In this document: positions 1 to 47,011 of the stretch, in pieces | Numbering within the stretch: the first letter of the stretch is position 1 | How the letters are laid out: each line of letters begins with the position of its first letter | Virus record (IMG/VR): IMGVR_UViG_3300032308_001953 | Span: 1 to 47,011 of that record | Origin: a virus | Strand: one strand, 5' to 3' | DNA length: 47,011 bases | Program-made: the position numbers and the translations under genes | Notes under the pieces: model-generated | Database searches by the model: none | Told to the model about the DNA's origin: nothing | Seen by the model: only the letters and a program-made list of their open reading frames with translations

Positions 1-17
1 CAAACAAACAGTAACAT

Positions 18-260
18 TCAAATTTCTGCATTGTGCTTGAGTTCGTAGTAGACCTTGACCTGATCCAACATTTCTTTCAGCGCAGGGTCTGACTTGGCGG
101 CGCGACGTATGTTACCCCAGAGTTTGTCCTCTTTGAGAGTGTCTATTTTGTCTTGCGCATGGCTGTCTATGGTGACTATTTCTCTGTCTAACTTGCCCGG
201 ATGTCTGCGGTACACTGTGTGTCCACCATCAGGGCTTTCAAAAATGTATTCTTGGCTCAT
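18..260 (-). CDS. Small protein with capsid-targeting-like N-terminus
   Basis: An 80-residue charged protein with no recognisable domain. Its first nine residues, MSQEYIFES, end in I-F-E before S, which fits the (I/L)-x-E/(A,G,S) cleavage site of the T4 prohead protease gp21. The same design recurs in seven other proteins of this window. The protein may therefore be carried into the head and trimmed there; this is inference. It is separated from the next upstream gene by a strong hairpin terminator (280-309). A late-promoter-like element (266-273) lies exactly five bases before the ATG, and there is no Shine-Dalgarno sequence, so the message may be leaderless. Function unknown. Confidence 0.7.
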   Translation of the reverse strand: MSQEYIFESPDGGHTVYRRHPGKLDREIVTIDSHAQDKIDTLKEDKLWGNIRRAAKSDPALKEMLDQVKVYYELKHNAEI

Positions 261-265
261 GCAGG

Positions 266-273
266 TATTTAAG
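266..273 (-). promoter_or_regulatory. Late-promoter-like element, leaderless geometry
   Basis: The minus strand reads CTTAAATA, two mismatches from TATAAATA, followed by CCTGC and then the ATG at 260. If initiation follows T4 late spacing (element at -13 to -6), +1 is the A of the start codon. The match is imperfect; support comes from the same geometry before other genes here. Confidence 0.4.
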
Positions 274-279
274 CCGTAA

Positions 280-309
280 AAAAACCCTAGCTAATAAACT
301 AGGGTTTTT
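280..309. terminator. Perfect hairpin terminator, bidirectional
   Basis: AAAAACCCTAG (280-290) and CTAGGGTTTTT (299-309) form an 11-bp perfect stem with an 8-base loop. The A/T flanks give a U-tract on either strand. It closes the 329-739 gene on the minus strand and insulates it from the next gene. Confidence 0.9.
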
Positions 310-328
310 ACTTTCACTGACTAATGAA

Positions 329-739
329 TTAGTTTGTGAATGTTGCTGTGGCTGCTGTGGTAACAGCGTAACCAAGAGCGGCTGTCAAGGCTGCGTCTAA
401 ACCACCGCCGTTTGTGTAGTCAATTCCGTCAACTGGGAATGTTGCCAATGCCAATGTTGCTGTGTTTGAAGAGTTTGTAGTAAACTCATACATTGCAATA
501 GTGGCTTGTTGTTGGATTGTCTGGATAGCGATTGCCAAAGAAGCACCGCTAACAGTTGCGTTACCTGTGAATGTAACTGTGCCAAAGTCTAACTTTGGAC
601 CTGCTACGTTAACAGAAGCACCGCTGACTACTGTGTTGATACCTGAATTCCAACCTGCGCCTGGTGAAGAGGCTGCAACGCCTTGATCCATTACGACTAC
701 TGGTTGAAAGTCGCCGCTTGTACGTGTAAATTGTGCCAT
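329..739 (-). CDS. Probable virion protein, monocistronic late gene
   Basis: A 136-residue protein of low charge, rich in Ala, Thr, Gly and Val, with alternating beta-type segments and no signal peptide or membrane helix. This composition is usual for small phage decoration or fibre proteins. No family is recognised. The gene has its own consensus late promoter (781-788), a good Shine-Dalgarno (AAGGAG about 7 bases before the ATG) and its own terminator (280-309), an arrangement expected for a highly expressed late product. It resembles in composition the 92-residue protein at 40165-40443. The virion role is inferred from composition and regulation only. Confidence 0.75.
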   Translation of the reverse strand: MAQFTRTSGDFQPVVVMDQGVAASSPGAGWNSGINTVVSGASVNVAGPKLDFGTVTFTGNATVSGASLAIAIQTIQQQATIAMYEFTTNSSNTATLALATFPVDGIDYTNGGGLDAALTAALGYAVTTAATATFTN

Positions 740-780
740 TTTAAAATCTCCTTAGTATGTGGCCTCATTGGGCCTACTTT

Positions 781-788
781 TATTTATA
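781..788 (-). promoter_or_regulatory. T4-type late promoter TATAAATA
   Basis: An exact TATAAATA on the minus strand, 41 bases before the ATG of the 329-739 gene, followed by an AAGGAG ribosome-binding site. It matches the T4 late consensus and the NATAAATA form of T4-like cyanophages. There is no -35 box, as expected for gp55-type late promoters. Confidence 0.8.
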
Positions 789-812
789 TCAAACAGGAGA
801 AATCGGGTGGTA

Positions 813-2660
813 TCAGGTTGATTCTGGATTGTTACGTGCAAAGTTTGCTTGGCTGAACCTCATGCGATCCACAAATTTCATGCCTTGCCCCACATAGCCT
901 TCGTGCCCGGGCTCGTTGTTGATGCTGGCCTGTACATCGTGTGCTTGTGCATCCAACTGACGTACCAGCTCATTTTTAAGACTGCTTAGATCTAAAAAAG
1001 CCCGAAACACAGCGGCCACTGCGGCTTTGTTTTCGGTGGCCCATTCAAAAATACGCGGTGCCTTGGCAGGTTCTTTGTCCTGTACCCAAGGACCAAATCC
1101 TGCCACAAGATTATCAAAGCTGCCTTCTCTCACACGACTGTTGATATAGGTTTTCATCAGCTGTGGTAGATTTGTAATTTTTCTAGCACGTAGTTCTTGA
1201 GGATTAAACAGTCGATCAATGCCGGCACTGTGTGTGGTAGCAATGGTTTTCAAATCTTTGATTGTGGCGGCATTGAGTTTGATGTTGCGCGGTTCTTTGA
1301 GGCTAGGGTCCAGTATCAGCAGTCCGGGCACTGGGTTCAATGCGGCTGCTCTAATGGGCTGTGGAGCATCTCCCGGAGCACTCAATGCAGTGTGTATGGC
1401 CACTGCCACTTCGCTGTTGCCCACTTGCTTGCCCAAGGCAGAATTCACAGGAACAGAATATGTCACTGTGTTGGGTTGAAACACATAGGCTCCATTGTCC
1501 ACAGCAGGAGTGTTGCTGTACAGCAGATCTCCTTGTATGTAACCACGGAAGTCCTGAGGCACAGCGGCTCTCAACAATGGAAATAATTTTTGATACAGAG
1601 CCACAAGTTCGCCACGCTCGCCGCCGCGTTGAGCCATGATCTGTGCAATCTGTTGTGTGCTGGTGGCCAGTCCATCATAGCCCTTGGCCAGGAATCCTGC
1701 CTTGTCTGTGAGTACAAAATCACCGTTGGGTTTACGCCCAAATATAATGGCTGGTCTACCATCCCATTTTACTGTGTTGGTTTCGGGCTGTTGTGCCGCT
1801 GTTGTTATGCCGTTGAGTGCGCCAGCAATGCCGCGACTGCCCATGTCGAACACCATGTCCTCAGGGTGCTCAATACGAACCCCTTCCATGATGGCAACCA
1901 TGCCTTGATTCACAATTCGATCTCTTAATCGACTCAAAAAGTGTACATCATTTTCAGCCACAGGAGCGTCGGGATCGGGCAGGCCTTGGTCGGTCAGATA
2001 CTCTTTGAAGTCTTTGAGTTTGATGTCACGTTGAGGATCACGAGCCAGAGCCGCATAGATGGTCTCAACTGTGGACAGGTCTTTGCGTGTGGATTGTTTG
2101 TTGAGTATGGTGCGGGCCACTACATCTGGATCCTGACTGATCAACGCATTGGTGTTGCGATCAAACATGCCGTTGATGCCAACTTTTAATCCTTGAGTTT
2201 TGGCAATACTACTCATTAACACAGCACGTACCAGGCCTTTGTAGGCAGATCCTGTGCCTTGATTGTAGAAGAATGTGCCCCAGTCAAGGTTGGGCAAAAA
2301 CATAAAATCTGTTTGCACAAATCCTCGTCGGGGATCTCCGGCAATGGGTGTGCGCAAGTGAACTTCGCCGGCTTTCTTGACCCACTGTTTGGGATCTTGC
2401 CCGTGACTCTGTGCCCACTGAGTGAGCTTGGCGGCCAACTGTTCTTTTGACACTTGGCTGGCATCCACTGCCAGGTCCATGTCGCCCGAAGTTACTGCTT
2501 TGCCTGTTGATCCCAGCCAGTGTTCTCTTGGAAAATCTATGCCTGTGAGTTGCTCTATCCACATGATGGTGGCAGCAACATCGCTTTGATTTATTCTTTG
2601 TGTGAGTGGATTGCCGTCTGCATCTTTGAAGACGTTGCCACCTTCAGACAGTAGCCGCAC
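813..2660 (-). CDS. Nucleotidyltransferase / ligase-like KWDG protein
   Basis: A 615-residue protein with two separable nucleotide-transfer signatures. Residues about 50-121 hold G50-S51, then D60-M-D62, then D118 in QTDFMF, the GS/DxD/D pattern of Pol-beta-type nucleotidyltransferases. Around residue 298 is K-W-D-G, the motif I (KxDG) of covalent ligases and capping enzymes, followed by a strand resembling a later ligase motif (YIQGDLLY). Large KWDG proteins of unknown function occur in T4-like aquatic phages. The GTG start is chosen because AGGAGG lies five bases upstream (2666-2671); the ATG at 2699 has no such site. The start gives MRLLSEGG, ending in L-S-E/G, a prohead-protease-type site, so the protein may travel in the head. 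It overlaps the upstream gene by 17 bases. Activity is inference. Confidence 0.75.
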   Translation of the reverse strand: MRLLSEGGNVFKDADGNPLTQRINQSDVAATIMWIEQLTGIDFPREHWLGSTGKAVTSGDMDLAVDASQVSKEQLAAKLTQWAQSHGQDPKQWVKKAGEVHLRTPIAGDPRRGFVQTDFMFLPNLDWGTFFYNQGTGSAYKGLVRAVLMSSIAKTQGLKVGINGMFDRNTNALISQDPDVVARTILNKQSTRKDLSTVETIYAALARDPQRDIKLKDFKEYLTDQGLPDPDAPVAENDVHFLSRLRDRIVNQGMVAIMEGVRIEHPEDMVFDMGSRGIAGALNGITTAAQQPETNTVKWDGRPAIIFGRKPNGDFVLTDKAGFLAKGYDGLATSTQQIAQIMAQRGGERGELVALYQKLFPLLRAAVPQDFRGYIQGDLLYSNTPAVDNGAYVFQPNTVTYSVPVNSALGKQVGNSEVAVAIHTALSAPGDAPQPIRAAALNPVPGLLILDPSLKEPRNIKLNAATIKDLKTIATTHSAGIDRLFNPQELRARKITNLPQLMKTYINSRVREGSFDNLVAGFGPWVQDKEPAKAPRIFEWATENKAAVAAVFRAFLDLSSLKNELVRQLDAQAHDVQASINNEPGHEGYVGQGMKFVDRMRFSQANFARNNPEST

Positions 2661-3306
2661 CACCACCTCCTGTTGTATTTGAAGCCTTGTCCATGGCATC
2701 TTGTATTAGGGCATTGTGTAGATTGCTGAATGCCGCTACTTCGTTGCCAGCAGAATCGTACCAATGGCCTTTTTGAGTGCGCCAAGTGTAAACTTCTGTG
2801 GTGTTGTTTGATCCCACACGAGATATCACATCCACTGTGGTACCGTCAGGAATCACATACACAGGATTGCTTTGTATTTTTTGGTATGCAGGTATAAAGT
2901 AATCAGTGAGATATTTTTTAACTGCTTGTAAACTTTGCACAGCGACTCGAGCATCCAGTTCAGCTGTGTTGACATTGACCTTGGCTGTTTTGCTCAACCA
3001 AGCACGAAAATTGTTTCTGTAGGCATCATCGCTCATTGGGCCAGTGGTCTTTTCCAGAGCTTTAAAATACTTGTCCCATTCAGCAACCCAGGCATTGGCC
3101 AGGACTTCAAGATCGCGCCCTTTGCGAGCAGTTGACACTTTGTCAGCAAAGTCTTGATAGAATTTTGGAGTCAGTGCACCTTTTAATGCTCCTACCCTAC
3201 GACCAATACCAGACTTGGCTGCCAGGGCCTGGTCACGTTGAGCTTGTTGACCCAGTGCTCGAAGGTCGTCAAAAACTCCTTCATTGATTACATCTTTAAT
3301 TTTCAT
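2644..3306 (-). CDS. Head-type protein with capsid-targeting-like leader
   Basis: A 220-residue protein from the ATG at 3306; the longer reading frame upstream would run into the preceding gene. The N-terminus MKIKDVINEG ends in I-N-E before G, a T4 gp21-type processing site, and resembles the T4 internal-protein leader MKTYQEFIAE. The middle is helical and charged; the tail ends in four glycines. Its 3' end overlaps the GTG start of the nucleotidyltransferase/ligase-like gene by 17 bases, so the two are probably translated together and may act together inside the capsid. No family is recognised. Confidence 0.75.
   Translation of the reverse strand: MKIKDVINEGVFDDLRALGQQAQRDQALAAKSGIGRRVGALKGALTPKFYQDFADKVSTARKGRDLEVLANAWVAEWDKYFKALEKTTGPMSDDAYRNNFRAWLSKTAKVNVNTAELDARVAVQSLQAVKKYLTDYFIPAYQKIQSNPVYVIPDGTTVDVISRVGSNNTTEVYTWRTQKGHWYDSAGNEVAAFSNLHNALIQDAMDKASNTTGGGGAATV
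2661..2671 (-). promoter_or_regulatory. Ribosome-binding site deciding a GTG start
   Basis: AGGAGG (complement of 2666-2671) lies five bases before the third of three consecutive GTG codons, inside the end of the upstream gene. It favours initiation at 2660 over the ATG at 2699. Confidence 0.75.
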
Positions 3307-3541
3307 CGGTACGCCTGACACTGCGTGTAAATTTTGAAGCATCACGCAAGCGGATGGCATTCAACAGTTTACGCTGTAGATTTTCGGCTTGTTCTACGTC
3401 GTAGTTTTGCTCAATCTGCTCTAGCAGTCTGATGGCACTGGCAATGACATTGCTGGCACGATTTTCTATCACGTGCCGGTTGTCGCGCTCGATGTACATG
3501 CTGTCGAGTTCTTCTAATATACTACGGGTCTTTTTTTGCAT
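3296..3541 (-). CDS. Small conserved-type helical protein
   Basis: An 81-residue protein that is mostly helical and highly charged. The ATG at 3541 is preferred over the upstream in-frame start because AAAGG lies nine bases before it and a late-type promoter (3562-3569) lies just upstream; the longer form would begin inside that promoter. The N-terminus contains S-I-L-E-E, which only partly fits a prohead-protease site. It overlaps the next gene by 11 bases and opens a late transcription unit running to 813. Function unknown. Confidence 0.65.
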   Translation of the reverse strand: MQKKTRSILEELDSMYIERDNRHVIENRASNVIASAIRLLEQIEQNYDVEQAENLQRKLLNAIRLRDASKFTRSVRRTDEN

Positions 3542-3561
3542 AATGTCAAACCTTTGTAATA

Positions 3562-3569
3562 TATTTATT
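3562..3569 (-). promoter_or_regulatory. Late promoter AATAAATA
   Basis: The minus strand reads AATAAATA, fitting NATAAATA, 20 bases before the ATG at 3541 and overlapping the stop codon of the radical SAM gene. It would start a late unit covering 3541-813. Confidence 0.6.
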
Positions 3570-4569
3570 GGCTTTGTCCACAAACATCATTGCAAATAAT
3601 CAAGCGACCTTGTTCAAATGTGGGTATTTTCCAAGAATTTGCCACACTTGTAAACCAGGAAATGCATGATTCAATATCATGTTGCAAGGCGTTGTTGTGT
3701 GCAATCATTGGAGCAACTTGTGCGTTGGCTGCCTGATGATAATTTCCGTGTCCATACTCTTTGGGATTAAATCCTAAAAAACAACAAGGATACACATCTC
3801 CGGTGCTAGACACATAGATTGATTTGGTTTTTTCAACATGACACTGTATTTTACGTGGTTTGCGGCCTAACGTGATATCTTCAAGCAATACATCATTTGT
3901 TTTTCTACTGGAAAAATGTATTTTAAAACTAGTATCAGCTGGCTTTCCTATGACATGTGTGAGCTGGCCTTGTTTATTATAAACAGGAGCTTGGTCTCGA
4001 CCATGATTGTCCAAGCGAAACTTTTGAAAACCCATTTGTTCTGACAGCTCTTTTGCAGTAGCCCATTGATGCTGATTGTGATCAAACTCAATCATTTTCC
4101 ATGTAGCATGTCCGCCTGCGGCAATAAAGATACCAGCATTGCGGATCACAGTAGCATACATAGTATTTTGCCTGTGAAGACTGTGAGTGTCTTCCAAGCC
4201 ATCAATACAAAACAATACTTCAACGTTTAAATGCGCCAGATCTTCCCAAAAACTTTGATCTCTTGCACCGGCATTGGTACTAACTGAAATTTTTAATTTA
4301 GGGTTTGTTTCTCGAAAATATGTTAGAATGGGCACTGTGTCAGCGTTCATTACTGCATCGCCAAAATTGCCATTTACATAAACTTCGTTGATTCCTGATA
4401 AAAATTTTCTAGAAAATATTGTCTGTGCTTCTGCCAAAGTCATATCATGCTCAACATATCCATCGTTGTATGGATATCCATAAAAATTTCTAGGGCACAG
4501 CGGGCATGCCGCATTGCACCTGCTGGAAATTTCTAGATGAACATGCCGTACTTGATCAATGCTGTACAT
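3565..4569 (-). CDS. Radical SAM protein with SPASM-like C-terminus
   Basis: A 334-residue enzyme. Near residues 18-25 it has CNAACPLC, the CX3CX2C motif that binds the [4Fe-4S] cluster used to cleave S-adenosylmethionine. The C-terminal third has further cysteines, including YPCC after the segment IYVSSTGDV and a final CNDVC, typical of a SPASM/twitch auxiliary-cluster domain found in peptide- and protein-modifying radical SAM enzymes. The substrate is not evident. Its start overlaps the helicase gene stop (TAATG), making it the last gene of the overlapping operon that begins at 10040. The family call is firm; the role is unknown. Confidence 0.85.
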   Translation of the reverse strand: MYSIDQVRHVHLEISSRCNAACPLCPRNFYGYPYNDGYVEHDMTLAEAQTIFSRKFLSGINEVYVNGNFGDAVMNADTVPILTYFRETNPKLKISVSTNAGARDQSFWEDLAHLNVEVLFCIDGLEDTHSLHRQNTMYATVIRNAGIFIAAGGHATWKMIEFDHNQHQWATAKELSEQMGFQKFRLDNHGRDQAPVYNKQGQLTHVIGKPADTSFKIHFSSRKTNDVLLEDITLGRKPRKIQCHVEKTKSIYVSSTGDVYPCCFLGFNPKEYGHGNYHQAANAQVAPMIAHNNALQHDIESCISWFTSVANSWKIPTFEQGRLIICNDVCGQSQ

Positions 4570-5969
4570 TATCCGTTGGCTTTGATATTGCTCAACATTT
4601 TTTTCAGTGCCGAGCTTTGTACGTCTACAGAAACTTTGGCCACTTCATCATTGATGTCGTTGCCAGTGTCATTTACCTGACTCTTGGCCTTGATTGAATC
4701 GTAAATGCTGGGCTTTTTAACAAAGCCCGAACTCTGTTGTTGGTCTTCTCCAAGATCTCTAATACGCAATGTTTCAAGATCAAACTCCAGATCAACCTTT
4801 TGTCCCACGCCTGCGCTGGATCGAGTTTTCATCAACTGTATCTGATACCGGCCACGTTCACGCATGGCTCTTGATGTAAAGATACCAAACACATTGTCTG
4901 CTGTGTTGATCTTTGAAATACCACCTGAAATATGACTGTGATCAAACTCAATCTCTTCCACTGCCGCGCGATTTAACTGCGAAGCTGTGACAAACAACAC
5001 ATTAAGTTCTTTGGCCAAGTTACGTAATTCCTCCGAAACATACTTGTCTTTGACAAACAAGTCATTGGGACTAACCTTGGCACTCACAGGCATGATCAAA
5101 TCCAGATAATCCACACACAAAAATTCCACACGCTTGCCTGTTTTAACTTGTAGTTCTTTAAGATAAGCACGAATGTCGTTCACTGTACTTTGCGCTGGCA
5201 TGTATTTGATTTGTAGTGCGCCAGACTTCTTCTGCATCATCTTAACTTTCATTTCCACTGTGTCAATGTCTTTGAAAATTTCTTTAGATGATGTATTGGT
5301 CATCATTGAATCGATACGCATGGAGCAAAGCCCTTCACTAAGTTCCAGTGTAAGATAAACACCGTTGAGTCCTGCTTGTGCCCAGTTCACTGCTAAGTTT
5401 TGCATAAACAAACTTTTGCCCGAGCCAGACCCTCCTGCAAAGATCTGTAGCTCTCCGCGGTTGAATCCACCATACAGCAGTCTGTCTAGAGCAGGCCAGC
5501 CTGTGCTGTTCTGTCCGTTGTTGTTTTTCAGTGCCATAAGTCTGGCTCTGGGATCATCAAAATAGTCAACACCCAGGTCCTTGGTCAATGAAATTTGCAC
5601 AGCATCCTTGATTAGTTTTTCCACAGGGTCAAAGTTGCCTTTTTCCAACAGGTCTGCTGATTTGAGAATAGCACGTTCTAGTTCTTGTCTACGGGTAAAT
5701 GCTTCAAACTCTTCCATGAACCAATCAACATGCCCGTCATTTAAGTCTGGAATCTCTTGTAGGGAAACACCGGTAACCGCTGACACCTGTCTACGATCCG
5801 GCAGTGTTTTGTGATTGTCTGTGTGTTCCTTGATAAACTTGGCCGCTGATCGTAAACTGCGATCAAAATTTTCTTCGTTGTAAATATTTTGCACTCGCAC
5901 AAAGCTCTGTGCGTCTTGCATTATTATTTCTAAAAATAGCCGTTGTACTTCTACTGAATAGTCTTTCAT
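4569..5969 (-). CDS. gp41: Replicative DNA helicase (gp41, DnaB family)
   Basis: A 466-residue protein, close to the 475 residues of T4 gp41. The N-terminal part is helical. The RecA-type motor begins near residue 157 with Walker A GGSGSGKS (about 179-186) and a Walker B-type strand FLCVDYLDLI. Later segments (SQLNRAA, HISGG, and a C-terminal basic strand with MKTRSS) match DnaB-family helicases. In T4 the hexamer unwinds the fork and binds primase gp61; the primase gene here lies two genes upstream in the same operon. It overlaps its upstream neighbour by four bases (ATGA). Confidence 0.93.
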   Translation of the reverse strand: MKDYSVEVQRLFLEIIMQDAQSFVRVQNIYNEENFDRSLRSAAKFIKEHTDNHKTLPDRRQVSAVTGVSLQEIPDLNDGHVDWFMEEFEAFTRRQELERAILKSADLLEKGNFDPVEKLIKDAVQISLTKDLGVDYFDDPRARLMALKNNNGQNSTGWPALDRLLYGGFNRGELQIFAGGSGSGKSLFMQNLAVNWAQAGLNGVYLTLELSEGLCSMRIDSMMTNTSSKEIFKDIDTVEMKVKMMQKKSGALQIKYMPAQSTVNDIRAYLKELQVKTGKRVEFLCVDYLDLIMPVSAKVSPNDLFVKDKYVSEELRNLAKELNVLFVTASQLNRAAVEEIEFDHSHISGGISKINTADNVFGIFTSRAMRERGRYQIQLMKTRSSAGVGQKVDLEFDLETLRIRDLGEDQQQSSGFVKKPSIYDSIKAKSQVNDTGNDINDEVAKVSVDVQSSALKKMLSNIKANG

Positions 5970-6661
5970 GTATTTTCTCTTTGTGTATCTATGCGTTGAT
6001 TGATCATGTTGGCAATTTTTTTATGGGTGGCTGGTCCTGGATGTGTATCCAGTGGTGCATTGTCTTGTTGTAAATTGCTGATGCTGTACCATGGGTTTAT
6101 CCATTGATCCCAATTTAGCAGTTCAAGATTGTTGCGTAAACGAGTGGCAAAGTCTTGGATTTCATCTGGGTCAAGTCCTTGGTATAAATCGTGTGCGTAC
6201 TTGCTTGGTGTTCCACCAAGCAACATATCTTGGGTCCACGGAAGCATTCCATTGATAAACCAAATGGGTTTTTTGGCATCTACTGCTAGTTGTTGTAATA
6301 TTCTTGTGTAGTCTATCAATGACATTATATTACTATAATCATGATTGAGCAATTGATATTGAGCCACAAAGTTTTTGTCTATTAAGTTTTGATCATTATG
6401 GCTGCCAATATAAAATCCATGCTTAGGACTTGGATACAACCAATGACGATGTAGCGCACTCCATTGAACAAAGTAAGCATTGTGCTGTCGATCTATCAAT
6501 GCCTTGGCTGCTCGAGTGAATATTTTTAAATTGCTAGACCCACCTTCGGCATTGTTGTCAGCATTGCCCACAAGATTAGCGTATATTCGTGAGTCAGATT
6601 TTTCCTGGTCAAATCCAGCTCCCATTGTTATACTACACCCGCCAAAATAGTTTATACCCAT
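5966..6661 (-). CDS. SGNH/GDSL-hydrolase-like protein 1
   Basis: A 231-residue protein starting at the ATG at 6661, chosen because it gives a short overlap with the upstream gene and places the first block at the N-terminus, as usual in the fold. Residues about 6-16 read FGGCSITMGAG, a GDSx-type nucleophile block with Cys replacing Asp, and the C-terminus has D-T-H-P, the Asp/His block V of SGNH hydrolases. Members act as esterases, lipases or carbohydrate deacetylases. No signal peptide, so it probably acts in the infected cell or on the virion. The gene lies directly between helicase and a second SGNH gene. Confidence 0.7.
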   Translation of the reverse strand: MGINYFGGCSITMGAGFDQEKSDSRIYANLVGNADNNAEGGSSNLKIFTRAAKALIDRQHNAYFVQWSALHRHWLYPSPKHGFYIGSHNDQNLIDKNFVAQYQLLNHDYSNIMSLIDYTRILQQLAVDAKKPIWFINGMLPWTQDMLLGGTPSKYAHDLYQGLDPDEIQDFATRLRNNLELLNWDQWINPWYSISNLQQDNAPLDTHPGPATHKKIANMINQRIDTQRENT

Positions 6662-7359
6662 TGCAGTTCTTTCATTCTGGGCAACAATGCTGTGTTGAAC
6701 CAATGTTGATTGCCTACTGCATCATGGTGCCCGTGCCAACCGTGTGTGTCAAAATCCACAGGACAATTTATGTCTTTATTCACGCTGTAATAAGTGTTTT
6801 CAAACAACATACTGTGCGGATCAGCTAAAAAGCGTTGTTGAATACTACTCAAGGTTGTCCATTCAGTTTTGGGTTGAAATGGCTCAGCTAAGTTCACAAT
6901 GAGAACCTTGGGTGTCCATCCAAGGATATATTGCTTTAACAAAAATAATTCACGTAGAACCTGTGCTTCTTGCCAACTACGATTCCAGGACATCACATAA
7001 GACTGCCCAAGTTGATGCGTTGTAACTTGCCCTAGCCCGCCATGCTCTCTCAACATCTGTTGATCCATTGGCGTTAGATTTCCAAAAAATTTGTGAACAC
7101 TAGGTTCACGACCGTCGGGGTCATATACAGTAAATCGTTCAATAGGTGGTACACCAATCACAACATAATCTTCTGGAGAGAATCTTGCGCTTGCAACAAT
7201 CACATGCGAGATACTGTCTACGTTGTTTCCGGGCCATGAATAATTTTCTACTGTGTCTACTTGCAAGTGTGTGGCCATTAGTCCCCACCAACTATCTTTA
7301 GGATCCACACAGAATCCCGGTGTGCTGTAACTGTCTCCGTAAACAATCAATCTAGACAT
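6652..7359 (-). CDS. SGNH/GDSL-hydrolase-like protein 2
   Basis: A 235-residue protein beginning MSRLIVYGDSYSTPG, a canonical block I with G-D-S at residues 8-10, and carrying D-T-H-G-W-H-G-H-H near the C-terminus as block V. No signal peptide or membrane segment. It overlaps the primase gene by eight bases and the first SGNH gene by ten, so all are translationally linked. The substrate is unknown; esterases of this fold remove acyl groups from sugars and lipids, which would fit the many glycosyltransferases in this genome, but that link is inference. Confidence 0.75.
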   Translation of the reverse strand: MSRLIVYGDSYSTPGFCVDPKDSWWGLMATHLQVDTVENYSWPGNNVDSISHVIVASARFSPEDYVVIGVPPIERFTVYDPDGREPSVHKFFGNLTPMDQQMLREHGGLGQVTTHQLGQSYVMSWNRSWQEAQVLRELFLLKQYILGWTPKVLIVNLAEPFQPKTEWTTLSSIQQRFLADPHSMLFENTYYSVNKDINCPVDFDTHGWHGHHDAVGNQHWFNTALLPRMKELQWV

Positions 7360-8311
7360 TGATTTTCCTTAACAAATTTTTTCGAGCCATCTCTATTTTG
7401 ATTTTGCTGGTATTTCTTGTTTGAAAAATGCTCAACAGTGTGGCAACTTTTCCATATTTTTTCACAGCATCATTGACATCTTTTACATCACTGGGCCATG
7501 CGGGCATGCTCACTGCCCATCCTAATTCTATGGCACGATCTACCAACTTCATGCCAGCTTCGTCTTGATCTGGAACCACAGTAACTTCTCTTTCTAAAGA
7601 TCTTATCAATCGTACCTGAGCATCATTGATTTCAGCATGCAACACTGCCAGACCGTTGATGCTGAGAGCATCAAATACTCCTTCCATGACCAGCACATGC
7701 TTCCAACTATCTTGCTGTAAATCTGTGCCGAACACGTATCCTGGTTGTATGTCTTGAATATACTTTGGGAGTCTGTTGTCAAGAAATCTGGTGGTATGTC
7801 CTACTACTTGTCCGTCATGCGTGAACGGAATTACTATTCCAGGACGTGGCATGGTTTTATAGAATAGTGGATAGTCCGTGGGTATGCCGCGATCATTGAG
7901 ATACTGTTGTGCCGTTTCAGTGAGTGGCTGTGTGACTGCTGGCAAGTCCCGGTCTTCAAATTCTATTCCTTGTAGTCGTTGCACTACCTGTTGGCGATCA
8001 CTGAGTATGCCTTCAATGCTTTTGTGTCGGAGACTTTCTAGGTTAATGCGCTCAATCTCGTTACGATCTACGTTGAGCCAGCCCAGTAGCTTTCTAGCTT
8101 TGAATGACAAGTTACGACCCAACACAAAGCTGGCAGTGAATCCACAATTGAAACAATGATAACTCCAACCCTGGTCTGATGTTTTAAGACCGCCACGTTG
8201 TCTGCGGTCTGCACTCTCACTGTTGTGTACACAACAAGGAGCATTGAAGCTGACCCAGCCCGAACTGGAGCTTTTTCGTTTGGCCGGCAAGTAGGAGAGT
8301 ATGTCTATCAC
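7352..8311 (-). CDS. gp61: DNA primase (gp61 type)
   Basis: A 319-residue protein. The N-terminus has a zinc-binding module with C26, C27 and H29 followed by CFNC (53-56), used by DnaG-type primases to recognise the template. A TOPRIM catalytic domain follows, with VMEGVFDALSI (about 209-219, the conserved Glu) and VVPDQDEAG (about 245-253, the DxD). T4 gp61 has a similar size and domain order and works with gp41. The gene is flanked by two SGNH-like genes and overlaps both (8 and 4 bases). Confidence 0.92.
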   Translation of the reverse strand: MIDILSYLPAKRKSSSSGWVSFNAPCCVHNSESADRRQRGGLKTSDQGWSYHCFNCGFTASFVLGRNLSFKARKLLGWLNVDRNEIERINLESLRHKSIEGILSDRQQVVQRLQGIEFEDRDLPAVTQPLTETAQQYLNDRGIPTDYPLFYKTMPRPGIVIPFTHDGQVVGHTTRFLDNRLPKYIQDIQPGYVFGTDLQQDSWKHVLVMEGVFDALSINGLAVLHAEINDAQVRLIRSLEREVTVVPDQDEAGMKLVDRAIELGWAVSMPAWPSDVKDVNDAVKKYGKVATLLSIFQTRNTSKIKIEMARKNLLRKINV

Positions 8312-9048
8312 TCTAGCATTTTAGCATACTTTATGTGTTCAATCAAGTGATCTGCAATGATTTGATGGCCTTTTTCGTTGGGATGTCCCCCGGGCGCAAA
8401 AGGATTCACATCTAAATCTTTTTTCTTTTGTACCAGTATGTCTCGGAAGTTGGTTCCACTATAGATCAAGCTGGGCACATTTACACCGTACCGATTTTCC
8501 AGCACTGAAAATTGTATCACTGGAATACCATAACCGGTGTGTGCTTGATCAAAAAGATTTATAGTTTGTTGGTAGTTGTACTCAGCCCAGTCCGTGTGAT
8601 AACTCATACCCAACCAAAGCCGTTGTAGTTTAAACCAATTTTCATCAATGTCTGGATTAGGCTGTGTGAGCCAAGTTCCGTGCATGTGTCGATTCCATTG
8701 CGGATCTTTCATTGATATTTCATGCTGAGGATTGAACCAACTTTGTCGTGTGGCATCTGTGTGTCCAACAACAAACAACACATCGTCTCTGCTTTGGTTG
8801 TTGCGTAGATACCACATGAGATTCCAACGCATGCTCTCCAGACTGCTTCCAGGAAAGGCCATGTTGTCTAGCTCAAGTCCGTAGTGCTTTGCTATCAATC
8901 CGGCATAGCAGTTGTCTAATCTATAGGGACGGTTTTGATCATAATGATCTCGAAATTCATCTTCGGACAGATCTCGAAACTCAGGTGCAACAAGTTCATC
9001 GCCATAGGTCCAACTACAGCCAAAAGCCACTAACTTCCGTATTTTCAT
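8308..9048 (-). CDS. SGNH/GDSL-hydrolase-like protein 3
   Basis: A 246-residue protein. Block I is AFGCSWTYGDEL near residues 8-19, again with Cys before the nucleophile Ser, and block V appears as GGHPNEKGHQII near the C-terminus, with the catalytic His but no Asp two or three residues before it. The protein is therefore a divergent member; whether it is active is uncertain. It overlaps the primase gene and the upstream baseplate-type gene by ATGA junctions, so it is co-translated with both. It is the third such gene within 3.1 kb. Confidence 0.7.
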   Translation of the reverse strand: MKIRKLVAFGCSWTYGDELVAPEFRDLSEDEFRDHYDQNRPYRLDNCYAGLIAKHYGLELDNMAFPGSSLESMRWNLMWYLRNNQSRDDVLFVVGHTDATRQSWFNPQHEISMKDPQWNRHMHGTWLTQPNPDIDENWFKLQRLWLGMSYHTDWAEYNYQQTINLFDQAHTGYGIPVIQFSVLENRYGVNVPSLIYSGTNFRDILVQKKKDLDVNPFAPGGHPNEKGHQIIADHLIEHIKYAKMLE

Positions 9049-10040
9049 CTAAATGCAATGCTGGAGATAAACCCATTGTTAACGGCAGCATTGGGGTTGT
9101 TGACATAACCTTCACCGCCGGTGATTACCACTGCACCTGTGACACTGCCGCTGGATGCAGTTGCATAAGCAGTAGCACCGGTGCCTTCGCCATGAATATC
9201 AATGTTGGGAAATGGTGTGGAAATCCATTGACTACCTTGGTTGTTCATGGTGACATCAGTCACAGTGCCTCCACTGACTATGACATTGCCTACTTTGGCT
9301 TTGTAACCGTATTGATTGACTTCAAATCGCACATAGTTGTGGTAACCTTCCACATTCCAGTGATCTCGCTCAAGCTGATTGATGTATTGGCGCTGGCTAC
9401 CTATGTCGTACCACGGGCCTAGCTGTGTGTTGGATCCTTGTGGCTTTACATTGCCTGAAAAATTGTCAAAGGTCATCTGAAAGGTGACCAAGGGTCGTCC
9501 TTGTACATACACTGCCGACGTGTGATTACGATTGGGATTGTCCAAGCTGATTTCTGGGTTGGTGGGCACTGTCATTATTTCACTGGGCACAAAGCCTGGA
9601 TATACTGAATCTACTACGTCGGCTTTGCCTCGTCCACCTGAATATGCATCAGTAAACACTGGCTCATACAATGTACTAGTCACGGTATTACGCTCGAGAC
9701 TCCAGCCCACAGGCTGTGCATCAACTGTGTCAAGTTCAGTTGACAGCAATGTTACTTTGGCTCGTCCATAGGTGGCGTTCAGGATCTCCAAGTCTTTGCT
9801 CAACAGCAGTATGTCGCCGTTGGTGCTGATCAGTCTAAATGTAATGGTACTGCCTGTGATATTCACAGGCTTTTCGTCTTGATTTACAAATTCAAATAGT
9901 ATGACGTTGTCCACGCCACGATGTATCTTTAAGTTTTTTGTGTACACAGGTTGCCACCTCCGGTCAAAGTACGCACCACTGGTATCGATCAATAATACCT
10001 GTTGTTTTTGCTGATATAAATAGGCAGTGGTTGAATACAT
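9045..10040 (-). CDS. Virion protein, BppU-like N-terminus
   Basis: A 331-residue protein. Residues about 35-115 have the strand pattern of the BppU-type N-terminal domain (a beta-sandwich that anchors receptor-binding proteins to the baseplate): IHRGVDNVILFEFV, then GSTITFRLIS, then a K-V-T-L strand. The C-terminus has a glycine-rich stretch, GEGTGATAYAT and ITGGEGYVNNP, of the kind repeated in tail-fibre and baseplate proteins of T4-like aquatic phages. A late promoter (10060-10067) lies 19 bases upstream of the ATG, with AGGA between. It is the first gene of the operon that also carries primase and helicase. Confidence 0.75.
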   Translation of the reverse strand: MYSTTAYLYQQKQQVLLIDTSGAYFDRRWQPVYTKNLKIHRGVDNVILFEFVNQDEKPVNITGSTITFRLISTNGDILLLSKDLEILNATYGRAKVTLLSTELDTVDAQPVGWSLERNTVTSTLYEPVFTDAYSGGRGKADVVDSVYPGFVPSEIMTVPTNPEISLDNPNRNHTSAVYVQGRPLVTFQMTFDNFSGNVKPQGSNTQLGPWYDIGSQRQYINQLERDHWNVEGYHNYVRFEVNQYGYKAKVGNVIVSGGTVTDVTMNNQGSQWISTPFPNIDIHGEGTGATAYATASSGSVTGAVVITGGEGYVNNPNAAVNNGFISSIAFR

Positions 10041-10059
10041 TATAATAATTTCCTAAAGA

Positions 10060-10067
10060 TATTTATG
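10060..10067 (-). promoter_or_regulatory. Late promoter CATAAATA
   Basis: The minus strand reads CATAAATA, fitting NATAAATA. Predicted +1 is about 10054, leaving a 13-base leader that contains AGGA before the ATG at 10040. It overlaps the start of the divergent plus-strand gene at 10065. Confidence 0.6.
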
Positions 10068-10442
10068 GGCACAGAGATCTTTGCAAAAATAGCAGAACGT
10101 TATCCTTTTATAACGTTTTGCACCTACGCAGGCAACGAATATGTGGGTGTGGTACAGAATCGAGATGATGCTGTTACAACCATCTATGACTTTGGCAACA
10201 TACAGCATGCCGAGCTCAAAAAGTTGTTTTTAGAACTGGCCAATGTTTGGTGGTGGGAATCAAATCGTAGCATACCCATCAACATATTTCTCAAACATGA
10301 CTGGGAAATTTTTAAACCTTATCTACGCACCTTTGTCAACAAAGATCTCGAAATACTGCACGGACCTTGTACCAGCTTGATTGAAATTGCTCGTAAAAAA
10401 AGCAAACGAAAATCAATCACTCTTGTGCGAAAAATGTATTAA
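10065..10442 (+). CDS. Conserved-type hypothetical protein
   Basis: A 125-residue protein with aromatic-rich segments (a WWW cluster near residue 62) and a strongly basic C-terminus (KKSKRKS). No domain is recognised. The basic tail would suit nucleic-acid binding, but this is only composition. It is divergent from the baseplate-type gene, with a 24-base gap containing TATAAT (10041-10046) that could be its promoter, and its 3' end overlaps the mini-DnaE gene on the other strand by 30 bases. Confidence 0.65.
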   Translation: MGTEIFAKIAERYPFITFCTYAGNEYVGVVQNRDDAVTTIYDFGNIQHAELKKLFLELANVWWWESNRSIPINIFLKHDWEIFKPYLRTFVNKDLEILHGPCTSLIEIARKKSKRKSITLVRKMY

Positions 10443-10988
10443 ATTCATGTGCAGGGCTACCAATTGTGCGTAGCCCACTGCATGACTCTTCTTGAAAAAG
10501 TAACTTTCGTCGTCTGGTGTGGTCCAGATATCTTGTGCAATCTTTGCCCATCCACCTGCTGCCAGATGACGCTTGGCTGGGCGTATCACAGCAAGCAACA
10601 TGGCCATTCTAGGTATGCTATTGGGTTGTAGTTGTTTGACAATGTCATAATGATTTCCAATATGCACAATTTTTTTACAAAATTCTGGATCTTGTAATCT
10701 ATCCCAAGGCACAGGAGCACTCAGCATTTCATTGTAATGTGCTTGATCTTGGATCAACTGATACACTGTCATGTTCAGCAGATCTATTTTGAAGTACCCG
10801 CGTTGTTCAGCTTCCTGATAGTCAATGGCCGCACATGCATTCACGGGGTCCTGTGGAATGTCTGTGACATACACTCCTGAATTGTGACGACGTATTTTGC
10901 CATCAACTGTTTGTCGTGCTGGTGTACACCGTATAAGTGATAGCACCTGATCTCTGTTGGCAAAATCAATGTCAATGTCTGCACTCAT
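10413..10988 (-). CDS. Miniature DnaE-like (C-family polymerase) protein
   Basis: A 191-residue protein starting at the ATG in a TAATG junction with the upstream gene (AGG seven bases before). It retains dispersed motifs of bacterial DNA polymerase III alpha. D4-I-D6-I-D8-F then RDQV matches the palm motif D-x-D-x-D-F...RDQV. RRHNSGVYV (33-41) matches the HAGGVV motif. GYFKIDLLN (64-72, D69) matches the third catalytic aspartate motif GLxKFDFLG. FFKKSHAVGYA near residue 170 matches FNKSHAxAYA. The PHP domain, fingers and C-terminal domains are missing; DnaE proteins are over 1000 residues. Its neighbours are a zinc-finger protein and gp62. Polymerase activity is doubtful; an accessory or regulatory role is possible. 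Confidence 0.75.
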   Translation of the reverse strand: MSADIDIDFANRDQVLSLIRCTPARQTVDGKIRRHNSGVYVTDIPQDPVNACAAIDYQEAEQRGYFKIDLLNMTVYQLIQDQAHYNEMLSAPVPWDRLQDPEFCKKIVHIGNHYDIVKQLQPNSIPRMAMLLAVIRPAKRHLAAGGWAKIAQDIWTTPDDESYFFKKSHAVGYAQLVALHMNLIHFSHKSD

Positions 10989-11668
10989 TACCAACCTGCT
11001 TTCTTTAATAGGTCTTTGACGTACTCTTGATCAGCTGGATAGTCTTGAAATTTCTTCTGCCAAAATTCAGGATCGATCCAAGACCATAAAATTTTAGTTT
11101 GGTCAGGATTCATTTCATCTAAAAACTTTTGCCCACTTTCACAGTTGTATACAATCCACGCACTGATACGTCCTGTTGATATAGCATAAGTCACAGCGTT
11201 GTCGTTGCCGTACCTCATGATATCTTGTGCTGGCTGTCCTGTTTTTTCTGACCAAGTCAGACTGTATTCTATTGCTCGTGTCAGTGCATCTGTGACATTC
11301 TCCCGACGCAAGTAATCTGTGAGATACTCTGTGTACACAGTGTCACGGCACCAGTGATCAATTTTTTTATTTTTTTCTACTACCCAGTCAACAAATCTTG
11401 CTGTGTTCACAGCGTTGATTGCAATACAATAACGACCAAACTTGACAAATGCACGATAATAAGGCGAGCGGGCAAAATCATCAAAGGTTTTTAATTTGGC
11501 ACTGCCTTGTGTCATTTCATAAAAACGCAGATAAGCCTGAAGTCCTAATTGTACTCCACGCTCACTTTGTTCTTGAAATCTGCGTTTTTGTTCGCATAGA
11601 TGTACAGCAAGACTGGACTCTCGCTGAAACGTTTTTTCACAGAATTGACAAGTATATGTGTTGGTCAC
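10988..11668 (-). CDS. Zinc-finger protein coupled to the mini-DnaE gene
   Basis: A 226-residue protein. The first 25 residues form a C2H2/C2HC-type finger: CQFC, then FQRESSLAVHLC. The rest is helical and rich in aromatic residues, without a recognised domain. The start is GTG at 11668, directly before the finger; no clear Shine-Dalgarno is visible, so the start is less certain. The stop overlaps the start of the mini-DnaE gene (TAATG), implying joint production and perhaps a complex. A single N-terminal finger suggests DNA or protein binding in replication; this is inference from location. Confidence 0.7.
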   Translation of the reverse strand: MTNTYTCQFCEKTFQRESSLAVHLCEQKRRFQEQSERGVQLGLQAYLRFYEMTQGSAKLKTFDDFARSPYYRAFVKFGRYCIAINAVNTARFVDWVVEKNKKIDHWCRDTVYTEYLTDYLRRENVTDALTRAIEYSLTWSEKTGQPAQDIMRYGNDNAVTYAISTGRISAWIVYNCESGQKFLDEMNPDQTKILWSWIDPEFWQKKFQDYPADQEYVKDLLKKAGW

Positions 11669-11681
11669 TATTTTAATACTA

Positions 11682-12848
11682 TTATTTGTCCGAAAACCAA
11701 TCAGTTGATGTTCCTAGCCTAGAAATATCATTGGTCACACAATGAATGCCACAGTCCCAGAAATATTTGTGACGGAATGGTACCACATGAACTTCAATAC
11801 CGTGCCGGGCACAGGCAGCCTCAACTTGATCATTATGCGTTGACACCACAATGTTTTTTGGATCTACAATCAAAATATTTACATCAAACACTGTCTCACT
11901 TACTTGTCCAACCCATTCATCAAAATAATGATCTACCATGTCCACAAGATTGTTATCTTGCTCAAATCCTGGCATGAACCAGCGACCTTTGTTGCGCTTC
12001 ATTGAAAATTCAAACTCACGCATGTGACTATAGTTGCTGGGTGGCAAATACACTACTTCCCAATCAGGAAATGTATCTGCATAGGTAGGTATATCATTGA
12101 GACTGATAATCAAGCCTGGAGTCACAGGACAGTACACAGCATCACCGTGACCACCAGAGTTGACCACACGGTTTACAGTGCGAGGGAACAGTTGATTGAC
12201 CTGATCAAGTATAGCTTGTTTGTCGTCGTGATACGTTTGTGTGGCAAAATATAAATTTTTTCCAATGCGGCTTACAAAACACCCATTGATGAAATCTAGA
12301 TCGGTGTAAACAATGTCATTGCCTTGTTGCTTTATTTCGTCAAACACATGATTGTAAAAGTTTAATTTACCATCAAGATGTTGCTGATCTGTTTTGCAGA
12401 ACTGTGCAAACTTTTCCTGTACCTCAGTGGCATAGTTGGGCCATGCTTCATAAAAATCTCCTGGCCGCACATAGTCAGGACAATGTGCAGGTTTATTTTG
12501 TCTATAAAACACACTCCACGCATGACTGGCATTGGGTACCTGCGGAACCCAAAAACGATCTTCAATCATCAAGAAGTAATCTCTGGGTGCAGTGGGTGGT
12601 TGCACCCACTTGCCATTGATATATAAATCTTCCAAGTTTTTAGGAAATTCAGGACGATGTATTTTAACACCAAACTTTTCAGTCAACAGTTTGATCAGAC
12701 CTTGGTAGTCTTCTTCTGTTTCTTCGGCCAACTTCTCAAAACGATTACGTGTGTTGGCATCCTTGATCCAAGAATAAAATTCCGGAGGATATGTTTTTCC
12801 TACCAGACAAACTTTCAACGGATCCCAATGTTGGTAAACTGAATACAT
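11682..12848 (-). CDS. Amidinotransferase-like (pentein) enzyme
   Basis: A 388-residue protein with the landmarks of glycine/inosamine amidinotransferases. They are W-D-P-L-K at the start, PTAPRDYFL (85-93), a D185-F segment in DLDFINGC, GGHGDAVYCPV with H234 and D236, and FWDCGIHCVTNDISR with the likely nucleophile C370. The Asp-His-Cys arrangement and spacing fit the pentein fold, which transfers or removes amidino groups from arginine-type substrates. It lies in the replication operon between gp62 and the zinc-finger/mini-DnaE pair. A role in small-molecule supply or in modifying DNA or protein is possible; no substrate can be read from the sequence. Confidence 0.8.
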   Translation of the reverse strand: MYSVYQHWDPLKVCLVGKTYPPEFYSWIKDANTRNRFEKLAEETEEDYQGLIKLLTEKFGVKIHRPEFPKNLEDLYINGKWVQPPTAPRDYFLMIEDRFWVPQVPNASHAWSVFYRQNKPAHCPDYVRPGDFYEAWPNYATEVQEKFAQFCKTDQQHLDGKLNFYNHVFDEIKQQGNDIVYTDLDFINGCFVSRIGKNLYFATQTYHDDKQAILDQVNQLFPRTVNRVVNSGGHGDAVYCPVTPGLIISLNDIPTYADTFPDWEVVYLPPSNYSHMREFEFSMKRNKGRWFMPGFEQDNNLVDMVDHYFDEWVGQVSETVFDVNILIVDPKNIVVSTHNDQVEAACARHGIEVHVVPFRHKYFWDCGIHCVTNDISRLGTSTDWFSDK

Positions 12849-13285
12849 TATTCTCTTCCTTGATCTCTGAGCAGTTGTTTTAGTTGTTTTTTGTCAACTA
12901 ACTTACTGAGTGTGTCAATGTCCTGCATCTTGCTGTATGGATACAGATCCATTAACATTTTTTTAATCTCGTTGCTGCCAGTTTCTTTTTTCTTGGGAGC
13001 TATCCATTGATGCCGATGCGATCCCATGCCCGGGCTCACTGAGGTGGCCATGAGCCATTGCAGTTTAGGGTGTTTGTTAACTGTGAAAAAATGTTTGTTC
13101 AATCTTTCATTGGTGGCAACAAGATAAAACTCTTGCAGTTCTGCAGAACCTTGCACAGCAGATCCCCAACGTATCATAAGATAGTTTGAAAACTTTTTGC
13201 GTTCTTCATCAGTCAATGTGTCGTAGAATGTTCTGTCCTTGCGATCAAACACACTCATTTCATTTTGTATTGACAGTTTTTCCAT
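12848..13285 (-). CDS. gp62: Clamp-loader small subunit (gp62-like)
   Basis: A 145-residue protein, shorter than T4 gp62 (187). The order of features fits: a segment with F-x-x-Y-L near residue 35, ATNERLNKHFF, KHPKLQWLMATSV (T4 has a similar YLMAAV strand), then a lysine-rich region and a C-terminal helix ending KQLLRDQG. In T4, gp62 joins four gp44 ATPase subunits to load the gp45 clamp. The gp44 and gp45 genes are not in this window. Location beside UvsW and other replication genes supports the call. The similarity is moderate and read by eye. Confidence 0.65.
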   Translation of the reverse strand: MEKLSIQNEMSVFDRKDRTFYDTLTDEERKKFSNYLMIRWGSAVQGSAELQEFYLVATNERLNKHFFTVNKHPKLQWLMATSVSPGMGSHRHQWIAPKKKETGSNEIKKMLMDLYPYSKMQDIDTLSKLVDKKQLKQLLRDQGRE

Positions 13286-13794
13286 TACCAGGCCTTGTTG
13301 TAGTCGACTACTTCGCAGTTTCTGCTGATGTCTTTGACAAAGTAAACACAGTCAGGTTTGTTATCATTGTTGAGTGGTATGCACAACATCTGGCCATTTT
13401 TAAGTTTGGGCGCATACCATGCCACATCGTGATACACATCTACAATTTCTATGTCAAGAAAACTAGGACGGAAGCTGGTCAATGGATTGAATTGAAATGC
13501 TTTGAATCCGCGATCGTTAATTGATGTCAGTGGCAACATTTCCAAGTCTCCAAGATCTGGTTCTCCGATCAAAATTTGCCAATCAATGGGCATTTTTATC
13601 TTGTGTTCGCCTACTCGTAATACCAGCGCCGGACTATTGAAACTTTCTAAAAATATCAAAGGAATATAATGATAGTCTGGATCGCTGGGATCTGAATTGT
13701 CCAGGATTGCAAATCTCATGTCATCAACTTCTTCAGGTAGCGTGTCTAAATCGTAGGCTGTATTATCTAGTGTTAGTATTTTCATATTATTCAT
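13285..13794 (-). CDS. Conserved-type protein in replication operon
   Basis: A 169-residue acidic protein without a recognised domain. It has a compact, beta-rich pattern: IPLIFLESF, then IKMPIDWQILIGEP, then PLTSINDRGFKAF, then a C-terminal YFVKDISRNCEVVDY. It seems to be a conserved protein of T4-like aquatic phages, but I cannot assign a function. The ATG at 13794 overlaps the methyltransferase stop region and the gene ends at the gp62 start, so it is co-translated with the clamp-loader subunit. A later in-frame ATG (13785) is an alternative start. Confidence 0.65.
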   Translation of the reverse strand: MNNMKILTLDNTAYDLDTLPEEVDDMRFAILDNSDPSDPDYHYIPLIFLESFNSPALVLRVGEHKIKMPIDWQILIGEPDLGDLEMLPLTSINDRGFKAFQFNPLTSFRPSFLDIEIVDVYHDVAWYAPKLKNGQMLCIPLNNDNKPDCVYFVKDISRNCEVVDYNKAW

Positions 13795-14399
13795 TATACA
13801 ATATAATTTCTGTAGCCGCGACCTAATATTACACCATAATTTTCAGCGGCCAATATACCAAATCCTTGTCCTATCAAGTAAGGAACCACAGCACCACCTT
13901 TGCCAATAAACACTCCATTATATTCGTAGGTGTCGTCAACACAGACCACACAACGGTCCGTCATGTGTGGCAATAGATTAACCATCTGAGTGATATGAGC
14001 TGTTTGAGAGTTGATATTATTCATAACCAATCCTTGTTGCTGATACCATTGCACTTGGTTTTGAATCATTTGTTGTTGTCTATCTGTGCGCCAATCCCAA
14101 TCAAAGTTGTCTAAATAAAGAACTCGTATTTTAGAGTCTTGATATTTTACGGTCCATTGTGTTCCTTCGGCCTGCACAAATTCTACTAGATGTGTATGAT
14201 CAGATAAAACTGTTTTACGCAATCTAAGTTCAGCACCCGGATCAAGATCCACAGTGATAAATCTCATGTCATGTGTGTTGGCTAGATCCGCAAAGTAGGC
14301 ACTACTGCCTTCCCAACGATCACTGCCAATTTCCACTATAACCTCTCCTGGGAATGCTCCTGATAAATGTTGACCTACCTGTTGATACAACTTACCCAT
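13794..14399 (-). CDS. Class I SAM-dependent methyltransferase
   Basis: A 201-residue protein. VEIGSDRWEGSS (about 22-33) is the glycine-rich SAM-binding motif I, FITVDLDP is the acidic end of strand 2, and YLDNFDWDW and CVVCVDDTYEYNG provide the later strands. The pattern resembles Methyltransf_24-type small-molecule and glycan methyltransferases rather than DNA methylases: no NPPY or PC motif is present. It overlaps UvsW by eight bases and the next gene by one, so it is inside the replication operon. Target unknown. Confidence 0.75.
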   Translation of the reverse strand: MGKLYQQVGQHLSGAFPGEVIVEIGSDRWEGSSAYFADLANTHDMRFITVDLDPGAELRLRKTVLSDHTHLVEFVQAEGTQWTVKYQDSKIRVLYLDNFDWDWRTDRQQQMIQNQVQWYQQQGLVMNNINSQTAHITQMVNLLPHMTDRCVVCVDDTYEYNGVFIGKGGAVVPYLIGQGFGILAAENYGVILGRGYRNYIV

Positions 14400-15861
14400 G
14401 CGTCATCCACTCTAGCTTTTCTTGTGTAAATGGATAACGGGCTTCTTTGTAAAACTGTTTGCGTTTGGTCAAGTGACGTTTGGCAAATTTACAAGTTGAA
14501 GTTATGTCCCAGATTTGGACGTGATCTTTGTCTTCTGCTTTTCTAATACCTCGCCCAATCGATTGTATAACTCGGACAAAGCTCTTTCCGGGTTCCACAA
14601 GCACCAGATTGAAAATCCTAGGAATGTTAATACCAACAGCAGCCACGCCATAGGTAGCAACAATAATTTTATCAGTAGCTTCAGCCACTTCGTCATATTC
14701 ATCTTGACGCTCCTTTGCTTTGGTGGCGCCCGACACAAATACAGCACGTTCGCCCAGTCGCTTGACCAACTCTTGGCCGGCGGTGATACGATCTACCAGC
14801 ACCAGAGTATTACCTGTTTCATTGACTTGTGCAATTACATCAGCCATGGCATCTAGTCTGCCAGACTCCTCCAGGAGATATTTTAATTCGCTTTGATAGT
14901 TGGTATAGTCTACATGATCTACCAACTGTACAATATTCACGTGACACTGTGCCAGCACACCTCGGTCTTGTAGTTCTGCGGCAGCCAGACGACTTACCAC
15001 AGGTCCCAGGCTCACATGTATGGCTTGAAATTCAAAGTCCTCTTTGGGTATGGTTCCTGTGAGTCCCCAGCGAATTGGCACTTCAGCCATGACCCCTGTA
15101 AGCAAGGTTTTAAGAGCATCGGCCTTGGCCATGTGTACTTCATCCACAATCACACAGACCACACCTTCCAAGAACTCACCTATAGTGACATCTGCTGATT
15201 GATTTTTTGTGTTCTTTAGAAGTACGTTAAGACTTTGCCAAGTGCAAATGGTATGCTGACGTCCAAACTCTTTACGATCTCCAAAGAACACACCTACATC
15301 TAGTTCCATGTTGATGTAGTCTCGTTCCGTTTGTGTTACCAGGCTCTTGTTGGGTACTATAACAATGCTACGACCATAAGGAGTGACAGCGTGACTCAGT
15401 GCGGCTGTCATGATAGTTTTACCTGCACCGGTGGCTACTTCTTGTAGGCACTGCGGGTTGGCCAAAAAGTTGTTGACAATGTCTACTTGATAGTCACGTA
15501 ACATCACAGGTTCACCGGCATTAGGGTGACTCTTGGGCCAGGCAATGTCTTTGAATGTGTCTTCTCGTACTTGCTCAAACTCAAAGGTAGTAGAATACTC
15601 ACGACGATCATCTAGTTCAATATCGTAGTTGTACTCTTCCAAAATAGGAATAATCTCGGGCAATAGATTCACGTAGGTACTACCACCCAGTTGAAAGTAA
15701 CTGACTTTGCCATCCCACCGACCCAGTCTCACTGCAGGTAGGTATCGGGCGTAAGGAACATCATATTTAAACTTGTTCACTAGGGCACGCCTAGCATCTA
15801 GTTCCAGTCCTTCAATTTTGACGTTGACTTCGTCTGTTATTATAAGTCGTGCGTTTCTCAT
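14392..15861 (-). CDS. uvsW: UvsW DNA/RNA helicase
   Basis: A 489-residue superfamily 2 helicase. The N-terminal domain has the UvsW pattern (ALVNKFKYDVPYARYLP, then GRWDGKVSYF). Motor motifs follow: VATGAGKT (Walker A), IVDEVHMAK (DEVH box), GLTGTIP, and RVIQSIGRGIRK (motif VI). In T4, UvsW unwinds branched recombination intermediates and ends origin-dependent initiation. The ATG at 15861 is preferred over 15879 because the -10 box (15868-15873) lies between them; transcription would begin at or next to the ATG, leaving little or no leader. Confidence 0.92.
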   Translation of the reverse strand: MRNARLIITDEVNVKIEGLELDARRALVNKFKYDVPYARYLPAVRLGRWDGKVSYFQLGGSTYVNLLPEIIPILEEYNYDIELDDRREYSTTFEFEQVREDTFKDIAWPKSHPNAGEPVMLRDYQVDIVNNFLANPQCLQEVATGAGKTIMTAALSHAVTPYGRSIVIVPNKSLVTQTERDYINMELDVGVFFGDRKEFGRQHTICTWQSLNVLLKNTKNQSADVTIGEFLEGVVCVIVDEVHMAKADALKTLLTGVMAEVPIRWGLTGTIPKEDFEFQAIHVSLGPVVSRLAAAELQDRGVLAQCHVNIVQLVDHVDYTNYQSELKYLLEESGRLDAMADVIAQVNETGNTLVLVDRITAGQELVKRLGERAVFVSGATKAKERQDEYDEVAEATDKIIVATYGVAAVGINIPRIFNLVLVEPGKSFVRVIQSIGRGIRKAEDKDHVQIWDITSTCKFAKRHLTKRKQFYKEARYPFTQEKLEWMTHG

Positions 15862-15867
15862 TGTTTT

Positions 15868-15895
15868 ATTATACAGCATTTATTTAACAAGTCAA
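15868..15895 (-). promoter_or_regulatory. Sigma70-type promoter of the uvsW operon
   Basis: On the minus strand TTGACT (15890-15895) and TATAAT (15868-15873) are separated by 16 bases. The -35 box overlaps the T-tract of the terminator just upstream. The predicted start coincides with the uvsW ATG at 15861. TATAATAA is also a near-match to the late element, so late use is possible. Confidence 0.75.
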
Positions 15896-15924
15896 AAAAA
15901 CAGGCACCTTTTTAGGGGTGCCTG
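15893..15924 (-). terminator. Rho-independent terminator after the AAA+ gene
   Basis: CAGGCACC (15901-15908) pairs with GGTGCCTG (15917-15924) around an 8-base loop. On the minus strand the stem is followed by seven T residues. It separates the AAA+ ATPase unit from the uvsW unit. Confidence 0.88.
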
Positions 15925-15973
15925 TGTCAAAATTGGAACGTCTAGGAGCTAGACTATTAGTGACGTCCCAATG

Positions 15974-15999
15974 ATACTGTTAGTGTTTCATAACAGTAT
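15974..15999 (-). repeat. Hairpin across the AAA+ stop codon
   Basis: ATACTGTTA (15974-15982) and TAACAGTAT (15991-15999) form a perfect 9-bp stem with an 8-base loop spanning the stop codon of the AAA+ gene. A second imperfect inverted repeat (about 15936-15970) follows before the terminator. They may protect or process the 3' end. Confidence 0.65.
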
Positions 16000-17002
16000 T
16001 TTCGGCCAGTGCTCGCCAGTTGGCGCTCACTTTGGTCAGGTCCGCAATCTTCAATGCCATACGCAGGCTCATTTCGCGGAGTCGTTCTTTGTTTTCGTCC
16101 ATGAAGTTGAGAATCTCGTCACCCTGTTCAGGAGTAAAATCATAGTCCTGGAACAAGTCACCTTTGCGGAAGATCTGCTTGATGCGTAGGATCTTGTCAC
16201 GCATGGTATCCAAAGTCAAGTCCAGAAAGTGACAACGACTCTGCAGAGCTTCAAGGTGGTCTTGCAATTTCTTTGACTTGAGGTTTTCAAACTTCAAGTT
16301 GGTGATGAAGATTGCCGAACCCTTGAATTCAAATGTGTCTGGCACGCCTTCGCGACGCAACATGGCTGAGTCTGAGTTCCAGCAGATTCTACGCTTCTTG
16401 CCTGAGTCTAATGCGGCCTTGAGAATGTTCAGTGCCACGTCATCTTGAAACACAGAGTCACAGTCGTCAAAGACCAATACAGAGTTGCGATCCGAATGAC
16501 GATACAGAGTGCAGTACAGGCCAATGGGTGTCATGGCACCTTTGATCACTTCGTACTTGATCTTGCGGCCTGACAATTGATCAAACAAGCCAGCCTTTTC
16601 CAGTTGAAATTCAACACCGTAGGATTTGCCTACACCTGGAGGGCCTACTACGATCATGGCACGGATGTCTCCGGCAATAGCGGCCTTGGTCATGTCGTCA
16701 AGGATATTGAATCGTTGTTCAATTCTCTCCATGACTTCTTCGTCGGTCTCTACTTTGACAGACCTTTTAAACTCAACCACTTTGTTTTCATTGCCCATGG
16801 GCTCTCCATCTACAAATTCAATGTCATTGATGCTGTCAACTCGAACACGGATTTCTTCAGGGAAACCCGGAAAATAATCACCATTGGCCACGGTAACAAA
16901 ATTGCCCTTGCCACTGGTTTGGAAATCTTTCACCAAGGCAAAAGTTGCATTGGTAACTGGCTGATTGCGATATACACCGCGGATGATACGAACTGTGCTC
17001 AT
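15980..17002 (-). CDS. AAA+ ATPase, early gene
   Basis: A 340-residue protein. The N-terminal about 90 residues are beta-rich with no known domain. The ATPase core has Walker A GPPGVGKS (120-127), Walker B SVLVFDDCDS (about 173-182) and a sensor I strand AIFITNL. It is not obviously gp44: the clamp-loader arginine-finger SRC motif is replaced by LQSRCHFLDL, and the N-terminal domain is extra. It has three strong sigma70-type promoters and its own terminator, so it is likely a monocistronic immediate-early gene. AGGAG lies about 8 bases before the ATG. Possible roles are remodelling host or phage replication complexes. Confidence 0.85.
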   Translation of the reverse strand: MSTVRIIRGVYRNQPVTNATFALVKDFQTSGKGNFVTVANGDYFPGFPEEIRVRVDSINDIEFVDGEPMGNENKVVEFKRSVKVETDEEVMERIEQRFNILDDMTKAAIAGDIRAMIVVGPPGVGKSYGVEFQLEKAGLFDQLSGRKIKYEVIKGAMTPIGLYCTLYRHSDRNSVLVFDDCDSVFQDDVALNILKAALDSGKKRRICWNSDSAMLRREGVPDTFEFKGSAIFITNLKFENLKSKKLQDHLEALQSRCHFLDLTLDTMRDKILRIKQIFRKGDLFQDYDFTPEQGDEILNFMDENKERLREMSLRMALKIADLTKVSANWRALAENTVMKH

Positions 17003-17289
17003 TTAGTCTGCTCCTAAAATGACGTTACAAAACAATATTGTATGCGGGTTCTCTTTTTGTGTCAACTTGGAACCCTGCGCTACACCTTTTTACTTACTAT
17101 ACAAGTATTATAGCAAAATGGATATTTCTGGTCAACCAGGGCAAAATCTCCCATTTTTGGGTGTTGTTTTTTTGCAACAGGATAAAACCGCTATAATTTA
17201 AGTATGTGTGTATTGTATGAGAAAGGGATTTATCGGTCAACCATAAAAAAAGGGCTATTTCTAGCCCTTTTTGTTGTAGCATTAAAGTA
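17003..17289 (-). promoter_or_regulatory. Tandem early promoter region
   Basis: This gap holds three sigma70-type promoters facing the AAA+ gene, all with 17-base spacers: TTGACA (17060-17065)/TACAAT (17037-17042); TTGACC (17130-17135)/TATAAT (17107-17112); TTGACC (17235-17240)/TACAAT (17212-17217). A palindrome CTGGT-CA-ACCAG (17128-17139) covers the -35 box of the middle one and could be an operator. The upstream end is bounded by a terminator. I see no gene here. Confidence 0.85.
17247..17272. terminator. Perfect hairpin terminator
   Basis: AAAAAGGGCTA (17247-17257) pairs with TAGCCCTTTTT (17262-17272) around a 4-base loop. On the minus strand the stem runs into a T-rich tract, closing the 17290-17820 gene and insulating the early promoters. 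Confidence 0.9.
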
Positions 17290-17820
17290 TTACACAGTGA
17301 AAGTGATAGTTTCGCCTGCACTGATTTCAAATGCCCAGCATGCCCAGTCTGGATTTTGTTCTGTTCCACCTGGCATTGGAACAACTGGTGTAGCTGGCCA
17401 TTCTGGTGGTTGTCCATTGATCAATATATTAGTTCTGCAGTCTGAAGCTTCTGTCTGGAGGGTGTACCAGTTTTGCTGTCCAGCTGGTCCAGCCACACCT
17501 GGTGTATATCCAGCTTGTGTACCATTGGGGGTGCGCCATGTTATAGAATTATACAATACTACAGCATTGGCTGGATATGCCACTGTGTTATCCCAAGCAG
17601 GAGCAGTATTTTCCCACTTGGACACTGGCCCAACATCTAAAATACCCGAAGTCACTGATATGGATACAGCACCACCGGCGCTGACAACATTGGCAATGTC
17701 AATGGTGGTGTCTAGTGGTTGTCCAGCACCAATTTGTCCGCTGAATATCTGACTGCCTTCGATCAAGATTGTTGCCGCTGTGGGTGTGGCCAAAACCTGA
17801 CCTTGAAATAAAATTTGCAT
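17290..17820 (-). CDS. Virion protein with carbohydrate-binding-like module
   Basis: A 176-residue protein. The N-terminal about 60 residues are beta-rich with a low-charge, virion-type composition. Residues about 68-120 follow the pattern of CBM5/12 (chitin-type) modules: W-x-x-x-x-x-Y-x-x-N-A-V-V-x-Y-N-x-x-x-W, then G-x-x-P and a closing W. Such modules occur on phage fibre or decoration proteins and bind surface glycans. The gene has its own late promoter (17939-17946), an AAGGAAA ribosome site and a terminator, so it forms a monocistronic late unit set among early and glycan genes. The sugar target is unknown. Confidence 0.75.
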   Translation of the reverse strand: MQILFQGQVLATPTAATILIEGSQIFSGQIGAGQPLDTTIDIANVVSAGGAVSISVTSGILDVGPVSKWENTAPAWDNTVAYPANAVVLYNSITWRTPNGTQAGYTPGVAGPAGQQNWYTLQTEASDCRTNILINGQPPEWPATPVVPMPGGTEQNPDWACWAFEISAGETITFTV

Positions 17821-17904
17821 TTTTGTTTCCTTAAAAAATTAAAACTGTTGTATACGACGTCTGGCAGGCCATCGTTGTGAGACTTAGCCTACCCGGACAT
17901 GAAT

Positions 17905-17938
17905 TTGGTGTGAAGCAGCCGTATCCGAATCACACCAA
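17905..17938 (-). repeat. Inverted repeat in a long late leader
   Basis: TTGGTGTGA (17905-17913) and TCACACCAA (17930-17938) form a perfect 9-bp stem with a 16-base loop. It sits at the 5' end of the predicted leader of the 17290-17820 transcript, just after the late promoter, and could stabilise the message. Confidence 0.65.
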
Positions 17939-17946
17939 TATTTATC
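17939..17946 (-). promoter_or_regulatory. Late promoter GATAAATA
   Basis: The minus strand reads GATAAATA, fitting NATAAATA, about 118 bases before the ATG at 17820. The 128-base gap between the two genes holds this element, the inverted repeat and a ribosome-binding site, and nothing else that I can see. Confidence 0.55.
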
Positions 17947-17948
17947 AT

Positions 17949-18737
17949 TTATTGCCAGTGTTGCAAAACTGTTGGATCACAAATTTCATGCGGTTTTGGA
18001 TGCCCATGAAATACCACAACACTGGTAGAATCAGGAATTACAGTGCCTGTGCCCGGTGTGCGATGTTTTCTTTTTAAAAAATCATAGCCGCCATCGTGTA
18101 ATTCCCACCGCCAACTGGCCACTTGATTTATGGGAAGATACCGACATTTTTCCAGGGGTATTTTTTCCTGTATGTAATCCTGGTCTCCGTGCCACCGACC
18201 TCGAGTTTTGGCCACAATGTCTGGATCAAATTCCTGATACACATAATTCCATTGTGCAGGGTTGAACCACATCACAGAACTGTTGATTGCAGGATTCCTG
18301 TTTCTAAACAAATACTTGAAGTCTTGTACAGCCCAAAATTGGTCAGTAGGCAACTGCCAGATCCAGTCAATGTTTCCAGTGATTACAGTATCTAAATCAA
18401 AATAAATCATCGGAGCCTGATGATATTGAGCGTTGAACAACTGTATTTTGTACCACCAGGATCTTTTTGGACCGCGGATTCCAGGCCATTCCTGCAGGAC
18501 ATGATGTATCATGTGATCGGGCACTGGGCGATTTTTTTCAGTGTAAACATGCAGTCTCACCTGCGGAGTAAGATTTCTACGCAAACTGTTGTAGAGTTTT
18601 TCAACATAGCACCAGTCGTACAGGGTATCATGTATGAGGCAGGCACAATCAACAAATCCAGCTCGCAGTCCTGCGTTGTGACTGGCCAGTTCTGTCAACT
18701 TGCGCTGTCGTTTTTCTTGTTTGGTTTCTTCTATCAT
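17949..18737 (-). CDS. Glycosyltransferase, GT-A (GT8-like)
   Basis: A 262-residue protein. The nucleotide-sugar and metal-binding DxD lies in MIYFDLDTVITGNID, followed by a segment with INSSVMWF and HGDQDYI, as in GT8-type retaining transferases. The N-terminal about 20 residues are charged; no membrane anchor is present. The region around DLDTVI(T/C)GNID is shared with the gene at 23363-24004, so the two are paralogues. It overlaps the upstream gene by four bases. Acceptor unknown. Confidence 0.75.
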   Translation of the reverse strand: MIEETKQEKRQRKLTELASHNAGLRAGFVDCACLIHDTLYDWCYVEKLYNSLRRNLTPQVRLHVYTEKNRPVPDHMIHHVLQEWPGIRGPKRSWWYKIQLFNAQYHQAPMIYFDLDTVITGNIDWIWQLPTDQFWAVQDFKYLFRNRNPAINSSVMWFNPAQWNYVYQEFDPDIVAKTRGRWHGDQDYIQEKIPLEKCRYLPINQVASWRWELHDGGYDFLKRKHRTPGTGTVIPDSTSVVVFHGHPKPHEICDPTVLQHWQ

Positions 18738-19579
18738 GTACTCAATGCTGTTTCCAGGCGGGTGATCCAGTGTCCTTGTGCTATTTCATTTGATGTGTAT
18801 TCTGTGTGACAAATTTCAACCAACCACTGATCACGGTCCACAGTGTAGGGTTGATCAATGTCTGCTAATTTTATACTTACCGGATGTGCTAGACTGGAAG
18901 AATCTACTATGGGTCGAGTTCCGGCCATGGCCGCCTGTATGCCTGGTCCTGAATTATAATTGACCATGGCGTGACAGTCAAATGCTAGATTATAACTGTC
19001 GTAGGAGTTGGCTATTTTTTGTGGTTGTTCTATTGCTATGTCCGGTGCTAGTATAGTAAGATCCAGGGCACATCTAGGATGCGGTCTGACCACAATTGGA
19101 CGATCTGTGACTGTACGTAGTTGTTCTACCTGTTGCATGATCCATTGTTCTTGACTGCTTAACCCTGCAACTTGTAAACTGTGAGCATGTTGTGCGGCGA
19201 TAATTATCCTGGGATTGGTACTGAGATTCAATGCCATGCTGATGCCCAATCGACGAGGACGATCCCAATCTAGATTTTGAGTGTGTCCATAGTACCCATC
19301 TGCGGTGATGTTGTTCACAGCAATTTTCCAGGTTTCACCGCGATACAGAGCACCCACATCAATGATCACAACAGGACGGCCTAGAGATCTATAGTGATTC
19401 CATACTGCCTGGTTGGGTGCCATTCTGCCATGCCACAACACTGACCATATCACTGCCACATCCGCATCCAGCGACTCTTCAATGGTTGATATTCCGCGAC
19501 TAGCACAGCCATCTAAAAAGGCGCTGAGTATATTGGATCCGTTACGGGCAACATAGTTTGGAAAGTAGGCTATACGCAT
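18734..19579 (-). CDS. Glycosyltransferase, GT-B (capsule-synthesis-like)
   Basis: A 281-residue protein with features of KpsC/KpsS-type and related GT-B transferases. PIVVRPHPRC is the conserved R-x-H-P loop, and NYNSGPGIQAAMAGTRPIV is the N-S-x-x-x-x-x-A-x-x-G-x-P signature that contacts the sugar nucleotide. It is similar in plan to the gene at 20367-21293, its probable paralogue. Divergent from the gene at 19598; both starts flank a TTAAATATTTAA palindrome. Likely modifies a phage or host glycan. Confidence 0.75.
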   Translation of the reverse strand: MRIAYFPNYVARNGSNILSAFLDGCASRGISTIEESLDADVAVIWSVLWHGRMAPNQAVWNHYRSLGRPVVIIDVGALYRGETWKIAVNNITADGYYGHTQNLDWDRPRRLGISMALNLSTNPRIIIAAQHAHSLQVAGLSSQEQWIMQQVEQLRTVTDRPIVVRPHPRCALDLTILAPDIAIEQPQKIANSYDSYNLAFDCHAMVNYNSGPGIQAAMAGTRPIVDSSSLAHPVSIKLADIDQPYTVDRDQWLVEICHTEYTSNEIAQGHWITRLETALST

Positions 19580-19583
19580 AAGG

Positions 19584-19595
19584 TTAAATATTTAA
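19584..19595. promoter_or_regulatory. Palindromic late-promoter-like element
   Basis: TTAAATATTTAA is a perfect palindrome between two divergent glycosyltransferase genes. It reads GTTAAATA toward both. Plus-strand initiation would fall two bases before the ATG at 19598. It is two mismatches from TATAAATA, so assignment is tentative. Confidence 0.4.
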
Positions 19596-19597
19596 CT

Positions 19598-20395
19598 ATG
19601 ATTATACCACCCTTGCTTGGAAACCTTGATCAGTCTGGATTTTTCTTATATGCCGCTGGCGATCAGGAATATTTTAAAGAATTCGGCCCTGCACTGATTC
19701 GCAGTGTGCAAACCAACACCACACACGGATTACACCTACACTTGTACAATCCCACTGCTGAACAGATACAATACTGTAGATCACAATCAAAAGTCAGTGT
19801 CACTTTTGAAGACGTTCCGTTGAACCTGTTTGATGCCGCTGCCGCACCTTGGTGCAGTCCTCCCGATGATCCTGTGCTCAATGACCGATACAAAAGAATA
19901 CACACTGCCATGAAAAAAGGCAAGGATGTCAGCGTTCAACAACGCATACAGAGAACCTATTTTGCATGTGCAAGATTTATACGGCTGGCACAACTTATGA
20001 AACCAATGGATCAGGTGTTTGCTATGGACATTGATGCTGTGGTCAGATCTCCTATACCCATGATGTCAACACTGTCAGACTTTGGCATACGGCACATTGA
20101 AGGAAAAAAGGCTAGATTTTTAGCCGGAGGTATATTTTTGCCAGGAACCAACTCAGGATATCAATTCTTGCAAGACTACTCTGCTGAACTTTCCCAAGCC
20201 ATAGAACATGATCAAATCTATTGGGGCATCGATCAGGATGTGTTGGATCACATAGTGCCAGCTTATCGGTGGAGTCAACTGCCTACAGAACTCATTGACT
20301 GGGAAATGCAACCACATAGCTGTGTTTGGACCGCTAAAGGTACTAGAAAAGAACTGGAAATTTTTGTCAACGAGAAACAGAAATATACTGTTTGA
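19598..20395 (+). CDS. Glycosyltransferase-like protein, GT-A
   Basis: A 265-residue protein. FAMDIDAVVRSP near residue 145 is a DxD segment, followed by LAGGIFLPG and a later YWGIDQDVLD that resembles the GDQ region of GT8-type enzymes. The N-terminus lacks a signal or anchor. It has no Shine-Dalgarno sequence and starts right after a late-type element. Its 3' end overlaps the opposite-strand gene by 29 bases. Family membership is likely; donor and acceptor are unknown. Confidence 0.7.
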   Translation: MIIPPLLGNLDQSGFFLYAAGDQEYFKEFGPALIRSVQTNTTHGLHLHLYNPTAEQIQYCRSQSKVSVTFEDVPLNLFDAAAAPWCSPPDDPVLNDRYKRIHTAMKKGKDVSVQQRIQRTYFACARFIRLAQLMKPMDQVFAMDIDAVVRSPIPMMSTLSDFGIRHIEGKKARFLAGGIFLPGTNSGYQFLQDYSAELSQAIEHDQIYWGIDQDVLDHIVPAYRWSQLPTELIDWEMQPHSCVWTAKGTRKELEIFVNEKQKYTV

Positions 20396-21293
20396 TACTG
20401 GCCCAAAGTTGCCCTGATTTGACTTCTTCGTTGCTCCAATGAATGTTGGCTATTTGGTGTATCCATTGAGATCTGTCAGGCATGGGTGGATCCAATATCA
20501 AAGATAGATCATAGAAGGCCACATCGGCGGCCCAGCTATGACGAGGATCTTCAACATAACAAGGTACTCCTTCAATGGCTGCAACTACATTGGGCGTGGA
20601 GTTGTAGCCCACCACACACCAACAGTTCTCTAGATCTTGTTGTATGTTATCGTTGACGCTGACAGAAACTCTATCCTTGTCAGTGTAACGTTTCTGTATC
20701 TTATCTATTTGTTTTTGCCTGCTACCATCGCCTGGGTGCATGCGCACTATAATAGGACGCTTTGAATCCAGCTTTCGTATCTTACTGATGGTCTTTTCCA
20801 ACCAATAGTCCTGATCATTGCCAAACATATTCCATCCTTTGGGTCGCTGACACAAGATCAGAACGTGCTGACTATTGGCTCCTTGCCGCCAGGGTTTGAG
20901 ACTTGCGTTATGCCAGGACGAGTACCGTGCCCATTTGGTTTGATCTAGTTCGTTAAAAAAGTAAACACCATCAGTTGGATACACACTGTTCAGACTATAG
21001 CGATGCCATTCATGTTCTTTGCGAGCATAGTGCAAGATGTTGCTGTCAACAAATACCCGCGGAGTTTTTTGAGCTTTTAAACTGTTGATAATTTTTTTTC
21101 GAAAATTGTCTTCCAGTGTGTAGCCCAGTACAAAGCCTGCATCCAGGTCTTGGTCTGGCAATTGATTATCATGATAGTCAACAACTTCGTCTCCCTGGGC
21201 CACTACTCCAGCTCGAAAATTGTCCATGAGATCTACCTTGTTGGAGAACTTGGCTGGATTGCGAATTGAGTTGTAAAAGATGCCTACTTTCAT
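20367..21293 (-). CDS. Glycosyltransferase, GT-B (capsule-synthesis-like)
   Basis: A 308-residue protein. PIIVRMHPGDGSR corresponds to the R-x-H-P loop and VVGYNSTPNVVAAIEGVPCYV to the N-S...A-x-x-G-x-P signature of KpsC/KpsS-like enzymes; these two blocks align with the gene at 18734-19579. Its start overlaps the upstream GT25 gene by four bases (ATGA), so both are expressed together from the TATAAATA promoter at 22135. The 3' end overlaps the plus-strand gene by 29 bases. Confidence 0.75.
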   Translation of the reverse strand: MKVGIFYNSIRNPAKFSNKVDLMDNFRAGVVAQGDEVVDYHDNQLPDQDLDAGFVLGYTLEDNFRKKIINSLKAQKTPRVFVDSNILHYARKEHEWHRYSLNSVYPTDGVYFFNELDQTKWARYSSWHNASLKPWRQGANSQHVLILCQRPKGWNMFGNDQDYWLEKTISKIRKLDSKRPIIVRMHPGDGSRQKQIDKIQKRYTDKDRVSVSVNDNIQQDLENCWCVVGYNSTPNVVAAIEGVPCYVEDPRHSWAADVAFYDLSLILDPPMPDRSQWIHQIANIHWSNEEVKSGQLWASIKQYISVSR

Positions 21294-22111
21294 TGAGCCG
21301 GTCCGGATTCAAAGTCATCAGTGTAATCACCGTCAACCACAGTTCTGTTTAGAGTGTCAGCCCAGTCCTTGCTCTTGGTCATTGATATGTTGCCTTCTTC
21401 AGGCAAGGTGTTGCGGCCCATGAGATAGGTGTGTATCTGTATGGGGGTAATAAACTGATTGATTGCATTGTCTGCTGGATACCAGTAAGGACGATAGAAC
21501 TTGGTCAGGCCCAAGGCTGCATCAGGTTTGATCAAGTACCCACTGGCCCCGGGCATGCTGAAATTTTGCCAGGGACGAGCGCCGGGCACTCCGGTTGGAT
21601 TTTCTAGATAAGTTTTTTGTGGATCAGATAAAAAACTACTTTTGCCTAGACTCAATATTAGCACACCGTCAAACTCCACTGGGCGGTATTCTCTGTAGAA
21701 CTTTACGTCATCCTCAAAAATCATAATGGGTTCGTTGAGATCTATGCATCGTTTCCACAGTGCGTAATGACTGTAGAAACATCCTACCACTCCGGGTCGA
21801 CTGAGCTTTCCTATGTGAGCCTCACCTATTGGCTTGCGTTCAATGATCTTGTATTGATAGCGTTTTTTAAAGTCTTCATAGAGCTCGGGTCGTATGAGTT
21901 CTTTGATGTCTTTGTCATCCAGCTGTCTGTTCTTTATGCTGTAGGGATACAGAACTTTGCCGGCTCGTTGTGCCAGTTTTACTGCTACATCTCCGCGTAT
22001 TCCTTCAAACAGTTCGGCATCAATATTGTATGATTTCAGTGTTTTCAACATGCTGGCCGAATGCGCAACACTGTGCGGACGGTCTGGAAGATGGATGATA
22101 AAGGCTTTCAT
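21290..22111 (-). CDS. Glycosyltransferase family 25-like (LPS type)
   Basis: A 273-residue protein from the ATG at 22111; the upstream in-frame extension crosses the promoter and is rejected. It begins MKAFIIHLPDRP, the usual start of GT25 enzymes, has GVVGCFYSHYALWK (the conserved G-C-x-x-S-H block) and IMIFEDDV, the catalytic E-D-D. GT25 members add galactose or glucose to lipopolysaccharide or collagen-like proteins. A consensus late promoter lies 23 bases upstream. Confidence 0.82.
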   Translation of the reverse strand: MKAFIIHLPDRPHSVAHSASMLKTLKSYNIDAELFEGIRGDVAVKLAQRAGKVLYPYSIKNRQLDDKDIKELIRPELYEDFKKRYQYKIIERKPIGEAHIGKLSRPGVVGCFYSHYALWKRCIDLNEPIMIFEDDVKFYREYRPVEFDGVLILSLGKSSFLSDPQKTYLENPTGVPGARPWQNFSMPGASGYLIKPDAALGLTKFYRPYWYPADNAINQFITPIQIHTYLMGRNTLPEEGNISMTKSKDWADTLNRTVVDGDYTDDFESGPAQ

Positions 22112-22115
22112 AGTG

Positions 22116-22123
22116 AATAAATA
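22116..22123 (+). promoter_or_regulatory. Late promoter AATAAATA (plus strand)
   Basis: AATAAATA fits NATAAATA and would start transcription near 22129, 29 bases before the GTG at 22158. It is interlocked with the minus-strand element at 22135-22142. Confidence 0.55.
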
Positions 22124-22134
22124 TAGTAGTCGTT

Positions 22135-22142
22135 TATTTATA
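22135..22142 (-). promoter_or_regulatory. Late promoter TATAAATA (minus strand)
   Basis: An exact TATAAATA on the minus strand. Predicted +1 is 22129, the same base pair as predicted for the plus-strand element. It serves the GT25 gene at 22111 and the overlapping genes below it. Confidence 0.75.
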
Positions 22143-22157
22143 GTGAAGGAACACGGG

Positions 22158-22826
22158 GTGCAAGATACTGATGAATTGCTGGGTTTAGAATATAGAGAAA
22201 GCCGCAGGCATCCCGGAACATGGTTGTGGCCCAGCGAAGATATCTGGGCATGGAAATGGTTAAACAAAATAGGGCATTGGGATTTACCTGTTCAAATCGC
22301 CCGCTTGTGTGAACGTAAAAACTTAGTTGTACAAGCTGGTGGCAATGCTGGACTTTATCCCAAACAATATAGTCGACTGTTTCAGTCAGTTGTGACCCTG
22401 GAACCTGACTACAGAAACTTTACTTGTTTGTGTCGCAATGTCCCAGAAGAAAATGTTGTAAAGCATCAAGCGGCTGTAGGCGATATAGAGTCAATGATTG
22501 AACTAGAAACCAATCCAAGGTGGAGTGAAACCAACACTGGTGCATTGAAAATAAAAGGACACGGCAATATAAAACAAATCACAATTGATTCATTGGATCT
22601 AGATCCAGACTTGATACATCTAGATGTAGAGGGGTTTGAAGCATTTGCGTTGCTGGGAGCCAAAGAAACCATTGCCAGATCGCGGCCATTGATTGTGCTG
22701 GAAACAAATGGCAGCGGTGATGAATATGGTTGGCCGCAAGAAAAAATTGACAATCTATTAAACTCCTGGAACTATGAAATTCATGTCGCATGGAATCACG
22801 ACACTGTTTACAAATACGCTGGTTAA
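22158..22826 (+). CDS. FkbM-family methyltransferase
   Basis: A 222-residue protein. LVVQAGGNAGLYP is the SAM-binding motif I, VTLEPDYRNF strand 2, and DLIHLDVEGFEAFALLGA the hallmark D-V-E-G-x-E segment of FkbM enzymes, which methylate oxygen atoms on sugars and natural products. The open frame extends upstream without a good start. GTG at 22158 is chosen because AAGGA lies seven bases before it; a GTG at 22143 is an alternative. First of three plus-strand glycan genes. Confidence 0.78.
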   Translation: MQDTDELLGLEYRESRRHPGTWLWPSEDIWAWKWLNKIGHWDLPVQIARLCERKNLVVQAGGNAGLYPKQYSRLFQSVVTLEPDYRNFTCLCRNVPEENVVKHQAAVGDIESMIELETNPRWSETNTGALKIKGHGNIKQITIDSLDLDPDLIHLDVEGFEAFALLGAKETIARSRPLIVLETNGSGDEYGWPQEKIDNLLNSWNYEIHVAWNHDTVYKYAG

Positions 22827-22830
22827 AATT

Positions 22831-23370
22831 ATGAGAACATTACAAGAACTTAAACAAGACTTTGTTGAATTAAAAATACATCCTACCAAATGGTTAGGTG
22901 ACAGTCCTTCAAGATTTGAAACCTATCAACGCTATGCCAGTCAAGTTGACAGCATAGTGGAGTTTGGAGTTTATACCGGACTCAGCACCTGTGCATGGTT
23001 ATCCGGCAGTCCAAAAAGATTACGCAGTTATGACATCACAGACACTTACTTGTCTGTGTTAGATGAACTAAAACATTGTGCCAACACCAGTGGTATTGAC
23101 TTTGAGTTTGCCATAGCCAACAGTTTGGAAATAGACATTGAGCCTTGCGATTTGCTTTTTATTGATACTGTTCACACCAAGCCACATTGCTTGGCCGAGT
23201 TAGATCGTCATGCTGGTCATGCTCAAAAATATATTGTGCTTCACGATCCCACTGAGTGGCCCGGAGTGTTTGAAGCTGTGATTACATTTTTACATCACAA
23301 TCATGCCTGGCACATCATTGAACACTGCAACCGGGGATCAGGTTTGTTGGTGCTAGAACGATATGCTTAA
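22831..23370 (+). CDS. Class I methyltransferase-like protein
   Basis: A 179-residue protein from the ATG at 22831, four bases after the FkbM stop; the longer frame overlaps FkbM by 53 bases and is rejected. IVEFGVYTGLST is motif I, RSYDITD the strand-2 acidic residue, and CDLLFIDTVHTKP the strand-4 block, a pattern close to small glycan or macrocin-type methyltransferases. It overlaps the following glycosyltransferase by eight bases. Substrate unknown. Confidence 0.72.
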   Translation: MRTLQELKQDFVELKIHPTKWLGDSPSRFETYQRYASQVDSIVEFGVYTGLSTCAWLSGSPKRLRSYDITDTYLSVLDELKHCANTSGIDFEFAIANSLEIDIEPCDLLFIDTVHTKPHCLAELDRHAGHAQKYIVLHDPTEWPGVFEAVITFLHHNHAWHIIEHCNRGSGLLVLERYA

Positions 23371-24004
23371 TGTTGTATGTGTGCTACGGCAAGGTGGCAA
23401 GGTAGGATATGACGCTACCTGGGTTGACAAATTACAACGCGGCGTACAACGAAATCTAACACAACCACATCGTTTTGTTTGTTTCAGTGACTGTGAAGTC
23501 AACTGTGAAAGAATTGAATTACAATCTGGGGATCATGGGTTTTGGTCAAAAATGCAAATGTTCAAACCTGGTGTACTCTCAGGACCCACTGTGTACATAG
23601 ACCTAGACACTGTGATCTGTGGCAACATTGATGACGTGATTGAACGTATTCAACATCAACCCTTTGTGATGTGGATTGAAGCAGACAAAAATATACACTC
23701 CAGTGCGTTTATGTATTGGCAAGGAGATCACAGCAATCTCTGGAATACATTTATTAGCAAGCCATTGAGCCATTGGCAATCATTGTACAGCGTTCCACCC
23801 TTGTATGGTGATCAAGCCGTCATCAGCGAGCATGTTACGCACACTGTGTTAACCGATCATTGTCCTGCAGAGTGGTTTCACATTGCCAACTACAAAGATG
23901 CACGTAGAGACCTCAGTGAAATAAAAATGTTGATGTTTAGAAAAGTATCACAAAAGCCCACTACCATGGGCTATCATCCATTGGTACAACAGCACTGGAC
24001 TTAG
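23363..24004 (+). CDS. Glycosyltransferase, GT-A (GT8-like)
   Basis: A 213-residue protein. TVYIDLDTVICGNID carries the DxD and is nearly the same as the segment in the gene at 17949-18737. FWSKMQMF before it and YGDQAVIS after it complete the GT8-like set. It ends four bases into the opposite-strand gene at 24001. It is the last of three overlapping plus-strand genes whose products probably build or decorate one glycan. Confidence 0.75.
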   Translation: MLNVVCVLRQGGKVGYDATWVDKLQRGVQRNLTQPHRFVCFSDCEVNCERIELQSGDHGFWSKMQMFKPGVLSGPTVYIDLDTVICGNIDDVIERIQHQPFVMWIEADKNIHSSAFMYWQGDHSNLWNTFISKPLSHWQSLYSVPPLYGDQAVISEHVTHTVLTDHCPAEWFHIANYKDARRDLSEIKMLMFRKVSQKPTTMGYHPLVQQHWT

Positions 24005-24690
24005 TTGATTCGTTGCTGACAGTATTCAGTTAGAATACGTTCGCGGTGCCACTCATTGGCAAAGTTGCCTTGAGTAGAAAACTCATGAAAGCACGGCGTT
24101 CCCAGTGTGTAGTGTACCAGTTTTGCTTGAGGGTTTGGCTCATACTCAACATCTAGCCAGTTCCACTCTGGAGGCAGTTCTCCAATGCGATCATTGTCTA
24201 ACCACGAGAACCTGTGTAGTTCAGCGCCGGTTGCATGTTGGACGAACTCGGGAGTAAGTTTCCGGTTGGGAAAGCTACTACAATTCCACAAAATAACACT
24301 ACTCCAATTTTTTCGAGGATAGTCTTCATTTTTTGCTCCTAGATATTTTTCTGTCATCTTTGTTTTGTAGTCATGCTTGACTACCTGTACATCTTTGTAG
24401 GGATCTCTTAAATCCCAAAGTTCAGCAATGTCCCCACGAACAATCATGTCCCCATCAATGAATATTGCGTGACCTTTCCATCCCATGAGATGTGGTACTA
24501 AGAATCTAGTGTAGATAAAATGATTTGATCCATCGTTGTGAGTTTCTGTGTAGTCTTTAAACAAGTTCAGTGCCACTGGATGTATGGCCAGTGGCCGGGT
24601 AGAATGCCTTATAATTGAATTTACACAGGTATGATACGCAATGGCTTCTCTAGGATCGTAGCCTACAAAGATGGGAATGATGTCTGTCAT
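24001..24690 (-). CDS. Glycosyltransferase-like protein, GT-A
   Basis: A 229-residue protein. It begins IPIFVGYDPREAIAYHTC, a start typical of a GT8-like group found in phages and proteobacteria. HAIFIDGDMIVRGDI contains the DxD, and WSSVILWNC and PEWNWL are further group landmarks. The start overlaps the nucleotidyltransferase-cupin gene by four bases (ATGA), so the activated donor enzyme and the transferase are probably made together. Confidence 0.78.
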   Translation of the reverse strand: MTDIIPIFVGYDPREAIAYHTCVNSIIRHSTRPLAIHPVALNLFKDYTETHNDGSNHFIYTRFLVPHLMGWKGHAIFIDGDMIVRGDIAELWDLRDPYKDVQVVKHDYKTKMTEKYLGAKNEDYPRKNWSSVILWNCSSFPNRKLTPEFVQHATGAELHRFSWLDNDRIGELPPEWNWLDVEYEPNPQAKLVHYTLGTPCFHEFSTQGNFANEWHRERILTEYCQQRIN

Positions 24691-25451
24691 TGTCGTTCTA
24701 TATCAGTTTCATCGCAACGATCACCATACTGTATTTCTATTACTTTCAATGATTCCGTACCTTCGTTGGCCAGCTGATGCCACTCGCGACGGTTGATTAC
24801 TATCATTTGATTCTGTGAATACCGACCGTGTAGCTCTGCATCTGAAGATCTGTTTATGGTATAAAGCGTGGCTTCACCTTCGCTGACAAACCAAAGTTCG
24901 CCTCGATCTTCATGTCGTTGCATGCTCAGGGTCTTGCCCGGATCTACGGTAAGTTCTTTGAGTTTAACGTTGCGATTGGGCTCGTGCAACACACGATAAT
25001 ACCCCCAAGGTCTTTCTGTCTTTGGTGCTCGCCACTCTTGTAAAATCCAGCTACTGGAGTTGGCTTTGTCGAATCCGCCTATACCAAACACAAACTTTAA
25101 ATTAGAATCCACAACATCCATCTCGGGAATATTTTGATCTGTGCGATCTCCACCATTGGCAAATATCAATTCTGCTCGAGGGTAATGAGCTCGGACTTGC
25201 TGTATAAAATGTCGAGCCGATCCGTCGGTGTCGTCAAAGGTGTAAACTTCATCTACCATGGCTAGATTGTTGACAACGCACAGGCGCTCGTTCCAGGGCA
25301 TGAATGCTCGACCCTTTTTACGCTCTAACCATTCGTCAGAGTTTAGGCCAACAATCAACATGTCGCCCAAGGTTCGTGCCTCTTTGAAATATGCTATGTG
25401 TCCGGAATGTACAGGATCAAAGCCTCCGGTGACTAATACAATTTTGTTCAT
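24687..25451 (-). CDS. Nucleotidyltransferase-cupin fusion
   Basis: A 254-residue protein with two domains. Residues 1-140 form a cytidylyltransferase-type nucleotidyltransferase: VTGGFDPVHSGHI (T/HxGH motif, about 6-18), IVGLNSDEW, and SSSWILQEW in place of the ISSTxI motif. Residues about 148-254 form a cupin like the C-terminal mannose-6-phosphate isomerase domain: RPWGYYRVL, then TVDPGKTLSMQRHEDRGE with metal-type His/Glu. One protein could thus both isomerise and activate a sugar. The ATG at 25451 lies exactly five bases after TATAAATA, so the longer start (25472) is upstream of transcription and the message looks leaderless. Confidence 0.82.
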   Translation of the reverse strand: MNKIVLVTGGFDPVHSGHIAYFKEARTLGDMLIVGLNSDEWLERKKGRAFMPWNERLCVVNNLAMVDEVYTFDDTDGSARHFIQQVRAHYPRAELIFANGGDRTDQNIPEMDVVDSNLKFVFGIGGFDKANSSSWILQEWRAPKTERPWGYYRVLHEPNRNVKLKELTVDPGKTLSMQRHEDRGELWFVSEGEATLYTINRSSDAELHGRYSQNQMIVINRREWHQLANEGTESLKVIEIQYGDRCDETDIERQ

Positions 25452-25456
25452 GCAAG

Positions 25457-25464
25457 TATTTATA
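25457..25464 (-). promoter_or_regulatory. Late promoter TATAAATA, leaderless geometry
   Basis: An exact TATAAATA on the minus strand, then CTTGC, then the ATG at 25451. T4 late spacing puts +1 on the A of the start codon. No Shine-Dalgarno is present. Confidence 0.75.
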
Positions 25465-25489
25465 ATACACACATATTATGGAAATGGTA

Positions 25490-26248
25490 TTATTGATGCC
25501 CCATCCAACTAAGACTTTTATCAAGCCAAGGCAACACAAGATCGTGTTGTCTTAGATATCCATAACGGTTGATGGATTCCACAGCAGACTCGGGCAATAG
25601 TTCTTTTTCAGCAAGACTGTACCAGGTTGCGGTTCGTGGATCGCTGGGGGCTTGATCACTTTTATAAACTATGGCTCGTAGCCAAGGATCACTGGGTGCC
25701 TTTGAAAAAAATCCTGACCGACAATCCCATCCTGTGACGGCCAGCATGTGTATCAAACTGACCATGGTATGATTGTAATAACAGCCCGACGGTTGATCAA
25801 ACGCCTGCCGATTAAATTCCATGTTGGTAGTCTGTGGCAATATCAGCACCAACATACCATTGCTGGCACAGAGTCCTCTCCAATTGTTCAAGCACTGTAT
25901 TGGATTGATCATGTACTGGAATGTGTTGTGGCACCATAATATGTCATGAGCTCGCTTGCTGGGTAGTATGGTTTCTAAATCACTGTGTTGATATGATATG
26001 TTGGGAAGTCTTGCTTCTCGGCTGATACCTTCAATCAAGTCTATACCTGTGCATTGTATATTCAATGCCACAGCATCGTCATCTCTAGTGGTGCGTGTTG
26101 CCCACCATTGGAGATCCAACGCATCATAACCGCAGCCAAGATCTGCCACGCGAGCGATGCTTTCCATGAAATCATCATGTTCGTAGAGATCATTCAGCGT
26201 TCTCAAACTGTGTTCATGACTTTCCTGAGCGTTTTTAAAAGTTGTCAT
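25490..26248 (-). CDS. Class I SAM-dependent methyltransferase
   Basis: A 252-residue protein. VADLGCGYDALDLQWW (about 34-49) is motif I, CTGIDLIEG strand 2, and HDILWCHNTFQYM the strand-4 block, followed by a typical MLVLILP strand. It resembles UbiE/small-molecule methyltransferases. It overlaps the glycosyltransferase upstream by 14 bases and ends the operon that starts with gp32. Likely part of the glycan set by location; target unknown. Confidence 0.75.
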   Translation of the reverse strand: MTTFKNAQESHEHSLRTLNDLYEHDDFMESIARVADLGCGYDALDLQWWATRTTRDDDAVALNIQCTGIDLIEGISREARLPNISYQHSDLETILPSKRAHDILWCHNTFQYMINPIQCLNNWRGLCASNGMLVLILPQTTNMEFNRQAFDQPSGCYYNHTMVSLIHMLAVTGWDCRSGFFSKAPSDPWLRAIVYKSDQAPSDPRTATWYSLAEKELLPESAVESINRYGYLRQHDLVLPWLDKSLSWMGHQ

Positions 26249-27257
26249 ACATTAACCTATTCAATTGTTCTGTGTGCTTGCTAATACCTGTTGTATGTAT
26301 CTGTTTTATTAGTTCAGCATTTTTCTCAAGCCGTTGCCAGTGCTGTTTTCTCAACTCTGTTAGATCAAGATTACATACTTGTCTTGCCAACATAACTACC
26401 TGAGTCATTCTAACCCACGGATCTTGGATTTTGTCGTATTCGTGATTGTGAAATACATCATCAAAAACATCAAAGCCCATGTGTCGTACTTGATTGACTA
26501 GACCTGGAACTGCATACCAAATTGGAAATTGATGCCATGCTAGAGCCTTAAATGTTTTTTCGGTGATGAATATGCTACGCCACACGTTGGGATCAGTTTG
26601 ACTGGAGCTTTCCACCACAAGATTCACAGGAGCTCGGTAAAAAAAATCGTGATCAATTCTGTGCTGAAACACTTGATCGGCCATGGGTCTATCCACAATC
26701 ATTGGATAAGGTTGCGGCCATATCAACTGTTTAATGTCGTCGCTGGGCTCAACGCCATTGGTACCAAACGTCATTATAAGATCTGCTGGTTGAAATTTAC
26801 TCAGTAGTCGTTTGGCTAGATTTCCTCTACTGATACTGGGTCTACGCATGAGACATACTAACTTGTGTGTGATGTCAAGATTAGCCCAGTTGACATGATA
26901 ATGCTCAAGATGCATAAACCAATTACCATTATAAATCAGTCTATCTGGCAAACAGATTGCTGGGTAGGGTAATACATCAACATCTACTACGCAACTAAAT
27001 GCCACACGAAACTGTGAAGGTGGTAGTCCTTGTGCTGTCAAAAACAAAAACAAATGATTGATATCGTTGTGATCAATGCCTTCGGGCTTTAGATCAACAA
27101 CCCAGGTATAATTTTTAATATTATCAACAGATACTTCAATGCTGGCAAGATCATCAATTACTGTTTGGCCAATGTCAGCGGATCTCAGTATAGCCGAATC
27201 AAGATTTCTCCAGGCATCATAAAAAATAAAACGATCTTGCAGTCTTGCACGATTCAT
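26235..27257 (-). CDS. Glycosyltransferase-like protein (GT10-like C-terminus)
   Basis: A 340-residue protein. The C-terminal half contains IFITEKTFKALAWHQFPIWY, then GLVNQVRHMGFDVFDDV. This T-E-K-x-x-x-x-L...P block resembles the donor-binding region of fucosyltransferase-type (GT10) enzymes. The gene at 37230-38255 has the same block and the same F-x-x-F-x-D-x-x-x-x-x-Y-D continuation, so the two are paralogues. It lies two bases after uvsY, linking the recombination operon with glycan genes. The assignment is by motif only. Confidence 0.6.
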   Translation of the reverse strand: MNRARLQDRFIFYDAWRNLDSAILRSADIGQTVIDDLASIEVSVDNIKNYTWVVDLKPEGIDHNDINHLFLFLTAQGLPPSQFRVAFSCVVDVDVLPYPAICLPDRLIYNGNWFMHLEHYHVNWANLDITHKLVCLMRRPSISRGNLAKRLLSKFQPADLIMTFGTNGVEPSDDIKQLIWPQPYPMIVDRPMADQVFQHRIDHDFFYRAPVNLVVESSSQTDPNVWRSIFITEKTFKALAWHQFPIWYAVPGLVNQVRHMGFDVFDDVFHNHEYDKIQDPWVRMTQVVMLARQVCNLDLTELRKQHWQRLEKNAELIKQIHTTGISKHTEQLNRLMYDNF

Positions 27258-27258
27258 G

Positions 27259-27711
27259 TTAGATTTGTATGTCTTCCATGCCAGCAGTACGCAATCGAAC
27301 TATGTGTCCCATTTGCCACTGCTTGGTATCAAGCCCTTTGAGAATGCCCAACCACTTGTTTCGTAGCAGTGCAACTTCATTGATTATGGTCTCAAAGTCA
27401 ATGACTTCATCTTCACCGTCCACATACTTTTCAGCGTCTCGACTGGTCAGCACTCGTGCATAGGCTTCTAGGTACTTTTGAAAATGTCTACGTCGAATTT
27501 TGCGTAATTGTATGTTAAGAAAGTTAAGAACAGCTTCAATTTCTTGAAGTTGGTTAAAACGGAATTCAGTGATGCCAGGCAGAGCAGAAATATTTTTTTC
27601 CACAAGACCACCAATGCGACAATCACGTCTGGCATCTTCCAACTCACGTTCATAATGAGCTATAAAATCTGGAATCTCTCCAAGATTGGCAACTACTCGA
27701 CTATACCACAT
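27259..27711 (-). CDS. uvsY: Recombination mediator, UvsY-like
   Basis: A 150-residue helical protein, near the 137 residues of T4 UvsY. The central basic helix (LRKIRRRHFQKYLEAYAR) and the C-terminal part (ARVLTSRDAEKYV, then WLGILKGLDTKQWQMGHI) fit the UvsY layout, where T4 has a similar W-G-I-L...K-x-x-G-F-x-I-x-H-I. UvsY loads UvsX on gp32-coated ssDNA; uvsX and gp32 are in the same operon upstream. It overlaps the radical SAM stop by 11 bases. Similarity is modest, so the name is probable rather than certain. Confidence 0.65.
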   Translation of the reverse strand: MWYSRVVANLGEIPDFIAHYERELEDARRDCRIGGLVEKNISALPGITEFRFNQLQEIEAVLNFLNIQLRKIRRRHFQKYLEAYARVLTSRDAEKYVDGEDEVIDFETIINEVALLRNKWLGILKGLDTKQWQMGHIVRLRTAGMEDIQI

Positions 27712-28948
27712 TTTTAAACTCCTTGGTCAACCACGGAAACGTCATTTGCCAGTCAAGGCTACGACGTCGATCTATTTCATTGAGAAAATGGAACAAATTT
27801 GTAATCTGTTCCTGATTACGTTGGTGAGTGTTGAACTCAGTTTTTAGTCCTGCCATCAATGCGCGAGCATGCTGTTGTTGCCAGGTGGTGTTGGGCATTT
27901 CATTTAGCACAAGATCTAAATCTTTATCAAAAAAACCTGCACCAAAAATTCCTGGGTAAAGGTGCGGTCTATTGTTACAACTCATAAAGTAATGCCCAAT
28001 CTCTCGTGACTCGCGCTGTTGATTGACAAATCGCACAAGGTCAATCATTGACTTGATCCCTAGACCGGTAATGGTTTGATTGATATTGAGTGTGATCCAG
28101 CGTTGACCAACAAGGTATTCAAAATTGCTTTTCCATTCCTGCATGTTGATGCCGTGACGTATATATTCTTGCTCGCTGCCCCAGCAGTCAATACTGCAAG
28201 TAAGATCAAATCTTTTGATGCGCCGCTGTTTTAACAGTAGTTTGATTCTTTCTAGAAACGACTCTAACTTGTGTCTTGATACTTTTAAGTTAGAAACAAC
28301 ATTGAATTCCAGTTCAGGATTGCTGTGTTGTTCAAGAAACAACAAACACGTTTCAAATTGACTCTGGAAGAAAGGTTCCCCGCCCAACACATGTAATCGA
28401 CGCAGAGTTGAATAGTTGTTTTCCATCCAGACCCAAAACTTTGACGACATTGACTCAAACTTGTCAATTTTAGTTGATGTATTTTTAATCTCTAAAGTGT
28501 CATGTTTGAACTCGCCATATTTTAAATTTTCTTGTTGTATACGACTGCTGAATTTATCCTCGCAATAGATACAACTCATATTACAAACATTATCAAGATA
28601 CACTTCCACAATTCGCGGAGTCACATCCACGGCTGTGGGATTGCTATCCAACTCTGGCGGAACAAGATTTGGGATCTCAATCTGAAACTGACGATCGCTT
28701 TTGCCCCCGGCACGTTCAATATTGGCACAGTATTCGCATCCACCTTCCGGCCATTGACCTCGAAGCATGAGTTCTCTGTCGTTTAGTTTTTTTTCTGTGT
28801 TATGGAAACGATCAAACTGGTCTGGATCAATCTTGGTTTCGTTTACGCGATGGCAAGAGTTGGTCTCACCAGTATATAAATGTATGGTGCTCCAGGTCCA
28901 CTTGAGCTGACAGGCAGTTTCTGTTTTGATTGGAAAGTATTTGTTCAT
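27701..28948 (-). CDS. Radical SAM enzyme (twitch type) 2
   Basis: A 415-residue protein. CNMSCIYC (CX3CX2C) lies near residue 127 rather than at the N-terminus. It is preceded by a long segment with Cys residues (CQLKW, SCHRVN, CEYCANI), the layout of twitch-domain radical SAM proteins that bind extra clusters. LHVLGGEPFFQ is the glycine-rich SAM-binding GGE motif. The ATG at 28948 overlaps the previous gene (ATGA). With its neighbour it forms a pair of related enzymes within the uvsX-uvsY operon. Substrate unknown; peptide or nucleic-acid modification are both possible. Confidence 0.83.
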   Translation of the reverse strand: MNKYFPIKTETACQLKWTWSTIHLYTGETNSCHRVNETKIDPDQFDRFHNTEKKLNDRELMLRGQWPEGGCEYCANIERAGGKSDRQFQIEIPNLVPPELDSNPTAVDVTPRIVEVYLDNVCNMSCIYCEDKFSSRIQQENLKYGEFKHDTLEIKNTSTKIDKFESMSSKFWVWMENNYSTLRRLHVLGGEPFFQSQFETCLLFLEQHSNPELEFNVVSNLKVSRHKLESFLERIKLLLKQRRIKRFDLTCSIDCWGSEQEYIRHGINMQEWKSNFEYLVGQRWITLNINQTITGLGIKSMIDLVRFVNQQRESREIGHYFMSCNNRPHLYPGIFGAGFFDKDLDLVLNEMPNTTWQQQHARALMAGLKTEFNTHQRNQEQITNLFHFLNEIDRRRSLDWQMTFPWLTKEFKNVV

Positions 28949-30087
28949 TGCTCGAGCCAAGTTGCCAATGATGTTGGAAAAGCATTTAGGTTTAGAGATC
29001 TGCGTTTGGCAAACTCTTTAATGTATGCTTTTAGATTATACACTTGTTTTTCTGTAGGGTCAACCTCTAAGGCATGACCAACAAAGTCGGGCAGATATTG
29101 CAAGTCTTTCTGAACAAGATCTTTGGTAGATTGATCCAACACATTGATAGCCAAGTAGTCAGGATCGGTGCAAGGTTGAAAGTTTATAGGTGTTTCGCTA
29201 GCCCAGTCAATAAAAGCTCGGAGGCCGGGCAATGTTAGATTGGTCACTGTGGCATTGAACTTGTAGCTGATATTTTTTTCTTTTAACTGATCAATGTTGT
29301 TGTTGAAACGTTGCCATGTGTTTCCATATCTTGCAAACTCGTATGCATCACCAATGTTCTCGGCGCTGATTATCACAGTCACATTGTCAGGAAGCTGTTC
29401 TATTTCTCGAGCAAATCTTTTTTCGTCAACTCCGAGACCTGACCAAACTCGAACAGCAACAGTGCTGGGTATAGCACTGATGAGTTTGTGTAGATCAAGA
29501 TATAAAAAAGGTTCTCCACCAGTGATCATTATTTCCTTTAGTGTGGAACTTTGGCATAACGCAGACAGTTCTTCAAGTATGTGCTGGCGGCTAGGAGAAG
29601 ATGCTATTTCTTTTTGACTTACGAACCCTAGTATCCTATCGGTGTTATTGATAACAAATCGATCATCGGTTCTGTCCACTGGATAAGTTTCTTTGGCAAC
29701 ATCTCTACCCCAGGCGGTGCTATAAAATTTACAACAATACACGCAGGTCATATTACAATCTGTTCCTACCACAACATTCAATGTCTCTGGTGAAGAAATT
29801 ATATTTTCATGCGTTAGTTCTGAGCCAGACATAGTCATTCGTCGGCTAGGCATGTCCTGAGATTCTGGTATCCAGCACGAAGAACTACAGCTTGGCACCA
29901 GGGTATCATCCAGCATCATCTGTCGTTCTTGTTGTAATAGTGGAGTGTTGAAAATTTGCCCTGGATTTTGGTTAAGCCAGGACAGATCTATACGCTGTGG
30001 TGTAGCCGCACAGCAACTAAATGTTTGAAACTTTTCTAAATCAACTGAAAGCCACCAAAACTTTTGATTGCAGTAGTATTTTGACAT
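28945..30087 (-). CDS. Radical SAM enzyme (twitch type) 1
   Basis: A 380-residue protein. CNMTCVYC near residue 114 is the CX3CX2C motif; IMITGGEPFLYLD is the GGE motif. The N-terminus has FSCCAATP and SCSSSCWIPE, cysteine pairs placed like those of its neighbour, so the two share architecture and may act in sequence or as a heterodimer. The start is the ATG in a TGATG junction with the 80-residue gene. Its place between uvsX and uvsY is unexpected for a T4-like phage. Confidence 0.83.
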   Translation of the reverse strand: MSKYYCNQKFWWLSVDLEKFQTFSCCAATPQRIDLSWLNQNPGQIFNTPLLQQERQMMLDDTLVPSCSSSCWIPESQDMPSRRMTMSGSELTHENIISSPETLNVVVGTDCNMTCVYCCKFYSTAWGRDVAKETYPVDRTDDRFVINNTDRILGFVSQKEIASSPSRQHILEELSALCQSSTLKEIMITGGEPFLYLDLHKLISAIPSTVAVRVWSGLGVDEKRFAREIEQLPDNVTVIISAENIGDAYEFARYGNTWQRFNNNIDQLKEKNISYKFNATVTNLTLPGLRAFIDWASETPINFQPCTDPDYLAINVLDQSTKDLVQKDLQYLPDFVGHALEVDPTEKQVYNLKAYIKEFAKRRSLNLNAFPTSLATWLEQ

Positions 30088-30329
30088 CAATAATCATCAT
30101 CATCGTAGCTGTCGTCTTCCTCTTCTTCAAGCTCTTCTTCTTCTTTGAGGTAGTCGGCCAAAGCACGTTTAATCTCTCCATCACCTTTGAATGCTGTTTT
30201 GATTTCTTCTGCAGAAACATCATTGTCAATCAACACTGACACCATGGTCTCTGCGGCGTCATTGCGATCCACTGAATTGATGTGTCTCTTGATTTCTGTC
30301 CAAATTTCGCTTGCTAATTCTACTGACAT
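30087..30329 (-). CDS. Small acidic-tailed protein after uvsX
   Basis: An 80-residue protein. The N-terminal about 60 residues are predicted helices; the last 20 are almost all Glu, Asp and Tyr, resembling the acidic tails of gp32 and other proteins that recruit partners to ssDNA. It begins three bases after the uvsX stop and overlaps the next gene (TGATG). Similar small genes follow uvsX in T4-like aquatic phages. A role as a UvsX/gp32 partner is inference. Confidence 0.7.
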   Translation of the reverse strand: MSVELASEIWTEIKRHINSVDRNDAAETMVSVLIDNDVSAEEIKTAFKGDGEIKRALADYLKEEEELEEEEDDSYDDDDY

Positions 30330-30332
30330 TGT

Positions 30333-31391
30333 TTATTCCTCCGCGGCAGTATCTTCAGTACTTACCGTTTCTTTCTGGTTTGAGAAATCGGCCATGACCT
30401 TGTCAAGGCATCCGTCTTCATTTGATTCCCAGGCCTTGCGGAACTGTTTGATAATTTCACCATCACTAGTCACAAACATCAGTCGATTTCCATCTTTCTT
30501 TAGGATACCTTTTTTCTCAGCCAAGTCAACAAGACCACTGTGTGGGCTCATGCCTGTGGTGTAAGGAATCTTGACTTGTACACCTTCAAACGGTTTAGCA
30601 TAACGTGTTTTCATGATCTTACAAGCGGCACGAATACCGTTAACTTCGCTAACTTTGTTGCCGTCTTCGTCTTCTTTAAGTTTTAACTTCTTCATAGCAA
30701 CAACAATACTCGAAGCGTAGATAAAGCCTTGTCCACCTGAAATTTTGTCGTCTGGATCAAACATATCTTGACTTGCGTATGTGTGGTTAGTACATACCAT
30801 GCCAATGTTGTAGCTACCAAACATGTTGACACAGTTGCGAACCAGTGCTGTGAGTGCTTTGGGTTTACGACCCAAGTCGCCCTTCATCTCACCTGCTTCA
30901 AACTGATTAACGTCTGTGGGAGTCAACAACATGCCCAAGCTGTCAATCACAAACAATACTTTAGGACGCTCGCCATCGGGCAAGGCCTTGTAGTCACTCA
31001 TAAATGTTGAAATTGTTTTGGCCACATCGTCAATCATGGCCATACTTAACTTGAGCAGTTTGCTTTCGCTAGTGTCCACACCTAGTGCTTTCAACCAAGC
31101 TTCGTCCAGCGCATTCTCACTGTCGATTAACACTACAAAGATACCTTGCTCTTGTGCGTGTTTTACAATGTTGCCAGAACAGATGTATGATTTGCCTGCG
31201 CCAGAATCACCGGCAAACACAGTTACTTTACCCAACGGAATACCTTTGTTAAAGTCTCCGGAGATAAGATAGTTTAATGCAAAATTGCCTGTGGAGATCC
31301 AGTCTGTAGGATCGTTGAATCCAACACTGAGTCCATCGATGCTTTTTGTAATTTCCTTACGGAATTTTGATACGTCAAAGGGTTTACCCAT
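30333..31391 (-). CDS. uvsX: UvsX recombinase (RecA family)
   Basis: A 352-residue protein, near the 391 of T4 UvsX. Walker A GDSGAGKS (61-68), Walker B VLFVIDSLGML and the L2-type region ISGGQGFIYASSIVV are all present. The N-terminus (FNDPTDWISTGNFALNYLIS) is characteristic of UvsX. It forms filaments on ssDNA for strand exchange and recombination-dependent replication, with gp32 and UvsY from the same operon. AGGTG lies about 5 bases before the ATG. A 25-base hairpin separates it from gp32. Confidence 0.95.
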   Translation of the reverse strand: MGKPFDVSKFRKEITKSIDGLSVGFNDPTDWISTGNFALNYLISGDFNKGIPLGKVTVFAGDSGAGKSYICSGNIVKHAQEQGIFVVLIDSENALDEAWLKALGVDTSESKLLKLSMAMIDDVAKTISTFMSDYKALPDGERPKVLFVIDSLGMLLTPTDVNQFEAGEMKGDLGRKPKALTALVRNCVNMFGSYNIGMVCTNHTYASQDMFDPDDKISGGQGFIYASSIVVAMKKLKLKEDEDGNKVSEVNGIRAACKIMKTRYAKPFEGVQVKIPYTTGMSPHSGLVDLAEKKGILKKDGNRLMFVTSDGEIIKQFRKAWESNEDGCLDKVMADFSNQKETVSTEDTAAEE

Positions 31392-31414
31392 ATTTCACCT
31401 ATGTTTAGAAAGAA

Positions 31415-31439
31415 GCACAAGGGCATTACACCCTTGTGC
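31415..31439 (-). terminator. Hairpin between gp32 and uvsX (attenuator?)
   Basis: GCACAAGGG (31415-31423) and CCCTTGTGC (31431-31439) form a perfect 9-bp stem with a 7-base loop. On the minus strand it is followed by TTCTTTCT rather than a pure T-run, so termination is probably partial. That would give more gp32 than uvsX message. Confidence 0.65.
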
Positions 31440-31458
31440 AGAACGCTCGTATATATTG

Positions 31459-32439
31459 TTACTTGTTCTGACGAGCGCGGATCATGGCCAAAATATCTTC
31501 AGCTTTTTGAGCTGGTTTGGCTTCAACCGGTGCTGTAGCAGCCGGTACATCATCTTCTTCGTCAAACGAGCTTGTAGGTGCAACTGCCTTGGCCGCTGGC
31601 GCGGTTTGTTCTGCCACTGGTGTAGAGTTAGCAGAGGAACCTTGTGGAGCCGAAACTCCTGCTGGACGGAAGTAAGCACCCCAACGATCTGCATCATAAG
31701 GTTTGCCATCCACAGAAGCTTCAAACATTTCTTTGATAACTTTGAGTTCAGCGTCGCTGGGTTTCTTTGGAAGAAAGTCTGACAGTGTGAACAATCCATG
31801 TGTGTCTACTGCGGCTTGTTCTTGCTCGGTCAATGCCGATTCCTTGCGAGCCCACTTGGATGTAGAGTAGTCTGCGTATCCACCTTTTGATGTTTTGCTG
31901 ATACGGAAATCCAAACCACGCATCAAGTCAGTTGGCAACTCTTCCAATTCAGGATCCATGAGTGCTGATTTGATTGTTTGGAAAATCTGAGGACCAATGA
32001 TAAATCTACGGATGGGATTTTCTGGGTGCTTGTCATCTGCCAAGGGATTCTCACGAACAAAACCTTGCATGATGTAACTGCGTTTTTTCCAGTACTTACG
32101 CCCCATGTCTTCAAGAGCTTTGTCTTTGAACCATGTGCGTACTTCTGCCAGTACTGGGCAAGCCTCTCCCCACATTTCAACGCAAGGAACTTGAACTTGA
32201 ACTTGTTTAGAGTCCATTTCGCCCTTGATGCCGTTGAATGGTAGTTTGATCATTGCACGTTCTACCCAAAAGAAAGTGTTCTTTGAATCACCATCGGGCA
32301 AGAAACGAAGTGTTGCGCTTTGTCCTTCGTCGATGTTCCAGTGTGGGTAAATTGCGTTATCGCCGCCAGATTGTTGATTACCGCCTTTGTTCGACTCTGC
32401 GGCTTGGAGTCGTGCGCGGATTTCTGCTAATGATGCCAT
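31459..32439 (-). CDS. gp32: Single-stranded DNA-binding protein gp32
   Basis: A 326-residue protein. It starts MASLAEIRARLQ, the basic helical N-terminal domain used for cooperative binding. The OB-fold core has SATLRFLPDGD, FFWVERAMIKLPF and YWKKRSYIMQGFV, a pattern conserved in T4-like phages. CVEMWGEACP may supply metal ligands. The C-terminus has an acidic EEDD segment followed by a helix. The ATG at 32439 has GAAAGGA about 12 bases upstream; the longer frame is discarded because it begins in the leader. Confidence 0.93.
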   Translation of the reverse strand: MASLAEIRARLQAAESNKGGNQQSGGDNAIYPHWNIDEGQSATLRFLPDGDSKNTFFWVERAMIKLPFNGIKGEMDSKQVQVQVPCVEMWGEACPVLAEVRTWFKDKALEDMGRKYWKKRSYIMQGFVRENPLADDKHPENPIRRFIIGPQIFQTIKSALMDPELEELPTDLMRGLDFRISKTSKGGYADYSTSKWARKESALTEQEQAAVDTHGLFTLSDFLPKKPSDAELKVIKEMFEASVDGKPYDADRWGAYFRPAGVSAPQGSSANSTPVAEQTAPAAKAVAPTSSFDEEDDVPAATAPVEAKPAQKAEDILAMIRARQNK

Positions 32440-32507
32440 AATAGAAATTGTCCTTTCAAGAAATTTTAAATTGCCTATATATGCCTTGCATACACCCAAC
32501 TGAGTGT

Positions 32508-32536
32508 AGCATAGATATTTATACTGTCAATGTCAA
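32508..32536 (-). promoter_or_regulatory. Overlapping early and late promoters of gp32
   Basis: The minus strand has TTGACA (32531-32536), a 17-base spacer and TATGCT (32508-32513), a sigma70-type promoter. An exact late element TATAAATA (32516-32523) lies within the spacer. The gp32 operon could therefore be transcribed both early and late, but not from both at once. The leader to the ATG is about 60-80 bases. Confidence 0.75.
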
Positions 32537-32570
32537 ATGGTAGAATTTCTACTGCCGTTTGGTCAATGTG

Positions 32571-32578
32571 TTTAAATA
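32571..32578 (+). promoter_or_regulatory. Late-promoter-like TTTAAATA
   Basis: One mismatch from TATAAATA. Predicted +1 is 32584, two bases before the ATG at 32586. No Shine-Dalgarno sequence is present. Confidence 0.45.
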
Positions 32579-32585
32579 TCAGCAT

Positions 32586-33218
32586 ATGACACAGTATAAC
32601 ACATCTACACAGCAAGTCAACATTTATGATGAAACTAGTTTAGTTAATTTGATAGCACCTAATCTCTGGGAAGTAGATCAATGTTTTGGTCAAGAAACAT
32701 ATCAACAGTTACGAGATATAGTTGACACTCAAAACAACATGTTTGTCTGTGGAGGACTTAAGAAAAGATTAGAACTTTGTCAAACCGGTCCAGGACAGTT
32801 ATTGATTGAACAACTTGGAATCGGCATGTCTAGCACACTGAGTCAACTAGTTGGAGTATCGCTGAGTTTTATGACTGCCAAATATTGGCTAGACTTACCA
32901 GTATTTGGTTGTCAAACTCACCAAGATTCTAAAGATATTATTGTGTCTTATCAAGTATATTTAGGATCATCATTTCAAGATGAAATACGGTCAGAGCAAC
33001 ACAAAAATAATAATTTGGATATTATTGAGTACTTAGATCACAACGGAGACGGCTTAATGGCCCAAGGAGCAAAATTTTTACATGTTGATCCTCCTGTGCA
33101 GATTGAGTTCAAACCCAACCACGGCTATATTAACCTAAATTCTGATCTTAAACTTCATCGAGTAGAAGGCACTTGGGATACCAGACTCAGTGTGATGTTT
33201 CAATACGCTCGAGTATAA
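32586..33218 (+). CDS. 2OG-Fe(II) dioxygenase-like protein A
   Basis: A 210-residue protein from the ATG at 32586 (the earlier in-frame start lies upstream of the promoter-like element). CQTHQDSKDIIVSYQVYL has the H-x-D iron-binding pair, and LKLHRVEGTWDTRLSVMFQYA has the distal His and the Arg that binds 2-oxoglutarate, the order found in Fe(II)/2OG oxygenases. Such phage enzymes can hydroxylate proteins, sugars or nucleobases. The 3' end overlaps gene 33200-33763 by 19 bases on the other strand. Confidence 0.62.
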   Translation: MTQYNTSTQQVNIYDETSLVNLIAPNLWEVDQCFGQETYQQLRDIVDTQNNMFVCGGLKKRLELCQTGPGQLLIEQLGIGMSSTLSQLVGVSLSFMTAKYWLDLPVFGCQTHQDSKDIIVSYQVYLGSSFQDEIRSEQHKNNNLDIIEYLDHNGDGLMAQGAKFLHVDPPVQIEFKPNHGYINLNSDLKLHRVEGTWDTRLSVMFQYARV

Positions 33219-33763
33219 CTCAATACCAAAACTTCTCGTATGGAGTTGTTGGGCACTGGATGAATCATGCCATTGAACCCCCTAGGAGCGTTGACATAGA
33301 TAGACGCTGTGTTTGGTTCGTAATGCACAATGTCTAGATCATGTCTTGTGAGCTTGCGGTTTGGTTGATAGTCCAGCTCAGATGTGTCATTGACTTCACG
33401 GTCATGACAAAATGCAAAACTCATTCTATCGTCGGCTTCTTCGGCCAGCACAATTTGTACTTGTACAAAAATATCTGCATGTAGTCTATGCATCATTATC
33501 GAACTGCCAGGAAGGTCCACACTGATGTAGGCCACCTGCGGTGCTATGTCCTGTTGAATGATTTCACTGATGCGCTGTTGTTCTTGTTGTACAATGGCCT
33601 GTAACTCAGGTGTGCTGTTCCAAGGTGTCAGCAATCTATCATCGTACTGCATGGAAAAGTTTGTTCGAGATTTTCGATAAAGTTGTTTTATTTCTCGAAA
33701 TCGTTCTTGCGTGAAATAAGATTGTACCTGCCAAAGCTGTTGGTTTATTTTATACTGATTCAT
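33200..33763 (-). CDS. 2OG-Fe(II) dioxygenase-like protein B
   Basis: A 187-residue protein. MMHRLHADIFVQVQIVL gives an H-x-D pair, and NGMIHPVPNNSIREVLVLSY the distal His and Arg, consistent with the double-stranded beta-helix of 2-oxoglutarate oxygenases. It follows the 33766-35115 gene after two bases and converges on the other oxygenase-like gene, overlapping it by 19 bases. The two proteins have the same motif order but low visible similarity. Substrate unknown. Confidence 0.62.
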   Translation of the reverse strand: MNQYKINQQLWQVQSYFTQERFREIKQLYRKSRTNFSMQYDDRLLTPWNSTPELQAIVQQEQQRISEIIQQDIAPQVAYISVDLPGSSIMMHRLHADIFVQVQIVLAEEADDRMSFAFCHDREVNDTSELDYQPNRKLTRHDLDIVHYEPNTASIYVNAPRGFNGMIHPVPNNSIREVLVLSYTRAY

Positions 33764-33765
33764 TT

Positions 33766-35115
33766 TTACACTGATGCAAGTGTTTTTAATCTTTTTAAAT
33801 TTTCACTCATTGATTGATTAGGGCGATCTTCTGCGTCCTGGACCGGCTCCTGTGTATCGTAGTTGTCATCACGATTGGCTGTGGCATCCACTGCGGGCAT
33901 GCTCACTCCTAGCTGTGCCAGACGATTCTGCACACGAGTATCATCCCAGGCATTGGCATCTGGGTTGGTGCTGGCAATGTCGTCCAGTATGTCAAACAGC
34001 TGATCATCGCCCACTAGATCATACAGTTGCTCTGTGGCATTGGTAGCATCAGGGCCAACTATGAGTTCTTGACTCATCAAGTCATTTAATTTTTTTGTCA
34101 ATTCAGGAGTGTCAGCCAAGGCCCAGGTACCTTCCATCACGCGGTTGCTCCAGGATTCAAACTGATCAGCTTCTTTCATTGCCATTTCTTTTTCTTGTAG
34201 TCGTGCCAACATGGGCAAGGCCTGTTCCACACGTGGATCCAGTGTTTGTTGTACAAACAATTCTCGAATGGTTTCCACTGCTTCGTCCACTGGTGTTATG
34301 GTGGAAGGATCAAATGTATCCAGGGCTTCGTGATAGCCTCTACGACTGATCATGCGTTTGGCCTTGGCCTTGAGATCTGTGTAGTGCCTCACTGCACTTT
34401 CCACCATGTGACCTGCGTCACCTGAATAGTCTTTGTGTCTGGCTGCTCGAACAAAGCCAGCCAGCGTTTTTAGATCTCGCACCATTTCTGATATGTACTG
34501 ACCAAATGCATCGTAGGGCGTACCGCCTTCGGCCACATGACGAGCCAGTATGCGTCCTTCGATCAGGCTCTTTGACGGTATACGGAATCGTTCACCTTGA
34601 TCGTTTTCAACAAACAAACTTTCAATATAGCGAAAACGTGCATCACCTTCGCCCAGAGTTTTGTTGTGTTTGATTACCAGTCGTGCTCGATTGGGTTGGT
34701 CACTGTAGCTTACCTTGCGGTTGCCATAATAACCTTCAAACAGACTTTCTTTCACAGCGGCCATGGTTCGCATGCTGTACTTGAGTCTTGACAAATTTTT
34801 AAGACTGAATGTCAACAAGTTACGCTTGGCAAACATGCGCAGTAAGTAGAGAAAATCATACCATTCGTTTTTGTCTGGACCTTCCATGGCGCGACCCATG
34901 TTGTCTCCATAGTACACGTCAAGATTGTTTTCGCCATCTATTGACAGTACCACGGTGCCATAGTCTTTTTCTTGTGTTCGATAATCAAAACTTATAATAT
35001 CTGCGTCAGCAGGATTTGCGGCAGGTTTTCCGGCGGCATCCAAAGCTTCAGGTTCAAAATCACGCGAAACTAGTAGATTGTATAATTGTTGGCTGGCAGT
35101 ATTAGATTGAGTCAT
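33766..35115 (-). CDS. Large conserved-type protein next to terminase
   Basis: A 449-residue protein, with a beta-rich N-terminal third (VVLSIDGENNLDVYYG) and a helical, acidic remainder. The segment SLFEGYYGNRKVSYSD and the following VIKHNKTLGEGDARFRYIES look like a conserved core, and I believe related proteins occur next to gp17 in T4-like aquatic phages; no function is known to me. A late promoter AATAAATA overlaps the gp17 stop codon, seven bases before this ATG. It is probably virion- or packaging-related by location. Confidence 0.65.
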   Translation of the reverse strand: MTQSNTASQQLYNLLVSRDFEPEALDAAGKPAANPADADIISFDYRTQEKDYGTVVLSIDGENNLDVYYGDNMGRAMEGPDKNEWYDFLYLLRMFAKRNLLTFSLKNLSRLKYSMRTMAAVKESLFEGYYGNRKVSYSDQPNRARLVIKHNKTLGEGDARFRYIESLFVENDQGERFRIPSKSLIEGRILARHVAEGGTPYDAFGQYISEMVRDLKTLAGFVRAARHKDYSGDAGHMVESAVRHYTDLKAKAKRMISRRGYHEALDTFDPSTITPVDEAVETIRELFVQQTLDPRVEQALPMLARLQEKEMAMKEADQFESWSNRVMEGTWALADTPELTKKLNDLMSQELIVGPDATNATEQLYDLVGDDQLFDILDDIASTNPDANAWDDTRVQNRLAQLGVSMPAVDATANRDDNYDTQEPVQDAEDRPNQSMSENLKRLKTLASV

Positions 35116-35122
35116 AGTGTTG

Positions 35123-35130
35123 TATTTATT
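35123..35130 (-). promoter_or_regulatory. Late promoter AATAAATA
   Basis: AATAAATA on the minus strand, overlapping the gp17 stop codon, then seven bases and the ATG at 35115. Predicted leader is two bases, so the transcript is nearly leaderless. Confidence 0.6.
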
Positions 35131-36694
35131 AGAAAGATGCTATGAAGGGCATGGGTTCAATGGTGTTGTCGCTGTGATCTCTCAACTGAGTGTCCAGCTC
35201 TGTGTGATAACTCTGTAGCATTTGCATCATGCGCACAGCCAAGATTGTGGCCATGACAAGATCGTCAGTTTCTCCGGCTTTTGCGGCATATCCAGCACCT
35301 GACGCTATAAAACTTTTAAGCTCTGTGACCAAGCTGGCCGAATGTATTTTCATACGGCCAGTTTCTATCAAATTTTTCAGTTTGGCACAGGCAGCCAGTT
35401 TGGGCTTGTTTGTAGTGTTGAATCCTTTGCGGTATCTACGACCACTGCCGCTGCCAGATTCGCTGAGGAAATAGCCCTGTATGTTTTCCTCGCCATATTC
35501 TGCGATGGATATCAAGGCAGCTTCACCAATGGTGTTGTTTTCCACTGTGAAGTAAATGCTCTTGGGATCCTTGATTGTTTCGTTGATGTGTCTGCAGATA
35601 TCTGCCAGTATGCGCACCTGGGTTGGTATGTCTGTTCTGTTGTGACGCCATTCTGCCACTTGTTCGGTGGTGTTGGCATCAAACACTTGTATGGCCGCAG
35701 GATCTCCTCCGGTGCCCAGGCTAGGGTCCAAGGACACTACGTAAAATCGATCTGGTTGCGGACGCTGAAACCAACGTACTTGTCCTGTTTTGTATAGCGG
35801 GTCTTGTGATCTTAGATCTATCAGCTTGGTTGGTGCAATCAAGGTTTCATCATCAATGATGAATTCACAGTCCATCTCTCGGCGGAAACGTTCTTCTCCC
35901 AGTATGGCACGTTGTTGTCGGGCCCAGGCATCATCACGATCAGGGTGTTCTCTCCAGAATGCACGAAATGCTTTGAATCCATTTTGTCCCATTTCTGTGG
36001 GATTGCCATATTCATCTTCTAACTTGTTGGCTGTTTTCCAGATCAATGCAAACTGATCTTCGTCTGAGTTTGGAGTTGAAGTAAGAATTGCCTTACCACC
36101 TGTTGACAGGGTGGGTGTGATGGAAGTCCAAAACTCTTTGGCAATGGTGGGACGAACGAACGCAAACTCGTCGCAGTATAGAAGTGTAATACTCATACCA
36201 CGACCAGTATTTTCTGTAGTGGTTTGTGCTACTATTCGACTGCCGTTGTCAAACTCAATTGACCCTTTGTTGTAACTGGTCACCCCTGCTCTGATATGAT
36301 CCGGGCAGGCTTCGTAGGCATAGCGAACACGTTGCATGATCTCTTGTGCGCCCAGGTACTTGTGCGCGGCCACAAGTATGGTTGAATCAGGAACAAACAT
36401 GGCATACCATAACAAGTACCCAGCGGCCGAGGTTGATTTACCCGTTTGCCTAGGCATCATGCTGATGGAGAATCTATAATTGTGATATGTTTCTATCAGC
36501 CGATCTTGAAATTCATAGGGCTGGTACAACATCTTGCCATGCAAGGGATGTTGGATGTAGAAGAAATGACTCATGAAATACCGCGGCCCTGACACAGGAT
36601 CTGCACAGGCTACGAAATCATCTATTTGTTGTTCAGTGTAAGGGTAACGCCGATGTGGCGCTTTTACTAGTACACCTTCTAAACTCTTTGACAT
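35129..36694 (-). CDS. gp17: Terminase large subunit (gp17)
   Basis: A 521-residue packaging motor. The ATPase has MPRQTGKST (about 80-88) as Walker A and LLYCDEFAF as Walker B with the catalytic Glu. The C-terminal nuclease has VVSLDPSLGTGGD (first Asp), VENNTIGE (Glu) and ETDDLVMA (last Asp), the RNase H-like set. This size and order fit T4 gp17 (610) in a compact form. The ATG at 36694 matches the conserved N-terminus; a longer form would overlap the divergent promoter. Its partner gp16 lies about 7 kb away. Confidence 0.95.
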   Translation of the reverse strand: MSKSLEGVLVKAPHRRYPYTEQQIDDFVACADPVSGPRYFMSHFFYIQHPLHGKMLYQPYEFQDRLIETYHNYRFSISMMPRQTGKSTSAAGYLLWYAMFVPDSTILVAAHKYLGAQEIMQRVRYAYEACPDHIRAGVTSYNKGSIEFDNGSRIVAQTTTENTGRGMSITLLYCDEFAFVRPTIAKEFWTSITPTLSTGGKAILTSTPNSDEDQFALIWKTANKLEDEYGNPTEMGQNGFKAFRAFWREHPDRDDAWARQQRAILGEERFRREMDCEFIIDDETLIAPTKLIDLRSQDPLYKTGQVRWFQRPQPDRFYVVSLDPSLGTGGDPAAIQVFDANTTEQVAEWRHNRTDIPTQVRILADICRHINETIKDPKSIYFTVENNTIGEAALISIAEYGEENIQGYFLSESGSGSGRRYRKGFNTTNKPKLAACAKLKNLIETGRMKIHSASLVTELKSFIASGAGYAAKAGETDDLVMATILAVRMMQMLQSYHTELDTQLRDHSDNTIEPMPFIASF

Positions 36695-36719
36695 GCTTTT
36701 ACTTACCAAAATATACACA

Positions 36720-36727
36720 TATAAATA
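36720..36727 (+). promoter_or_regulatory. Late promoter TATAAATA, leaderless geometry
   Basis: An exact TATAAATA, then TTCTT, then the ATG at 36733. Under T4 late spacing +1 is the A of the start codon. No Shine-Dalgarno is present. Confidence 0.75.
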
Positions 36728-36732
36728 TTCTT

Positions 36733-37278
36733 ATGAGCGATACACTGATACTAGCACCGGACTATCAACCGGTCAATTACTTGCCACTCAGCACCATAGA
36801 TTGGCAGACTGCTATCAAACTGTTTTTCCTGGACAAAATACAAGTGTTGGAGTGGTATGATGATTGGACTGTGCGCAGTGCTCGACTGGAGATGCGTGTG
36901 CCTGCTGTGGCTGTGACCAAACGAGGATTTGGTAAAAGTGGTAGCATGCGTTTCAGTAGACAAAATCTTTATCTACGCGATTTGTTTACCTGCCAGTACT
37001 GCAACGATACGTTTAGCGGTCGTGAACTCACTATTGATCATGTGTTACCACGGGCCCAGGGCGGTGTAACTAGTTGGGAAAACTGTGTAACAGCTTGCAA
37101 AGAGTGTAACTCAGAAAAGGGCAACAAAGTTTGGAGACCTAACAAGCATCCGATAAAGCCCAACTACTGGGCGTTGGTAAACTCAGTAAAAAGCACTTAT
37201 ACGGGTGTTCGGCATCCCAGCTGGAATGTTTATCTTGGACTCAAAGACAACGAGTTAAAGATGTCAAAGAACCGCTGA
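36733..37278 (+). CDS. HNH endonuclease
   Basis: A 181-residue protein. The core LYLRDLFTCQYC, then LTIDHVLPRAQGG, then NCVTACKECNSEKG, contains the His-Asn-His catalytic set and two CxxC pairs that bind zinc. The N-terminal LAPDYQPVNYLPL is typical of the widespread single-domain HNH group that resembles bacterial chromosomal HNH proteins, not only homing enzymes. The ATG at 36733 is chosen because the earlier start (36655) is antisense to gp17 and upstream of the promoter. It is divergent from gp17; packaging-linked cleavage is possible. Confidence 0.88.
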   Translation: MSDTLILAPDYQPVNYLPLSTIDWQTAIKLFFLDKIQVLEWYDDWTVRSARLEMRVPAVAVTKRGFGKSGSMRFSRQNLYLRDLFTCQYCNDTFSGRELTIDHVLPRAQGGVTSWENCVTACKECNSEKGNKVWRPNKHPIKPNYWALVNSVKSTYTGVRHPSWNVYLGLKDNELKMSKNR

Positions 37279-38255
37279 TCTTTGTGTATCTGAAACCAGG
37301 CTTTTAACTCAACAAGTCTGTTCCAGTTATGTTCTGTAATATGTTCAACTGTGTTGGCAAAATCTGCAGAACCATTGGCCACTATATCTTTGACTGTGGC
37401 AACTACTGTTAATGCACGATCAGTTTCATTGTCGATGTTGTCATAGCTTTCGTCAATGTAATCGCTAAAAGTTTTAAATCCTAAATTATGTAGTTCTTTC
37501 AACGCACCAGGCACGCTCATTAATATCAATGGCATGCGAGCCGCCATGGGTCTCCAGGTTTTTTCTGTAAACCAAGATCCTTCTGTGGTCAGTGTTTCAG
37601 ATCCAACTTCGAAGGCACACTGATTGTAGAGATCTAAGCTAGGTACCATGCTTTTCTGCCATAACATGGGTGCCGAATCTTCTCCTACATAATGCGCAGG
37701 AGTTGTTGGTTGATCCCACCCCCAGTTACCATCTCGATGATAAATCATGACAGAATTTTTACCAACATCTGACAGCCCGCCCCAAATAATATCACGAGCA
37801 TGAGCATGGCGTCCCATGGTAAGCAAGAAGTCTTTGGTAATATTTTTTGACAGTTTGAGTGATATACGTTGTTCTACCAGATCGATAAATCTTGACTCTG
37901 GGTCATACTCTACTGAAATATTTTGAAATCCATGATCGAACCAAGCTGATTCTATCACACAGGTTATGTTTTTTGCTTCGGGCTCATGATCTAACTCTTT
38001 CATCCAGGATAACTCATACTTGAGTATCACAGGAGAGTCAACATTGCCCACCAACAACACCTGGTTGTTTTTTAACAGTGTAAAGAGTTTTTCTCTTTGA
38101 TTCTTCCAAAGTTCTGACAACCATACACAATCAGTTACAAAAATGTTGTCAACAACATCAATGTCTTCAGATTCTGAGTAAGGTATGGCAAAGTGATTGC
38201 AAAAAAACTTCCAATGCTGGGTTTCTATAATAGGGACAATGGTAATTGGTTTCAT
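37230..38255 (-). CDS. Glycosyltransferase-like protein (GT10-like C-terminus)
   Basis: A 341-residue protein with TEKTWRPMAARMPLILMSVPG and LGFKTFSDYIDESYD, the same block and continuation as gene 26235-27257, suggesting paralogous sugar transferases. The N-terminus has no signal or anchor. It is separated from the glycan island by 10 kb and lies between the HNH and nuclease genes. The 3' end overlaps the HNH gene by 49 bases on the opposite strand. The AAGGG just before the ATG is too close to serve as a ribosome site. Confidence 0.6.
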   Translation of the reverse strand: MKPITIVPIIETQHWKFFCNHFAIPYSESEDIDVVDNIFVTDCVWLSELWKNQREKLFTLLKNNQVLLVGNVDSPVILKYELSWMKELDHEPEAKNITCVIESAWFDHGFQNISVEYDPESRFIDLVEQRISLKLSKNITKDFLLTMGRHAHARDIIWGGLSDVGKNSVMIYHRDGNWGWDQPTTPAHYVGEDSAPMLWQKSMVPSLDLYNQCAFEVGSETLTTEGSWFTEKTWRPMAARMPLILMSVPGALKELHNLGFKTFSDYIDESYDNIDNETDRALTVVATVKDIVANGSADFANTVEHITEHNWNRLVELKAWFQIHKDQRFFDIFNSLSLSPR

Positions 38256-38290
38256 CCCTTATATAGCGGGCAAGATGACTAATATTTAGA

Positions 38291-38725
38291 TTATTGGCAC
38301 CAGCTTTGTTTAGCGTCACCGTAGTATTCACGGGCAAAGCCGTTGGCAATCAATTGAGCACGTAGACTCTGCCCATTTAGAATAATGTCGCCCAGTACAC
38401 GACCACCAAACTTGTCCCAACCGTAGAGAACGACCTGTCGCTGTTGGCTGGCGTTAATAAGACCTTTAGTGAAAACGCTGGCGGCTTCACCTCGTTGCTT
38501 TTCGCTGTCACACTGTCCGCGGAAGCCTTTTTCAGGAGTGTCAACTCCGTAGACTCGTACCGCAAGTTCGGGCTTGAGAGGTGCAGGTAGAAAGGGTGCG
38601 GCGATAACAACTGTATCGCCATCTGTTACTCTGACAATTTGTGCATCGTACAACACGCCGTTGGGTGTTTTTTGTGCCATGGCCAAGCATGGAATCAGTA
38701 GTAGAGTGAGTAGTAGTTTTTTCAT
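38291..38725 (-). CDS. Exported thermonuclease-like (SNase) protein
   Basis: A 144-residue protein. Residues 1-17 (KK, then a leucine-rich core, then AMA) form a signal peptide, with probable cleavage before Q18. The mature part is a staphylococcal-nuclease fold: RVTDGDTVVI, then VRVYGVDTPEKG with the catalytic Arg and Asp, GEAAS with a Glu, and DKFGGRVLGDI with the second Arg. The catalytic residues all appear present, so it should cut DNA or RNA outside the cytoplasm. Export would protect the phage genome and could degrade incoming or environmental DNA. Confidence 0.88.
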   Translation of the reverse strand: MKKLLLTLLLIPCLAMAQKTPNGVLYDAQIVRVTDGDTVVIAAPFLPAPLKPELAVRVYGVDTPEKGFRGQCDSEKQRGEAASVFTKGLINASQQRQVVLYGWDKFGGRVLGDIILNGQSLRAQLIANGFAREYYGDAKQSWCQ

Positions 38726-38730
38726 ATCAG

Positions 38731-39408
38731 TTATGCTCCAACTGGTGTTACGGTGACAATGATACTTGGAGTTGCTGGATATCCAACTGTGACATTGGCT
38801 GCCAAGGCCGGAAAGCTAAAAACAGTTGCACTGGCGGCATAGGCTATTTCATAATAGTCTCCTACATTGGCCACATTGGCAAGAATGTTCCAACTTTGAA
38901 CCACTTGAAGATTTTGGTCCAATGTAACAAATCCTGCGGTATTAGGAACGGCTGTGCCATTTTTCTTGAACCATATGGTTGCTGAGGCAGTGGTGCCGCC
39001 GCCGAGCGCCTTGTCAACTTGTGCGCTGAATTGAATATTGTAAAGCCCAGTTTCATTGATGATAATGCGACTATTGCTGGCGCCTGAGCCCAGTGTTATA
39101 TTGCCATTTATCGCGTCGGTGTTGTTGAATGCAAACCGATATTCAGTGTTGGCACTTGCTACGTTTTGTGATACATTGCTATAAAATTGTCCGTAGGCTG
39201 AAGTAATGTTGCCGCCGCTACTGATTGCAGTAAGTTGACCAGCATTATTACCGATATAAAGTGCAGGAGGATCAACTACTAGATTAACAACTAACTCCCC
39301 TGGACGAGCGTTGCCGTCATAATTTGCCAAAGTTTCTTGTGCGTTGTCTTTCATCACAGCACGGCTTATGCCGGTGATGTCTGAATATGGTGGTGGTGGG
39401 TTTGCCAT
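38731..39408 (-). CDS. Fibre-type virion protein with C1q/TNF-like domain
   Basis: A 225-residue protein. The N-terminal about 60 residues (PGELVVNLVVDPPALYIGN) resemble the attachment region of phage fibre or head-fibre proteins. The C-terminal about 130 residues follow the C1q/TNF-like jelly-roll pattern: EYRFAFNNT, then GLYNIQFSAQVD, then ATIWFKKNGTAVPNT, then a closing VGDYYEIAYAAS. Such domains trimerise and often bind receptors. It overlaps the next upstream gene by one base. Confidence 0.7.
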   Translation of the reverse strand: MANPPPPYSDITGISRAVMKDNAQETLANYDGNARPGELVVNLVVDPPALYIGNNAGQLTAISSGGNITSAYGQFYSNVSQNVASANTEYRFAFNNTDAINGNITLGSGASNSRIIINETGLYNIQFSAQVDKALGGGTTASATIWFKKNGTAVPNTAGFVTLDQNLQVVQSWNILANVANVGDYYEIAYAASATVFSFPALAANVTVGYPATPSIIVTVTPVGA

Positions 39409-39794
39409 TATCTTGGGTATCCTTTAAAAGGTTTGATGGGACTTGTTTTTTCTACAAAGTCAGGTTCGTCACTGTCAGGGGTTGATACTAGTTTTTTACC
39501 ACCCTTGGTGCCGGTCATTTTCAGCGCGGCATCGATCATTGGTCTTACACCGGCGTTCATGCCAACCACAACACCGTGTTCTCCAAATGCTGTTTCTTTT
39601 GACCACTCGGGCATGTACGGGTTGACATCATCTTTACGATAGTCTGACCTGGCTCGAGCCATGGCCACGCCAAATCTGTAGTTGTTGTAAGGGTCGCTGG
39701 CACTGAGTCCAGGAATCACATAAGTTTGTCGCATGGGTCCGGCTTGCTCAGGGGCAAGATCCTCTTGCTCTACAATAAACTCACGAGCTCTCAT
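39408..39794 (-). CDS. Probable internal head protein 1
   Basis: A 128-residue protein. The N-terminus MRAREFIVEQ and C-terminus SPIKPFKGYPR are shared, with small changes, with the gene upstream (39791-40162), while the middle differs. MRAREFIVE follows the T4 internal-protein leader pattern (I-V-E before the cut), though the next residue is Gln, not Ala/Gly/Ser. I infer a head-packaged protein. It overlaps the upstream gene by four bases. Confidence 0.7.
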   Translation of the reverse strand: MRAREFIVEQEDLAPEQAGPMRQTYVIPGLSASDPYNNYRFGVAMARARSDYRKDDVNPYMPEWSKETAFGEHGVVVGMNAGVRPMIDAALKMTGTKGGKKLVSTPDSDEPDFVEKTSPIKPFKGYPR

Positions 39795-40162
39795 TTTGGG
39801 TAGCCTTTGAACGCTCGGATAGGACTCTGTGTGTTGGTGCTGGGAACTTCTTGTGAGTCCATGTCGCCTGCATTCAAATCTTTATATTCAGCGCCTGCTG
39901 CCTTGAATGCTTGTTTCAACATTTCGTGCTCAATTTCAGTGTAGGGATAAGCACCACGTTTTTTTCCTATCCAGCTTTTTTCATCCATGTCCAGAGCCTT
40001 GCCCGATCCGTCAGCCATGGCCACTGCCATCATCACACGATTCAGTGTGTAGTCACTGTTGGCACGTTCTGAATCACCAAATATGGTCAGCCCGCGTGTG
40101 GCTGCTTGACGACGAATGCCAATCTTGCCGTCACGTTCAGCAATGAACTCACGTGCTCGCAT
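39791..40162 (-). CDS. Probable internal head protein 2
   Basis: A 123-residue protein. The N-terminus MRAREFIAER and C-terminus SPIRAFKGYPK match the downstream gene, so the two are diverged duplicates that kept both ends. The leader ends in I-A-E, as in T4 IPIII (MKTYQEFIAE). The middle is helical and charged. Location among other leader-bearing genes supports a role in the capsid; no enzyme motif is seen. Confidence 0.7.
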   Translation of the reverse strand: MRAREFIAERDGKIGIRRQAATRGLTIFGDSERANSDYTLNRVMMAVAMADGSGKALDMDEKSWIGKKRGAYPYTEIEHEMLKQAFKAAGAEYKDLNAGDMDSQEVPSTNTQSPIRAFKGYPK

Positions 40163-40164
40163 GT

Positions 40165-40443
40165 TTAGAACACGCTTTCTTGTGCCGAGCTTGCTGTTCC
40201 TAATTCAAGTGCAGTAAAGGGCGTTCCTGTCACAGTGACTTTGTTGCCAGCTCCTGAATAAACTTCAAACACTGTGTTGGCTGGTATGTTGATTGGCGCA
40301 GTATAGACATTGCCCACTGGATCAGCAGTGCCCAATGCTGTGGCATAGACTTGATAGGTCACTACATTGGCACCAGTGGTGATTTGCAGTTTGTCTGTGT
40401 AGACTGTGGCGTTAGCCAATGATGTATATACGTTTGCGGGCAT
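40165..40443 (-). CDS. Small virion-type protein
   Basis: A 92-residue beta-rich protein with few charges and many Thr, Val and Ala, resembling the 329-739 product in composition. No leader peptide and no recognised domain. AAGGA lies about 9 bases before the ATG. It sits inside the block of head-associated genes, so a decoration or fibre-tip role is plausible but unproven. Confidence 0.65.
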   Translation of the reverse strand: MPANVYTSLANATVYTDKLQITTGANVVTYQVYATALGTADPVGNVYTAPINIPANTVFEVYSGAGNKVTVTGTPFTALELGTASSAQESVF

Positions 40444-40458
40444 TTTATTTTTTCCTTA

Positions 40459-41127
40459 TTACCATGCACGGCACGACCAGTATCGCGCCTTTGTTCTTGG
40501 TCCCGGGTTGTCGCAGTTGTGACGTGCTCTAAAACTCTTACGACGTGCAGGATTTGATTTTTTAATCTTCATTGTCTTTTGACCCAGCCGCTTGGCTGTG
40601 GTGCCACCGTGACCAAAGTTTACTTTTTTAACATTGCCTGTGGCAGGATCTCGAACATACACTTTGAATTTTTTTGTATCGCCACGCATGGGCTTGCCCA
40701 AAGGAACTTTACGCCCTTGGTATTCAGCTTCATCAATGTCCAGTGGAACTCCATCTTCTTCGCCTGAATCTTCGCCAATGGGGTCATCCGCAGTGGTTCC
40801 ATCGGGGTCGTTGACACCTGGAGTCATAGGTTCTTCTTGTGTAGGGTCTTCACTGACCAACACATCATCCACACTCATAGATTCGTCAACACATCCGCAA
40901 GCTTCTTGCATGCACTCAGAACAAATGTCCTCTACTGTGTATCCATAACTTTCTAGTATGGCAATGAGTTTGGTATCTGCTTCAATGCACAGTCTGTCTT
41001 CTTCTACTGCAATGATGTGACTTTCAATCAAGCAATCTTCTTTGATGTTGATAGCAAAGTCATCGCCCACTGCTGGATTTTCCATCCAGTGTTGAGATTC
41101 TGCAAGATAGTCTTTTAGAGATTTCAT
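40459..41127 (-). CDS. Head-associated protein with leader and basic tail
   Basis: A 222-residue protein. The N-terminus MKSLKDYLAES ends in L-A-E before S, a prohead-protease-type site. The middle has a Cys cluster (CSECMQEACGC) and an acidic stretch. The C-terminal about 70 residues are strongly basic (KRLGQKTMKIKKSNPARRK) and end in a motif with RARHNC and YWSCRAW, which I believe recurs in T4-like aquatic phages. A protein that is acidic in front and basic at the end could contact packaged DNA. It starts at the TAATG junction with the gene upstream. Confidence 0.7.
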   Translation of the reverse strand: MKSLKDYLAESQHWMENPAVGDDFAINIKEDCLIESHIIAVEEDRLCIEADTKLIAILESYGYTVEDICSECMQEACGCVDESMSVDDVLVSEDPTQEEPMTPGVNDPDGTTADDPIGEDSGEEDGVPLDIDEAEYQGRKVPLGKPMRGDTKKFKVYVRDPATGNVKKVNFGHGGTTAKRLGQKTMKIKKSNPARRKSFRARHNCDNPGPRTKARYWSCRAW

Positions 41128-42779
41128 TATGCTTTAAACTGTTTGTAAAGATTGGTCAAGTGTGACTCAATGTCTGCTTCTTCTTGTACACGCACAGCCG
41201 ACACGGGCACAGTGGTCTGACCATTGCCTGCAACATCACGCTTGGGCTTGTTGAGTCCGCCAGCAATGGTTTTAGTCATATAGTCTGCAGTTTGTGTTTC
41301 TTCTTCAGGGCTATTAGCATAATCTTCGTCCATTTGCTCGCAACCGCAGTTGGCGGAACCGCATGATGGGCAAGTTTTTTGATAGCCTGAACTAGATCCT
41401 AGGCCGGCCATTTTGAGAAGCTGTGCCAACTGCATGGCATCATCATCTGTGGCGCTAACTGTCAAACTCTTGGTACCATTTTCATCCATGCTCATGTTGA
41501 TGTTCATGCCTTCAGTGATCATGTTGAGTTTGCGTTCAAAACTTTCAGCAATTTGACCTTCGTAGACACCTTTGCCAAACATCATGCCCTTGGCTGCTTT
41601 GCCGCCGGTAGGAGCAGTGGCCACTGCACCAGCTACTGTGGTTTCATCCACGTCTTTCTTTTTCTTTTCTGGTAGACCTTTGTGCTTGGTCTTGGCAAAA
41701 TCTTCTACGTCGCCTTTTTTCATGGTCTTGGCAACTTTCTTTAGCTCTGCACTGGCGCCTTTGATTCGCTCGCCTTTTTGCATGGCATGTGCCATACCCA
41801 TGAACTTTTGTTGTTGACGACTTACAGCTTTCTCAGTCATTGGCATTTCTTCGCTGTCTTCTGCATCTGACGCCTTCATGTAGTCACGTGCTGTATCCAG
41901 GTAATCCAACGCCTTGGTAATTTTTGATTGTACCCACTCTGGCAGATTTTCATCAGCATCAAGAATGTCATGCAATTCTTTTGCGGCTTCAGCGGCAGTG
42001 TGTAATTGTTCACGTGCCATGTCGCCTTCTCGATCGTACTCGCCTTTGTCTACTAGAGAAATATCAGTCTCTTTGATTGATCCTTTTTGTAGCAACTTGC
42101 TCTTGCCTGATGGGCCTTTGGCACCAATGGCACGTTTGCTACCTGCTGGACGACCTTTTTTCTTTGGACCATCTGAAGATTTTTTAGCACCCGACTTACG
42201 ATTGCCAAATTCATCATAATCGTCATCACTGCCGGTATCTTCGTCATCAGCACGACGTGTGTGCTGAACACCACGGGTGGTTTTTTTCAATGTACCCTTG
42301 GTTGTTTTGAGTGTGTCGCCTGGCTTGGCACGATTGTCAAAATCATCGCGATCGTCGAAGTCATATTCACGAACAACTTCCATGTTGCCGTCACCGTCGA
42401 GATCAGCTTTCTTTAATCCAGCGGCACGGGCTTTCATCAAGTTACCTGTGAACTTGTTGCCTTCTTCCATGTCGGCTTCGTCCATTTTGTCATGCCGGGC
42501 ACGGATCTTGGCCATGGTCTCTTTGCTGGCGCCATCACGTCCGGCTTTTTGCAAGGCCTTCATTCCAGTTTCGCCGTATTTCTTGTTGCCCAGATATGCT
42601 TGTAGAGCTGACTCGTCTACTTCTTTTTTGCTGGCAATCTTTGCAAAGGGCTTGCCTTTGGCAGCCGACTTCATTGGCTCTTTTTTATCGCCGTCTTTGT
42701 CCAGATCAAGAAAATCAGGCTTTGAACCTTTGCTCTCTAGCAGATTCATTGTTGCAAGTATATCGTACATGTTATTCAT
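41127..42779 (-). CDS. Large modular head protein with DUF3008-like segment
   Basis: A 550-residue protein, very rich in Lys, Asp and Glu. A leader-like start runs to N-L-L-E-S. Two EF-hand-type loops (DLDKDGDKK near 26, DLDGDGNME near 127) may bind calcium, and KKKGRPAGSKR near 207-217 resembles an AT-hook. Residues about 318-372 (SRQQQKFMGMAHAMQKGER, then DFAKTKHKGLPEK) match DUF3008. CPSCGSANCGC near 470 may bind zinc. Internal I-A-E-S and I-T-E-G could be protease cuts. The second ATG (42779) is chosen because AAGGA abuts the first. Probably a scaffold or DNA-contact protein in the head. Confidence 0.75.
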   Translation of the reverse strand: MNNMYDILATMNLLESKGSKPDFLDLDKDGDKKEPMKSAAKGKPFAKIASKKEVDESALQAYLGNKKYGETGMKALQKAGRDGASKETMAKIRARHDKMDEADMEEGNKFTGNLMKARAAGLKKADLDGDGNMEVVREYDFDDRDDFDNRAKPGDTLKTTKGTLKKTTRGVQHTRRADDEDTGSDDDYDEFGNRKSGAKKSSDGPKKKGRPAGSKRAIGAKGPSGKSKLLQKGSIKETDISLVDKGEYDREGDMAREQLHTAAEAAKELHDILDADENLPEWVQSKITKALDYLDTARDYMKASDAEDSEEMPMTEKAVSRQQQKFMGMAHAMQKGERIKGASAELKKVAKTMKKGDVEDFAKTKHKGLPEKKKKDVDETTVAGAVATAPTGGKAAKGMMFGKGVYEGQIAESFERKLNMITEGMNINMSMDENGTKSLTVSATDDDAMQLAQLLKMAGLGSSSGYQKTCPSCGSANCGCEQMDEDYANSPEEETQTADYMTKTIAGGLNKPKRDVAGNGQTTVPVSAVRVQEEADIESHLTNLYKQFKA

Positions 42780-42788
42780 TTTCATTCC

Positions 42789-43391
42789 TTATCTGACTGA
42801 ACTTTTGGGTTGTGGCAAACGATTTTGATTTGAACCCACTGGACTCTTCTGTCCCATTGGGAAATCGTTTGATGTCACTGCTGGTGGAGTCTTGCCTCCA
42901 GCGATGGTAAAATCACTCTTGTAAGCATTTTTAACCACAGCATGATCGTAGGGGCCGGTTGCGTAGTCTTTGCTCAATGCCTTCTGCTCTTTGTTGGGAG
43001 CAGGGTAATCTGTGTCTGTCAACAGATTTTTATTTTCTTCATCTTGTGTGACACGTTCTTGATCAATTGAGTCAGCATACTTGGAATCTTGCATGATAAT
43101 TCTGTTGGGATCAAGTCCCAACAATTGAGCAATCTGTGTGACCTGTGGTGGTGTTGCTGGATAGTTAAAAGTAACATCCATGAAAGTCATGCTTTCGTTG
43201 TTGTACTGTGGAAAATCAACCAACTGTTTTTGCACCGGTGTTTTCTTGGGTGCTGTCATTGACACCACGTCAAATTGTTTGAGTTTTTCTTTGAGTCCAT
43301 TCATAAAATCAGCAGGAACGTCTCCTGCTATCTTGATACGATAGTCGTATGTGTGTTTGGATTCTGTTAAGTATTCTGCAAAAGTTTTCAT
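42789..43391 (-). CDS. Head-associated protein with T4 IP-like leader
   Basis: A 200-residue protein. Its N-terminus MKTFAEYLTES is the closest in this window to the T4 IPIII leader MKTYQEFIAE and ends in L-T-E before S. The body has YRIKIAGDVPADF, then PQYNNESMTFMDVTFNYPATPP, and LLGLDPNRIIM, which I believe is a conserved protein of T4-like aquatic phages. The C-terminal third is disordered-looking (rich in Pro, Ser, Lys, Gly). Probably in the capsid; function unknown. Confidence 0.75.
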   Translation of the reverse strand: MKTFAEYLTESKHTYDYRIKIAGDVPADFMNGLKEKLKQFDVVSMTAPKKTPVQKQLVDFPQYNNESMTFMDVTFNYPATPPQVTQIAQLLGLDPNRIIMQDSKYADSIDQERVTQDEENKNLLTDTDYPAPNKEQKALSKDYATGPYDHAVVKNAYKSDFTIAGGKTPPAVTSNDFPMGQKSPVGSNQNRLPQPKSSVR

Positions 43392-43416
43392 ATCAATCCC
43401 CTATATCATATTTAGC

Positions 43417-43911
43417 CTAGTCTGGCTTCTTTGGTTGTTCACGTTTGTTCAAACGATTCAGTATTTCGTTGCGATCCAACAGCACTCCGGTACCTGTGGA
43501 TGCAGTTGGTTCGTCACTGTCCTGATCAAGCCTGGCTTTTTTAAGCTGTAGATCAATCATTTTGAGCTTTTTGTTTAGCTTGGCTGTTTTGGCTGTGATG
43601 GCATGCCCTAACATAGCGCCAGCAACGGAGAATATTTCGCTGGCATATCTGCTGTCCACTTGCATGCCCAGATCCATGAGATTGTCAAAACTTTCTGTGG
43701 CTTTTTTGGCAAGATCATCCATCTCTTGATCGGACGCTTCCAGTCCTCGCACAGCTGGCAATGCCAATTCTATTTTGTCCAAAGCAATCAATGTTTCAGG
43801 CAAGATAGGAAGATTGCCTTCAATGTCATTGCCTGGGTGTGCAGTATCAGGGTCGTCAGATTCCTGCTGATTAGGAGCTAGATCAAACAGGTCTTCTAAT
43901 TTCTTTGTCAT
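43417..43911 (-). CDS. gp16: Terminase small subunit (gp16-like)
   Basis: A 164-residue protein, the same length as T4 gp16. It starts with an acidic DLFDLAP segment, and the central two helices (SFDNLMDLGMQVDSRYASEIF, then GHAITAKTAKLNKKLKMIDLQL) match the coiled-coil core that oligomerises in gp16. Gp16 recognises concatemers and stimulates gp17. An 18-base palindrome covers the ATG and the previous stop codon (43910-43927). The name rests on length, helical layout and position after gp4. Confidence 0.7.
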   Translation of the reverse strand: MTKKLEDLFDLAPNQQESDDPDTAHPGNDIEGNLPILPETLIALDKIELALPAVRGLEASDQEMDDLAKKATESFDNLMDLGMQVDSRYASEIFSVAGAMLGHAITAKTAKLNKKLKMIDLQLKKARLDQDSDEPTASTGTGVLLDRNEILNRLNKREQPKKPD

Positions 43912-43927
43912 GCGGTATTTACCGCAT
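43910..43927. repeat. Palindrome over the gp4 stop / gp16 start junction
   Basis: ATGCGGTA-TT-TACCGCAT spans the whole gap from the gp4 stop region to the gp16 start codon. In the minus-strand RNA it would fold across the ATG. The same bases contain GGTAAATA ending four bases before the ATG, another weak late-like element, so the site may have a translational or a promoter role. Confidence 0.5.
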
Positions 43928-44361
43928 TATTTCTTGCCGTTACGGAAGATATCGTCTTCTGTGATTACCCTAAAAGTCAGCCCTTGTCGGCGACACCACT
44001 TGGTTGCGGCATCCCATTTGGCGTAGTTAACTGCTACTATGGCGCGGTCTCTCACACTGGCCTTGCTTTCCAGTATGCTTTGCTTTTTGGGTTTGATTTC
44101 AATCAATTCTGTACGAACTTCATTGGTGCGTGTTCTATACTGTATCAAAAAATCTGGAATGTAGTTGGTCATTTTTCCCGTCAACGGATTGCGATAAGGT
44201 ATAGCAATAGACTCGCTGACCCATCCCACAATGCTGTCGTTGTTGTCACAGAATCGCATGAATGCCTGTTCCCAACCCGATCGGTATTTGGGCTTGCCCT
44301 TGCCTAGATACTTTTGTGGATTTTGAACTTCAAAGAAGCCTTGAGCATAATTCCTGCTCAT
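43927..44361 (-). CDS. gp4: Head completion protein gp4 (nuclease fold)
   Basis: A 144-residue protein, near the 150 residues of T4 gp4. The sequence VQNPQKYLGKG, then YRSGWEQAFMRFCDNND, then IPYRNPLTGKMTNYIPDFLI and ELIEIKPKKQ is the standard gp4 pattern; the D...E-x-K set fits a TnsA/PD-(D/E)xK nuclease-like fold. In T4 it acts after packaging to prepare the head for tail joining. It overlaps the next gene by four bases. Confidence 0.88.
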   Translation of the reverse strand: MSRNYAQGFFEVQNPQKYLGKGKPKYRSGWEQAFMRFCDNNDSIVGWVSESIAIPYRNPLTGKMTNYIPDFLIQYRTRTNEVRTELIEIKPKKQSILESKASVRDRAIVAVNYAKWDAATKWCRRQGLTFRVITEDDIFRNGKK

Positions 44362-44717
44362 GGCAATACATTGCGTGCCGCATAGAAGTTAGGCTGTACC
44401 AGTGCGTTCACACCCAACAAGGTTGCATTGCTACGCTGGTTGTTGAGATAATAACACAGCGTGGATGTCAACTGTAATTGATTTTGCCCTTGTATTTCTG
44501 CAAGCACATCCAGCACTGGTCGTTTTTGATAATCAGCCACTTGAAACAGTGTCACAGTAAAGTTCTTGGCAGCAAGATTGTCTGAAAAAACTTTTTTAAA
44601 GTAACTGTAGACCACATCGTATTGATCTGCTGGTACTTCCACAGCAAATTCATAGAACTGATCAAACACTCTAACTGTTTGATCCAGTGTTGGGTCAACG
44701 TAATTTACTGTGCTCAT
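44358..44717 (-). CDS. Conserved-type structural-region protein
   Basis: A 119-residue protein. DVVYSYFKKVFSDNLAAKNFT and the C-terminal LLGVNALVQPNFYAARNVLP look like conserved ends of a T4-like aquatic phage family that I cannot name. No motif points to an enzyme. It overlaps the gp4 gene and the tube-like baseplate gene by ATGA junctions, so it is made with tail and head-completion proteins; a neck or baseplate part is likely. Confidence 0.68.
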   Translation of the reverse strand: MSTVNYVDPTLDQTVRVFDQFYEFAVEVPADQYDVVYSYFKKVFSDNLAAKNFTVTLFQVADYQKRPVLDVLAEIQGQNQLQLTSTLCYYLNNQRSNATLLGVNALVQPNFYAARNVLP

Positions 44718-45919
44718 CTTGGTACATTCTGTGTGGCAGGGCCTTGTAGGTCTGGAGTTGCCGATCTTGGTGTGGCAGGACTAGAGGTAGTGGCATTGGT
44801 CTGAATAGGAACTTTAGGGAAGAAAAATCCGTCAGCGGCATTGGCAGCTTGTCTTACTGCTCCTGGCAACTGACCACGTATGACATCTTTGACCACAGCA
44901 TTGGCTTCATTGCGAACAATACTCTGTAGATTTTTACCTTTGAATGTTTGATAGGCTGATCCTGCTTTTTGTACAGCACCAATGATGCCCAGTACTGATC
45001 CACTTTGTAAGTCGTTCACTATGCCTCCAATGGTATCTATAGCTCCACCTTGACCAAGTATGGTTGCTGTGCTTCCTGGACGACCCAGCGAACTACGCAC
45101 AGTGTCATAACGACTAGGATCAGCAAAGCCTTTAGCATTGGCAGTGGGTCGATTGCCATCCAATTTGCCTTGATAGTATTTCACTGTTTCGTATCGCACT
45201 GTCATGTTGTGTTCCATTAGACCGCCGCCCTGGCTGTAGTCATATGTATCATGACGCCATTCAGTGATCATGGGATTTATCAGCACATACGCACAGAACT
45301 TGTTTTGATCAAAGCCGTATATGGTAATGTCTCTAAAGAACGGTGGTTTGCCGTTGACGCCCACAGCGCCATCACTGTAGCTTTCACCAATGTAGCCCCA
45401 GTCATTGACTGTGCGATCTGGAGAGTAGATATCTCTGCCGTTGTAACTTAATTTTGGATCACCACCATTGCCGCTTTGTCCCAGACTGCCTTGTGTGACA
45501 GGCACGCCCCAGTATTGTTGTGTGGGATCTTTGTAGTAGTAAGCAAAGTAGTTGTACCACATGTTTCTTGCAAGGTCTGATCCGTCATCGTGAAAGGTCA
45601 GCTGGCAAGGGTTATACTCAATTTTTTTCTGTACCAATCGTTTACGATTGTACTGATTCATTGTTTCAACTTCAATTTGGTAATTGGGCAGTTGAGCTGT
45701 TTTGACCAAGAGACCAAGATTGTCTTGGTCGGCTCGAGCAAACACTTCTTTTAGTTTGGGAATTTCTACTGTGTTGAGATTGAAATAAACGTGAAAAAGA
45801 AACTTGTAGCGAGGTGCCAGCTCATATCCGCCTGCGCGGAAAGTTTTGCTGGCATGTGTATAGTCCTTTAGATAGTCACTTCCAAAGAACCCCTTGAGGA
45901 AGTCCGCACCAAAGGCCAT
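44714..45919 (-). CDS. Baseplate tube protein (gp54/gp48-like)
   Basis: A 401-residue protein. The N-terminal half (ELAPRYKFLFHVYF, then GLLVKTAQLPNYQIEVETMN, then LTFHDDGSDLARNMWYNYF) has the tail-tube fold, with the same strand order as the gp19 tube protein just upstream but with long insertions. T4 gp48 and gp54 are such enlarged tube proteins that start the tube at the baseplate. The C-terminal third is Gly/Ala-rich and helical. Which of the two T4 proteins it equals is not clear. Confidence 0.72.
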   Translation of the reverse strand: MAFGADFLKGFFGSDYLKDYTHASKTFRAGGYELAPRYKFLFHVYFNLNTVEIPKLKEVFARADQDNLGLLVKTAQLPNYQIEVETMNQYNRKRLVQKKIEYNPCQLTFHDDGSDLARNMWYNYFAYYYKDPTQQYWGVPVTQGSLGQSGNGGDPKLSYNGRDIYSPDRTVNDWGYIGESYSDGAVGVNGKPPFFRDITIYGFDQNKFCAYVLINPMITEWRHDTYDYSQGGGLMEHNMTVRYETVKYYQGKLDGNRPTANAKGFADPSRYDTVRSSLGRPGSTATILGQGGAIDTIGGIVNDLQSGSVLGIIGAVQKAGSAYQTFKGKNLQSIVRNEANAVVKDVIRGQLPGAVRQAANAADGFFFPKVPIQTNATTSSPATPRSATPDLQGPATQNVPR

Positions 45920-45924
45920 GACTA

Positions 45925-46542
45925 TTATCCTGTGATTACGTCGCCCAGCGTTCTTCCAACAGTTGCACCAACACCCGAACCAATAGGAGTTTGGAGAGCG
46001 TTGTCAAAACGTATGTTCATTGTGATTGTAACTGGCGCACTTTCTGAGTAGTTGAGATCGTTGTAGTTTACCGATGTCAAGTAGCAACCATACAGTTCCC
46101 AAGTTTCAAGAACCACAGGAGTTGCCGCACCGTTACCACCGTCAAGAATTTCACAGCGTGTGGTAAATTTGTAATCAATGCCTGAACTGGCACTGGCCTG
46201 TTCCACAAAGTCCAATTGTTTCTGTAGCTGTTCGCCAATGAGTCTGGAAACCTGGCCACCTGCGTCATCACGGAGATTGACTGCGATTGCTTCCCAGCTG
46301 TGTTTACCAGCTAGATATAATTTGCTGTTGTAGATATCTACGACCATCTCTTCAAAGCTCACTGAAGGACGTGTGAAATCCATGACCTGTTTGGTCAATT
46401 CTGTTCTTGGTGTTGAAACACCTAAATTTTCAAATACCACACGGAAGCGGTACTTGAGCTTGGGCATGAGCAAGCCTTGAGTTGGGCTTGATTGATCACT
46501 TGCCAAAGGCACTGTCATTTTGTTCAGCGATGAGACTGCCAT
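45925..46542 (-). CDS. gp19: Tail tube protein gp19
   Basis: A 205-residue protein, longer than T4 gp19 (163). YRFRVVFENLG, then FTRPSVSFEEMVVDIYNSKLYLAG, then WEAIAVNLRDD and a final ITMNIRFDNAL follow the tube-protein strand order. It has its own late promoter (46564-46571), an AGGAG ribosome site about 7 bases before the ATG and a terminator upstream separating it from the sheath gene, as expected for a protein made in high copy. Confidence 0.85.
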   Translation of the reverse strand: MAVSSLNKMTVPLASDQSSPTQGLLMPKLKYRFRVVFENLGVSTPRTELTKQVMDFTRPSVSFEEMVVDIYNSKLYLAGKHSWEAIAVNLRDDAGGQVSRLIGEQLQKQLDFVEQASASSGIDYKFTTRCEILDGGNGAATPVVLETWELYGCYLTSVNYNDLNYSESAPVTITMNIRFDNALQTPIGSGVGATVGRTLGDVITG

Positions 46543-46563
46543 ATCATTCTCCTATTATGCAAT

Positions 46564-46571
46564 TATTTATC
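46564..46571 (-). promoter_or_regulatory. Late promoter GATAAATA
   Basis: The minus strand reads GATAAATA, fitting NATAAATA, 21 bases before the gp19 ATG with AGGAG in between. It lies just after the sheath terminator, giving gp19 its own late unit. Confidence 0.65.
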
Positions 46572-46586
46572 TGAGATGAGATCAAA

Positions 46587-46612
46587 AAAAATGGAGCCAA
46601 AGCTCCATTTTT
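46587..46612. terminator. Perfect hairpin terminator after tail sheath
   Basis: AAAAATGGAGC (46587-46597) pairs with GCTCCATTTTT (46602-46612) around a 4-base loop. On the minus strand the stem runs into T8. It separates sheath from tube transcription. Confidence 0.9.
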
Positions 46613-46629
46613 CTGTACTAGCGATACCG

Positions 46630-47011
46630 TTAGACGGTGGCTGCTGTGGCAACTTGTCCTGCTGATATCTCACCTGTGTTCTTGATTCGAACCGGTATGT
46701 AGATAAATTCAACTGCTTTAACTGGCTCAATTGCAATGTCTACCCAAAGTTCGTTTCTATCAATACGTGCTGGTGTATTGTTGCTGTCATCACAAACAAC
46801 CAAGTAGTCATAAACACCGCGCTTGGCAACCAAGTCATTCATCAAGTTGCTGATTGCGTTGCTGATTTCATCACGAGTGATTTGATCATTGGGTTCAAAC
46901 ACAAAGCTCTTGCCAATGCTTTCAAGTCTAGCACGAACAAAACAAATCAATCGTGCTACGTTGATGCGATCAAGTGCGCTTGGTGTTGCGGCTTCAGTCT
47001 TGTTACCATAG
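46630..47011 (-). CDS. gp18: Tail sheath protein gp18, C-terminal part
   Basis: The open frame enters from the window edge, so the N-terminal part is missing; about 126 residues are visible. LDRINVARLICFVRARLE, then FEPNDQITRDEISNAI, then YDYLVVCDDSNNTPARIDRN and VDIAIEPVKAVEFIYI are the conserved C-terminal domain of contractile sheaths, the part that forms the inner layer around the tube. Position before gp19 fits the T4 order 18-19. Confidence 0.9.
   Translation of the reverse strand, partial: YGNKTEAATPSALDRINVARLICFVRARLESIGKSFVFEPNDQITRDEISNAISNLMNDLVAKRGVYDYLVVCDDSNNTPARIDRNELWVDIAIEPVKAVEFIYIPVRIKNTGEISAGQVATAATV

Follow-up and report, generated by a model that had tools for sequence, protein, structure and literature searches.

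How can a viral protein of 191 residues carry the catalytic motifs of the bacterial replicase DNA polymerase III alpha (Pol III alpha, DnaE) at about one sixth of its size? The question was raised by one open reading frame in the window, which here means the whole stretch of viral DNA that was analysed (47,011 nucleotides, IMG/VR record IMGVR_UViG_3300032308_001953). The reading frame lies on the minus strand, from the ATG at 10988-10986 to the TGA at 10415-10413 (Table 1). As reported in a preliminary description, the three catalytic aspartates and the other motifs were found in order: DIDIDF (residues 4-9), RDQV (12-15), HNSGV (35-39), GYFKIDLLN (64-72) and FFKKSHAVGYA (164-174). That description considered a miniature polymerase, an accessory replication factor, a decoy for the host and a decaying relic.

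Table 1. Positions of the C-half, its motifs and the genes discussed in the text (window coordinates unless another sequence is named).
Feature	Position	Strand	Remarks
C-half of split minimal Pol III alpha	10413..10988	-	191 aa; PHROG 11778; AlphaFold; alignment to E. coli Pol III alpha
DIDID, residues 4-8	10965..10979	-	D4, D6, D8 = E. coli D401, D403, D405
HNSG, residues 35-38	10875..10886	-	palm strand after thumb in full-length DnaE
KID, residues 67-69	10782..10790	-	D69 = E. coli D555; K67 = K553 position
RPAK, residues 136-139	10572..10583	-	counterpart of FRPG segment, DnaE fingers
FKKSHAVGY, residues 165-173	10470..10496	-	fingers motif; H169 = E. coli H760, Y173 = Y764
226-aa gene, upstream of C-half	10988..11668	-	PHROG 11058; TAA overlaps C-half ATG (TAATG)
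125-aa gene	10065..10442	+	PHROG 11637; convergent; overlaps C-half tail by 30 nt
DnaG-like (Toprim) primase	7352..8311	-	PHROG 47 at 4.8e-37; Toprim_2
DnaB / T4 gp41-like replicative helicase	4569..5969	-	PHROG 19 at 1e-68
Radical-SAM-like gene	3565-4569		junction with dnaB is the site of the single-chain DnaE in relatives
UvsW-type helicase	14392..15879	-	Pfam ResIII/Helicase_C; synteny; in conserved block
145-aa conserved block gene	12848..13285	-	synteny
Single-chain DnaE, G001	L094:1432-3135		
Single-chain DnaE, G005	L095 ~1288-3144		
Single-chain DnaE, G061	G061:93358-95085		
Single-chain DnaE, G079	G079 around 24591-25220		

The relationship to DnaE was borne out by profile and fold comparisons. 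The 191-aa protein, hereafter the C-half, matched PHROG 11778 ('DNA polymerase') at 8.2e-56 over residues 3-185. As a single-sequence query it matched no Pfam domain, including PF07733, the family for which a search had been suggested, and a PDB sequence search with the same single sequence was also without a match, so that a profile of 67 sequences was needed. This profile of homologues matched nine PDB sequences, every one a Pol III alpha (best E-value 0.0014), through four segments in collinear order, which in the numbering of E. coli span approximately 399-421 (DFDVDF), 538-559 (KFDFL), 596-641 (..FRPG) and 750-767 (GYGFNKSHSAAY). One scan confirmed 307 relatives of the C-half in IMG/VR viral contigs, 63 isolate or GenBank phage records held a relative, and more than 560 relatives were among the matches listed in a profile scan. 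The relatives in contigs and phage records, the PHROG 11778 match and the restriction of the PDB profile matches to Pol III alpha show that the motifs are not a chance match. Phage DnaE-like polymerases of PHROG 405 and PHROG 11165 have the C-family ancestry in common with the C-half and gave weak profile matches at the motifs (0.006 and 0.01, respectively); unlike the C-half, they are single chains of about 780-1190 residues.

Structure prediction followed by superposition on the DnaE palm, as proposed in the preliminary description, gave a clear match. The AlphaFold model of the C-half had a pLDDT of 94.0 and a pTM of 0.85, and the best 15 Foldseek matches were all Pol III alpha or PolC. With VIA-align, residues 1-190 of the model were superposed, over 183 aligned residues, on E. 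coli Pol III alpha 399-781 (Z 8.8, rmsd 4.2), and the Z scores were 9.8 for residues 460-838 of the Taq ternary complex and 9.6 for PolC, while unrelated folds gave 3 or below. The palm fold of Pol III alpha is therefore present, and the coverage identifies the chain as the palm's second part, joined to a fingers module of reduced size. The earlier statement that the PHP domain and the fingers are absent was correct for PHP but only in part for the fingers, as FFKKSHAVGYA was aligned by the 67-sequence profile with E. coli F756-Y764, part of the fingers.

Conservation at the active site was complete in an alignment of 161 C-half homologues, which was assembled without motif-based filtering. 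Residues D4, D6, D8, H35, G38, K67 and D69 were identical in all 161 rows; R136, P137 and K139 of RPAK were kept in all 160 rows with letters at these positions, as were H169 and Y173 of FKKSHAVGY in all 159. In C-family polymerases D401, D403 and D555 are absolutely conserved, and the position of D405 is Asp in DnaE and Asn in PolC (PMC3919608, from which the E. coli active-site numbering was taken). The C-half has the first three as D4, D6 and D69, and shares with bacterial DnaE and PolC the palm fold and the equivalents of K553, H760 and Y764; by the invariant D8 it sides with DnaE and not with PolC.

The C-half nevertheless differs from DnaE and PolC in what it lacks. The chain starts at E. 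coli 399, so that PHP and the N-terminal palm are missing; it also has no thumb, has lost much of the fingers, and contains nothing from beyond approximately E. coli 781, including HhH2, OB and the clamp- and tau-binding parts, and a complete core of palm, thumb and fingers is thus not contained in one chain. PHP and (HhH)2 domains, nearly universal among C-family DNA polymerases (PMC3919608), are both wanting, as no Pfam domain was matched and the model stops at E. coli 781. The complete one-chain miniature polymerase envisaged at first was consequently not supported: in related phages the N-terminal portion of the palm, GxGRGS loop included, is encoded by a separate gene (PHROG 11127, hereafter the N-half), and the position of the cut is constant. 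The N-half was found by PF07733 in phages Phosso, Atu_ph07, Cassandra, GAP32 and Vibrio phage 2.275.O. Its AlphaFold model (pLDDT 94.1) covered E. coli Pol III alpha 278-392 with residues 79-177 (Z 9.6; M. tuberculosis DnaE1, Z 12.0). All 80 N-half reading frames scanned stop 35-41 residues past GxGRGS, at '..EFL(K/R)', and all of the 80 C-half reading frames first scanned start a few residues ahead of DxDxD, with '(P)DIDID'; the C-half of the window starts at the same place as the homologues scanned. No fusion of the two was present among these 80 C-half and 80 N-half reading frames. By their boundaries and the coverage of the predicted models, the two halves thus tile the DnaE palm without overlap, with the cut between FL and PD.

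The two halves also occur together. An N-half was present in 59 of the 60 listed GenBank phage records with a C-half, the lone exception being PP728206, a record of 109 kb whose relatives are about 346 kb. Conversely, the only GenBank record with an N-half and no C-half was LC768485 (86 kb). Both halves are carried by the complete 141-kb Alishewanella phage Slicko01, which indicates that the pair is not restricted to jumbo phages. In the Slicko01 sequence (OQ508956.1), DNA polymerase and DNA polymerase I annotations were seen in several short pieces (484-1374, 2491-5129 and 140130-141377), and other polymerases may be split in this phage too. A C-half without an N-half, which speaks against obligate pairing, was found in G076 (280 kb, with a B-family polymerase), G075 (199 kb) and G061 (156.6 kb), possibly incomplete records. 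An N-half without a detectable C-half was seen in the large contigs G043 (359 kb), G041 (191 kb) and G047 (156 kb), which are also possibly incomplete. The PF07733 search of the window gave no match, and no N-half was found in this 47-kb fragment.

A split of this kind has been described before. Group 2.2 jumbo phages were reported to carry a family B polymerase together with a minimal split Pol III alpha, made up of an NTP-binding protein and a Mg2+/template-binding protein whose genes lie far apart, and a role in one strand or in repair was suggested from sequence (Iyer et al. 2021, PMC7824862). A truncated Pol III alpha of 172 aa had been noted earlier in the CBB paper (PMC5259590), and a Pol III alpha subunit was noted for Atu_ph07 (PMC6102473). 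No later or experimental work on the split polymerase was found in the open-access literature. The C-half of the window is a well-kept gene of this published kind, with the same family (PHROG 11778, alongside 11127), domain content, split point and type of phage, one with T4-like replication genes. It differs in that neither an N-half nor a B-family polymerase was found in the window, a fragment of 47 kb, and in that a near relative, G001, has a single-chain PHP-less DnaE instead. New here are the definition of the partner with counts, the presence of the family in a 141-kb phage, an exchange at the Arg390 position and what looks like an alternation of the N-half with a single-chain DnaE.

On sequence and model grounds, the C-half is probably the half that bears the catalytic carboxylates in a minimal C-family (DnaE-type) nucleotidyltransferase of two subunits, which would be auxiliary to the main replicase. 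It would supply the Mg2+-binding aspartates, on the second half of a Pol-beta-like palm, and cut-down fingers with their histidine, and the separate PHROG 11127 protein of about 175 aa, encoded elsewhere in related genomes, would contribute the palm's first half, whose GxGRGS loop binds phosphate. From the tiling of the two folds we infer that the two chains assemble into a palm-plus-mini-fingers enzyme of approximately 360 residues, without PHP, thumb, HhH2, OB or clamp- and tau-binding parts. Without a thumb, clamp or tau contacts, such an enzyme would be distributive, of low processivity, and auxiliary. It might serve in primer extension, gap filling or recombination-linked synthesis, and would work beside the main phage replicase with the adjoining primase, DnaB and UvsW. 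The C-half may also be an accessory replication factor, as considered in the preliminary description. If active, the pair would be smaller than any known C-family polymerase and would have an active site naturally divided between two proteins, showing which parts of the bacterial replicase are needed for the chemistry. To this idea, published in 2021 and apparently never put to a test, exact boundaries and partner genes in isolated phages of laboratory bacteria are now added.

The gene neighbourhood of the C-half is conserved. The order uvsW, 145-aa gene, 226-aa gene, C-half, convergent 125-aa gene, primase and DnaB was common to the window, G001, G061, G008, G079, Atu_ph07, Phosso, Cassandra, GAP32 and Vibrio phage 2.275.O; the G002 contig begins within the 226-aa gene and agrees from that point onwards. 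This conserved order ties the C-half to replication and recombination, but does not tell the pathway. The 226-aa gene also precedes the C-half in L081-L085, L286, L292, L412 and L413; the two genes are possibly translationally coupled, and the 226-aa product is a candidate DNA-binding partner. The 125-aa gene was convergent with the C-half in all genomes compared, with a tail overlap of usually 4-30 nt. The N-terminal part of the 226-aa protein reads like a C2H2 zinc finger.

An unexpected pattern emerged in relatives of the window with a different polymerase. In G001, G005, G061 and G079 a single-chain, PHP-less DnaE of approximately 567 aa was found (PF07733 at 6e-40, fingers PF17657 at 1e-13), 5-8 kb from the C-half. 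In the first three its gene comes immediately downstream of dnaB, on the opposite strand; in G079 it is also near dnaB, but on the same strand. The enzyme has 134 relatives in viral contigs, and a position near dnaB is common to many of the records. Neither an N-half nor a B-family polymerase was found in these four records, which are fragments or possibly incomplete. Records with the single-chain DnaE were without an N-half and, where tested, without a B-family polymerase; 17 of 20 also held the C-half, and its key residues were all kept in the 13 of these records that were checked (13/13). A B-family polymerase was encoded by all 16 large records with both halves, and a second PF07733 gene above the cut-off was present in none of them. 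For G061, the absence of a B-family polymerase was judged by PF00136. When T4 proteins were compared by phmmer with the reading frames of G061 and the window, only gp41, gp61 and UvsX were recovered, so the missing matches to gp43-47 carry little weight. A scan of the large G061 reading frames for a hidden polymerase returned matches to tail, packaging or unknown families only, and no end repeats were found in G061. DNA polymerase A was detected in none of 25 contigs of the clade.

The nearest relative of the window with enough sequence is G001, with a C-half 82% identical, and G079 is more distant. In the window itself dnaB abuts the radical-SAM-like gene at 4569, with no single-chain DnaE between them, and no candidate of the size of a B-family polymerase was present among the reading frames of the 47-kb fragment. 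The same dnaB junction in G002, whose C-half is 81% identical, was also without the single-chain DnaE, and no PF07733 match was obtained there. In the C-half tree, where support was low, N-half and single-chain types were mixed within the window's clade, and G050, with an N-half and a B-family polymerase, fell inside it; label counts on this poorly supported tree had each type arising more than once. It is conceivable, as a tentative proposal, that in part of the clade the N-half and the B-family replicase were replaced by the single-chain DnaE of about 567 aa, while the C-half persisted, its active site intact, in the role of partner or auxiliary of that enzyme. This would mean a T4-like replisome in which a minimal bacterial-type polymerase is the driving enzyme and a half-polymerase has switched partners.

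These records also bear on a more general alternative, that the C-half needs no N-half and acts alone or in partnership with the phage's replicative polymerase (B-family in most, the single-chain DnaE in some close relatives). The intact key residues of the C-half in G001, G005, G061 and G079, where no N-half was found and the single-chain DnaE is close by, favour such independence, as does the frequent presence of the C-half beside a single-chain DnaE. However, the records concerned are fragments or of uncertain completeness, isolates practically always pair the two halves, and the palm half with GxGRGS is missing from the C-half, so we consider independent action rather unlikely.

The two halves might also form a pseudoenzyme, a non-catalytic DnaE-derived scaffold for the binding of nucleotide or primer-template, with a regulatory role in the phage replisome. 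The loss of the thumb and most of the fingers is in keeping with this, and so is the reversed charge in all 80 N-halves at the position of E. coli Arg390, which was located by counting ungapped from GxGRGS: the residue was Glu in 78 and Asp in 2. The single-chain DnaE of the relatives had Arg there in 75 of 75. As E. coli Arg390 helps, with K553, to hold the incoming triphosphate, the acidic residue could mean altered or lost chemistry, and the pair may work unlike DnaE or may lack catalysis. A scaffold has no obvious need, however, for metal-binding aspartates and equivalents of K553, H760 and Y764 that are invariant across very divergent homologues, and a pseudoenzyme appears unlikely, less probable than either a two-subunit enzyme or a C-half acting without the N-half.

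The proposal that the C-half is a decoy for the host clamp or clamp loader draws only on its likeness to the host polymerase. It is very improbable, as the match stops at E. coli 781, ahead of the clamp- and tau-binding regions of the polymerase, and a decoy would not explain why the catalytic aspartates are invariant. The dN/dS comparison across relatives that had been suggested gave a ratio of approximately 0.05 between the window and its three nearest relatives, where dS was saturated (2 or more); pairs with less saturation gave 0.03-0.2. These low ratios, which indicate purifying selection, and the invariant residues exclude decay of the gene, and the earlier judgement that the motifs are too well kept for a pseudogene proved right. 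A relic, for which only the small size compared with DnaE speaks, was rejected as next to impossible on the grounds of these ratios, the hundreds of intact homologues with the same length and boundaries and the conserved gene order.

Two other genes of the window were noted, both on the minus strand. At 24687-25472, a cytidylyltransferase-like domain is fused to a mannose-6-phosphate isomerase-type cupin, and the fusion gene is surrounded by reading frames resembling sugar-transfer genes. The gene at 38291-38725 encodes a small protein that has a staphylococcal-nuclease domain and, apparently, a signal peptide.
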